Source: an uncultured Devosia sp.
Lineage (GTDB): Bacteria; Pseudomonadota; Alphaproteobacteria; Rhizobiales; Devosiaceae
Assembly: GCF_946479885.1 (NCBI RefSeq)
Contig: NZ_CAMLHM010000034.1
Coordinates: 1 to 42,286 of the forward strand
Length of the DNA stretch: 42,286 nt
Direction: 5' to 3'
Each line of letters starts with the position of its first letter. Positions within the stretch are counted from its first letter, which is position 1. Shown one piece after another: positions 1 to 42,286 of the stretch. The position numbers and the translations under genes are program-made. The notes under the pieces were generated by a model that worked only from the letters and a program-made list of their open reading frames with translations, did no database searches and was not told the origin of the DNA.

Positions 1-2
1 AT

Positions 3-62
3 TTCCGCAAGGCCTATGGCATGACGCCCAGCCAGATGCGCAAGGATACGATCGAAGGCTAG
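3..62 (+). CDS. AraC-family regulator, C-terminal end only
   Basis: The last 19 codons of a gene that enters from the left edge. The translation ends in a stretch of the type Phe-Arg-Lys-Ala-Tyr-Gly-Met-Thr-Pro-Ser-Gln, which is the usual end of the second helix-turn-helix of AraC/XylS regulators. Its TAG stop lies in a CTAG shared with the stop of the convergent gene that follows. Only the tail is visible, so its target cannot be judged. Confidence 0.6.
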   Translation, partial: FRKAYGMTPSQMRKDTIEG

Positions 63-871
63 GCGGGCGGTCGCATCCGGTATTGCAGCGGCGACAAGCC
101 GACAAAGCGCCGGAAACGCTGGGAGAAGTAGAACGGACTTTCGAAGCCGCAGTGAGCCGAGATCTGCTTGATAGGAAAGCTGGTGCGGCGCAGCAGGTCG
201 GTGGCCCGTTGCATGCGCCGGGCCTCGATATGCCCTTGGATCGTCTGCCCGGTTTCGGCGCGGAACAGATGTGCCAGTCGTGACGGAGAAAGGCCCACGA
301 CCTGGGCAATGTCGTCGATCAGCAGCTTTTCGGTCAGGTTGCGGTCGATATGCTCCAGCGCGCGCAGGATGCGGGCGTCGCCCCGTGTCGTGTCCTGTTC
401 ATTGTAGGCGTCGCAACCGAGCAGCAGGGCTTCCAGTGCATTCATCGCGAGTGCATCGCGCCGCCGGTGATCGCCGTTGAGCAGGTGATGCACGGCCAGG
501 AACTGTTGGCCGAGCGGTCCGCCATCCTCGATATGCAGTTTGAGCAGGCCATCGGCGACACTGGGCCAGGCGAGCCATTCCAGCCAGTCGGGACGCGGCT
601 GGAAGTGCGCCCAGACCAGTTCCCACCGCTCCAACGATGGCTCGACGCCATAGTCGTGCGGCGTGCCCGGTCGGATCAGCACCCAGTCCCCCGGCTCGGC
701 CAGCAGCTCGCCACCTGGGTAGCCGAAGCGGCCGCGGCCGCCCACGGTCTGGATCAATAGCCAGTCTCCCACGCCGTTGCGACGGATGGCACGATAGCCC
801 GATGTCTCCCGGAAATGTCCGGTGAGAAGCCTGAGAACGGCCTGATGTGGGGTGTCGAGCGTTTCGATCAT
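59..871 (-). CDS. AraC-family transcriptional regulator
   Basis: A 270-residue cytoplasmic transcription factor. Residues about 20-110 look like the cupin-type sugar-sensing domain of AraC proteins (a PGDWVLIRPGTPH segment is typical). Residues about 167-270 hold the two helix-turn-helix motifs, ending in the signature GLSPLQYR. It is divergent from the PhyH-like oxygenase gene at 959, with 87 bp between the two start codons, so it probably controls that gene and itself. The effector is unknown; related regulators usually respond to sugars or sugar acids. The family call is secure and the target is inference from layout. Confidence 0.88.
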   Translation of the reverse strand: MIETLDTPHQAVLRLLTGHFRETSGYRAIRRNGVGDWLLIQTVGGRGRFGYPGGELLAEPGDWVLIRPGTPHDYGVEPSLERWELVWAHFQPRPDWLEWLAWPSVADGLLKLHIEDGGPLGQQFLAVHHLLNGDHRRRDALAMNALEALLLGCDAYNEQDTTRGDARILRALEHIDRNLTEKLLIDDIAQVVGLSPSRLAHLFRAETGQTIQGHIEARRMQRATDLLRRTSFPIKQISAHCGFESPFYFSQRFRRFVGLSPLQYRMRPPA

Positions 872-958
872 AGCAGGATATTACATGTCATTGGCAATAT
901 GCTCCATGGCCGAGGTGCCGCGATGCACATAGTGTTTTGCGCATCAGAGGGGTCCCAC

Positions 959-1783
959 ATGACACAGCAACACCTGGACGACGGCCAACTTGCCCAGTTT
1001 CACCGCGATGGTTTCCTGGCTATTCGCGGGCTGATAGACGCCGACGAGATTGCCGAGATCCGAGAGAGTTTCATGGATCAGGCGGCTGGTGGCCCCGTCC
1101 CGGGGCTGTCTGACCTGCCGCGCGGTGCGACCTCGGCCAATGATCCGCTCAGCCGCTATCCCCGCATGATGCATCCGCACAAGCATGGCGATAAGGCGGT
1201 GGGCCAGCTGGCGATGCGCTACATGCTCGATCCGCGGCTGCAGCCGATCCTGGCCGACCTGTTTGGCGAGACGCCCTTTGCCGTGCAATCGATGTTCTAT
1301 TTCAAGCCGCCCGGGGCGCGCGGGCAGGATCTGCATCAGGACAATTTCTACCTGCGGGTAAAGCCGGGCACCTGCATGGCCGCCTGGATCGCCGTCGACG
1401 ATGCCGATGCCGGCAATGGCGGCATGATGTGCGTGCCGCAAACCGCGATGCTCGACATTGCCTGTCCGGAGCCGTCCGATCCTGCACTATTCTTCACGAC
1501 CGAACACGTCGAGCCGCCACCGGGCCTCGAACCGCAGATGATGGAGCTCAAGGCCGGCGACGTGCTGTTCTTCAACGGCAGCGTCATCCATGGGTCGACG
1601 CCCAATACCAGCGCCGACCGTTTCCGCCGCTCGCTGATCTTCCACTACGTGCCTGAAAGCACGGTGGAAATGAGCCACTTCTACGAGGCGCTGAGCTTTG
1701 ACGGCGCGCGGCGGGATATTGCGGTCAACATGGATGGCGGGCCATGTGGGACCATGCAGGCGATGCCGGCAGGGCCGCATTAG
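959..1783 (+). CDS. Phytanoyl-CoA dioxygenase (PhyH) family protein
   Basis: A 274-residue Fe(II)/2-oxoglutarate-dependent oxygenase of the PhyH superfamily. The iron-binding triad is visible: His-Gln-Asp at about residues 126-128 and a distal His at about 210 in GSVIHGSTPN, followed by the 2-oxoglutarate-binding Arg in the DRFRRS segment. I start at the ATG at 959, because the reading frame upstream has no family-like sequence and overlaps the promoter of the divergent AraC gene. The substrate is unknown. PhyH-like enzymes in such bacteria hydroxylate varied small molecules, so 'phytanoyl-CoA' should not be read literally. Probably regulated by the divergent AraC protein. Confidence 0.85.
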   Translation: MTQQHLDDGQLAQFHRDGFLAIRGLIDADEIAEIRESFMDQAAGGPVPGLSDLPRGATSANDPLSRYPRMMHPHKHGDKAVGQLAMRYMLDPRLQPILADLFGETPFAVQSMFYFKPPGARGQDLHQDNFYLRVKPGTCMAAWIAVDDADAGNGGMMCVPQTAMLDIACPEPSDPALFFTTEHVEPPPGLEPQMMELKAGDVLFFNGSVIHGSTPNTSADRFRRSLIFHYVPESTVEMSHFYEALSFDGARRDIAVNMDGGPCGTMQAMPAGPH

Positions 1784-1796
1784 GTCGGTCGAACGC

Positions 1797-2783
1797 CTAG
1801 CGCTGCGCGAATTCGCCAAGAGCGGACAGGACACGCTCGTGAATCGAGGGTGTGGGTGCTGGCGGCTCGAAGGCGCGCCCGGTGATCCGCTGATAGGCTT
1901 CCACATATGTCAGCGCGGTCTTCCAGATCAGTTCCGCCGGGATCTCAGGGATGGGATCGGCATAAGGGTTGCATCGCGCGGCGACCCACTCGCGGATGAC
2001 GTCCTTGTCGAAGCTGTCCGGACGCTTGCCGGCAGCCAGGCGCTCCGGGTAGGTGTCCGACCGCCAGTAGCGGCTGGAATCGGGGGTATGGATTTCGTCA
2101 GCGAGACGCAGGGCGCCATTGGTATCGAGCCCGAACTCATACTTGGTGTCGGCCAGGATCAGGCCCCGCTCGGCGGCGAGTGCCTGGCCGCGGGCGAACA
2201 GGGCAAGGGCGGTTTCGCTCACCTGCTGCCAGAGAGTTTCACTCAGCAGCCCACGCGAGATGATCTCGTCCGCGGTCAGCGGTTCGTCATGCGCGCCGTC
2301 GGCGGCCTTGCTTGTGGGTGTGATGATCGGGGTGGCAAGCGCCTGGTTGTCGGCGAGGCCATCGGGCAATAGCTGCCCGTACATCTGCCGACGGCCGGTC
2401 CGATACATGGTGAGGATCGAAGTGCTGGTCGTGCCGGCGAGGTAGCCGCGCACGACGATTTCGACCGGCAGGATGTCGAGGCGCTCGCCGACCACGATGT
2501 TGGGATCGGGATAGTCCAGCACATGGTTGGGGCAGAGGTCCGCGGTCTGCTCGAAGGCCCAGCGCGCAATACCGTTCAGCACCTGACCCTTGAAGGGAAT
2601 GCAGCACAATACCCGGTCGAAGGCGGACAGGCGGTCCGAGGTCACCAGGATACGCCGCCCATCCGGCAGGTCGTAATTGTCCCTCACCTTGCCGCGATAG
2701 AGGCCAGGCAGGCGCGGGTCGATCGCGTCCCGCAGCACCTGATGGGCGCTGGCCGCCAGCCCGGCTTCGTCGATCGTGGACAT
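1797..2783 (-). CDS. purC: Phosphoribosylaminoimidazole-succinocarboxamide synthase (SAICAR synthase), long form
   Basis: This enzyme joins aspartate to CAIR using ATP to give SAICAR in purine synthesis. The 328-residue protein carries SAICAR synthetase landmarks: [13 protein letters not shown] near residue 30, the [13 protein letters not shown] segment near 48-60, and the LADTKYEFG and [12 protein letters not shown] segments of the second half. It is longer than the roughly 240-255-residue bacterial form and resembles the about 300-residue yeast Ade1-like form. A GGGGGAG ribosome site lies 8 nt before the ATG. It is not next to purS, purQ or purL here, so a second short purC may exist elsewhere in the genome. 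Confidence 0.93.
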
Positions 2784-2837
2784 GGTGGTCTCCCCCTGGC
2801 AGGTCTATGGGCGCGTAGGTGGCTCGCCTGGGCCCTG

Positions 2838-2892
2838 CGAGCATAACTCTTCGGGCCTTCTCGCCTGAAATCGCTCCACTGGAGCGATTTTC
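2838..2892 (+). repeat. Palindromic intergenic repeat, copy 1
   Basis: About 55 nt, almost identical to the reverse complement of 8985-9040. The core is a palindrome with arms AAATCGCTCC and GGAGCGATTT around the loop ACT, preceded by the conserved segment GGCCTTCTCGCCT. It sits between purC (transcribed leftward) and the end of ychF. The hairpin is followed by TTTT on the plus strand, so it could double as a terminator, but its occurrence twice with conserved flanks marks it as a dispersed element. Confidence 0.75.
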
Positions 2893-2906
2893 CCTGCGGG
2901 ACGGCT

Positions 2907-4004
2907 CTAAGTATTGAACTTGAACAGCATCACGTCGCCATCCTTGACGACATATTCCTTGCCTTCGTCACGGGCCTTGCCGGCTTCCTTGGCGGGGACT
3001 TCACCGCCCAGGGTGACGAAATCATCGTAGCCGATGGTCTGGGCGCGGATGAAGCCACGTTCGAAATCGGAGTGGATGACGCCAGCCGCCGCCGGGGCCT
3101 TGTCGCCCTTGTGGATGGTCCAGGCGCGGGTTTCCTTGGGGCCGACGGTGAAATAGGTCTGCAGGCCCAGCAGGTCATAGGCCTCGCGGATCAGGCGGTT
3201 GAGGCCCGGCTCGTGCAGGCCGAGCGATTCCAGGTATTCGGACTGTTCGGCGTCGGGCAACTGGGCCAGCTGGCTTTCGATTTCGGCCGAGATGATGACA
3301 ACGCCGGCGCCATTGGCATGGGCGTAGTCGGCGACGGCCTTGCTCATGGCATTGCCGTTTTCGGCCGAGGCCTCGTCGACATTGCAGACATAGAGCACGG
3401 GCTTGGAGGTCAGGAGCTGCAGCTCCTGGAACGCCTTTTCCTCTTCGGCGGACCGGGTGACAAAGCGGGCGGACTTGCCTTCGCGCAGCAGCACCAGCGC
3501 GCGATCGATCAGCTCGAGCGTCAGCTTGGCGTCCTTGTCGTTGCCCTTGGCCTTCTTTTCGACGCCGGTACGGCGCTTCTCGAGGCTTTCGAGATCGGCC
3601 AGCATCAACTCGGTCTCGACCACTTCGGCGTCGGCCAGCGGATCGACCTTGTTGGCGACGTGGATGATGTTGCCGTCTTCAAAGCAGCGCAGCACATAGG
3701 CAATGGCGTCGCATTCGCGGATATTGGCCAGGAACTGGTTGCCCAGGCCTTCGCCCTTGGATGCACCCTTCACCAGGCCCGCAATATCCACGAAGCTCAT
3801 GCGCGCCGGCAGCACGTTGATCGATTTGCCGATGGTGGCCAGCTTTTGTAGGCGTGCGTCCGGCACCGGCACGTCGCCCACATTGGGCTCGATGGTGCAG
3901 AACGGGAAATTGGCCGCGGCCGCCGCGGCGGTGCGGGTCAGCGCGTTGAAGAGGGTCGACTTGCCGACATTGGGCAAGCCGACAATGCCCATCTTGAAAC
4001 CCAT
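2907..4004 (-). CDS. ychF: Redox-regulated ATPase YchF (Obg-family)
   Basis: A 365-residue conserved P-loop NTPase of the Obg/YchF family that binds ribosomes and, unlike its GTPase relatives, prefers ATP. The protein begins MGFKMGIVGLPNVGKST, with the Walker A motif at about residues 8-16. A DIAGLVKGAS switch II segment follows near residue 66. The NKxD position is replaced by an NVDE-type motif, as expected for ATP use. A C-terminal TGS domain ends the protein (AWTIHKGDKAP to KDGDVMLFKFNT). I place the start at the ATG at 4004, since GGAG lies just upstream and family members start this way. Stand-alone gene. Confidence 0.95.
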   Translation of the reverse strand: MGFKMGIVGLPNVGKSTLFNALTRTAAAAAANFPFCTIEPNVGDVPVPDARLQKLATIGKSINVLPARMSFVDIAGLVKGASKGEGLGNQFLANIRECDAIAYVLRCFEDGNIIHVANKVDPLADAEVVETELMLADLESLEKRRTGVEKKAKGNDKDAKLTLELIDRALVLLREGKSARFVTRSAEEEKAFQELQLLTSKPVLYVCNVDEASAENGNAMSKAVADYAHANGAGVVIISAEIESQLAQLPDAEQSEYLESLGLHEPGLNRLIREAYDLLGLQTYFTVGPKETRAWTIHKGDKAPAAAGVIHSDFERGFIRAQTIGYDDFVTLGGEVPAKEAGKARDEGKEYVVKDGDVMLFKFNT

Positions 4005-4148
4005 GGGGAAGCTCCGGAAACTGTTGGCCTCCACTTGGTTCGGATTGGCCACATTGTCAATGCGAGCGGAGCGCCGCCGGGCAGCCATGCGCGTTCATTG
4101 GCGGTTCAGTTGCGCAAATGCATTTGGCGCCAACCTCGGGAGCCCAAC

Positions 4149-4739
4149 ATGCGTCAACCGCTTCTGCTTGCGACCTTCGTCTTGCCGATCTTGACTGCGC
4201 CGGCCCTTGCCGATTGCGGCGAGGAAATCCGCGCCGCGATGGTTCGGGCGGTCACCTCCGGGCCCTATCACATAGAGGCGGTCATCACGATGCAGGACGC
4301 CGTTTCGGAGAGCGTCGTGGACATCGTGCCCGGCGAAGCAATGCGCGCATCCGGCACCAGCGGCGGTCTGCGCCACGAAACGATAGTCATTGGCGAGCAG
4401 GCCTGGATGAATACGGATGGCTCTTGGCAGGAAATGCCGACCGAGATGGCGGCGAGTGCGGTGGCCGCGCTCAAATCCGCCACCGGCGATCCCGACGGGC
4501 TGGGTGATATCAGCGACGAAACCTGCCTGGGCGCCAGTGTCGCGGATGGTCGCGAGGTGCTGACCTACAGCTACGAGATCACCAGCAACGGAATCATCAG
4601 CCACAGCGATGTTCTGGTGGATTCGGGCACTGGCCTGCCTATTCGCACCGAGACGCAGACCAACATATCGGGATCGAACGGCACGATCGTCAGCACATAC
4701 ACCTATGATGCAGCAATCACCGTCGAGCCGCCGATCTGA
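4149..4739 (+). CDS. Secreted protein of unknown function, possibly LolA/LppX-like fold
   Basis: A 196-residue protein with a Sec signal peptide (MRQPLLLATFVLPIL..., likely cleavage after Ala-Leu-Ala near residue 22), so periplasmic. A GGGAG ribosome site precedes the ATG. The mature part alternates hydrophobic and polar residues in strands (PYHIEAVITM, VDIVPGEAMR, AWMNTDGSWQEMP, TGLPIRTETQT). This recalls lipid-binding half-barrels of the LolA/LppX type. Two Cys (mature N-terminus and the ETCLGA segment) could form a disulfide. The fold is inference; no catalytic motif is visible. It is divergent from ychF and convergent with the reductase gene that ends at 4746. Confidence 0.75.
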   Translation: MRQPLLLATFVLPILTAPALADCGEEIRAAMVRAVTSGPYHIEAVITMQDAVSESVVDIVPGEAMRASGTSGGLRHETIVIGEQAWMNTDGSWQEMPTEMAASAVAALKSATGDPDGLGDISDETCLGASVADGREVLTYSYEITSNGIISHSDVLVDSGTGLPIRTETQTNISGSNGTIVSTYTYDAAITVEPPI

Positions 4740-4745
4740 GGAGGC

Positions 4746-5261
4746 TCAGCTCTTCGTATAGACCAGCTTGGTCACGCCATTGGAGTAGTTGGTGCTGCCG
4801 GCCAGCGCGAAGCCGGGGAGGTGGTCGCGGTCGATGTGCTCGGTGCCGTGGCCCAGCGTCACCGGCATCACGAACAGCTCGAGCCGGTCGACCACACCTG
4901 CCGCAACCAGCCGCATGGCGAGCGCGGTGTCACCCTGGACCCATACCGTGCCCTCGCCCTTGGCCCGCGCCGCGGCGACGATGGCTGCCGGATCGTCCGC
5001 CACTGCGGTGACGGGTGCGCCGATATCGGTCAATGGCGTCTCCGAAGGCACCAGGCCCGGGATGGCGCCATAGGGCCATTTGCCGCCGGCGGCGATCTTG
5101 TCATAGGTGCCGCGGGCGATGATGACCGCCGTGACCTTCGCAATGAAATCGTGGAAGCCAAGCTCGGGGATGAAATAGGGACCCTGCCAGGCGGCCGAGC
5201 CATCGGCATCGGTAACGAAACCATCCTGGCTCAGCGCCTGGAAGAACACGACCTCGGCCAT
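4746..5261 (-). CDS. Dihydrofolate reductase / RibD C-terminal-like family protein
   Basis: 171 residues of the RibD-C/DHFR-like superfamily, NADPH-dependent reductases. It opens with a beta strand and the ALSQDGFVTD motif, where true DHFR-family proteins have xSLDGxIA. It has the ARGTYDKI segment (the usual GRxTYE) and a WVQGDTALAMRLVAAGVVDRLEL block (the usual GG...L...GLVDEL). The GG is partly replaced, so activity on a pterin or flavin precursor is uncertain. The start codon lies 1 bp after the pth stop and its GGGAGAG ribosome site is inside pth, so it is the last gene of the rplY-pth operon. Confidence 0.8.
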   Translation of the reverse strand: MAEVVFFQALSQDGFVTDADGSAAWQGPYFIPELGFHDFIAKVTAVIIARGTYDKIAAGGKWPYGAIPGLVPSETPLTDIGAPVTAVADDPAAIVAAARAKGEGTVWVQGDTALAMRLVAAGVVDRLELFVMPVTLGHGTEHIDRDHLPGFALAGSTNYSNGVTKLVYTKS

Positions 5262-5262
5262 C

Positions 5263-5961
5263 TCACTCTCCCTTGAGTTTCCTTAGCATCTCGGCCATCG
5301 GGCCGGTCTTGGGCAGCTCGACCTGCGGCTTGGTTGGGCGGGCCTGCCTGATATGGCTCTGCGCCTTGGGCGCCGGCTTGGCTTCGGGCTCGTCGGCGGG
5401 CTTGAGGGCCAGCGCCAGCTTGTTCATGAAGCCGTTATCGTCGCCCTTGACCAGCATGTCGGCATGCTTGCCGACGGCGTCGAGCAGCGGCTCGACCCAG
5501 TCGCGATCGGCCTTGGCGAAGTCGCCCAGCACGTGGTGGGTCACGAATTCCTTGCCCGGATGGCCGATGCCCAGGCGCACGCGCTTGTAGTCGAGCCCGA
5601 TCTGCGGATCGATGGAGCGCAGGCCATTATGGCCGCCATTGCCCCCGCCGATCTTGACCCGCACCTTGCCGGCGGCGAGGTCGAGTTCGTCATAGAGCAC
5701 GATGACGTCGGATGGCGGCAGCTTATAGAACTGGGCGACCTGCTGCACGCTGTCGCCCGAGCGGTTCATGAAGGTCTGCGGCTTGAGCAGGATGACCTTC
5801 TCGCCGCCTATGGAGCCCTCGGCCAACAGGCCGCCATGCTTGCTGCGGAACTGCGTGATGCCATGGGCGCGGGCGATGGCATCGAGCGCCATGAAGCCGA
5901 TATTGTGGCGGTTGCCCTCATATTGTCCGCCCGGATTGCCCAGGCCCACGAGCAGCTTCAT
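5263..5961 (-). CDS. pth: Peptidyl-tRNA hydrolase
   Basis: Cytosolic enzyme that cleaves peptidyl-tRNA dropped from stalled ribosomes. The 232-residue protein starts MKLLVGLGNPGGQYEGNRHN with the catalytic His at about residue 20 in NRHNIGF. It also shows KPQTFMNRSGDSV near 60-72 and the YDELDL segment with the catalytic Asp. A charged, Pro/Lys-rich tail of about 40 residues extends beyond the usual length near 190, as is common in alphaproteobacteria. It follows rplY, a widespread gene order, with a hairpin between the two. Confidence 0.96.
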   Translation of the reverse strand: MKLLVGLGNPGGQYEGNRHNIGFMALDAIARAHGITQFRSKHGGLLAEGSIGGEKVILLKPQTFMNRSGDSVQQVAQFYKLPPSDVIVLYDELDLAAGKVRVKIGGGNGGHNGLRSIDPQIGLDYKRVRLGIGHPGKEFVTHHVLGDFAKADRDWVEPLLDAVGKHADMLVKGDDNGFMNKLALALKPADEPEAKPAPKAQSHIRQARPTKPQVELPKTGPMAEMLRKLKGE

Positions 5962-5979
5962 TCACGCACTCCAGAAACG

Positions 5980-6004
5980 AAAGAGGCGACCCGGGGGCCG
6001 CCTC
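5980..6004 (-). terminator. Hairpin between rplY and pth, possible attenuating terminator
   Basis: On the minus strand, GAGGCG (6004-5999) pairs with CGCCTC (5988-5983) around a C/G-rich loop, followed by TTTCG. The T run is short, so it would be a partial terminator letting some transcription pass from rplY to pth. Confidence 0.5.
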
Positions 6005-6034
6005 AAACTCATAGCAGAAATCGAGGCAGGGCGA

Positions 6035-6661
6035 TTACTCGGCCTTGGGCTCGGCAGCTGCTTCGGCTTCGCCTTCATCGCCAGCCGACTTGAGAGCCGA
6101 CGGAGCAACGATGGTGGCGATGGTCACGTCTTCTTCGTGGCTGTGATCGACAGCGCCGGACGGCAGCTTGATCGAAGAGATGTGGACGGTATCGCCGATG
6201 TCCAGACCAGTCAGATCGACGGTCACTTCCTCGGGGATATTGTCGGCGCTCACGGTCAGGTCGAGCGTGTGGTGCACGATGTTCAGCGTACCGCCGCGCT
6301 TGAGGCCCGGGCTTGCTTCTTCGTTGATGAAGTTCACATGCACCTGGACGTTGAGCTTGGTGCCCTTGCCAACGCGGAGGAAGTCCACATGGATCGGGAA
6401 GTCCTTGACCGGATCAAGCTGGTAGTCGCGCGGAATCACGCGGTGCTTGGTGCCGTCCACATCGAGCTCGATGATGTGGGAGAGGAAGCCGCCGGCGTAG
6501 ATGTACTTGTGTGCATCCTTGTAGGCGAGGGCGATGGTGACGGGGGCTTTCTTGTCACCATAGATAACAGCGGGAACGAGTCCCTGACGACGCATTTCGC
6601 GAGCGGCCCCCTTGCCCACTCCCTCACGCGCCTGTGCCTTGAGCACTTTGGTCTCAGCCAT
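6035..6661 (-). CDS. rplY: 50S ribosomal protein L25/general stress protein Ctc
   Basis: A 208-residue 5S-rRNA-binding ribosomal protein of the long CTC type. The N-terminal L25 domain (about residues 5-95, opening with the [22 protein letters not shown] signature in two halves) is followed by the TL5-like beta domain (about 100-185). An Ala/Glu-rich acidic tail ends it. The ATG at 6661 is chosen over an upstream ATG at 6694 because [10 protein letters not shown] is the conserved beginning. First gene of the rplY-pth-reductase operon. An inverted repeat GTATGC/GCATAC lies at 6683-6707 in its leader. Confidence 0.95.
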
Positions 6662-6865
6662 GGAAAATATCCACTTGGTTGGTGTATGCGTCACTACAAC
6701 AGCATACGCGCCCGTCCTCCAGGGGTGACGAGCGCTTCATGGCGCGGGCTATAGCTGAAAGGGCGCAGGGGAGCAAGTGAACTTGGCAGGTCGAAGCAAG
6801 CGCCGACACAATCCCGCCAAAAGGCAGTGGTGAGCATCAGCTGGTAACGGGCTTGTGAGGAATGA

Positions 6866-7297
6866 ATGAAGTCAGCTTTTCTGGTGAGTGTCCTGCTGTG
6901 TGCGGCTTTTGCCGCGCCCGCCTTTGCCGCCCCCAAGGTCTCGTTTGGAGACGATAACGGCAACTATACCCATGACGGGGAATGCGACGACCCGCGCTTC
7001 GATGGCCCGGGAATGACGGGTACGCCGCTGCTGAGCGACGACATGCTGCATGACGCCACCGACTGCCAGGCGGCATTCGACGCCGGAAAGCTGACGCTGC
7101 GCGGCGTGGCAGATGACGGCACCGTCGATTTTGGCGACGACAGCGGCAGCTACACCAAGGATGGCGAGTGCGACGACCTGCGCTTCACCGGTCCGGGAAT
7201 GACCACGACCACGCTGATCGAAGACGACATCATGCACGACGCTACCGACTGCCGCACCGCCTATGAAGCGGGCAAGGTCAAGCTGCACCTCAAATAG
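6866..7297 (+). CDS. Secreted protein with two tandem acidic 55-residue repeats
   Basis: 143 residues: a Sec signal peptide (about 1-21, ending Ala-Phe-Ala-Ala), then two copies of one module of about 55 residues. Each reads FGDD-x-G-x-Y-T-x-DGECDD-x-RF-x-GPGM, then LL/LI-x-DD-x-MHDATDC (copy 1 has LHDATDC) and an A-(F/Y)-(D/E)-AGK end. Two Cys per module (GECDD and ATDC) suggest one disulfide each, and the dense Asp/Glu pattern suggests bound metal such as calcium. I recall similar DGECDDPRF modules in other alphaproteobacterial exported proteins, but no assigned function. Expected in the periplasm or outside. GTGAGGA precedes the ATG. Confidence 0.8.
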   Translation: MKSAFLVSVLLCAAFAAPAFAAPKVSFGDDNGNYTHDGECDDPRFDGPGMTGTPLLSDDMLHDATDCQAAFDAGKLTLRGVADDGTVDFGDDSGSYTKDGECDDLRFTGPGMTTTTLIEDDIMHDATDCRTAYEAGKVKLHLK

Positions 7298-7303
7298 CCG
7301 GCA

Positions 7304-8542
7304 TCAGTCGTCCCGCAATTTTGCCCTGCGCCCGATCAGATAGTGGCGCACGGCATCGTCGGTGGCGAGGCCGATGGCGAGGGTGAGCGCATCATGGGCC
7401 TCTGACTTGCGGCCGGCCCTGGCCGCGAGGTTGCCCCGGGCTGCCCAATAAGGCTGGTAGCTTTCCATGCGCCGATCACCGGCTATGGCATCAAGATTTG
7501 CCAAGGCTGCCTCGGCTCCGTCGGTCTCGGCCAGTGCGGCGGCCCGGTTGAGCAGAGCGACGGGCGAGTGGGTCAGGCCCAGCAGCACGTCATAGAGCGC
7601 CACGACGGCGTCCCAGTTGGGTCGTCCCGTCACCCGGCGGGCCACATGCGCCGACTGGATCGCTGCTTCTATCTGGTAGCGTCCGGTTGGCCCCGCTGTT
7701 CGGTTGGCGCTGCGCAGCAGGGCCTCGGCCGCCAGGATCTGCGGTTCGTCCCAGAGGGCCACATCCTGCTCTTCGAGTGGCACATAGGCGCCGTCCGCGT
7801 CGCGCCGGGCCTGCCGCCTGGCCTCGGCATAGAGCATCAGCGCCAGCATGCCCTTGGCCTCGGCCTCGTCGGGCAGCAGGCTCACCACGAGCCGCCCCAG
7901 CCAGATGGCCTCATCGGCCAGCCGCTCGGCGGCGGTATCGCCGATTTCGGTCCAGCCCTTGGCATAGGCGGCATAAATGGCTTCGAGCACGGCATCGAGC
8001 CGTTCGGCCAGGTCCTCGCGTTCGGGAATGGCAAAGGGTATTCCGGCCTCCTTGATGCGCGCCTTGGCGCGCACCAGCCGCTGACCCATGGTGGCCGGCG
8101 GGATGAGGAAGGCGGCGGCGATGTCGATCGCTGACAGACCCAGAATGGTTTGCAGGATCAGCGGTGCCCGCATGCCGGCTTCGATCTCGGGATGGGCGCA
8201 GGCAAACATCAGCGCCAGGCGACGGTCGGGAATCACCTCGGGATTGGCGGCTGCTTCTTCGATTTCCTCACTCATGAGCTGGATATGAACCTCCCCGGCT
8301 GTGCGGGTCTGCCGCCGTCGTATCGCGTCGGTCTGGCGACGGCGAGCGACGGTCAGCAGCCACGCATCGGGATTGTCGGGTACACCGTCCGCCGGCCAGG
8401 ATTTGAGCGCGCTGGCAAAGGCCTCCGCCAGCGCATCCTCGGCGCCTGCCACGTCGCGGGTGCGGGCGGCGAGAAAGGCGACCAGGCGACCATAGCTGTC
8501 ACGGGCAACCCGCTCGGCCGCCTGGTGCGCCACGTCTCCCAT
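7304..8542 (-). CDS. ECF RNA polymerase sigma factor with TPR-like C-terminal extension (ECF42-type)
   Basis: A 412-residue alternative sigma factor. Sigma-2 lies at about residues 10-85 (AGAEDALAEAF and the PDNPDAWLLTVARR motif of region 2.4). Sigma-4 lies at about 105-175 (LTVARR is followed by RRQTDAIRRR, then the IDIAAAFLIPPATMGQRLVRAK helix-turn-helix). The remaining roughly 230 residues are a helical TPR-like extension with the LNRAAALAETDGAEAAL block typical of group ECF42. Such factors lack an anti-sigma and are controlled through the extension. The ATG overlaps the TGA of the upstream DGPF gene by 1 nt, which indicates translational coupling. Known ECF42 factors control adjacent DGPF genes. 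Confidence 0.92.
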   Translation of the reverse strand: MGDVAHQAAERVARDSYGRLVAFLAARTRDVAGAEDALAEAFASALKSWPADGVPDNPDAWLLTVARRRQTDAIRRRQTRTAGEVHIQLMSEEIEEAAANPEVIPDRRLALMFACAHPEIEAGMRAPLILQTILGLSAIDIAAAFLIPPATMGQRLVRAKARIKEAGIPFAIPEREDLAERLDAVLEAIYAAYAKGWTEIGDTAAERLADEAIWLGRLVVSLLPDEAEAKGMLALMLYAEARRQARRDADGAYVPLEEQDVALWDEPQILAAEALLRSANRTAGPTGRYQIEAAIQSAHVARRVTGRPNWDAVVALYDVLLGLTHSPVALLNRAAALAETDGAEAALANLDAIAGDRRMESYQPYWAARGNLAARAGRKSEAHDALTLAIGLATDDAVRHYLIGRRAKLRDD

Positions 8543-8892
8543 CAGCGTGCGTTCTGCTCGACGATGGGGCGGATCTCGATGGCACCGTATTTCGAGCTGG
8601 GGCAGCGGTTGGCCCATTCCACCGCCTGCTCGATATCATCAACGTCGATGAAGAAGTAGCCCGCCAGTTGCTCGCGCGTATCGGCATAGGGGCCGTCGAG
8701 CACATCGGTCTTGCCGGCCCGGCTGCGCACCACGGTGCCGTCCTTGGCGCCGCTCAGGCGCAGGCCGCTCGAAAAGCCGGCGCCGGCCTTCTGCAGGGCC
8801 TCGTTGAAGGCAGCATATTCCGCCCAAAGCTCGCGCTGCGGGGCCTTGGCCATGGCTTCGTCGTCGTGGTGGATGATCATCATGTAGCGCAT
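8542..8892 (-). CDS. DGPF/YCII-related domain protein
   Basis: A 116-residue small cytosolic protein of the YCII/DGPF family (ferredoxin-like fold; biochemical role unknown). The family motif is DGPYADTREQLAGYF at about residues 66-80, followed by the DVDDIEQAVEWANRCP helix and the IEIRPI strand. I start at the ATG at 8892 (MRYMMIIHHDDE), with AGGA just upstream. Its stop overlaps the sigma-factor start, so the two are coupled. An ECF-like promoter sits at 8910-8936. Confidence 0.9.
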   Translation of the reverse strand: MRYMMIIHHDDEAMAKAPQRELWAEYAAFNEALQKAGAGFSSGLRLSGAKDGTVVRSRAGKTDVLDGPYADTREQLAGYFFIDVDDIEQAVEWANRCPSSKYGAIEIRPIVEQNAR

Positions 8893-8909
8893 TGGATTGT
8901 CCTCATGTG

Positions 8910-8936
8910 GTCGGTGCGACATGCTCCGATGCAACA
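8910..8936 (-). promoter_or_regulatory. Putative ECF sigma promoter (TGTTGC-N17-CGAC)
   Basis: Minus-strand TGTTGC (8936-8931), 17 nt, then CGAC (8913-8910), 17 nt before the DGPF start at 8892. It is the weakest of three similar sites in this window; the others are at 9462-9488 and 35599-35625. My recollection of the ECF42 consensus is TGTCGA at -35 and CGA-C-like at -10. Confidence 0.45.
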
Positions 8937-8984
8937 ATGTCGGCGGGCCGCGACGGCTTTTTACTCTTCGAGCCGACTTTCTTC

Positions 8985-9040
8985 AGAAAATCGCTCCGGT
9001 GGAGCGATTTTAGGCGAGAAGGCCATGAGAGCTATGCTCG
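8985..9040 (-). repeat. Palindromic intergenic repeat, copy 2
   Basis: Reverse-orientation partner of 2838-2892. A perfect 11-nt-arm palindrome (AAAATCGCTCC / GGAGCGATTTT, loop GGT) at 8987-9011 is followed by the shared flank TTAGGCGAGAAGGCC and GAG-TATGCTCG. It separates the two DGPF genes and could form a hairpin in their transcript. Confidence 0.75.
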
Positions 9041-9069
9041 AATGGCAGGCGAAGATTCTTCGCCCAGGG

Positions 9070-9420
9070 TCAAAATCCTTCGCGGAAGGGCCGGATTTCG
9101 ATCTTGCCCCAGCTTGCAGCCGGGCACAAAGCGGCCAGCTCGATGGCCGTTTCCATATCGGGCGCCTCGATCATGTAATAGCCGCCGAGCTGTTCGCGCG
9201 TTTCGGCATAGGGGCCGTCATGCAGCTTGAGCTGGCCGTCCTCGATACCGATGGTCCGCGCATCCCAGGTCGGCATCAATGCGGCCGTGGAAACGAAAGC
9301 GCCGGCCTTTTCCAGCGTCTGCTGGTAGGCGTACATCTGCTCCATGGCCTTGGCCATTTCTTCACGCGGGAAGGAAGCGCCGATCTTCTCGTCGGCAAAC
9401 AGCATCATCAGAAATTTCAT
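9070..9420 (-). CDS. DGPF/YCII-related domain protein
   Basis: A second 116-residue DGPF protein with the same plan as its neighbour: an MKFLMMLFADEK start, the DGPYAETREQLGGYYMIE motif at about residues 69-86, and a final WGKIEIRPF strand. Identity to the 8542-8892 protein is moderate outside the motif, so this is an old paralogue and not a recent copy. It is the first gene of a probable three-gene ECF42 operon. The best local ECF-type promoter match (9462-9488) lies 41 nt before its ATG. GGAG precedes the start. Confidence 0.9.
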   Translation of the reverse strand: MKFLMMLFADEKIGASFPREEMAKAMEQMYAYQQTLEKAGAFVSTAALMPTWDARTIGIEDGQLKLHDGPYAETREQLGGYYMIEAPDMETAIELAALCPAASWGKIEIRPFREGF

Positions 9421-9461
9421 CGCGCGTCTCCTTGCGGGCAGCATAGCCCTTTCAGGGCAAT

Positions 9462-9488
9462 GTCGTGCGAGGATTGGCGATTTCGACG
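9462..9488 (-). promoter_or_regulatory. Putative ECF sigma promoter (CGTCGA-N17-CGAC)
   Basis: Minus strand: CGTCGA at 9488-9483, 17-nt spacer, CGAC at 9465-9462, 41 nt before the DGPF start. Same hexamer pattern and identical spacing as 35599-35625. Confidence 0.6.
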
Positions 9489-9504
9489 TCGGAGGGGAAA
9501 TAGT

Positions 9505-9598
9505 GCCACGACCTCGTGGTTCGACAGGCTCACCATGAGGTCTACTCTGCGGTCCCAGTAGACCTCATCCTGAGCTTGTCGAAGGACGAGGGCGTGGC
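9505..9598. repeat. Bipartite inverted repeat (TTCGACAGGCTCA family), copy A
   Basis: About 94 bp with ends GCCACGACCTCG and CGAGGGCGTGGC in inverted orientation. The inner arms are TTCGACAGGCTCACC and TGAGCTTGTCGAA. The same unit recurs at 18328-18421 and 19484-19572. This is a REP-like dispersed element. It lies just downstream of prs (transcribed toward it) and upstream of the DGPF operon. Confidence 0.85.
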
Positions 9599-9602
9599 TG
9601 GA

Positions 9603-10535
<933 letters not shown>

Positions 10536-10669
10536 GGGCACGATCCTGTCTCAACCGGCCCCGGGGAGAGGGCCGTCCAGTTTCGGGGCACCTTTATCGA
10601 GTCGTTCGAGGACTCGCAACGCAACAAATGGATGAGGGGCGATTTTGGGTAAACGAAGCGATCTCGCCT

Positions 10670-11440
10670 CTATACCAGCCCGATAATGGCGATCTGCCGC
10701 CCCGTCGTGCCGCCCTGGTGCGTGGCATAGCGGTGCGAGAAATACTGCTCGGGCGCACCATAGGTGCAGCCACCGACGCGCTCGACCTGGCTGACGCCGG
10801 CCCGCTCCAGCTCCGCCATCACAAAGCCGGGCAGGTCGAAATGCGCCCGACCACCATTGCGGGTGGAAAAATGCCGCCAGCCATCTGGCCGGAGCTTGGT
10901 GAAGTCCTCCATGAAGTGGGGGCCCACCTCATAGTTCTCACCCGAAATGGTCGGGCCGATCGCGGCAACGATATTGGCCGGGTCGGCACCCAGCTCCACC
11001 ATCGCCTCGACCGTGTTGCCGACAATGCCGTCGACGGCGCCGCGCCAGCCGGCATGCGCTGCGCCGACGACGCCAGCCTGCTGGTCGGCAAGCAGGATCG
11101 GCGTGCAGTCGGCGGTCAGGATGCCCAAAGCCAGCAGGGGCTGGCGCGTCACCATGGCATCCGCTTCGATGGGCAGATCGTCGGTGGGGTAGGCGCTCAG
11201 GCGATGGACACGGTTGGAATGCACCTGCTTGAGCAGGAACAACTGGTTGCGACGGAAGCCGAGCGCCTCGGCGGCGGCGGTGCGGTTGATGTCGACCGCC
11301 CGCGGTTCGTCGCCCGCCGCGATCGACATATTGTTCTCGGCGAAGGCGCCCAGTGAGCTGCCGCCCTTGCGGCCGAAAAAGCCGTGGCGGACGGGGTGCA
11401 GGTCGGCAAGCGTGGCGCTCTCTTCGTAATGCACGGTCAT
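10670..11440 (-). CDS. pgeF: Peptidoglycan editing factor PgeF (polyphenol oxidase/laccase-domain family)
   Basis: 256 residues of the YfiH/DUF152 family. In E. coli the homologue removes wrongly incorporated L-Ser from UDP-MurNAc, and other members act on purine nucleosides. Key residues are visible: His in KQVHSN (about residue 73), Cys in LTADCTPI (about 112), and His in AHAGWRGAV (about 129). The end of the previous gene and this start overlap as ATGA. Last gene of the lgt-methyltransferase-pgeF operon, an order often seen in alphaproteobacteria. Confidence 0.92.
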   Translation of the reverse strand: MTVHYEESATLADLHPVRHGFFGRKGGSSLGAFAENNMSIAAGDEPRAVDINRTAAAEALGFRRNQLFLLKQVHSNRVHRLSAYPTDDLPIEADAMVTRQPLLALGILTADCTPILLADQQAGVVGAAHAGWRGAVDGIVGNTVEAMVELGADPANIVAAIGPTISGENYEVGPHFMEDFTKLRPDGWRHFSTRNGGRAHFDLPGFVMAELERAGVSQVERVGGCTYGAPEQYFSHRYATHQGGTTGRQIAIIGLV

Positions 11441-12522
11441 GCTTCAAACCCCGGCGGTTGCAGGCCCGGACTGGCGGCGCAGAAAGCCTTGAACAGATTT
11501 CCCATCTGCTCGGGCGCGGTCAGGCGAGCCTTGGCGGCAGCAATGTCGGCGGCCGAGCCCGGATTGGCGGCGCTCAGCGCCTTGGCCCGCTCGGTGATGC
11601 CGAGCCGGGTCAGGAACTGCCCCTGCGTGGCGAGTGGCTGCACGGCCAATCCGGCCTTGGCCGCGACGGCGCCAAGCGCCTCGAAATCGACGTGAGCGGA
11701 GAGGTCGACCTCGCCCGGCGCATCCAGCACATCGGCATAGGCATGCTTGCGCACGCCCTGCAGCGTTTCGCCCGTCTGGGTGCGGCCATAGCCATAATCG
11801 ATGGCGAGAATCGCGCCGCCCTGGGTCGAGACGATCCCCGCCAGGCGCTTCATCACCTCGCCATTGGCCAGCCCAACCTCGAATACGGCATTGATGTCGG
11901 CCTCGGCGACCGCCGCCGGCATGGCCGCCACCGGGATTGGCGTGGGGTTGAGCCCGAAGCGGCGCTGGCCATCGCCCAGGCCCACCATGCGCTCATGCCA
12001 GCCGTCTTCCATGCGGACGAATTGGCGGATCGGCAGGGCGTCGAAGAACTCGTTGGCGACCACCAGCAGCGGGCCATCGCCCACCTTCTCGAAGCTGTCG
12101 ATCCACTTGGGCTCATACGGCTCCAGACGCGCATTCTGCTCGGCGATCAACGCGGGATTGGTCTCGAACAGGCGCAGGTCGAGTGCGTCGCGAAACCCCT
12201 CGGCACGGCAGGCGACGCGCAGCATGTCGGCCATCAGCGTCCCGCGGCCAGGGCCGAGCTCAAGCAGGGTGAAGGCCTTGGGGCTGCCCATCTGCTGCCA
12301 GAGATTGACGACGAAAAAGCCGATCAGCTCGCCGAACATCTGGCTGATTTCAGGCGCGGTGACGAAATCGCCCGCCGTACCCAGCGGGTCATCGCTCTTG
12401 TAATAGCCCTTGGTCGGATGGGTCAGGCAGAGCGCCATATAGCTGGCGACCGACATCGGCCCGCTGGTGCGGATCTGCATGTCGATCAGCTCGGGCAGGG
12501 TGGGGGCTGGAGTGTCACCCAC
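11437..12522 (-). CDS. SAM-dependent methyltransferase, MidA/NDUFAF7 family
   Basis: A 361-residue protein of the family whose mitochondrial member NDUFAF7 dimethylates an arginine of respiratory complex I subunit NDUFS2. The conserved SAM site is the LLELGPGRGTLMADMLR segment (about residues 85-101), preceded by TAPEISQMFGELIG. The FFDALPIRQF and AIDYGYG segments are also typical. GTG start at 12522, which overlaps the end of lgt by 8 nt. The bacterial substrate is not established by the sequence. Confidence 0.88.
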   Translation of the reverse strand: MGDTPAPTLPELIDMQIRTSGPMSVASYMALCLTHPTKGYYKSDDPLGTAGDFVTAPEISQMFGELIGFFVVNLWQQMGSPKAFTLLELGPGRGTLMADMLRVACRAEGFRDALDLRLFETNPALIAEQNARLEPYEPKWIDSFEKVGDGPLLVVANEFFDALPIRQFVRMEDGWHERMVGLGDGQRRFGLNPTPIPVAAMPAAVAEADINAVFEVGLANGEVMKRLAGIVSTQGGAILAIDYGYGRTQTGETLQGVRKHAYADVLDAPGEVDLSAHVDFEALGAVAAKAGLAVQPLATQGQFLTRLGITERAKALSAANPGSAADIAAAKARLTAPEQMGNLFKAFCAASPGLQPPGFEA

Positions 12523-13345
12523 GGACCAAACTCTCCCGTCGTGTTCCCGCCCAGGCGACCAGCACCAGGCCGCCCAGCACCAGGGGCAGGCTCAGCATCA
12601 TGCCCATCGTCACCCAGCCGGTGCCATAGAGATAACCGATCTGGCTATCGGGCAGGCGCACGAATTCCACGGCGACGCGGGAGAGGCCATAGCCGATGCC
12701 GAAGATGCCGGCGACCATGCCGGGGCGGCGGAGGCTATAGAAGACATGGGTAAACACGCGAATGACCAGGAACAGCAGCAGCCCTTCGAGGGCGGCTTCA
12801 TAGAGCTGGCTGGGATGGCGCGGCAGTTGCTCGGGATCGGTTGGAAAGATCACGCCCCAGGGCAGGCTCGTCGGGGCGCCATAGAGCTCGGCATTGATGA
12901 AATTGGCGATGCGCACGAGGAAGATGCCGATGGTCGAAACCGAGGCGATCAGGTCGAGCCCGCTCAGCCAGTTGCCATTGCCCTTGCGCCAGGTGAACAG
13001 CACCACCGCCAGCATCAGCCCCAACATGCCGCCGTGATAGCTCATCCCGCCATCGAGCGTGTTGATGATCTCGGTCGGGTTCGCGAGGTAATAGGGCAGG
13101 TTGTAGAACAGCACATAGCCGACCCGCCCGCCGATCACGATGGCCAGCATGGTCCAGAAGGCGAAGTCCCAGATCTCCCTGGCCGCGAAAGGGGGCTCGC
13201 CCTTGTGCCAGAGCCGGCTATTGGCCAGCAGCAGATAGCCATAGGCGGCGCCAAGGCCCACACCGAACAGGTAGCCCAGGGCATACCAGCGCACGGCAAA
13301 CGGCCCGAGGGCAAAGGCGATCGGATTGATATCGGGGAAGGGCAA
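12515..13345 (-). CDS. lgt: Prolipoprotein diacylglyceryl transferase
   Basis: Inner-membrane enzyme that moves diacylglycerol from phosphatidylglycerol onto the lipobox Cys of prolipoproteins. About 276 residues with seven or so membrane segments. Hallmarks are the Lgt signature around SYHGGMLG, the RIANFINAELYGAPT segment with the essential Arg, and HPSQLYEAALEG. There is no ATG. A TTG at 13345 has AGGAG 6 nt upstream and is preferred; another TTG at 13363 is possible and would add six residues. First gene of the lgt operon, divergent from the UbiK-like gene. Confidence 0.93.
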   Translation of the reverse strand: MPFPDINPIAFALGPFAVRWYALGYLFGVGLGAAYGYLLLANSRLWHKGEPPFAAREIWDFAFWTMLAIVIGGRVGYVLFYNLPYYLANPTEIINTLDGGMSYHGGMLGLMLAVVLFTWRKGNGNWLSGLDLIASVSTIGIFLVRIANFINAELYGAPTSLPWGVIFPTDPEQLPRHPSQLYEAALEGLLLFLVIRVFTHVFYSLRRPGMVAGIFGIGYGLSRVAVEFVRLPDSQIGYLYGTGWVTMGMMLSLPLVLGGLVLVAWAGTRRESLVRG

Positions 13346-13455
13346 AACCAGCTCCTGCGGCAATCGGCCGGACCATCACCGCTTCGGCCTCTCTGGTCAA
13401 GTCGGCGGGCGTATCCTAAGTATTGGAGTAAGGGGCCGAACCGAATGGGTATGCG

Positions 13456-13710
13456 ATGAGCCAGAACAGCAGGATCTTCGACGATCTTGGCCGATTGATG
13501 AACGAGGCCGCCGGCGTTGCCGATGGCGTGCGTCGCGAGGTCGAGACCGCCGTCAAGGGCCAGGCGCAACGCTTTGTGGCCGATATGGACCTGGTAAAGC
13601 GCGAGGATTTCGACGCGCTGCGTGAACTGGTGCAGGTGCAGGGCGAAGAGATCGACGCGCTGCGCAAGGAACTGGCCGCCCTCAAGGGCCCCAAGTCCAA
13701 GACCAACTAG
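13456..13710 (+). CDS. Accessory factor UbiK family protein (BMFP)
   Basis: An 84-residue helical protein. The N-terminal half is amphipathic (IFDDLGRLMNEAAGVADGVRR in two parts). The second half is a coiled coil (KREDFDALRELV...EEIDALRKELAAL) with the xREDFDxLRxxV motif typical of the BMFP/UbiK family. E. coli UbiK supports aerobic ubiquinone synthesis; other members fuse membranes in vitro. It is followed after 2 bp by the phosphoesterase gene, so the two are probably co-transcribed. Confidence 0.88.
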   Translation: MSQNSRIFDDLGRLMNEAAGVADGVRREVETAVKGQAQRFVADMDLVKREDFDALRELVQVQGEEIDALRKELAALKGPKSKTN

Positions 13711-13712
13711 CC

Positions 13713-14441
13713 TTGCGCTTCGCCGTTATCTCCGACGTGCATGGTAATGCCATGGCGCTGGACGCTGTGCTGGCCGATATTGCCACGCAGGCAGTCGACG
13801 CGACCTTGTGCCTGGGCGACCATGTCAGCGGCCCGCTTGATCCGGCCGGCGCTGCCGACCGCCTGATGGCGCTCGATGGCCCCGTCATCGGCGGCAATCA
13901 TGATCGCTGGCTGGCCCAGGGTCAGCGCGACAACCGCGATCTGGACGCTGCCGACCGTTTCGCCCTCAGCCGCCTGCGCGCCGACCAGTTGGCCTGGCTC
14001 GCGGCCATGCCGGACACATCCGTGTTCAATGGCGAGGTCTTTCTCTGCCACGGCACGCCCGCCAGCGACGACGAGCCCTGGCTCGATGGCTGGTATCATG
14101 ATCGCCGGACCACCCTGCCGGGTGAGGCTGCGGTGACCCAGGTCGCCGCGGGTGTCGATTATCCGGTCATGCTGTGCGGCCATACCCATATTGCCCGCTC
14201 CGTCCGCCTGCGCGACGGTCGGCAGATCATCAATCCGGGCAGCGTGGGCCTCCAGCTCGTGCATGGCTCGCCCGATGCGCGCTATGCCGTGGTCGAGCGG
14301 CGCAACGGCAAATGGCTGACCAGCCTTCGCGTGGTGGAATACGACCATCACGCTGCCGGCCGGCAGGCGGCTGGCAATGGTTTCGCCGTCTGGCAGGAAG
14401 CGCTGAGCACCGGCTGGGCCGATGCACATGGCTTGTTTTGA
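13713..14441 (+). CDS. Metallophosphoesterase (YfcE/calcineurin-like)
   Basis: A 242-residue cytosolic phosphoesterase with the full dinuclear metal site: DVHGN (8-12), GDHVSGPLDP (about 38, D in GDH), GGNHDRW (about 61-67), CHG near 114 and CGHTHI near 152-157. The only usable start is the TTG 2 bp after the upstream stop, giving MRFAVISDVHGN, the normal family beginning. Relatives act on nucleotides or phosphodiesters; the substrate here cannot be told. Confidence 0.88.
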   Translation: MRFAVISDVHGNAMALDAVLADIATQAVDATLCLGDHVSGPLDPAGAADRLMALDGPVIGGNHDRWLAQGQRDNRDLDAADRFALSRLRADQLAWLAAMPDTSVFNGEVFLCHGTPASDDEPWLDGWYHDRRTTLPGEAAVTQVAAGVDYPVMLCGHTHIARSVRLRDGRQIINPGSVGLQLVHGSPDARYAVVERRNGKWLTSLRVVEYDHHAAGRQAAGNGFAVWQEALSTGWADAHGLF

Positions 14442-14472
14442 TACGCATCTGCCTGTTCACAAGCGTGCGTCG

Positions 14473-14487
14473 TTAATCGTTCGTTAA
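14473..14487. promoter_or_regulatory. Candidate CtrA-binding site (TTAA-N7-TTAA)
   Basis: TTAA at 14473-14476, seven bases, TTAA at 14484-14487, followed by CC. This is an exact match to the full CtrA consensus of alphaproteobacteria. It lies in the 219-bp gap between the phosphoesterase and the YbjN-like gene, about 175 bp before the latter's start. Confidence 0.5.
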
Positions 14488-14660
14488 CCCTGCGGCGCTC
14501 ATCGTCATCCACAAGAGATTGCCGTCCGCGGCCTGCGTTGCGTCCCCTGAATCAGTGGGGCGGTGTAGGGTCAACTCATCAGGACGATTCGTAAGCCCCT
14601 TGTGTGTGCGTACAGTTCCCTGAGTACCCAAAAGCTGCCGGTTAACGGACGGAACCGTCG

Positions 14661-15161
14661 ATGTCACTTCTGCAAGTCGAGCCCGATCGCAATGTCCACC
14701 CGGTGGACATTATCGAGCACATCGCTTCGATCAACGACTGGACTTTCGAGCGGCAGGATGCCGACGAGATATCGATCTCGGTGCGGGGCGGCTGGTCGGA
14801 TTACCACGTCTCGTTCAACTGGATGGAAGACCTCGAGAGCCTGCACATTGCCTGTGCGTTCGATCTCAAGGTGCCCGAAGGTCGCCGTTCCGAGATCAAG
14901 CAACTGATTTCGCTCATCAATGAGCAGCTGTGGATCGGCCATTTCGACATCTGGAACAAGGAAGGCGTGGTGCTGTTCCGCAATTCGCACCTGCTGACCG
15001 GTGGCGCCGATGTGTCGCCGCAGCAATGCGAGGCGCTGCTGCGCTCGGCCACCGATAGCTGCGATCTTTATTACCAAGCGTTCCAGTTCGTCGTGTGGGC
15101 CGGCAAGACGGCCGCCGATGCGCTGAGCCATGTCATGTTCGAAACGGTCGGCGAAGCGTGA
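14661..15161 (+). CDS. YbjN domain-containing protein
   Basis: A 166-residue cytosolic protein of the YbjN family, related in fold to type III secretion chaperones. The conserved block is the DIIEHIASINDWTFERQDADEI beginning (two halves), the YHVSFNWMEDLESLHIACAFD middle and an IGHFDIWNKEGVVLFRN segment. The biochemical role is unknown; YbjN in enterobacteria affects motility and stress responses. The GGACGGAA sequence upstream may be the ribosome site. Its TGA overlaps the GTG start of proC. Confidence 0.88.
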   Translation: MSLLQVEPDRNVHPVDIIEHIASINDWTFERQDADEISISVRGGWSDYHVSFNWMEDLESLHIACAFDLKVPEGRRSEIKQLISLINEQLWIGHFDIWNKEGVVLFRNSHLLTGGADVSPQQCEALLRSATDSCDLYYQAFQFVVWAGKTAADALSHVMFETVGEA

Positions 15162-15976
15162 GCGTGTCGCTTCGTCACATCGGCCCGGTCATGCTGGTGG
15201 GCGCCGGCAAGATGGGCCTGGCGCTGGCTCGCGGCTGGCTCGATGCGGGCCTGCCGGCAAGCAACCTTCTCTTGGTCGATCCCAATCCGGGTGATCCTGC
15301 CCGTGAATTGGCGGCCGACTATGGCCTGACGCTCAACGCCGAGGCTGCAGGCCTGCAGCCCAATGTGCTGGTGCTGGCGGTCAAGCCACAGGTCATCGAT
15401 CCCGTCATGGAATCGCTGCGGCCGGTCATCGGGCCGCAGACCCTCGCCATTTCCATCGCCGCCGGCATCGATATCGCGCGCTTGTCGCGCGGTCTCGACA
15501 TGGGCCGGGTGGTTCGCACCATGCCCAATACACCGGCCCAGATCGGCAAGGGCATTACTGGCGCCGTTGCCGGCCCCGAAGTGGGACCGGACGGTCGTGA
15601 GGTTGCCGAAGCCCTGCTCAAGGCAGCCGGCCCCGTGGTCTGGTTCGATGACGAAGGTCAGCTTGATGCGGTGACCGCAGTGTCGGGCTCCGGTCCAGCC
15701 TATGTGTTCCATCTGGTCGAGGCGCTGGCCGCTGCGGGCAAGAAGCTCGGCCTGCCTGATGCCATCGCTGAACAGTTGGCGCGCCAGACCGTTATTGGCT
15801 CGGCTGCCCTGCTGGAGGCCGATCCGGCGACGCCTGCCGTGCTGCGCCAGAATGTGACTTCGCCCAATGGCACCACGGCCGCCGGCCTTGCCGTGTTGAT
15901 GGAGGGGCTGACGCCGCTCATCGAGACGACGACCGAGGCCGCCCGCAAGCGCAGCGAAGAACTGGGACGCGGCTAG
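15158..15976 (+). CDS. proC: Pyrroline-5-carboxylate reductase
   Basis: Last step of proline synthesis: reduces pyrroline-5-carboxylate with NAD(P)H. 272 residues, with the Rossmann motif VMLVGAGKMGLALARG at about 9-24, VLAVKPQVID near 70-79, and the C-terminal signature segments SGSGPAYVFHLVEAL and TSPNGTTAAGLAVL. The GTG at 15158 shares GTGA with the stop of the YbjN-like gene. A second GTG 6 nt later is also possible. Confidence 0.95.
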   Translation: MSVSLRHIGPVMLVGAGKMGLALARGWLDAGLPASNLLLVDPNPGDPARELAADYGLTLNAEAAGLQPNVLVLAVKPQVIDPVMESLRPVIGPQTLAISIAAGIDIARLSRGLDMGRVVRTMPNTPAQIGKGITGAVAGPEVGPDGREVAEALLKAAGPVVWFDDEGQLDAVTAVSGSGPAYVFHLVEALAAAGKKLGLPDAIAEQLARQTVIGSAALLEADPATPAVLRQNVTSPNGTTAAGLAVLMEGLTPLIETTTEAARKRSEELGRG

Positions 15977-16482
15977 CGGCGGCGGCTTGCCCGCCGGTCA
16001 CCCAGATCGGCCAGCTGGTCCCTGATCGCGAGCACCCAATCCTGCATTGCCGTATCGCCTGCCTCCTGGATGGCCTGCTCGACGCCATCCAGCGCCAGGT
16101 GAGCCGCCATCAGGTCGTCGCGACTGCCGCTGGCCTCATAGCGGGCAAGGCACACCACGGCCAGGTTGGCCCGGGTGGTTGCCCATGCGGCTGGCATGAA
16201 ACCGCGCGGGCGACAGGGCACCGCCGTTGCCAGCAAATCGCGCGCCTGGCTGAGCTTGGCGACCGCGGCCGCATCGCGCTTGCCGTGGACCGACATGCAC
16301 AGCGCCACGCCCAGATTGGTCAGCACCTCGCCCCGCAACGGGGTGTCGAGATCGCGGTCAAGCAGTTGATGGAACAGCAATATTGCAGAATCGAAGTCGC
16401 GGATCTCAACCAGGGCCTTGGCGCGGTTGAGCGTGGCAGAAACGCCTTCATCCGCGGACCGCGGTTCGATCATTGCATTCAC
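15973..16482 (-). CDS. TPR-like helical protein of unknown function
   Basis: 169 residues, mostly alpha helix, with TPR-like repeats: ALVEIRDFDSAILLFHQLLD, EVLTNLGVALCMS, and TTRANLAVVCLARYEASGS. No signal peptide or catalytic motif. Probably a cytosolic scaffold; partner unknown. Its stop and the stop of proC share one CTAG. The start may be the second ATG three codons in. Confidence 0.65.
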   Translation of the reverse strand: MNAMIEPRSADEGVSATLNRAKALVEIRDFDSAILLFHQLLDRDLDTPLRGEVLTNLGVALCMSVHGKRDAAAVAKLSQARDLLATAVPCRPRGFMPAAWATTRANLAVVCLARYEASGSRDDLMAAHLALDGVEQAIQEAGDTAMQDWVLAIRDQLADLGDRRASRRR

Positions 16483-16576
16483 GAAAAGACGCCTTTCGCC
16501 GGCCCGCCGCAGGCGGATGGCTATTTAGTAAACCTGGACTGGTTAAGGGACAAGCAATTGCGTGCCCTGCCCCCGC

Positions 16577-16623
16577 AAAAAACGAAAGGGGCGCATCCCC
16601 TCCAAGTGGATGCGCCCCTTTCG
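16577..16623 (-). terminator. Rho-independent terminator of cspA
   Basis: A perfect 16-bp stem (16583-16598 with 16608-16623), 9-nt loop, then TTTTTT on the minus strand, 20 bp after the cspA stop. The strongest terminator in the window. Confidence 0.95.
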
Positions 16624-16642
16624 CGAAGTCCGGCCTGATCGG

Positions 16643-16852
16643 TCAGGCGGCAGTCAGATTGTCGGCGGCGGATTTGCCGGTCCGCTTGTCCTTGACGATT
16701 TCGTAGGTGACCTTCTGGCCTTCGTCGAGACCATTCAGGCCCGAGCGCTGAACGGCGGAGATGTGGACGAACACGTCCGCCCCGCCTTCGTCGGGCTGAA
16801 TGAAGCCGTAGCCTTTTTGGCCGTTGAACCACTTTACGGTGCCAGTTGCCAT
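16643..16852 (-). CDS. cspA: Cold-shock protein (CspA family)
   Basis: A 69-residue single cold-shock domain that binds single-stranded RNA/DNA. RNP1 (KGYGFIQPD) and RNP2 (VFVHISAV) are both present near residues 13-33, and the family start GTVKWFNGQ follows the Met. Start at 16852 with GAGGGA 11-16 nt upstream. The probable promoter at 17007-17035 would give a 5' leader of about 150 nt, as is usual for cold-shock mRNAs whose leader folds with temperature. Confidence 0.95.
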
Positions 16853-17379
16853 GATGCGCGTTCCCTCGTGCAGTCGCTGCTGTAGGCGGTCCAGGGCCAC
16901 TATTGGCCATGGACGGAGTGATATCGAAATATCGGAAAGTGACGTCAGCAGGCGGCGAATGGAATTCGCAGGATCAGATCGGTCGGCCGCAATATTCGAT
17001 CAGGGGAGCGTAGCCCGAAAAAATTTGGCGTTCAATAACTGTTTACACATGACAAATGGCCCGGCGGGAATGGGCTCCTGCCAGGGCAAAACATAACGTC
17101 GTCAAGTATTTGCCCCAGGCTGTCGCAGCCTGGCGCTGACGCGGAACCGGCGAGCGGGACATTGCGAGAAGTCTCGTGCCGGGGCGTCCTGTCGCGGCGC
17201 GACACCTGAGCGTCGAACCGGACAAAGCCACAATACCGCAAAACCGCGCGCTGCAAACCGGCACTATGGTCGCACCCGCATTTTGCACTGCGGGCTGGAG
17301 CTTGCTTTCCGTCCCGATTTGCGGCAAACCCCCGCGCGCCGGGCGATCGGGCCCGCTTGCCCCCAGAGATCACTTCGTC
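16853..17379. other. Intergenic region between cspA and the TPR methyltransferase gene
   Basis: 527 bp without a convincing gene. The left part should be the long cspA leader. A promoter candidate for cspA is at 17007-17035. The right part (17036-17379) is open in the frame of the methyltransferase but reads as non-conserved sequence. Confidence 0.5.
17007..17035 (-). promoter_or_regulatory. Candidate sigma-70 promoter for cspA
   Basis: Minus strand TTGAAC (17035-17030), 17-nt spacer, TACGCT (17012-17007). Transcription would begin near 17000, giving a leader of about 148 nt. Confidence 0.4.
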
Positions 17380-18306
17380 TTGACCAAGGCGTTCCATTCC
17401 TCCGGCGATGTCATCGCCGACCGTCGTGCCGGCTATGCAAAGATGCTGGCCGAGAGCGGCGACCACGCCGCGGCGGCCGACCTGATGACACAGGCGCTCG
17501 AAATCGTCCCCGGCTGGGCCGCGGGCTGGGATATGCTGGGAGGCTACGCCGAAAAGTCCGGCGACGTCGCTGGCGCCATCTCGGCATGGCGTCACCTCGA
17601 AGCGCTCGATGATACGGGCGTGTTCGGGGCAGGTCTCAAGCTGGCGGCGCACGGGGCAGGGCGGGCGGCCGATGGCACGGCAGTCAGCTATGTCGAAGCG
17701 CTGTTCGACCAATATGCCCCCAAGTTCGAGCAGTCGCTCGTGGAGCGGCTCGGCTATCGTGTCCCGGAGATGCTCGACGACCTCGTGAACCAGGAAATGG
17801 CTCGGCTGGGCATTGCCAGCTTCGCGCGGGCGCTGGATCTCGGCTGCGGCACCGGGCTGATGGGGCTGCAATTGCGCGCCAGGGTGGCCTTTCTCGAGGG
17901 GATAGACGTATCGGCGGCGATGATTGCCGAGACGGCGCGCAAGGGCATCTATGACCGGCTGGAAAAGGCCGAACTGGTGGCGTTTCTGGCCGGCCGCGCG
18001 CCGAACGCTGACCTGGTGACCGCGGCAGACGTTTTCATCTATTGCGGCGCCCTGCCGCCGGTTTTGGCGGCGGTGGTTCCCGCCATGATGCCGGGCGGGT
18101 TGCTGGCCTTTTCGCTCGAAGCGCATGAGGGGGAAGAGCCGGTCTTCCTGCGGGCCTCACTGCGCTATGCCCATGGCGTCGCCGCGACGCGACAGGCTTT
18201 GGAAGAGGCGGGGCTCGACGTGCTGCGCTTCGAACTGGCGACGCTGCGTCAGGATCGCGGCACGCCCATCGAAGGCATGCTGGTGGTGGCCCGGAAGCCT
18301 GTCTGA
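17380..18306 (+). CDS. Class I SAM-dependent methyltransferase with N-terminal TPR
   Basis: About 308 residues. The first 90 form TPR-like helices (RAGYAKMLAESGDHAAAADLMTQAL in two parts). Then comes an YVEALFDQYAPKFEQSLVERLGY linker, and the methyltransferase domain starts with motif I ALDLGCGTGLMG near 150 and LEGIDVS near 173. This matches the 'predicted TPR-repeat methyltransferase' family of alphaproteobacteria; substrate unknown. The start is uncertain: the TTG at 17380 fits the family's length, but the frame stays open to 17176 and an ATG occurs at 17266. Confidence 0.8.
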   Translation: MTKAFHSSGDVIADRRAGYAKMLAESGDHAAAADLMTQALEIVPGWAAGWDMLGGYAEKSGDVAGAISAWRHLEALDDTGVFGAGLKLAAHGAGRAADGTAVSYVEALFDQYAPKFEQSLVERLGYRVPEMLDDLVNQEMARLGIASFARALDLGCGTGLMGLQLRARVAFLEGIDVSAAMIAETARKGIYDRLEKAELVAFLAGRAPNADLVTAADVFIYCGALPPVLAAVVPAMMPGGLLAFSLEAHEGEEPVFLRASLRYAHGVAATRQALEEAGLDVLRFELATLRQDRGTPIEGMLVVARKPV

Positions 18307-18327
18307 TCGACAAAAGCTCGAGCTCTG

Positions 18328-18421
18328 AGTAGACCTCATGGTGAGCTTGTCGAACCACCAGGTCGTGGCACCGTATCTCGCCACGCCCTCGCCCTTCGAC
18401 AGGCTCAGGGTGAGGGCTACT
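18328..18421. repeat. Bipartite inverted repeat (TTCGACAGGCTCA family), copy B
   Basis: The same unit as 9505-9598, in this order: TAGACCTCATGGTGAGCTTG, a central GGTCGTGGCAccgtatctcGCCACGCCC palindrome, and CCTTCGACAGGCTCAGGGTGA. It fills the gap between the methyltransferase and ltaE. Confidence 0.85.
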
Positions 18422-18435
18422 GAGAGCCATCTCAC

Positions 18436-19470
18436 ATGAACACCATCCGCTACGATTTTCGCTCCGATACCGTGACCCGGCCGTCTGCCGGCATGCGCGC
18501 CGCCATGGCCGATGCCGAGGTGGGCGACGACGTGTTCGGCGACGATCCAACCGTTATCAGGCTGGAGCAGCGCATGGCGGCGACGCTGGGCAAGGATGCG
18601 GCGATCTTCCTGCCCTCGGGGACGCAATCGAACCTGCTGGCGCTGATGAGCCATTGCGGCAGAGGCGACGAGTATATCGCCGGGCAGGATGCCCATCTCT
18701 ATAGCCACGAGGCGGGCGGCGCGGCCGTGCTGGGTTCTATCCAGCCGCAGCCGATTGCGCATCAGGCCGATGGCACGATGGACCTGGGCTATATCGAGAA
18801 GGCCATCAAGCCGGACGATCATCACTATGCCCGCACGCGGGTCATTGCGCTGGAAAACACCTTTGGCGGCAAGATCCTGCCGGTCGACTACATGCGCCAG
18901 GTGGCCGATATCGCCAGCCGCCACAATCTAGGCCTTCACCTCGATGGCGCCCGGGCCTTCAATGCCTGCGTGGCGCTCGGCCTCGATATCAAGAGCTTCA
19001 CCGCTCCATTCGACAGTGTGTCGATCTGCCTGTCCAAAGGGCTCGGCGCCCCGGTCGGCTCGGTGCTGGTCGGGCGGCAGGACCTGATCGATACCGCGCG
19101 CCGGCACCGCAAGATGCTGGGCGGCGGCATGCGACAGGCTGGTGTGCTGGCGGCCGCGGGCCTCTATGCCCTCGACCACAATGTCGCGCGCCTCGCCGAT
19201 GACCATCGCCGGGCCCGCCGGCTAGCCGAGGGCCTGGCCGCGTTCCCGTCGCTCAAGGTCGTCATGCCCGATACCAATATCGTCTTCGTCGATGTCGAAG
19301 ACCGCCTCGACAAGCGCTTCACCGATTTCCTGCAAAGCCGGGGCGTGGGCATGCTGGGCTATGGCCGCCAGCGCTGGGTCACCCATCTCGACGTAGACGA
19401 CGACATGGTCGACGGCGCGCTGGCAGAGGTGGCAGCGTTCTTCCGCGAAGGGGCCGAGGCGGCGTTTTGA
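18436..19470 (+). CDS. ltaE: Low-specificity L-threonine aldolase
   Basis: A PLP enzyme that splits L-threonine or L-allo-threonine to glycine and acetaldehyde. 344 residues, fold-type I. RSDTVTRPSAGMR opens the protein, DDVFGDDPTV lies near 33-42, HEAGGAAV near 92-99, the LDGAR motif near 173 and the PLP Lys in SICLSKGLGAPVG at about residue 201. Length and motifs are complete. It is flanked on both sides by copies of one REP-like repeat. Confidence 0.93.
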   Translation: MNTIRYDFRSDTVTRPSAGMRAAMADAEVGDDVFGDDPTVIRLEQRMAATLGKDAAIFLPSGTQSNLLALMSHCGRGDEYIAGQDAHLYSHEAGGAAVLGSIQPQPIAHQADGTMDLGYIEKAIKPDDHHYARTRVIALENTFGGKILPVDYMRQVADIASRHNLGLHLDGARAFNACVALGLDIKSFTAPFDSVSICLSKGLGAPVGSVLVGRQDLIDTARRHRKMLGGGMRQAGVLAAAGLYALDHNVARLADDHRRARRLAEGLAAFPSLKVVMPDTNIVFVDVEDRLDKRFTDFLQSRGVGMLGYGRQRWVTHLDVDDDMVDGALAEVAAFFREGAEAAF

Positions 19471-19483
19471 TAGGCCCCGCTGA

Positions 19484-19572
19484 GTCCTCATGGTGAGCTT
19501 GTCGAACCACGAGGTCGGGCAAACCGATCTTGCCACGACCTCGTCCTTCGACAGGCTCAGGATGAGGCTGAT
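19484..19572. repeat. Bipartite inverted repeat (TTCGACAGGCTCA family), copy C
   Basis: Third copy, same orientation as copy B: CCTCATGGTGAGCTTGTCGAA, then GGTCGGGCA...TTGCCACGACCTCG, then TTCGACAGGCTCAGGATGAGG (each piece shortened). Downstream of ltaE. Confidence 0.85.
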
Positions 19573-19573
19573 A

Positions 19574-19600
19574 GGATGGGCGGGGCAATCCCGCCCATCC
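19574..19600. terminator. Hairpin between convergent ltaE and PhyH-like genes
   Basis: A perfect 11-bp stem GGATGGGCGGG / CCCGCCCATCC with loop GCAAT. No clear T run on either side, so it may stop both convergent transcripts only weakly, or protect mRNA 3' ends. Confidence 0.55.
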
Positions 19601-19607
19601 AGTCTCA

Positions 19608-20414
19608 CTACTTGCCCAGCGTCACCCTTATCGCCAATTCCACCGGCGAATAGTCGCCATCGGCCCGCTCGAGCTGCAGCTCGCCCCGCGGCATCAATGG
19701 CGGTTGGGCCATGAACTTGACCGCCTTGCCGCGGTGTTTCTGCGCGGCATGCACCAGGAACGGGTGGCAGAGATAGACCGTGCCGGCCGGACCTGTGGCC
19801 AATGCCTCGTGGCCGGTGTCGAACCAGTCCGACCGGTCGGCGATCATGTCGCGGAGCGATCGGCCGGCGTCGCCCGCCGGCGCCAGGTAACGCGCGACCT
19901 CCAGATGCGAACTAACCCGGATACGCGTGGGCGCATCGTCTTCCCCGACGTCGGAAAACAGGAACAGCATCAGCAGCGCCCGGCCCTTGGAAACGATGTT
20001 GGCCCGGATATCGAGGAAATCCTTGAAATCGTCGTCGGTGAAGCTGCCGTCGATATGCCAGCCGTCGTCGCCGGGCTCGTCGGGCGAGGGGAAACGCACT
20101 GGAAAGGTACCCAGCCCCTGTGGCGGCGCCCACCTGTCCTTGCCCACGAGCTGGTCAAAGGCCGAAACGAGCGTGGCCGTATTGGCGGCCTGGCGGAAGG
20201 GCAGGTCGGAATAGCCGCCCAGCCGGATGACGGGCTTGGTCCAGGTGGCCGGATTGTCCGGGTCGCAACCGGTCGCCTTCCACAGGATAGGGCGGCCTTG
20301 CTCGGCCAGTTCGCGCGGGAAGGCGTTGTCGATGCGGATGAAACCGTCGGTGATGAATGCGTCGATCTGCGCTGCGGTGAGCGCGGGAATGCTGTCAGGC
20401 ATTGGAAAATCCAT
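19608..20414 (-). CDS. Phytanoyl-CoA dioxygenase (PhyH) family protein
   Basis: 268 residues; a second Fe(II)/2-oxoglutarate oxygenase unlike the one at 959 in sequence. It starts with the family's LTAAQIDAFITDGFIRIDNAF (split). The iron ligands are His-Ile-Asp at about 120-122 (WHIDGS) and a distal His at about 221 (FLVHAAQKHRG). I choose the ATG at 20414; another ATG four codons in is possible. No normal ribosome site is visible: the 9 nt just before the ATG are exactly complementary to the coding part of the upstream mini-ORF, which suggests RNA-level control. Substrate unknown. Confidence 0.85.
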   Translation of the reverse strand: MDFPMPDSIPALTAAQIDAFITDGFIRIDNAFPRELAEQGRPILWKATGCDPDNPATWTKPVIRLGGYSDLPFRQAANTATLVSAFDQLVGKDRWAPPQGLGTFPVRFPSPDEPGDDGWHIDGSFTDDDFKDFLDIRANIVSKGRALLMLFLFSDVGEDDAPTRIRVSSHLEVARYLAPAGDAGRSLRDMIADRSDWFDTGHEALATGPAGTVYLCHPFLVHAAQKHRGKAVKFMAQPPLMPRGELQLERADGDYSPVELAIRVTLGK

Positions 20415-20460
20415 AAGTTCGCAAGGCCGCTGCTGCGGCCGGATCGAGCGGGAACCGCTC
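20415..20460 (-). promoter_or_regulatory. Structured start region of the PhyH-like mRNA
   Basis: On the minus strand, two adjacent perfect hairpins, GAGCGG-TTC-CCGCTC (20460-20446) and GGCCGC-AGCA-GCGGCC (20440-20425), are followed by TGCGAACTT directly before the ATG. TGCGAACTT (20423-20415) is the exact complement of AAGTTCGCA (20511-20503) in the upstream mini-ORF. Confidence 0.55.
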
Positions 20461-20472
20461 AACGAGTGCCCG

Positions 20473-20493
20473 AAAAGGGCGCCATCAGGCGCC
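20473..20493 (-). terminator. Terminator-like hairpin overlapping the mini-ORF stop
   Basis: Minus strand GGCGCC-TGAT-GGCGCC, then CTTTTC. The loop contains the mini-ORF's TGA stop. It would end a transcript of about 60 nt unless read through. Confidence 0.65.
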
Positions 20494-20532
20494 GAGGAAC
20501 ACTGCGAACTTGGTGGACTGGATCATCATCAT
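20485..20532 (-). CDS. Candidate 15-codon leader peptide
   Basis: Encodes MMMIQSTKFAVFLGA and a TGA stop. The predicted transcript starts about 3 nt before the first ATG, so it would be read leaderless. The stop lies in the loop of a terminator hairpin, and the Lys-Phe-Ala codons (AAG TTC GCA) are complementary to the start region of the PhyH-like gene. No run of one rare amino acid is present, so it is not a classical biosynthetic attenuator. Expression is not proven; it could instead be a short regulatory RNA. Confidence 0.5.
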   Translation of the reverse strand: MMMIQSTKFAVFLGA

Positions 20533-20541
20533 GGTGGCGGG

Positions 20542-20569
20542 ACTATAGGTGAGGCGCCCGAAGTGTCAA
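20542..20569 (-). promoter_or_regulatory. Sigma-70 promoter of the PhyH-like leader transcript
   Basis: Minus strand TTGACA (20569-20564), 16-nt spacer, TATAGT (20547-20542). The expected start is the A at about 20535. Confidence 0.7.
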
Positions 20570-20590
20570 CGTCAGTGTCCTCAGTCGACA

Positions 20591-20691
20591 CCCTCCCCCT
20601 TGCGGGGAGGGATCAAGGGTGGGGGGCGGCTGGCCACGATGCAAATCGGGGCTCCCACACCCCCTCCTAGCCTCCCCCGTCGAGGGGGAGG
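20591..20691. repeat. Composite C/G-rich inverted-repeat element
   Basis: Two hairpins, CCCTCCCC-CTTGC-GGGGAGGG (20591-20611) and CCTCCCCC-GTCGA-GGGGGAGG (20671-20691), enclose about 60 bp, with further C-rich/G-rich complementarity between them. Elements of this look are common between genes in alphaproteobacteria. It lies between carB's end and the PhyH promoter. Confidence 0.7.
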
Positions 20692-20722
20692 TGCCGCGCA
20701 GTGGCCGCGGAGAGGCAGAGGC

Positions 20723-23700
20723 CTAAGCCGCGAAATAGTCCTGCAGCGGGCGAACCACGAGGCTCCCCTTCTGCAAAGCCACGATCCCTTCTACGGCGGC
20801 GAGGGCGCCGTCGATGGTGGTGTAGTAGGGGATCTTGCTCAGCAAGGCGGTGCGGCGGATGTCGCGGCTGTCGCTGATCGATTTCATGCCATCGGTGGTG
20901 TTGATCACCAGCTGCACGCCGCCATTCTTCATCGAATCCACGATATGCGGACGGCCTTCGAGCACCTTGTTGATCTTGGTGGCGGCAACGCCATTCTCGA
21001 CCAGGTATTTGGCGGTGCCGCCGGTGGCGAGGATGGTGAAGCCGCCCTCGACCAGGTGCCGCGCCATGTCCACGATATACTGCTTGTCGGCATCGCGCAC
21101 CGAGATGAAGGCGGTGCCGGACTGCGGCACCTTGGAGCCGGCGCCCATCTGCGATTTGGCGAAGGCCATGGCGAAATCGGTGTCGAGGCCGATGACTTCG
21201 CCGGTCGATTTCATCTCCGGGCCAAGCACCGTATCGACGCCCGGGAAGCGGTTGAACGGGAACACGGCTTCCTTGACGGCGATATGCTTGAGCTTCTTCT
21301 CGGTGAGATTGAAGCTGGCAAGGCTTTCGCCGGCCATGATGCGCGAGGCGATCTTGGCGATGGGCTCGCCGATGACCTTGGCCACGAAGGGCACCGTACG
21401 CGAGGCGCGCGGGTTCACTTCGATGAGGTAGATCGTGTCGTCCTTGTAGGCATACTGGACGTTCATCAACCCGCCGACCTTGAGGGCGAAAGCGAGTTCG
21501 CGGGTCTGGCGCTTGAGTTCTTCGATGACCGCGGGCGAGAGGCTGCGCGGGGGCAGGGAGCAGGCCGAGTCGCCGGAGTGAATGCCGGCCTCTTCGATAT
21601 GCTCCATGATGCCGGCAACGAAGACGTCCTTGCCATCGCAAAGGGCGTCGACGTCGATTTCGATGGCGCCGGAGAGATACGCATCGAACAGCAGCGGGTT
21701 GTCCGATAGCACCGAGTTGATCTGGCCGGTCTTGTCGTTGGGGTAGCGCTGCAGGATGTCCGGCGGCACCAGGCCCGTCAGCGTGTCCTGCACATAGCGC
21801 TCGAACTCGTTGGCCGAGTGCACGATGGCCATGGCGCGGCCACCCAGAACGTAGCTGGGGCGGATCACCAGCGGGTAGCCCAGACGTTCGGCGACAAGGC
21901 GGGCCTGCTCAAGCGAGTAGGCGATGCCGTTCTTGGGCTGGGTCAGTTCCAGCTTGTTGAGCAGCTTCGAAAACAGGTCACGGTCTTCGGCCAGGTCGAT
22001 GGCGTCGGGCTGGGTGCCCAGGATCGGCACGCCGGCCTTCTGCACCGCTTCGGCCAGGTTCAGCGGTGTCTGGCCGCCAAACTGCACGATCACGCCATGC
22101 AGCGTCCCGTTCTGCTTTTCGGTCAGCAGGATTTCGATGACGTCTTCCTCGGTCAGCGGCTCGAAATAGAGGCGATCGGAGGTGTCGTAGTCGGTCGAGA
22201 CGGTTTCGGGGTTGCAGTTGACCATGATGGTCTCGTAGCCGGCATCGCTGAGCGCAAACGCGGCATGGCAGCAGCAATAGTCGAATTCGATGCCCTGGCC
22301 GATGCGGTTCGGACCACCGCCGAGGATCACCACCTTCTTGCGGTCGGACGGGCGCGCTTCGTCGTCCACCTTGCCGTTGAACGGCACTTCATAGGTCGAA
22401 TACATGTAGGCCGTGGGCGAGGCGAATTCGGCGGCCGAGGTGTCGATACGCTTATAGGCCGGGCGGACCTCCAGCGAATGGCGGAGCTTGCGCACATCGC
22501 TCGCCTTCACATTGGCGAGCTGGGCCAGCCGCGCGTCGGAAAAGCCCATGGCCTTGAGCGAGCGCAGGTTGACCGCATCCTGCGGCAGGCCGAATTGCTT
22601 GACCTTGTTCTCGGTCTCGACAATGCCCAGCATCTGCTCGAGGAACCACGGGTCGATCTTGCAGGCTTCGTGGATTTCCTCGACGGTCAGGCCCTTACGC
22701 ATGGCCTCGGCCACATGCAGCAGCCGATCGGGCGTCGGGGTGCCGAGCGCCGCCTTGATGGCATTGCGGTCTTCGCCTTCGCCAAGGCCGGGAATGCCGA
22801 TTTCGTTGAGGCCGGTGAGGCCGGTTTCGAGCGAGCGCAGCGCCTTTTGCAGCGATTCCTGGAAGGTGCGGCCGATGGCCATGGCTTCGCCGACCGACTT
22901 CATCGCGGTGGTCAGGCGGTTGTCGGCGCCGGGGAACTTCTCGAAGGCAAAGCGCGGGATCTTGGTGACGACATAGTCGATGGTGGGCTCGAACGAGGCC
23001 GGGGTCATGCCGCCGGTAATGTCGTTGTCGAGTTCGTCCAGCGTATAGCCGACAGCCAGCCGCGCCGCGACCTTGGCGATCGGGAAGCCGGTGGCCTTGG
23101 AGGCCAGCGCCGAGGAACGCGACACGCGCGGGTTCATCTCGATGACGACCATGCGGCCATCGGCAGGATTGATGCCGAACTGCACGTTGGAGCCGCCGGT
23201 TTCGACGCCGATCTCGCGCAGAACCGCCAGCGAGGCGTCGCGCATGATCTGGTATTCCTTGTCGGTCAGCGTCAGCGCCGGGGCGACGGTGATGGAATCG
23301 CCGGTATGGACGCCCATCGGGTCGATATTCTCGATCGAGCAGACGATGATGCAGTTGTCCTTCTTGTCGCGGACAACTTCCATTTCGTACTCTTTCCAGC
23401 CGAGCACGCTTTCCTCGACCAGCACTTCATTGGTCGGGCTGGCATCGACGCCGCTCTCGACGATGGCGAGGTATTCCTCGCGGTTATAGGCAATGCCGCC
23501 GCCGGTGCCGCCCAGGGTGAAGCTGGGGCGAATGATGCAGGGCAGGCCGATCACTTCGAGCGCCTGCAACGCCTCGATGGTGTTGTGCGCCAGCATGGAA
23601 CGGGGCGTTTCGAGCCCGATCTTCTTCATGGCATCGCGGAACAGTTCGCGATCTTCCGCCTTGTCGATGGCCTCGGCCGTGGCGCCGATCATCTCGACGC

Positions 23701-24034
23701 CGAATTTCTCCAGCACGCCCATCTTGCGTAGGGAAAGCGCACAGTTCAGCGCCGTCTGGCCGCCCATGGTGGGCAGCAGCGCATCGGGGCGCTCCTTCTC
23801 GATGATCTTGGCGACCACTTCGGGGGTGATCGGCTCCATGTATGTCGCATCGGCCAGGTCCGGATCGGTCATGATCGTCGCCGGGTTCGAATTCACCAGG
23901 ATGATCCGGTAGCCCTCTTCCTTGAGCGCCTTGCACGCCTGGGTGCCGGAATAGTCGAACTCGCAGGCCTGCCCGATAATGATCGGACCCGCACCGATGA
24001 TGAGGATCGATTTGATATCGGTACGTTTTGGCAT
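20723..24034 (-). CDS. carB: Carbamoyl-phosphate synthase large subunit
   Basis: Makes carbamoyl phosphate from glutamine-derived ammonia, bicarbonate and two ATP, for arginine and pyrimidines. 1,103 residues, full length, with two homologous ATP-grasp halves. The first begins [21 protein letters not shown] (split), with [16 protein letters not shown] near 300. The second has [17 protein letters not shown] near 580-597 and [16 protein letters not shown] near 860. The last 150 residues are the MGS-like allosteric domain that binds UMP or ornithine. carA is not in the window. Confidence 0.97.
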
Positions 24035-24114
24035 GGTGCTCGCTCAACTCTAAGGCGCGTCCGGAAACGCAGGGTCGGGCGAGAAAGAATCACCCGGCTC
24101 GTGACCACCCGCAC

Positions 24115-24145
24115 CGTATGCGCACGGCAACAGGGCGTTGCGGCG
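24115..24145 (+). repeat. Imperfect 31-bp direct repeat, left copy
   Basis: Matches 25186-25216 at 25 of 31 positions without gaps (core CGCACG-CA-CAGGGC-TTGC). The two copies flank the HNH-like gene. Confidence 0.5.
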
Positions 24146-24278
24146 CTTCGGGAAGGCTTGGACCGGGTGGTTAGGTGGGCTGTCTAGCGGAAGTGGGAGG
24201 GGAAGGGAAGCCCGAACGCGATGGCGACGAACAGCGATCCTCTGCTATGAGGAACTCGCAACATGGAAGTTAGCGACT

Positions 24279-25178
24279 TTGCCTGTCAACGCTGGAGAAT
24301 ACTTCGGAAAGTGCGCATTTTGCGGCTGTGACGAACGGCTGATGGAGAGCCACGTACTCCCAGCGTTCGTTTTCCGTTGGCTCCGAGGGCGCTCGGGCAC
24401 CGGGCATATTCGCCACACAGATAACCCAAATCGCCGGGTTCAGGATGGCCTCAAGTTCCACTGGCTTTGCGGCAAGTGCGAAGCTCGCTTCAGTAGCTTG
24501 GAGACGGCGTTTGCCACGCGAGTATTCTATCCTTGGCAAGGTGGTGACAATCACATTGCATATCGTGAGTGGTTGCTGAAGTTTTGCGCCTCGGTCTCTT
24601 GGAGGGTTCTTAAGTTTGCCCGTGGGCGCAACGAAAACGCAAACTACACGCCCGAGCAAGACGAACTGATGAATCTTGCCGAGGCGAAATGGCACGACTT
24701 TCTGACGGACAAGGCTCCGCATCCGGGCCAGTTCGAGCAGCATTTGTTAATTCTGGACGTGATCGAAGAGACGACGCTTCACGACCTTCCAACCAACATC
24801 AACAGGTTCATGACCGGCGCGATAACGCTAGACATCGTCGGGTCAGATCGTTCCCTGATGACTTACGCAAAGTTGGGGCGTTTCAGCATCTTTGGGATGA
24901 TACAGAAGGGGCAAAATGAATGGCTCGGCACGAAAGTTCATGTGAAGCATGGCATCCTGAAGCCAGGAACATTTACCGTCCCCGCGGGACTCGTAGATCT
25001 CTTTAGGGAAAAGGCCGCTGGCACCGCTGATGCGATGAAGCGCATGTCTCCGGCGCAGCAGGCCAAGGTCGCAAAATACGTTGAAGACAACCCAACGAAA
25101 TTTGCGGCGTCGGAGCAGTTTGCCGCCATTGCGGCCGATGTTCGAATGTTTGGTCGCTCAGCGGCTCTAAAGAAATAG
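24279..25178 (+). CDS. HNH-like zinc protein of unknown function
   Basis: About 299 residues. The N-terminus carries Cys12-x2-Cys15 followed by ESHVLPAF (His25), then NRRVQDG near 51-57, and WLCGKCEARFSSLE with Cys64 and Cys67. Two CxxC knuckles around a SHVLP motif resemble HNH-type endonucleases, but the full catalytic His-Asn-His set is not clear. I recall a widespread uncharacterised family with the same CxxC...SHIIP...RVQDG...LCxxCE plan. The start is probably the TTG at 24279 (GGAAG 8 nt upstream); the frame is open to 24138. Lower GC than carB, followed by a SIR2-like remnant: likely acquired, possibly a defence gene. Confidence 0.7.
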   Translation: MPVNAGEYFGKCAFCGCDERLMESHVLPAFVFRWLRGRSGTGHIRHTDNPNRRVQDGLKFHWLCGKCEARFSSLETAFATRVFYPWQGGDNHIAYREWLLKFCASVSWRVLKFARGRNENANYTPEQDELMNLAEAKWHDFLTDKAPHPGQFEQHLLILDVIEETTLHDLPTNINRFMTGAITLDIVGSDRSLMTYAKLGRFSIFGMIQKGQNEWLGTKVHVKHGILKPGTFTVPAGLVDLFREKAAGTADAMKRMSPAQQAKVAKYVEDNPTKFAASEQFAAIAADVRMFGRSAALKK

Positions 25179-25185
25179 TCCACTG

Positions 25186-25216
25186 CGAATACGCACGACA
25201 GCAGGGCATTGCTGCG
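25186..25216 (+). repeat. Imperfect 31-bp direct repeat, right copy
   Basis: Partner of 24115-24145. Four of the six differences are transitions, as expected for an old duplication. Confidence 0.5.
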
Positions 25217-25287
25217 TCAACTTGACGGCCAATGTCCCCACTGCCAAACCACTGGCATTGTCACCCCATCCTCGCGGTGTTCGTTTG

Positions 25288-26303
25288 GTGCTCACAAAAT
25301 CAGCTATCGACCAAGGACGAATATTCTTCTTAGGGGCTGGCTTTTCCGCTGCTGCGGGGCTGCCTTTGACGAACTCGTTGCTCCCCCAAGCCGCAGCACT
25401 GTTCAGAGCGGAAAGCCCAGGACTTTTTGAACGCATTTCCTGGTGGGCAGAGAGCGTAGACGTCGACCTAAATGGCTCGCCGGATGCCGAGGAGTTTGCA
25501 AGGTTCTGCACGTTCCTAGATTTTATGGAACTTCGTGAGTATGCCGGAGGCGAGCGATGGAGCAATGAGGGCTCGAAGGAGCGCGTTGCGCTAAAATTCT
25601 ACCTGGCGAAGGCCATCGCTCTTGCTACTCCGAAGCCGCAATCGGTGCCAACGTACTACTTGGAGTTCGCAAAAGACCTGAAACCAGGGGATATTGTGGT
25701 GACCTTCAACTGGGACATTCTATTGGAGAGTGTCCTGAACTACGTGGGCACCAGCTACACCTATGAATGGAAGATCGACACTGTTCAGATACTGAAATTG
25801 CACGGCTCGATAAACTGGATCGAAAAACCGGATCCACTTAGGCCGTGGCAGCCAGGTTCGGACTACGAACCATTAGGTTATGAGACAACGCGATGCAGAA
25901 GGAAATATATTCTTCAGTTCGTCTTCACGACTCCGATAGATGGCGTCCTCTCAGGGCTATGGTGGATGCCGTTTGGCCGCTTCTAGTCCTGCCCGGATAC
26001 GGGAAGGCTGTTGACACCCGGCTTCTATGCTCACTCTGGTACCGGCCCGAAATGCTGAACATTCGAGGAGGCGGAGTGTCAATCATCGGCCTCAGCGTTG
26101 CCGATGACGACTACATTATGGACGGTTTGTTTCGCTACCTTTTTCGCGCGACTTTCGGCCCCGAGCGAGAAGTCACGGTAATAAATCCTGATGCTTCCGT
26201 CGGGCGCAAGTTCAGTGCCCTTGCCGGCGGGGAACTTAAGTTGCGCTTTCTCTGCGCACGGTTTGACCAGGATACTCTGAGCCAAGCGCTGCAAGGGGCT
26301 TAG
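25288..26303 (+). pseudogene. SIR2-like (sirtuin-fold) protein, frameshifted
   Basis: The first frame gives a SIR2-like NAD-binding domain: FFLGAGFSAAAGLPL near the start, VTFNWDILLESVL, and the catalytic-His motif LKLHGSINW. After about 25880 the family-like sequence moves to a second frame for about a dozen codons (DAEGNIFFSS). It then moves to a third (RWRPLRAMV, PLLVLPGYGKA, VSIIGLSVADDD, VINPDASVGRKF), which ends at 26303. Two +1 shifts within about 50 bp break the gene; if these are real, the product is dead. Bacterial SIR2-like proteins of this type are often NAD-depleting defence effectors. Start is a GTG at 25288 or a TTG at 25222. Low GC, like the upstream gene. Confidence 0.7.
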
Positions 26304-26501
26304 CCCTCTCGACCCGCCGACGCCCGACACTGTCGTGCCACTGGAGAACGCTTACTGCCCCGGCACCCGATCGCGAAACGCATGGTTTAGGATGTTAGTT
26401 GCGACTGCGCTGAGCGGAGCAAATACATGTGGGGATGCGGCTGGGGCTGGATCACACGAGCGCAGCAGGGTCGCCCCCAAAATTCCGTCCACCCACCGCG
26501 T

Positions 26502-26528
26502 GTCACCCTCGGGCTTGACCCGAGGGCT
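26502..26528 (+). repeat. 27-bp inverted repeat, left copy
   Basis: Identical to the reverse complement of 26840-26866. Each copy is itself a hairpin with an 8-bp stem (CCCTCGGG / CCCGAGGG, loop CTTGA). It ends 12 nt before the GIY-YIG start codon. Confidence 0.95.
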
Positions 26529-26540
26529 CTGTACTTCAAG

Positions 26541-26837
26541 ATGTCGGCAATGGGCGGCTTTGTGTACATCCTTGCCAATATGCGACGCGGGCGCACCTAT
26601 ATCGGTGTGACCAATGACCTGGTTCGCCGGGTCTACGAGCACCGCGAAGGCTTGGCGGCAGGATACACGAAGTCCCGCGACATCAAGCGTCTCGTGTACT
26701 TCGAGCAGTATGACGAGATCGCCACGGCCATTCAGCGCGAAACGTCGCTCAAGCGATGGTACAGCCACTGGAAGCATGCGCTGATCGAGGAGCGCAATCC
26801 TGAATGGCGCGATCTCTGGGACGACATCGTCAAGTGA
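26541..26837 (+). CDS. GIY-YIG nuclease domain protein
   Basis: A 98-residue single GIY-YIG domain (UvrC/YhbQ-like fold). GFVYILAN and TYIGVTNDLVRRVYEH give the two strands and the catalytic Tyr/Arg. A conserved Glu lies in TAIQRETSLKRW, and the end is NPEWRDLWDD, as in many small alphaproteobacterial members. I start at the ATG at 26541 (MSAMGGF). The upstream open frame reads through the inverted repeat and is not conserved. The gene fills the space between two perfect inverted 27-bp repeats almost exactly, which suggests it moves as, or helps move, a cassette. Role in the cell unknown. Confidence 0.9.
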   Translation: MSAMGGFVYILANMRRGRTYIGVTNDLVRRVYEHREGLAAGYTKSRDIKRLVYFEQYDEIATAIQRETSLKRWYSHWKHALIEERNPEWRDLWDDIVK

Positions 26838-26839
26838 AG

Positions 26840-26866
26840 AGCCCTCGGGTCAAGCCCGAGGGTGAC
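26840..26866 (-). repeat. 27-bp inverted repeat, right copy
   Basis: Begins 3 nt after the GIY-YIG gene's stop codon has ended; perfect inverse of 26502-26528. Confidence 0.95.
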
Positions 26867-27455
26867 GGCCGGTGGTGTATGGCAGAACGTCGTGGTGGCA
26901 GGTTCGGGTGGCGCTGTTCAACCCGACGACCTCCGTGGTCATGATGCTCGTCGTTGTCTTCATCGCAAAAAACTTATCCCCGCCCCCAATCACCTCCCTT
27001 ATCCTTCGCCCATCCCCGCCACACACGCGGCGCCGACGAAGCGCCGGGCGGGGGGACTGGCAGCCGGGGTCGCCTGGCGCCTGCGTGGATGCTGACCACC
27101 GGCCGGACGGCGGGATGTCACGCGACGATGGGGAGCCCGGAAGGCCCGGCCGATGAGGACGGTATCGGAACGGCTTTCCCATCGGAGCGGGACGAGCGCC
27201 ATGTCCAACCCGAAAGGGTGGCCGCTCGATGCGTGCGCAGGAAAAACCAGCTCGTGTGAAGCGGCTTTCGCCTCTTCAATACTCAAACAGGCGGCGCAAG
27301 CCGTCGGGGCGAAGGCCGCTTTGCACCGTGACCTCGGGCGCTCTTGCGCTCCGAAACCGCAAGCGAAAGCCGGGCGGCCTTTTGTGTTGCGCGCTTTGCC
27401 CCAAACTCCCCTTAAGCATTGCCCGCTATTGTTCCCGCAGCATCGGGAGTGTCCC
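26867..27455. other. Non-coding region between the GIY-YIG gene and the HD-GYP gene
   Basis: 589 bp. Open frames run through it on both strands, but they read as Arg/Pro/Ala-rich sequence without domains. It is much richer in G+C than the insert to its left. The right half holds several hairpins (27193-27363). Confidence 0.5.
27193..27363 (+). ncRNA. Candidate structured RNA
   Basis: Four foldable units in series. First, a stem CGAGCG/CGCTCG (27193-27228) capped by CCAACCC-GAAA-GGGTGG. Second, a 14-bp stem with one G-U pair (27259-27272 with 27308-27321). Third, enclosed by the second, a 6-bp stem with a GCAA tetraloop (27290-27305). Fourth, CTTGCG/CGCAAG (27343-27363). Two GNRA tetraloops favour RNA function over chance. 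The strand is not decided by pairing alone; plus is assumed from the loops and the downstream gene. Confidence 0.3.
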
Positions 27456-28805
27456 ATGACCACATCCACCCTCAACCTCTCCGAAGTCGTCGGTGCCCTC
27501 AGCTATGCCCTCGATATCACTGAGGGGCAGCCGGTCGGACACAGCCTGCGCTGCTGCTGGATTGGCATGCATGTGGGGATGCGGCTGGGCCTGGCGCCAG
27601 CCGAACTGTCGGACCTCTATTACACGCTGCTGCTCAAGGATATCGGCTGCAGTTCCAATGCGGCGCGCATCTGCCAGCTCTACCTGGCCGACGATCTGAG
27701 CTTCAAGGCGGGCTACAAGAGCGTCGATAGCGGGCTGCCGGAAATCCTGCGGTTTCTCCTCGCCCATACCGGCCGGGATTCGGGGCTGGTGGAGCGGCTG
27801 CAGGCGATGATCCACATTGCCCGCAATGGCGGCGAAATCTCGCGCGAGCTGATCGAGACCCGCTGCCAGCGCGGCGCCGACATCGCCCGCAGCATGCGGT
27901 TTTCCGAGGCCGTGGCGCAAGGCATTCTCGATCTCGACGAGCATTGGGACGGCAGCGGCCAGCCGCTCGGGCTGACGGGCACGCGGATTTCGCTCTTCGG
28001 CCGCATCGCCCTGATGGCCCAGGTGGCCGATGTGTTCTTCATGCGCGGCGGGGCGAAGGCGGCCATATCGGAGGTGACGTCGCGCGCCGGCCGCTGGTTC
28101 GATCCCGATCTGGCGGCGCTGCTGGCGGAGCTGGGGCAGGACGCGCAGTTCTGGGCGCCGCTGCTGGCCGATGACCTCAACGTCAAGGTGGTCGATCTCG
28201 AACCGAAATCGTTGATGCGCGCGGTCGACGAAGACTATCTCGACGATATCGCCGCCGGCTTTGCCCGGGTGGTCGATGCCAAGAGCCCGTTCACAGCGGG
28301 GCATAGCGACCGAGTGGCCCTGTTTGCCGAGCTGATTGCCGAGGAACTGGGCTACGCGCCCGACCGGCGCCGCTGGATCCGCCGGGCGGCTTTGCTGCAT
28401 GATATCGGCAAGCTGGGCGTGTCCAACTCAGTGCTCGACAAGAATGGCAAGCTCGACGAGGCCGAATGGGCCGCCATCAAGCGCCATCCCGGGCTGGGTC
28501 GCACCATTCTCTCCAAGATTGCGGCGTTGCAGGACGTGGCGCGGGTGGCGGGCGACCACCATGAGCGGCTCGATGGCAAGGGCTATCCGCTCGGCCTCTT
28601 GGCCGACGAGATCGACCGCGATACGCGCATCGTCACCACCTCGGACATCTTCGACGCCCTCACCGCCGACCGGCCCTATCGCAAGGCGATGCCCGTCAGC
28701 CAGGCCTTCGCCATCATGGAGGCCGACGTGGGGACCGCCATCGATGCGGATTGCTTTGCCGCCCTGAAGCGTGGCTTTGTCCGTATGGAGGGCGTCGCGG
28801 CCTGA
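27456..28805 (+). CDS. HD-GYP domain protein, probable cyclic-di-GMP phosphodiesterase
   Basis: 449 residues with two HD-type domains. The C-terminal one (about 270-445) is complete: AGHSDRVALF, LLHDIGKLGV with the HD pair, HPGLGR, GDHHERLDGKGYP and the DIFDALTADRPYR segment. The N-terminal half is a decayed copy: LLLKDIGCSSN replaces the HD His with Lys, and LDEHWDGSGQPLG stands for the GYP motif. So one active and one probably regulatory domain, as in several HD-GYP proteins. It would hydrolyse a cyclic dinucleotide, most often c-di-GMP. The ATG at 27456 has GGGAG upstream. Confidence 0.9.
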   Translation: MTTSTLNLSEVVGALSYALDITEGQPVGHSLRCCWIGMHVGMRLGLAPAELSDLYYTLLLKDIGCSSNAARICQLYLADDLSFKAGYKSVDSGLPEILRFLLAHTGRDSGLVERLQAMIHIARNGGEISRELIETRCQRGADIARSMRFSEAVAQGILDLDEHWDGSGQPLGLTGTRISLFGRIALMAQVADVFFMRGGAKAAISEVTSRAGRWFDPDLAALLAELGQDAQFWAPLLADDLNVKVVDLEPKSLMRAVDEDYLDDIAAGFARVVDAKSPFTAGHSDRVALFAELIAEELGYAPDRRRWIRRAALLHDIGKLGVSNSVLDKNGKLDEAEWAAIKRHPGLGRTILSKIAALQDVARVAGDHHERLDGKGYPLGLLADEIDRDTRIVTTSDIFDALTADRPYRKAMPVSQAFAIMEADVGTAIDADCFAALKRGFVRMEGVAA

Positions 28806-28896
28806 GGCGCGTTTCCGTATGGTCCTGTCGGAAAGCGGGCTGGCCGCTCGTCATAGCGGAGAGCCCTGTTCCACCGCCCTAACAATCGGAGCCGCC

Positions 28897-29550
28897 ATGC
28901 CCCCCACCATCACCGCCTTCGCCACCTCGCCCGATCGCGGCAAGGGCCTGGCCCGCGACATGCAGGTGCGCTGGGCGCTGGAAGAGGTGGGGCAGCCCTA
29001 TGATGTGCGGCTGGTTTCCTTCCAGGCGATGAAGGCGCCGGCGCATCGGGCGGTGCATCCGTTCGGGCAGATCCCGACCTATGAGGAGGGCGAGCTGGCC
29101 CTCTTCGAATCCGGAGCGATCCTGATCCACCTCGCCGAGCGCCATCGCGGCCTCCTGCCCGAGGAGCCCAATGCGAGGGCGCGGGCCATCATGTGGATGT
29201 TCGCCGCCGTCGATACGGTCAAGGCGCCGATCATCGAGCGCGAGACCGCCTGGCTGATCGAACGCGACAAAAGCTGGTTTGCCGAACGGCAGATCATGCT
29301 CGACGGCAATGTGCGCCGGCGGCTGGGCGAATTGTCGGTCCGGCTGGGCGATGCCAATTGGCTCGATGGCGATTTCAGCGCCGCCGACATCATGATGGTG
29401 GGCCTGCTGCGGCGCCTCGAGACGACGGAGCTGCTGGGGGAATATCCCAATCTCCTCGCCTACGTCGCCCGCGGCAAGGCGCGGCCCGCCTTCAAGCGCG
29501 CCTTCGAGGCGCAGTATGCTGTTTTCGCCGAGAACCAGCCCGTCGGCTGA
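28897..29550 (+). CDS. Glutathione S-transferase family protein
   Basis: 217 residues with a thioredoxin-fold N-terminus (MPPTITAFATSPDRGKGLARDM... to FGQIPTYEEGELALFESGAI, split). This has the cis-Pro in QIPTYE and the glutathione-binding ESGAI. A helical C-terminal domain follows with NWLDGDFSAADIMM, the usual N-capping box. The catalytic Ser/Cys position at the start of helix 1 is SPDRGKG, so the type is unclear. CGGAG lies just before the ATG at 28897. Substrate unknown. Confidence 0.9.
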   Translation: MPPTITAFATSPDRGKGLARDMQVRWALEEVGQPYDVRLVSFQAMKAPAHRAVHPFGQIPTYEEGELALFESGAILIHLAERHRGLLPEEPNARARAIMWMFAAVDTVKAPIIERETAWLIERDKSWFAERQIMLDGNVRRRLGELSVRLGDANWLDGDFSAADIMMVGLLRRLETTELLGEYPNLLAYVARGKARPAFKRAFEAQYAVFAENQPVG

Positions 29551-29563
29551 ACGGAGTTTTGTC

Positions 29564-30112
29564 ATGACCGCCAGGAACAGCTATCTGGTGCTGCTGCGCG
29601 GCATCAATGTCGGCGGCAAGAACAAGCTGCCCATGCCGGCGCTGAAGGCGTTCCTCGAAAACCTCGGCTTCGAGCAGGTCCAGACCTATATCCAGAGCGG
29701 CAATGCCATCGTGCAGTCGAGCCTCTCGGCCGCGGCTATTGCCAGCAAGATCGAGAAGGAGCTTGGCGCCGCGTTCAAGCTGGACAGCGACATCATCAAG
29801 ATCCTGGCGCTGAGCCGGGACGAGCTCCAGGCGGTGATCCATGACCGGCCAAAGGGTTTTGGCGACGCACCGGACAAATATCACTCGGATGCGATTTTCC
29901 TCATGGGCATCAGCCCCGACGAAGCGCTGACGGCGTTCTCGCCGCTCGAGGGCGTCGATACGCTCTGGCCGGGCAAGGGCGTCATCTATTCGCAGCGCCT
30001 CAGCGCCAAGCGCACCAAGAGCCGGCTGAACCGGATGATGGCCTCGCCGCTCTACAAGTCGATGACCATCCGCAGCTGGGGCACCGTCACCAAGCTGCTC
30101 GACATGCTGTGA
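29564..30112 (+). CDS. DUF1697 domain-containing protein
   Basis: 182 residues of the DUF1697 family, function unknown. The hallmark is the opening YLVLLRGINVGGKNKLPM followed by LKAFLENLGFEQVQTYIQSGNAIV (split), as in all members. It ends with the KSRLNRMMASPLYKSMTIRSW block (split). ATG at 29564, 13 nt after the GST stop, with CGGAG upstream, so probably co-transcribed with it. Confidence 0.93.
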   Translation: MTARNSYLVLLRGINVGGKNKLPMPALKAFLENLGFEQVQTYIQSGNAIVQSSLSAAAIASKIEKELGAAFKLDSDIIKILALSRDELQAVIHDRPKGFGDAPDKYHSDAIFLMGISPDEALTAFSPLEGVDTLWPGKGVIYSQRLSAKRTKSRLNRMMASPLYKSMTIRSWGTVTKLLDML

Positions 30113-30118
30113 GCGGAC

Positions 30119-30409
30119 CTAGCGCGGCTGGATGGTCATGGTCACGGCGATGGTGTCGCCAACCGTGATGGCGGCCTTCCGGCGCACGGCATCCTTGAGC
30201 GGCAGCAGGTAGCCGCCATCCTTGGGGAAGAGCGAGGTGGTGAAGGCGACCTCGCCGATTTCCACGGCCACCGGGATCATGCCCCAGCCATAGCTCACCT
30301 GCCGGGCGGCGCTGGTGATGTCGGCCACATGACGTTCGGGCACTGGCGCAAAGAAGAACGGCGCCGGGCCGCGCCAATGGATGACCTGGGTCTCGAAGCT
30401 GAACTGCAT
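30119..30409 (-). CDS. DUF1905 domain-containing protein
   Basis: A 96-residue small beta-barrel protein of the DUF1905 family (function unknown). It starts MQFSFETQVIHWRGPAPFFF, with the family's WGMIPVAVEIG and KDGGYLLPLKDAVRRKA segments (the usual sequence is W...pv.v.igg..w.tslf...g.y.lPlk..vR). Start at 30409 with GGAGGGAC upstream, 11 nt after the end of the THUMP methyltransferase gene, so the two probably share a transcript. Confidence 0.9.
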   Translation of the reverse strand: MQFSFETQVIHWRGPAPFFFAPVPERHVADITSAARQVSYGWGMIPVAVEIGEVAFTTSLFPKDGGYLLPLKDAVRRKAAITVGDTIAVTMTIQPR

Positions 30410-30420
30410 CGTCCCTCCGG

Positions 30421-31518
30421 TCAGAGCCGCCACAGTCCCACGCGCAGGCCGCCATGCAACACGGTGGGCTCGGTCAGCGTCAACCCCAGTCCCGTGGCCC
30501 TGGCTAGGTCCTTGTCCGTGGTGATGATCCCCACCCGCCAGCCGGGAAACTTGGCTCGGATCACGTTGCCCAGCGTGCGGTATAGCCCCATCAGCGGCGC
30601 CTTGTTGCCGATGCGGGTGCCATAGGGCGGGTTGATGATGATCAGGCCGGGCGGGCCAGCAGGCGGCTCCAGCGTTTCGATCGTGTGCTGCTCGAATTGA
30701 ACCACGCCTGACACGCCGGCCCGCTCTGCATTTTCGCGGGCGAGGCGGATGGCGCCGGCATCGCGATCGGAGCCATAAAAGCGCAAAGCAGTGCCGCGCG
30801 GTTGGACGGGCGCGCGCATGGCGTCCCAGGCCTTGGGGTCAAAGCCCGCCAGGTGCTCGAAGGCGAAGCTGCGCTCGCGGCCCGGCTTCAGGCCCAGGGC
30901 GATTTCGGCGGCTTCGATGACGAATGTGCCGGAGCCGCACATCGGGTCGAGCACGGTCTGGCTGCCGTCATAGCCGCATTGGCGGAGGAACATGGCGGCC
31001 ATGGTCTCGCGCATGGGCGCCTTCGCCACGCCCTCCTTGAAGCCGCGCTTGTGCAGGGACTCGCCCGTCGTGTCGACGCTTGTCGTGACCAGGTCATCCT
31101 CGATGCGCACCATGACTCGAACCTGGGCATCATCGGCGAGCGGGGCGCCCAGCTCCTCGGCAATCGCCTTGGCGACACGCTGGCTGGCGGCGCCGGCGTG
31201 ATAGATGCGCGAACGCTTGCAGCTCGCCTCCACCTTCACCGGCACATCGGGGCGCAGCACAGCTGCCCAGTCCACCTTGCGGGCCCGCTTGTCGAGCTGG
31301 GCCAGGTGCATGGCGCGGAAACTGCCTGTTCGGGCCAGCACACGCGTGGCGCCACGCAGTTCCAAATTCGCCCGCCAGACATCGGGCCATAGTCCCATGA
31401 ACGCCACGCCGCCCTCGACCACCTTGGCGTTGAAGCCGGCTGCGCGCGCCTCGTCGCAAAGCGGCGCTTCAAGGCCGGGCGTGGCGACGAGGTAGATTTC
31501 GAACGGTTCTGTGGTCAT
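30421..31518 (-). CDS. THUMP-domain class I RNA methyltransferase (RlmL-like)
   Basis: 365 residues. A THUMP RNA-binding domain (about 45-155) is followed by a methyltransferase domain with LDPMCGSGTFVIEAAEIALG (motif I, about 190-209) and the catalytic IINPPYGTRIG (about 296-306). NPPY marks an N-methyltransferase acting on a base. The closest known relatives methylate G2445 of 23S rRNA (N-terminal half of E. coli RlmL/YcbY). The exact target is inferred. Confidence 0.9.
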   Translation of the reverse strand: MTTEPFEIYLVATPGLEAPLCDEARAAGFNAKVVEGGVAFMGLWPDVWRANLELRGATRVLARTGSFRAMHLAQLDKRARKVDWAAVLRPDVPVKVEASCKRSRIYHAGAASQRVAKAIAEELGAPLADDAQVRVMVRIEDDLVTTSVDTTGESLHKRGFKEGVAKAPMRETMAAMFLRQCGYDGSQTVLDPMCGSGTFVIEAAEIALGLKPGRERSFAFEHLAGFDPKAWDAMRAPVQPRGTALRFYGSDRDAGAIRLARENAERAGVSGVVQFEQHTIETLEPPAGPPGLIIINPPYGTRIGNKAPLMGLYRTLGNVIRAKFPGWRVGIITTDKDLARATGLGLTLTEPTVLHGGLRVGLWRL

Positions 31519-31664
31519 CGGCCAGCACTAGCCCGACGGCCGGGGCACGGCAATGGTGGGCTGGCGACAGCGCATTGACCAATTTGAGACGCGCGTATCA
31601 TATTGGGTTCGAACACCGCAAAGAGCAGGGCGCTAAGTCCGCCGCGTGGTGCAGGGAGGATCAG

Positions 31665-32714
31665 GTGGAACGCAACAATTTTCCCCGGCTGCATAATGCG
31701 GCCTGGCCAGGGGTGGTGGGCAAGGGTGCGCCCGACAGCGAGCCGGTCATCGGGCTCGATACGCTGCTCGCCCTTACGGCCGGCGCCGAGCATGACGGGC
31801 AGAAGTTCGATGGCATCGATCTCTGGCTGGCCGATCCGCATATCTCCATCGATTCCAGCCAGGACGACATCAAGCGCGTCTCAGACCATATCGCCAGCTA
31901 CGGGCTCACAGTCGGTTCGTTCGTGGCGCCCATCTGGGGCGGCGCCGGTGGCGGCTCGGCCATGGGTGACGATGCCGAGGTGGGCCGCTTCCTGAGCCAG
32001 GTCGAGAAGGCCTGCCGCATCGGGCGCTGGATGCGCGATATCGGCATTCGCCCCAGCGGCGGCGTGCGCATCGATTCCTCGGTTGGCGTTGGGCCGTGGG
32101 ATGCGGACCCTGAGGGCAATACCAGGCGCATCGCCGAGACCTTCCGCGCCGCCGCCAAAATCGCGCAGGAGCATGGCGAGTTCCTCGTTGCCGAAGGCGA
32201 GATCTGTTGGGGCGGCATGCATTCGTGGCGCGAAAACGTCAAATTGCTCGAGATGGTCGGCATGCCCGGTGTCGTCGGCTACCAGGCCGATATGGCCCAT
32301 TCGATGCTCTTCGTGCTGGGCGCCAATGCCGAGAAGGATCGGCTACTGCCAGCCGATTTCGACTGGTCGGATGGCGCGGCGCTCGACGCCGCCTATCGAA
32401 AAGTCGCCGACGCGCTGCGACCGTGGACGCTGGATTTCCACGTTGCCCAGAATGACGGCACGACCTTCGGCTCGGGCGATCATGAAAAGACCGGCCGCCA
32501 TTGCCAGATCGATGACCCTAACGGGCGTCTCGATGTCACCAAGCATGCCGGCTACTGGCTGCGCGATGGCGGCGGCAACCTCACCAGAAATATGCGCCAC
32601 ATCTGCTGGGACGGCTGCATGTTCCCCAATGGGGTGATGGAGCAGCAGGGCACCTGGAACAAGGTGCTGGGTGCCATGGTGTCGGTGCGCGATGCGCATG
32701 GCTGGCGCGAGTAG
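31665..32714 (+). CDS. Sugar phosphate isomerase/epimerase-like TIM-barrel protein
   Basis: 349 residues of the xylose-isomerase-like TIM-barrel superfamily. Metal and substrate positions are suggested by [25 protein letters not shown] (metal-binding Glu), [10 protein letters not shown], and [11 protein letters not shown]. The GTG start at 31665 follows a perfect AGGGAGGA 6 nt away, and [16 protein letters not shown] is a family-like beginning. The dehydrogenase gene starts 11 nt after its stop. The pair probably handles a sugar or inositol derivative; the substrate is unknown. It is divergent from the THUMP methyltransferase. Confidence 0.85.
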
Positions 32715-32725
32715 GGGAGAGTGCG

Positions 32726-33859
32726 GTGACCAAACAACTCAATATCGGCATGGTCGGCTATGGCTTCATGGCCCGCGCTCATTCCAATGCCTGGGCCAAT
32801 GTCTCCCACTTCTTCGATACCGGCTATCGCCCGGTGCTCAAGGCCGTGGCCGCCCGCAATGTCAGCAAGGTCCGCCATTTCGCCGGGGCCTGGGGCTATG
32901 AGAGCCAGGAAAGCGACTGGCGCCACATGGTCCAGCGCGCCGACATCGACGCTATCGATATCTGCGTGCCCAATGACCTGCATGCCGAAATCGCCATCGC
33001 CGCGGCCAAGGCCGGCAAGATGGTGCTGAGCGAGAAGCCGCTGGCCCGCACCGAGGCCGAGGGCAAGCCGATGGTCGACGCCGTCGAAAAGGCCGGCGTC
33101 GCCAACATGGTCTGGTACAATTACCGGCGCGTCCCGGCCGTCATGCTGATCAAGCAGATGGTGGAGTCAGGGCGTCTGGGCACGATCTTCCACTACCGCG
33201 CCAAGTTCCTGCAGGATTGGACTATCTCACCTGACGTGCCGCAGGGCGGCGCGGCCACCTGGCGGCTCGATGTCGAGGCGGCTGGCTCGGGCGTCACGGG
33301 CGATCTCCTGGCCCATTGCCTCGATACGGCGATCTGGATCAATGGCGGTATCACCTCGCTGACGGCGATGACCGAGACCTTCATCAAGGAGCGCAAGGAC
33401 GCGGTGACGGGCGAGAACAGGCCTGTCGGCATCGACGACGCAGCGGCCGTGCTGACCCGCTTCGCCAATGGCTCGCTGGGCACGTTCGAATCCACCCGCT
33501 ATGCCCGCGGCCACAAGGCGGGCTACACGCTGGAGATCAATGGCGAGAAGGGCTCGCTGGCCTGGGACCTGCACGATCTCAACCGTGTGCAGTTCTTCGA
33601 CCATTCGGTGTCAGGCGCGCAGCGCGGCTGGACCAATATCCTGGTCACCGACGGTGACCATCCCTATCTGGGCAAATGGTGGGTGCCCGGCCTCATCATT
33701 GGCTACGAGCATTCCTTCACCCACCAGGTGGCCGATTTCCTCGATGGCTTGCGCACCGGCAAGCCGGCAGCGCCGACCTTCCGCGAGGCGCTCGAAACCA
33801 ACCGGGTCTGCGACGCCATCCTGGCGTCGGGCAAATCCGGGCAGTGGGTCAGCCTCTGA
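32726..33859 (+). CDS. Gfo/Idh/MocA family oxidoreductase
   Basis: A 377-residue NAD(P)-dependent dehydrogenase. It has an N-terminal Rossmann fold starting with [17 protein letters not shown] (GxGxMxxxH), the EKPLA motif at about residue 107-111 ([12 protein letters not shown]) with the catalytic Lys, and a C-terminal alpha/beta domain with [18 protein letters not shown] (catalytic His in H-C-L-D). GTG start with a purine-rich GGGGAGAG upstream. It probably oxidises a sugar or cyclitol that the upstream TIM-barrel enzyme then handles. Confidence 0.92.
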
Positions 33860-33863
33860 CCCG

Positions 33864-34589
33864 TCAGCCCTTGTGCGCGGCCATTCGCTCGTAGAATGGC
33901 CGCGCTTCATCAGCGATCGACCGCAGATGGTCGGGCAGGGTGATGGCCTTTTCGTCGGGCGGGGCGAAGCCGGTCGTGTCGAAGATGGCGCCATACCAGT
34001 GTGGCGCCCACACGCCGTCGTCGGGGTGCTGCCCCTTGGGCCAACTGAGCATGGCCTCGGTGAAATCAAGGTCGATCGCCGCGCAGAGCGCTGACAAGGT
34101 GCCGCGCGGATCGCGGCGCACATCCTCGGAGTCGACCACGACAGGCGCCTCGCCCAGCCGGTCGGCGACGCGGTCGAACAGCATGGCCTGCTCGGCAAAG
34201 CCGATGTCGCGCAGGGCTACATCCTCGCGCTTCTGCGCATAGGAGGCGAGCACGCGCTCCGGGCTGCGCAGCAGGAACACATTGGTAACGCCATCCATCC
34301 AGTCGAGCGGGAAGCCCTCGATCATGTGATGGGCCATGTGCTTCTGATACCAGACCGTCTTGCCTCCTGGCACCGGCCCCAGCATGTCGGCGGCCACGCG
34401 ATGGGGGTCCTGCGGCTGGCTGGCCAGGACCTCGGCATTCATCGGATGAATAATGCCGGTCGCCGCGAGATAGGCGGCGTAGAACGGCTCGTCGCTGACC
34501 GCGCAATCGGGCCGGGACGAAAAGGCGCGCATCATGGCAGTCGACAGATTGCGCGGGCCTGACCACATGGCGATACGGCGGATGGTCAT
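33864..34589 (-). CDS. Sulfotransferase-like P-loop protein
   Basis: 241 residues. It begins IRRIAMWSGPRNLSTAMMRAF, in which SGPRNLSTAMM is a P-loop-type 5' phosphosulfate-binding loop. VFLLRSPERVLASYAQKR (about residues 103-120) matches the 3'-phosphate-binding RxP...S motif of sulfotransferases. The ATG overlaps the TGA of the aminotransferase gene (ATGA), so the pair is translationally coupled. I recall plant proteins that fuse a similar domain to a class IV aminotransferase, which supports a joint function. The acceptor is unknown, and a P-loop role other than sulfation is possible. Confidence 0.8.
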   Translation of the reverse strand: MTIRRIAMWSGPRNLSTAMMRAFSSRPDCAVSDEPFYAAYLAATGIIHPMNAEVLASQPQDPHRVAADMLGPVPGGKTVWYQKHMAHHMIEGFPLDWMDGVTNVFLLRSPERVLASYAQKREDVALRDIGFAEQAMLFDRVADRLGEAPVVVDSEDVRRDPRGTLSALCAAIDLDFTEAMLSWPKGQHPDDGVWAPHWYGAIFDTTGFAPPDEKAITLPDHLRSIADEARPFYERMAAHKG

Positions 34590-35515
34590 GGCCGGTAGAT
34601 CTCCCGGTCGATCAGCTCTCGATAGAGCCCCTGCAGGCGCAGCGTCATCTCGCCGGGGATTGGACCCGGCCCGGTCAGGGGGTGGCCCATGCGGCGCCCA
34701 TCGACCTCGCGCACGGCGGTCAGTCCGGCAAAGGTGCCGGTGACGAAGGCTTCGTCGGCGCCATAGACGTCGGTCAGCGAGAAATTCTTCTGCCGCACGG
34801 TGATGCCGGCCGCCTCCGCCACGCGGATGATGTTGCCGCGGGTAATGCCGCCCAGGCAGTAATCGCCGGTCGAGGTCCACACCTCGCCGCGCCGCACGAT
34901 GAAGAAGTGCGTCGAATTGCAGGTCGCCACGAAGCCCTGCGGATCGAGCATCAGCGCCTCGTCGGCCCCGGCCTTGGCCGCCTGGATACAGGCCTGGATG
35001 CAGTTGAGTTTGGAATGAGAATTGAGCTTCTGGTCCTGCATATCGGGCGCCGTGCGCCGGATGGTCGAGGTGAAGAGCGAAATGCCGTCCGGCTTGGGCG
35101 AGGGCGCCTTGTATTCGGGGATGATGACGATGGTCGCGTCCCCAATGGTGACCCGCGGATCCTGGTAGGGCGTCGCCTTGATACCGCGCGTGACCATGAG
35201 GCGGATATGGACGCCATCGGTCATGCCGTTGGCGGCCAGGCAATCGAAGATGCGTTTCACCAACGCATCCGGTGTCAGCCCGACCGAGAAGTCGAGCGCC
35301 TTGGCGCCCTCATAGAGCCGTTCGAGGTGCGCCCATAGAAACGGAATGCCACCTTGGTGCAGCCGCAGCCCCTCCCAGACGCCGTCCCCGAGCACGAAAC
35401 CGGAGTCAAACACCGAGACGACAGCCTGGCTGCGCGGTACCAGCGTGTCGTTGACTGCGATCAGGATGTCCGCATTGCGCGGGTCATCCACATAGGCATG
35501 CACGCCGTAAGCCAT
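34586..35515 (-). CDS. Class IV aminotransferase (D-amino-acid/branched-chain type)
   Basis: A 309-residue PLP enzyme of fold-type IV. It shows VSVFDSGFVLGDGVWEGLRLH near 34-54, the PLP Lys at about 169 in LNSHSKLNC, and GFVATCNSTHFFIV (the usual E..xxN.F). The family's conserved Glu before the Asn seems replaced by Cys/Thr (EGxxxN-like to ATCNST). The T-x-T-x-x-G-I-T-R segment (GDYCLGGITRGNIIRVA) is intact. Substrate unknown; branched-chain amino acids, D-alanine or aminodeoxychorismate are the usual options. Coupled to the sulfotransferase-like gene. Confidence 0.85.
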   Translation of the reverse strand: MAYGVHAYVDDPRNADILIAVNDTLVPRSQAVVSVFDSGFVLGDGVWEGLRLHQGGIPFLWAHLERLYEGAKALDFSVGLTPDALVKRIFDCLAANGMTDGVHIRLMVTRGIKATPYQDPRVTIGDATIVIIPEYKAPSPKPDGISLFTSTIRRTAPDMQDQKLNSHSKLNCIQACIQAAKAGADEALMLDPQGFVATCNSTHFFIVRRGEVWTSTGDYCLGGITRGNIIRVAEAAGITVRQKNFSLTDVYGADEAFVTGTFAGLTAVREVDGRRMGHPLTGPGPIPGEMTLRLQGLYRELIDREIYRP

Positions 35516-35598
35516 TCAAGCACCACTACAAGTTCGATGCGCCAGTGTCGGTGTTCGGCAGCCATTGAGCAAGACAGGCAGAAAAATTCTGACCATCA

Positions 35599-35625
35599 TG
35601 TCGATCCCGCCCTGCCGGCATCGAC
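35599..35625 (+). promoter_or_regulatory. Putative ECF sigma promoter (TGTCGA-N17-CGAC)
   Basis: TGTCGA (35599-35604), 17 nt, CGAC (35622-35625), 27 nt before the DGPF start at 35653. It is the best match of three such sites; the other two precede the DGPF genes beside the ECF42-type sigma gene. Confidence 0.65.
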
Positions 35626-35652
35626 TAGATGCATCAGATGGAGGAATGCCCA

Positions 35653-36048
35653 ATGAAATATCTTTGCATCGTCTATGCCGGCGCCGGTCCCCATACGTTG
35701 AGCGAGGCGGAAAGCGTCGCGATCAAGGACGCCTGCATCGAAGGCGACAACACGCTGTTTGAGGCCGGCAAGCTCTACATGGCCAGCCCGTTGCAGGGGC
35801 CGGAAGCCGGGGTTCACCTCCGCCAGGTCAATGGCAGGACCACGCGCATCGACGGTCCCTATGCCGAAACCAAGGAGCTGGTTGCCGGTTTCATGGTCAT
35901 CGAGGCCGCCAACATGGATGAGGCCATTGCCGTCGCGGCGCCGGGTCCGCTGGAAGGGCTGGTCAGTCTCGAAATCCGGCCGCTGCTGGACGAAAGCCAC
36001 AGCGTCACCGGGCAGGACCGTTCCGCCTTTTTCGCGCGGAGGTCGTGA
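35653..36048 (+). CDS. DGPF/YCII-related domain protein
   Basis: 131 residues, third DGPF protein in the window. MKYLCIVYAGAG opens it, the motif DGPYAETKELVAGFMVIEA lies near 64-82, and a final LVSLEIRPL strand is followed by a short polar tail. GGAGG precedes the ATG. Its stop overlaps the start of the GST gene by 1 nt. The promoter match suggests control by the ECF42-type factor encoded at 7304-8542. Confidence 0.9.
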   Translation: MKYLCIVYAGAGPHTLSEAESVAIKDACIEGDNTLFEAGKLYMASPLQGPEAGVHLRQVNGRTTRIDGPYAETKELVAGFMVIEAANMDEAIAVAAPGPLEGLVSLEIRPLLDESHSVTGQDRSAFFARRS

Positions 36049-36659
36049 TGGTCGAGCGGAAACTCTATTACACCCACAACATCAATCCGCGCATTGCGGT
36101 GGCCGTGGCGCGGCACCTGCGCTCCCCCGTCGAGCTCAACCGCTACGAGCCCATGGGCGCCGATCGGGAAGCGTTCCTGCCGCTCAACCCCAATTCGCTG
36201 GCGCCGTTGCTGGTCGAGGATGGCAAGCCCTTGTGGGAAGCCGATGCCATCGCGATGCGCCTGTCGCGCCTTGCCGGTGGCGATTTCTGGCCCGACGACC
36301 ACGCCGTCGACATCATGCAATGGGTGAGCTGGAGCGCCCATCATTTCACCGTCGCCGGGGCGGGGCTGGTCTGGCACAATCACACGGCGGTGTCCTGGAT
36401 GGGGCCGGCCGATCCGGCGGTGGTGGCCGGGATCGGCCGGGACTTCCACCGCTATGCGGCGATTCTCGATGCCGCTCTGGCCGGTCGCGAATGGCTGGTG
36501 GGCGATCGCCTGACCTATGCCGATTTCCGCGTGGCCTCGGCGCTGCCCTTTGCCGAGCGCGGGCAAATCCCGGTCGATGGCTATCGCAACATCGTGGCCT
36601 GGCATGACCGGCTCAACGCCATCGACGCCTGGCGGGACCCGTTCGCGGGCCTCGCCTGA
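36048..36659 (+). CDS. Glutathione S-transferase family protein
   Basis: A 203-residue GST-fold protein. The N-terminal thioredoxin-like domain has YYTHNINPRIAVAVARHL at the active-site turn (no Cys; Asn/Ser-type) and NPNSLAPLLVEDGKPLWEADAI (split, with cis-Pro and the glutathione-binding E-A/S-D pair). The C-terminal helical domain has the WLVGDRLTYADFRVAS N-capping box. Coupled by a 1-nt overlap to the DGPF gene, so it is probably in the same ECF regulon. Substrate unknown. Confidence 0.88.
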   Translation: MVERKLYYTHNINPRIAVAVARHLRSPVELNRYEPMGADREAFLPLNPNSLAPLLVEDGKPLWEADAIAMRLSRLAGGDFWPDDHAVDIMQWVSWSAHHFTVAGAGLVWHNHTAVSWMGPADPAVVAGIGRDFHRYAAILDAALAGREWLVGDRLTYADFRVASALPFAERGQIPVDGYRNIVAWHDRLNAIDAWRDPFAGLA

Positions 36660-36720
36660 TGGCTTGGCGGGAAACATCGACGCGGTGTAGCGTTTCCCGC
36701 CAGAGACCGGAGTTCGTCCC

Positions 36721-36993
36721 ATGTGCCGCAACATCAAGCCACTGTTCAATTTCGAGCCCCCCGCCACGCGCAACGAAATGCACGATGCGGCGCTGCAGTT
36801 CGTGCGCAAGATTTCCGGCTACAGCGCTCCGTCCCACGCCAACGAAGCGGCTTTCCATGAGGCGGTGGAGGACATCGAAAAGGTGGTCCGCAAGCTGCTC
36901 AAGTCGCTGGAAACCAATGCGCCGCCCAAGGATCGCGAAGTCGAGGCGGAAAAGAAGCGCGAAAAATCCAGACTGCGCTTCGGCACGGCGTGA
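36721..36993 (+). CDS. DUF2277 domain-containing protein
   Basis: 90 residues of the DUF2277 family (function unknown). The start MCRNIKPLFNFEPPATRNEM and the middle ALQFVRKISGYSAPSHANE are diagnostic; a helical charged tail follows. It follows the GST gene in the same direction, with 61 bp between. Cys2 is conserved in the family. Confidence 0.93.
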   Translation: MCRNIKPLFNFEPPATRNEMHDAALQFVRKISGYSAPSHANEAAFHEAVEDIEKVVRKLLKSLETNAPPKDREVEAEKKREKSRLRFGTA

Positions 36994-37026
36994 GGTCTTG
37001 CCTTTCCTCCAAAGGAGGGGCTATCC

Positions 37027-37332
37027 CTATTCCTCGGGCTCCGTGCTGAACAGCAGCGGGAAGCCGTGTTGGCGCGCGAAGTCGGTGGCGCGGGTGGCTT
37101 TTTCCTCGGCAATTTCCTTGGTGAAGACGGCGACCACGCAGGCGCCCTTGGTGTGCGCGGTCAGCATGATGACGTTGGCCTGCGCCTCCGGCACCCGGAA
37201 CTCGGCCTTGAGCAGCCGCACGACAAATTCGCGCGGGGTGAAGTCGTCGTTGAGCAGGATCACCTTGTGCAGCGGCGGTCTCGCCGGCTTCAGGACGGTG
37301 TCGGTGCGGCTCTTGGTATTGGTGTCGGCCAT
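37027..37332 (-). CDS. clpS: ATP-dependent Clp protease adaptor ClpS (ClpS2 type)
   Basis: 101 residues. ClpS brings N-degron substrates to ClpAP. The core HKVILLNDDFTPREFVVRLL gives the conserved NDD-x-TP, with Arg where ClpS1 proteins have the gatekeeper Met (TPMEFV). The metal/peptide-contact His is in LTAHTKG, and the end LLFSTEPEE is like the ClpS2 paralogues of Rhizobiales. Start at 37332 (MADTNTKSR). No clpA adjoins, as expected for ClpS2. Confidence 0.93.
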   Translation of the reverse strand: MADTNTKSRTDTVLKPARPPLHKVILLNDDFTPREFVVRLLKAEFRVPEAQANVIMLTAHTKGACVVAVFTKEIAEEKATRATDFARQHGFPLLFSTEPEE

Positions 37333-37451
37333 TGCGCCCTCCGGGCGGATGAACCAGCGTCGCGGACCAGCCGCGACGCCCTGCGTCAGGGAAGCAAACC
37401 CGACCACCAGGGGTCAAGTCACTCGCGACATTATCGCTTTGGCTGAATGCC

Positions 37452-37919
37452 CTACAGCATCAGCTTGAAGCCTTCGTGGCTCCTGGTGAAGCCGAGTTTC
37501 TCGTAGAAGCGGTGAGCGTCGAGGCGCACCTTGTTTGATGTCAGCTGGATCAGCCCGCATCCCGCTTCGCGACAGCGCTCGATGGCCCAGCTTACCATCT
37601 GGGTGCCCAGGCCCGAGCCGCGCTGGTCGGCGCGGATATGGACGTTTTCCAGCAGGCCCCGCTTCATGCCGAATCTGGGCATGCCGGGGATGATGCTGAT
37701 CTGGATGGTACCGACGACCTCGCCGTTTCTCTCGGCCACGATCAGGCGGTGGTTGGCGTCCGCGCTGATCTCATCGAAGGCGGCGCGGTAGCGCGGGTCG
37801 CTGAGCGTTGCCGGATCGAGCGGTGGGGTGTCCCTGCCGCGCGCATCGCCGTCATGGCTGAGGGTGATGATGGTGGCGATGTCGGCGGGAACAGCGTCGC
37901 GGAAACTCAGATCGCCCAT
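37452..37919 (-). CDS. GNAT-family N-acetyltransferase
   Basis: 155 residues, one GNAT domain. It begins LSFRDAVPADIATIITL. The acetyl-CoA loop is RADQRGSGLGTQMVSWA (R/Q-x-x-G-x-G/A) at about residues 98-114, then CGLIQLTSNKVRLDAHRFYEKLGF (split), a typical motif B. ATG at 37919, 14 nt after the ArsR gene's stop, so the two form one operon. The acetylated substrate is unknown. Confidence 0.9.
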   Translation of the reverse strand: MGDLSFRDAVPADIATIITLSHDGDARGRDTPPLDPATLSDPRYRAAFDEISADANHRLIVAERNGEVVGTIQISIIPGMPRFGMKRGLLENVHIRADQRGSGLGTQMVSWAIERCREAGCGLIQLTSNKVRLDAHRFYEKLGFTRSHEGFKLML

Positions 37920-37933
37920 GGTGCACCGTGCAG

Positions 37934-38293
37934 TTAGTCCTGCGTTTCGTGCAGCTGTTTGAGCGTGATGTCCACCAGCGGCATTTCGATCGCACTGGCG
38001 ATGACCGCGTCGAGGAAGCCCGGGAAGCGGCTGTTGAGGGCTTCGCGGCGCAGCGTCACCCGCCGCTTGGTGCCCTCGGGTCGCACATTGACCAGGCCCG
38101 CCTCGCGCAGCTTGGCCACGTGATAGGTGAGGTTGGTCTTGGAGGTCAGCCCGCCCAGCTGTCCGCAAACCAGCCCGTTGGTCGCTTCGCACTGCGCCAG
38201 GCAGCCGATGATGGCCAGCCTGGTTTCGTCGCCCAGGGCGGCGAGCACGATGGGAAGCGATATCTGGTCGGCGTCGGGATGCGGCAGTGTCAT
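37934..38293 (-). CDS. ArsR-family transcriptional regulator
   Basis: A 119-residue winged-helix repressor. The helix-turn-helix is LGGLTSKTNLTYHVAKLREAG (split, about 46-66), followed by the wing LVNVRPEGTKRRVTL. There is no CxC metal-binding motif in helix 3 (TSKTNLTYH), so it senses something other than arsenite-type metals; two Cys near 31 and 43 might sense oxidants. Divergent from the MFS gene, whose promoter region has a palindromic operator candidate. The GNAT gene is downstream in its operon. Confidence 0.9.
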   Translation of the reverse strand: MTLPHPDADQISLPIVLAALGDETRLAIIGCLAQCEATNGLVCGQLGGLTSKTNLTYHVAKLREAGLVNVRPEGTKRRVTLRREALNSRFPGFLDAVIASAIEMPLVDITLKQLHETQD

Positions 38294-38373
38294 GGCTGGT
38301 ATTTAGCCGTTCTGCCCAGATAGTTCAATAAGTGTTGGACAAGGTCATTGACACGTCCGCGTGTGAGGTTCAA

Positions 38374-38395
38374 TTGTTCAATGAATTTTGAACAA
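38374..38395. promoter_or_regulatory. Candidate ArsR-family operator
   Basis: TTGTTCA (38374-38380), 8 nt, TGAACAA (38389-38395), ending 11 nt before the MFS start codon. Related half-sites (GTTCAA, GTTGGACAA) lie at 38322-38343 near the arsR start, so one repressor could close both promoters. A TTGACA at 38348-38353 may be the -35 of the MFS gene. Confidence 0.5.
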
Positions 38396-38406
38396 GGACT
38401 TTTCCC

Positions 38407-39588
38407 ATGGATATCCGTCTTGTTTGGCTGGCGGTGGGCACCTTCGCCATCGGCGTCGAGAGCTTCGCCATTTCGAGCCTGTTGCCCCAGATTGCCGACT
38501 CCACCGGTGTGACCCTGACGCAGGCGGGCTACCTGGTTCTGGCCTTTGCGCTGGCCAATGCCTTCGGGTCACCGGTCCTCGCCGCCCTCACCGGCACGGC
38601 CGACCGGCGCCGCACGCTGACCATTACGGCCTTGCTGTTTGCGGCCGGCGCTGTCTGGGCCGGCTTCTCGCAGGGCTATGCCGATCTCATGGCAGCCCGC
38701 ATTCTCATGGCGTTTTCGGCGGGTCTCTATACCGCAACCGCGCAGGCCACGGGCGTCGCCATCTCGTCGGTCGATCACCGCGCCCGGGCCATCTCGGTCA
38801 TTGTCGGCGGCACCACCATGGCCGTGGCCTTTGGCGCGCCGCTGGGGGCGCTGGTTGCCGGGTTGGTGAGCTGGCGCGGCAGCTATTTCATGGTCGCCAG
38901 CTTCGGCGTCATCGCTGCGGCTTCCATCTGGGTCATGCTGCCGGCCGGCTTGCGTGGCGCCCAGCTGACCCTGCGCCAGCGCATTGCCGCAGTTGCCCTG
39001 CCGGGAGTGCCGGGTGCGCTCCTCACCACGCTGCTCAATCTGGCCGGGGCTTTCACGGTCATCATCTATCTGGCGGTCGTCACGATCCAGTCGATCGGGC
39101 TGCCGCGCGAACTGGTTCCGGCCGTCCTGCTGGCCTTTGGCATCGGCGCGGCCTTTGGCAATGCCGCCGGCGGTCAGCTGGCCGACCGGATCGGCGCCCG
39201 CCCGACCGTTATCGGCGCGGTGGTCCTCAATGGGTTGATGCTGGTGGCGATTTCGCCGGTGGCCCACCTGCCCACACCCATAGTAGGGCCCGGCTTCTTC
39301 GCGCTGATCGTGCTGTGGGGCGCCACCGGCTGGGCTTTCCCACCGGCGCAATCGAGCTACCTGCTGAGCCTCTCGCCCAGCAATGCGCCCCTGGTGCTGT
39401 CGCTCAACGCCTCGGCACTCTATCTTGGCATTGCCGGCGGCTCGCTGATCGGCGGGCTGGTGCTGCAATACGGCACGCCGGATGATCTGGGCTGGGTCGG
39501 TGCCCTGCTGCCGGCGCTGTCCCTGGCGGGGATCGGTCTTTCCGCCATGCTCCGCGAGCCCGATCCAAACCTGGCCCGGCTGGGCTAG
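38407..39588 (+). CDS. MFS transporter, DHA1-type drug exporter
   Basis: A 393-residue inner-membrane protein with about 12 hydrophobic segments. Segment 1 is LVWLAVGTFAIGVESFAISSLLP (split) with the DHA1-like E-x-F. The loop after TM2 reads GSPVLAALTGTADRRRTL, a motif-A-like G-x-(L/P)-x-D-R-x-x-R variant. GAPLGALVAG resembles the antiporter motif C. It should export a small molecule by proton antiport. Divergent from an ArsR regulator, the common arrangement for inducible exporters. Its stop shares CTAG with the convergent ABC permease gene. Confidence 0.9.
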   Translation: MDIRLVWLAVGTFAIGVESFAISSLLPQIADSTGVTLTQAGYLVLAFALANAFGSPVLAALTGTADRRRTLTITALLFAAGAVWAGFSQGYADLMAARILMAFSAGLYTATAQATGVAISSVDHRARAISVIVGGTTMAVAFGAPLGALVAGLVSWRGSYFMVASFGVIAAASIWVMLPAGLRGAQLTLRQRIAAVALPGVPGALLTTLLNLAGAFTVIIYLAVVTIQSIGLPRELVPAVLLAFGIGAAFGNAAGGQLADRIGARPTVIGAVVLNGLMLVAISPVAHLPTPIVGPGFFALIVLWGATGWAFPPAQSSYLLSLSPSNAPLVLSLNASALYLGIAGGSLIGGLVLQYGTPDDLGWVGALLPALSLAGIGLSAMLREPDPNLARLG

Positions 39589-41120
39589 GCCCGGCGCGGG
39601 CTGATCAGCCTGGCGACAATCAGCACGAGCACCGCCACGCTGGCCGGCGCGATGGCCAGCCAGGCGCCGCCCCCTGCCAGCAAGGCGCCCGTGCCGGCCC
39701 ACATGATCGAGGCAAAGGCCTCGCTCAGCGTGGCGGCGCGGGACGCGACCTGCCGGCGGCGGAACATCGAGCGCTTGGCGACCACGCGGAACCAGAGCTG
39801 GATCGCCGTCGCCGATCCCGCCGATAAGGCGGCGCCGATGGCGGTGATCAGCGCCATGCCTGGCGAGGACAGGGCCATCAACAGCAGCAGCGGCGCCAGC
39901 ACGATGGCAATCACCGTCAGCACAGCCTCGATCTTGGCCACCAGCACGGTGCGCGGCGACACTGGCGCCGTCACCACGAGGTCATGGGCGTCCTCGCCCG
40001 ATATGGCGAGCCAGGCCAGTCCGCCCGCCAATTGCCCCGCGGCCATGATCAGCACCGGCACGACCACGACGAAGGCGCCGGCGTCATTGCCGAAATTCAT
40101 CCACAACAGCAAAGCGGGCGGCGCCAGGTAGAGGATCTGCATCAGCGTCTGCGACAGCAGCCACGGGTCGCGCTGCAGTAGCCGCCATTCCTTGACTCGC
40201 AGCACGTGTCGCTGTGAGGCCGGACGGAATGCCCGCGTCGACGGCTTCCGCTGGCTGGCAATGTGGTTGAGCCCGGCGGCGGAGATGGCGAGGCGTCCGT
40301 AGCTCGAGGCCGAGACGGCAATGGCCAGCACCAGCGCGCCGAACCCGACCGTCAGCATGGTCAGCAGGGCGCCGGTATCGCCCATGGCGGCCTTGGCCGG
40401 CAGCCAGAGCGGACTGTCGATACCAGGGGCGGCCTCGATGACGGCTTTCGACTGGAACAGGGCAAGGCGCGAGAAATCGCCATAGTAGAGGATCGCCCCG
40501 GCCTGCACGCCGATAACGAAGCCCGCGCCGATGACGGCGGCCACGATCTGCGAGATGAACCGTGTCTGCCGCGGGCCCACCAGCTTGAACAGCAGCATGG
40601 TGATGCCGACCGAAAGGGCCGTCGAGATGGCGGCCATGGCGATGACCACGCCATAGGCGGCCAGCCAGCGTCGTCCGTCGAACACCGCCAGCATGTTGAT
40701 CAGCGGGCTGGCGAGGAGGCCAGTCAGGGCCACGCTGCTCAGCGCCACCGCGCCGGTGCGGATGGCGAACAGGCGCCGAGACGAGGCGGGCGACGAGAGG
40801 ATCAGATCAAGGTCGGAGCGGCCATAATAGATGCGGGTGACCGCTTCGAGCGCCTGCGACAGCATCACCGTCCAGAACAGCAGGCCGGTGCCCGTGAGCA
40901 TGACGAGGCTTTCCGCATCCGAGGCGATACCGCCGGCGGCCCAGCGCGCCACGACGCCATAGGCCAGCAGATGCAGCACGATGACCACGATGCCCAGAAA
41001 GATCACGAGGCCGACGCCCCGCGTCCGGCTGCCGCCGGTGAGCATGGCGACGAGCTCGCGCCAGGCCAGCGTCAGTTCATGCCGGGCGAACCAGGGGAGC
41101 GAGGCGGGCGCAAACGTCAT
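39585..41120 (-). CDS. ABC transporter permease
   Basis: A 511-residue integral membrane protein with roughly 12 hydrophobic segments and an Arg-rich N-terminal cytoplasmic helix (WFARHELTLAWRELVAML, as in ABC-2-like exporters). Gly/Ala-rich helices such as VGLVIFLGIVVIVLHLLAYG follow. Encoded with an ATPase whose stop overlaps its start (ATGA), so the pair forms an exporter. The cargo cannot be inferred; no maturation or precursor genes adjoin. Confidence 0.82.
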   Translation of the reverse strand: MTFAPASLPWFARHELTLAWRELVAMLTGGSRTRGVGLVIFLGIVVIVLHLLAYGVVARWAAGGIASDAESLVMLTGTGLLFWTVMLSQALEAVTRIYYGRSDLDLILSSPASSRRLFAIRTGAVALSSVALTGLLASPLINMLAVFDGRRWLAAYGVVIAMAAISTALSVGITMLLFKLVGPRQTRFISQIVAAVIGAGFVIGVQAGAILYYGDFSRLALFQSKAVIEAAPGIDSPLWLPAKAAMGDTGALLTMLTVGFGALVLAIAVSASSYGRLAISAAGLNHIASQRKPSTRAFRPASQRHVLRVKEWRLLQRDPWLLSQTLMQILYLAPPALLLWMNFGNDAGAFVVVVPVLIMAAGQLAGGLAWLAISGEDAHDLVVTAPVSPRTVLVAKIEAVLTVIAIVLAPLLLLMALSSPGMALITAIGAALSAGSATAIQLWFRVVAKRSMFRRRQVASRAATLSEAFASIMWAGTGALLAGGGAWLAIAPASVAVLVLIVARLISPRRA

Positions 41121-41860
41121 GCGACTTCGGCACCCTCTGCCACGAGGTCGAGGAAGATATCCTCGAGGCTCGATTCGCGCCCGATGCGCGTCCGCAGCTC
41201 GGCCAGGGTACCCTCGGCGATGAGCCGGCCCTGGTTGATGACACCAATGCGTTCGGCCATGCGTTCGGCGACTTCGAGAATATGGGTGGTCATGATCACC
41301 GTGACGCCCGATCGCACCTTGCCGAGCAGCACGTCCTTGACCTGGCGGGCGGAGCCGGCGTCGAGGCCGGTCAGGGGTTCATCGAGGATGATCAGCTGCG
41401 GGTCGTGCACCAAGGCGCCGGCCAGCGCCACCTTTTGCAGCATGCCCTTGGAGAAGCCGCCGCACAGTTCATTGGCGTGCGGCCGCAGGCCCAGCCAGTC
41501 GATCAGCTCATTGGCCTTGGCCTGGGCGGTACGGCCGTCGATCTGCCAGAGGCCGGCGACGAATTCGAGATATTCGAGCGGGGTCAGCCGGTCATAGACC
41601 ATAGGCTCGTCCGACACCCAGGCGACGACGCGCTTGGCGGCGATGGGATCGCGCCGCGCATCGATGCCGAAAATGGCTATGTCGCCCCGGTCAGGCTGCA
41701 ACAGCCCGGCCACCATGCGCAGGATGGTGGTCTTGCCCGCGCCGTTGGGGCCGAGCAGCGCATAGAACTCGCCGGCGCGGATGGTGAGGTCGAGATCGAC
41801 AACCACGGGCCGGTCGAAGCTCTTGGTCAGGCGCGAGATGGCGAGGGCAGGGACGGTCAA
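41117..41860 (-). CDS. ABC transporter ATP-binding protein
   Basis: A 247-residue nucleotide-binding subunit. Walker A is LLGPNGAGKTTIL (about 36-48). The signature reads GGFSKGMLQKVALAGAL (about 140-156, FSKGM in place of LSGGQ, as in many ABC-2-type exporters). Walker B is LIILDEPLTGLD, and the switch His is in TTHILEVAE. The only plausible start is a TTG at 41860. Coupled to the permease gene. An exporter role is inferred from the signature and partner. Confidence 0.92.
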   Translation of the reverse strand: MTVPALAISRLTKSFDRPVVVDLDLTIRAGEFYALLGPNGAGKTTILRMVAGLLQPDRGDIAIFGIDARRDPIAAKRVVAWVSDEPMVYDRLTPLEYLEFVAGLWQIDGRTAQAKANELIDWLGLRPHANELCGGFSKGMLQKVALAGALVHDPQLIILDEPLTGLDAGSARQVKDVLLGKVRSGVTVIMTTHILEVAERMAERIGVINQGRLIAEGTLAELRTRIGRESSLEDIFLDLVAEGAEVA

Positions 41861-41947
41861 GGCGGCGCTCCGGCAGGATGGCCCGGGCAGCCTATGCCGC
41901 GGGCCTTTCCCGCCGATGAATCGGCAGCGTTAAGTTTCCGGTATTGT

Positions 41948-42157
41948 TCAGGCGTAGCGATCGAGCAGGCGAAACGCGGCCGCCGCGGCAGGGCGTTGCA
42001 CTTCGCCCAGGCTGCCGCCGAAGGTCACGGCGGACGGTTCGATGCCAGTTGGCGCCGCCGGGTCGATATTGCGCTTGGCGTTGGCCACGTCATCGCAATT
42101 GCGGCAGACATAGCCGTTGACGGTTATGGGGCGCGGATAGTCGGTACCAATGGCCAT
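41948..42157 (-). CDS. Small CxxC protein of unknown function
   Basis: 69 residues. MAIGTDYPRPITVNGYVCRNCDDVANAKRNIDP (split) has a CRNC pair in its first third, possibly a zinc knuckle half or redox site. The rest is Ala-rich. I recall similar short proteins in Hyphomicrobiales with the same ITVNGY-x-CRNC start. No signal peptide. Confidence 0.7.
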   Translation of the reverse strand: MAIGTDYPRPITVNGYVCRNCDDVANAKRNIDPAAPTGIEPSAVTFGGSLGEVQRPAAAAAFRLLDRYA

Positions 42158-42211
42158 GTGGATCCCCGGCTGGCTGTTGGCATCCTATTCGGACGGCATC
42201 CGCACAAGGTT

Positions 42212-42240
42212 ACGGCCGCCCGTTAGAAGCGGGCGGCCGT
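42212..42240. terminator. Strong hairpin near the right edge
   Basis: A perfect 11-bp stem ACGGCCGCCCG / CGGGCGGCCGT with loop TTAGAAG. It lies 23 bp after a TAA that may end a minus-strand gene entering from the right. No T tract, so termination is not certain. Confidence 0.5.
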
Positions 42241-42263
42241 TGCAGGTCGCGGTTGGCGAAACG

Positions 42264-42286
42264 TTAAAGGACGGTCAGCGTCACAT
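42264..42286 (-). CDS. Possible C-terminal end of a gene entering from the right edge
   Basis: The minus strand reads Val-Thr-Leu-Thr-Val-Leu and a TAA stop, followed by the hairpin at 42212-42240. Too short to identify. Confidence 0.3.

Follow-up and report, generated by a model that had tools for sequence, protein, structure and literature searches.

The PhyH-like oxygenase gene of the window, a 42,286-nucleotide stretch of DNA from an uncultured Devosia sp., is probably controlled by an erm-type translational attenuator, in which a near-leaderless leader peptide of the arrest type governs expression of a solitary, mobile Fe(II)/2-oxoglutarate oxygenase. In silico, this assignment is supported by conservation, promoter geometry, specific complementarity between the leader and the start of the gene, and constraint on the peptide itself. 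According to the proposed mechanism, transcription would begin approximately 3 nt before a short leader ORF, giving near-leaderless translation. When the leader has been finished, or when ribosomes were never loaded, the leader RNA would pair with the ribosome-binding region of the oxygenase and shut the gene; a ribosome stalled at or before a conserved peptide core (FAVF, IASVFF or STFFP) would instead cover the leader strand, blocking the long helix and allowing the oxygenase to be translated.

A promoter scan of the minus strand identified a −35 box, TTGACA (20564–20569), and a −10 box, TATAGT (20542–20547), separated by 16 nt, the promoter that an earlier note on this DNA had described as near-consensus; it matches the sigma-70-like consensus at 11 of 12 positions. 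The 2.2-kb region contained two promoter-like sites, compared with 0.2 in shuffles. The −10 box ends 9 nt before the ATG of the leader ORF MMMIQSTKFAVFLGA, which comprises 15 codons (20532–20488) and a TGA stop (20487–20485; whole feature 20485–20532, minus strand). From the position of the −10 box, the leader transcript is expected to start at about 20535–20536; a start 6–7 nt past the box would leave a 5′ leader of 2–3 nt, and the mini-ORF would thus be read leaderlessly or nearly so. Promoter and leader are situated on the minus strand between carB (20723–24034) and the oxygenase gene.

We surveyed relatives of the oxygenase for comparable leaders. The search of bacterial and archaeal genomes provided 80 loci, taken of 95 confirmed; Devosiaceae, with a match in 50 of 121 genomes, provided 30 loci and 20 further stretches. 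Hyphomicrobiales had a match in 26 of 297 genomes at E 1e-60, and oxygenase relatives were present in 34 plasmid records, 8 of which were inspected. Removal of duplicates gave 144 distinct upstream regions. A leader was defined by rule as an ATG-initiated ORF of 6–17 codons with at least two Met among its first four residues, situated 85–300 nt upstream, with the peptide core ignored. Such a leader preceded 98 of the 144 distinct relatives; random windows drawn from these loci satisfied the rule in 97 of 3520 cases, corresponding to a chance expectation of about 4 of 144. Most leaders were found in Alphaproteobacteria, and some in myxobacteria (two in Nannocystis, one each in Polyangium and a Kofleriaceae genome, and one of two Pyxidicoccus). 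Conservation in relatives was the test the earlier note had set in advance, and the result did not refute its reading: the mini-ORF accompanies the oxygenase in most of the Alphaproteobacteria examined, and the complementarity is kept, often in other letters.

The remaining 46 relatives have no leader by this rule, three of which carry a single-Met leader with a recognizable core (L128, L143, L152). Leaders by rule were absent from all 15 Actinomadura, three Streptomyces, one Pseudonocardia, all seven Corallococcus and the one Myxococcus, and from five named Alphaproteobacteria (L011, L023, L060, L064, L072). Several candidates were rejected: MRFMGSA of L040 was judged a chance match and left out by hand, as were second ORFs in L115, L153 and L165 as likely chance occurrences, and Actinomadura peptides such as MLLGALIGVFLHAG were discarded, the upstream sequence there reading as the ends of an upstream coding region. 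The Larkinella leader (L051), with the weakest helix of all and almost no complementarity, may also be a chance match.

Leader presence was clustered on the oxygenase tree, requiring 13 changes compared with 38.6 in shuffles, on a quick tree with many weak branches in which L024 was entered as lacking a leader although one is present. Searching plasmids with the leader region of the window (blastn, E 1e-5) returned no match. A class II leader (defined below) matched 13 plasmid records, in 8 of which the match lies just upstream of an oxygenase relative (partially in Microvirga); the remaining five had E values of 0.03 to 4, and those in Shinella and Gemmobacter were inspected. The L025 leader matched four plasmid records in a chance-like manner, one of which was inspected.

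The promoter geometry of the window recurs in its relatives. In 50 of 98 leaders, the last base of a −10-like hexamer (xAxxxT) falls precisely at −9 from the leader ATG, whereas at any single offset outside −10 to −6 such a hexamer occurs in at most 13. Similarly, TTGA or TTGC begins between −41 and −31 at 89 of 98 leader loci, at the place equivalent to the −35 box of the window, compared with 7.4 expected from shuffles. Promoter boxes combined with a Met-cluster mini-ORF were found at 156 sites in 1.33 Mb of partly overlapping loci, and 146 of these precede this oxygenase. As a control family, we used erythromycin esterase (39 matches in 38 of 297 Hyphomicrobiales genomes, 30 loci examined). 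Within 600 nt upstream, these 30 loci contained one Met-cluster mini-ORF (L198, at −41, too near for the rule), in a count uncorrected for the shorter flank of L190; when promoter boxes were required, one Met-cluster ORF was found anywhere in these loci, on the strand opposite to the gene (L192). Chloramphenicol acetyltransferase was present in 3 of 297 Hyphomicrobiales genomes.

The position of the oxygenase start required revision. The earlier note had placed the start ATG directly at the downstream 9-mer, at 20414; this ATG is out of frame with the oxygenase in 11 of 19 aligned sequences, and in a 12th the frame it opens runs into a stop; the start is therefore probably 20402. The ribosome-binding sequence for that start is most likely GGA (20412–20410), 7 nt from the start codon and contained in AUGGAUU (20408–20414), of which AUGGA is identical in all 19 aligned sequences.

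Folding of the leader region confirmed the three hairpins and the exact 9-nt complement reported previously, and none of 200 dinucleotide shuffles folded as well (z = −4.7). Hairpin 1 (20466–20502) pairs GGCGCC at 20493–20488 with 20483–20478, with the stop codon of the leader in its loop, and carries an outer stem of GUGUUC (20502–20497) and GGGCAC (20471–20466). Hairpin 2 (GAGCGG/CCGCUC) spans 20446–20460, and hairpin 3 (GGCCGC/GCGGCC) spans 20425–20440. All three are enclosed by a long helix joining leader codons 5–10 to the stretch just 5′ of the oxygenase start. Its 9-bp part is formed by AAGTTCGCA (20503–20511) and TGCGAACTT (20415–20423), in RNA AAGUUCGCA, which covers codons K8, F9 and A10, and UGCGAACUU; its second, outer part pairs AGUCCA (20514–20519) with UGGAUU (20408–20413), over the probable ribosome-binding GGA; in the closed state of the folding model, leader RNA occupies this GGA.

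Among 19 aligned Devosiaceae sequences, 89.0% of cells were paired in the drawn structure, compared with 31.6–44.4% when the structure was slid along the alignment. Changes on both sides occurred in 10 of 39 pairs, compared with 4.7 in shuffles, and none of 500 shuffles reached as high a count; the count of further pair types was less clear, equaled by 44 of 500 shuffles. The two stems of hairpin 1 were 92.9% and 93.9% paired; hairpin 2 was 91.2% paired and hairpin 3 99.1%, and two-sided changes affected four of the six pairs in the former and three of the six in the latter. In the long helix, changes on both sides were found in just 2 of 15 pairs. The central seven pairs of the 9-mer helix are intact in 18–19 of the 19 sequences, its end pairs are broken in 11 and 9 sequences, and the six pairs of the outer AGUCCA helix are each broken in 1 to 8. 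An Rfam search of 20000–21000 listed 14 matches at E values of up to 10, none of which exceeded the gathering score of its family.

The GGCGCC hairpin with the stop codon in its loop, as the earlier note had drawn it, therefore stands, but its accompanying interpretation of CTTTTC as a terminator tail is not convincing. If the switch operated by transcription attenuation, a terminator would form unless ribosomes stalled on the leader. In the window, CUUUUC does follow hairpin 1, and terminator-like hairpins with a U-rich tail were found in 6 of 97 relatives (L008, L051, L125, L128, L149, L152), compared with 2.6 expected from mononucleotide shuffles. Against this, the U-tail is not conserved in the 19 aligned sequences, a terminator scan of 19500–21700 returned no terminator-like site, and 91 of the 97 relatives have no candidate. 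An intrinsic terminator before the oxygenase is not supported by these analyses, and neither is termination as part of the switch, which the earlier note had also proposed; we regard transcription attenuation as distinctly unlikely.

We evaluated sequestration of the oxygenase start as the modeled cost of opening positions −13 to +3, with the leader either available or masked. The energy set comprised the window and 97 relatives (98 attenuators); L024 and L163 fell outside it, because the first in-frame ATG gave a longer ORF, and in L012 no start codon was found. In the closed state, opening the start cost 9.7 kcal/mol. Masking the native leader saved 5.15 kcal/mol, compared with 1.88 kcal/mol for swapped and 1.76 kcal/mol for codon-shuffled leaders (Wilcoxon p ~1e-16, a value that overstates independence since the loci are related). 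The native saving exceeded the control mean in 92 of 98 attenuators and was larger than every one of the 12 controls in 42, and the best leader/start helix was stronger than the swapped mean in 79 of 98. For the window, masking the whole leader gave a modest saving of 3.4 kcal/mol (from 9.2 to 5.8), with controls at 2.4 kcal/mol or less, and 4 of 97 relatives (L009, L046, L100, L105) showed no saving. The same pairing is achieved with unlike letters, as in L008 (CGAUAAUUCAGCA/UGCUGAAUUAUCG), L018 (CUUUCAACAUCG/CGAUAUUGAAAG) and the window (AAGUUCGCA/UGCGAACUU). According to these models, pairing with the leader RNA would make the ribosome-binding region of the oxygenase inaccessible. The earlier proposal that the RNA of the mini-ORF hides the oxygenase start, and that ribosomes on the mini-ORF change this outcome, thus gains in silico support from conservation, pair counts and leader-swap controls.

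The leader peptides fall into a small number of classes. Class Ia, FAV(F/H/Y)(L), occurs in Devosia, Pelagibacterium, Bosea and Polyangium; class Ib, (N)IA(S/T/A)(V/A)FF, in Rhizobium, Bradyrhizobium, Nannocystis and others; class Ic, FASVFL, in Devosiaceae; and class II, S(T/S/V)FFP(L), in Paracoccus, Sinorhizobium and others. The few short leaders are MFMTRTR (twice, in L008 and L140), MTMMMTRLR (L024), MMMTIIR and MRMAPML.

We moved a ribosome footprint codon by codon along the modeled leaders. For class I (74 loci), the ribosome gave a gain of 2.2–5.3 kcal/mol as long as its P-site lay no more than 4 codons beyond the core Ala, falling to 0.3–0.6 kcal/mol from 5 codons past it onward, near the end of the leader; finishing the peptide would therefore close the gene, and a stall at the core or earlier would open it. 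In class II (18 loci) and in the short leaders of L008 and L142, the opening persists to the stop codon, and L140 shows little gain at any ribosome position. For the window, the gain was 1.5–2.9 kcal/mol with the footprint on K8 to L13, reached 4.8 kcal/mol when it covered the first codons and vanished at the last codon, so that early stalling at the Met codons would serve equally well.

We analyzed constraint on the leader peptides in five clades drawn from the oxygenase tree regardless of peptide, with peptides aligned before counting and related rows left unweighted. Counted in this way, leader pN/pS was 0.52 in the Rhizobium/Bradyrhizobium clade (21 distinct leaders), 0.29 in the class II clade (15), 0.40 in the clade of the window (12), 0.32 in a further clade (7) and 1.08 in the Pelagibacterium clade (8). 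In the clade of the window, the core F, A, V and L are invariant in all 12 distinct leaders, while the core Ala is encoded by GCA (6), GCG (3) and GCC (3), and the core Leu by four codons. Similarly, I and A are invariant in all 21 leaders of the Rhizobium clade, with three Ala codons in use. As core residues are kept while their codons change, and pN/pS is below 1 in four of five clades, the data favor selection on the leader peptide; a conserved core with changing codons points to nascent-chain arrest.

Part of the leader conservation may nevertheless reflect RNA pairing, as in class II, where UUCUUC pairs with the ribosome-binding GGAGAA. Plain coupling takes this further: any ribosome on the leader would open the start, arrest and inducer would be needless, and the peptide would be kept since its codons must pair. 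The modeled opening at ribosome positions from start to core, the pairing of the class II Phe codons with the ribosome-binding sequence, and the pN/pS of 1.08 in one clade are all compatible with it. The pN/pS of 0.29–0.52 in the other four clades argues against it, as do the fixed core residues encoded by three Ala and four Leu codons in the 12 leaders of the window's clade, because pairing alone would not favor silent changes. Plain coupling is therefore unlikely in our assessment, and we retain peptide arrest as the preferred reading.

The peptides also bear on amino-acid attenuation, in which the leader would sense charged Met-tRNA through its initial Met codons, or Phe-tRNA, as trpL senses Trp. 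Most leaders begin with MM or MMM, the start is open in the model when a ribosome occupies these first Met codons, and most cores contain Phe codons. However, the three core-bearing leaders of L128, L143 and L152 have a single Met, those of L024, L051, L141 and L142 have no Phe, and a shortage of Met ought to slow initiation as well. Furthermore, within the clades set by the oxygenase tree, Ala, Val, Ile and Ser are also kept, with varying codons for Ala, Val and Ser, which would be needless for a codon counter. Beyond the initial Met codons, no run of codons for one amino acid is common to the leaders, in agreement with the earlier note. We consider this explanation very unlikely.

The gene downstream (19608–20402, minus strand, with 20402 as its probable start) encodes a protein of 264 residues, and its structure was modeled with a pLDDT of 93.9. 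The model has a double-stranded beta-helix fold with an HxD...H motif, and Foldseek and VIA matched it to the Fe(II)/2-oxoglutarate oxygenases HygX, GriE, proline hydroxylase H11, EctD, KanJ and SnoK, with at most 20% identity among the matches listed. H116 and H218 are invariant in the oxygenase alignments and D118 is conserved there at 90% or more; we take these three residues to be the putative metal ligands. The other 49 aligned sequences are 47–84% identical to the oxygenase of the window. A PDB sequence search up to E 1 found no relative, and no family was assigned to this oxygenase by Pfam or NCBIfam at the limits used; some of its relatives carry PF05721. Among loci longer than 6500 bases, analyzed by simple longest-ORF calling that included some antisense ORFs, none of the 25 largest ORF clusters was a neighbor common across genera, except between Devosia and Pelagibacterium. 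Separately, carB was present in 11 of 80 loci. With no further shared neighbor among these clusters and with relatives on plasmids, the oxygenase is, by its genomic context, a solitary and mobile gene.

From these features, we infer that the leader would be translated, that its peptide would arrest the ribosome in a ligand-dependent manner, and that the ligand would be a ribosome-targeting natural product modified by the oxygenase. A ribosome-targeting compound is our leading guess for the inducer, because several short cores serve one gene, some leaders end in Arg-X-Arg, and small residues are kept. The Arg-X-Arg end occurs in three leaders (MFMTRTR in L008 and L140, MTMMMTRLR in L024), and three among approximately 100 could be chance. 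According to PMC10314930, this motif is known in macrolide-dependent arrest, in the MefAL peptide MTASMRLR and the ErmDL core. Chloramphenicol and linezolid, according to the review PMC13410324, arrest ribosomes when Ala occupies the E site, and to a lesser extent when Ser or Thr does; by analogy, the small residues kept in the cores would fit this preference.

Erm leaders are drug-arrested leader peptides that act by translational attenuation. The present system resembles the erm attenuators ErmCL and ErmDL in its short leader ORF, in leader RNA predicted to pair across the ribosome-binding region of the gene that follows, in a start that a stalled ribosome would free, and in short conserved peptide cores. 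It differs in its near-leaderless leader, in a PhyH-like oxygenase in place of a known resistance gene, and in the several peptide classes serving one gene family; arrest and inducer are here putative. The earlier comparison with rhizobial trpL holds for the layout and for nothing beyond it: the uORF of peTrpL, also in Alphaproteobacteria, is likewise short and leaderless, with hairpins behind it (PMC7298713 and PMC10117765), whereas the present system lacks a run of codons for a single amino acid and a conserved terminator, and the gene it precedes does not belong to amino-acid biosynthesis. According to the same two papers, peTrpL, a leaderless leader peptide of 14 residues, has a trans role in antibiotic resistance, and the present leader peptide or RNA might by analogy act in trans, like peTrpL/rnTrpL of Sinorhizobium meliloti. 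The complementarity that we found is in cis, to the start region of the gene itself, and we consider a trans mode highly improbable.

TnaC and SpeFL, both named in PMC10314930, are metabolite-sensing leader peptides. The likeness to these is that a nascent-chain arrest dependent on a small molecule could switch on a gene whose product acts on this molecule. The peptides described here are shorter and, compared by eye, presumably unlike them in sequence. HygX, GriE, EctD, KanJ and SnoK share the PhyH fold with the oxygenase, at the low identity given above. In the open-licence PMC literature, our searches returned no paper that describes this leader or that assigns a resistance role to this oxygenase. 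A leader-peptide attenuator is a known kind of regulator; its near-leaderless form, its several arrest-like cores, its PhyH-like oxygenase and its occurrence in more than one phylum appear to be new.

More tentatively, and with the balance somewhat against it, we suggest that these leaders could form a new family of ligand-dependent arrest peptides, spread over more than one phylum, that induces a mobile Fe(II)/2-oxoglutarate oxygenase inactivating a macrolide-, phenicol- or tunnel-binder-like natural product that targets the ribosome, and thus an unrecognized inducible antibiotic-detoxifying enzyme of soil bacteria. If true, the cores FAVFL, IASVFFL and STFFPLI would be candidate new nascent-chain arrest peptides acting on near-leaderless mRNAs, and the downstream gene would offer a direct approach to the compound that induces it. 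A leader reporter screened with translation inhibitors could then reveal both the ligand and the substrate of an uncharacterized, horizontally spread oxygenase. Furthermore, erm-like attenuation would then be widespread in Alphaproteobacteria, with some Myxococcota using it too, and would serve a gene that is not among the known resistance genes.

Two inverted repeats lie in the intergenic DNA of the window. One, C-rich with arms CCTCCCCCTTGCGGGG and CCCGTCGAGGGGGAGG, occupies positions 20592-20691 immediately 3' of carB and is probably a dispersed intergenic repeat; the other (19486-19567; 32-nt arms, 84% complementary) falls in the gap separating the oxygenase gene from the beta-eliminating lyase gene, and it resembles a REP-type intergenic element.

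Among the other loci, the oxygenase relative of Pelagibacterium sediminicola (L008, 6001-6786; L120 is the same place) carries one in-frame stop, probably because the gene is broken or the assembly is wrong here; despite this stop, the leader region of this relative keeps a perfect 13-bp leader/start helix. On Shinella sp. HZN7 plasmid pShin-02 (L172, 2502-2534), we observed a class II-like mini-ORF encoding MSTFFPLIWK, with no oxygenase relative among the annotated genes nearby; this mini-ORF may be a remnant, or the match (E 0.03) may be due to chance. An ABC-F family gene (L091, 98-1681) is close to the oxygenase relative on a Paracoccus alcaliphilus plasmid, with one gene separating them.

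Three Streptomyces plasmids (L095, L096 and L098) carry an oxygenase relative without a leader as defined by our rule (an ATG ORF of 6-17 codons, at least two Met in the first four, 85-300 nt upstream). An AraC-family regulator gene adjoins the oxygenase relative in all three, and an inverted repeat resembling ACCCGACA...TGTCGGGT lies upstream. Together with the absence of a leader by this rule, the AraC-family neighbour and the upstream repeat suggest that these oxygenase relatives are under a different mode of control.
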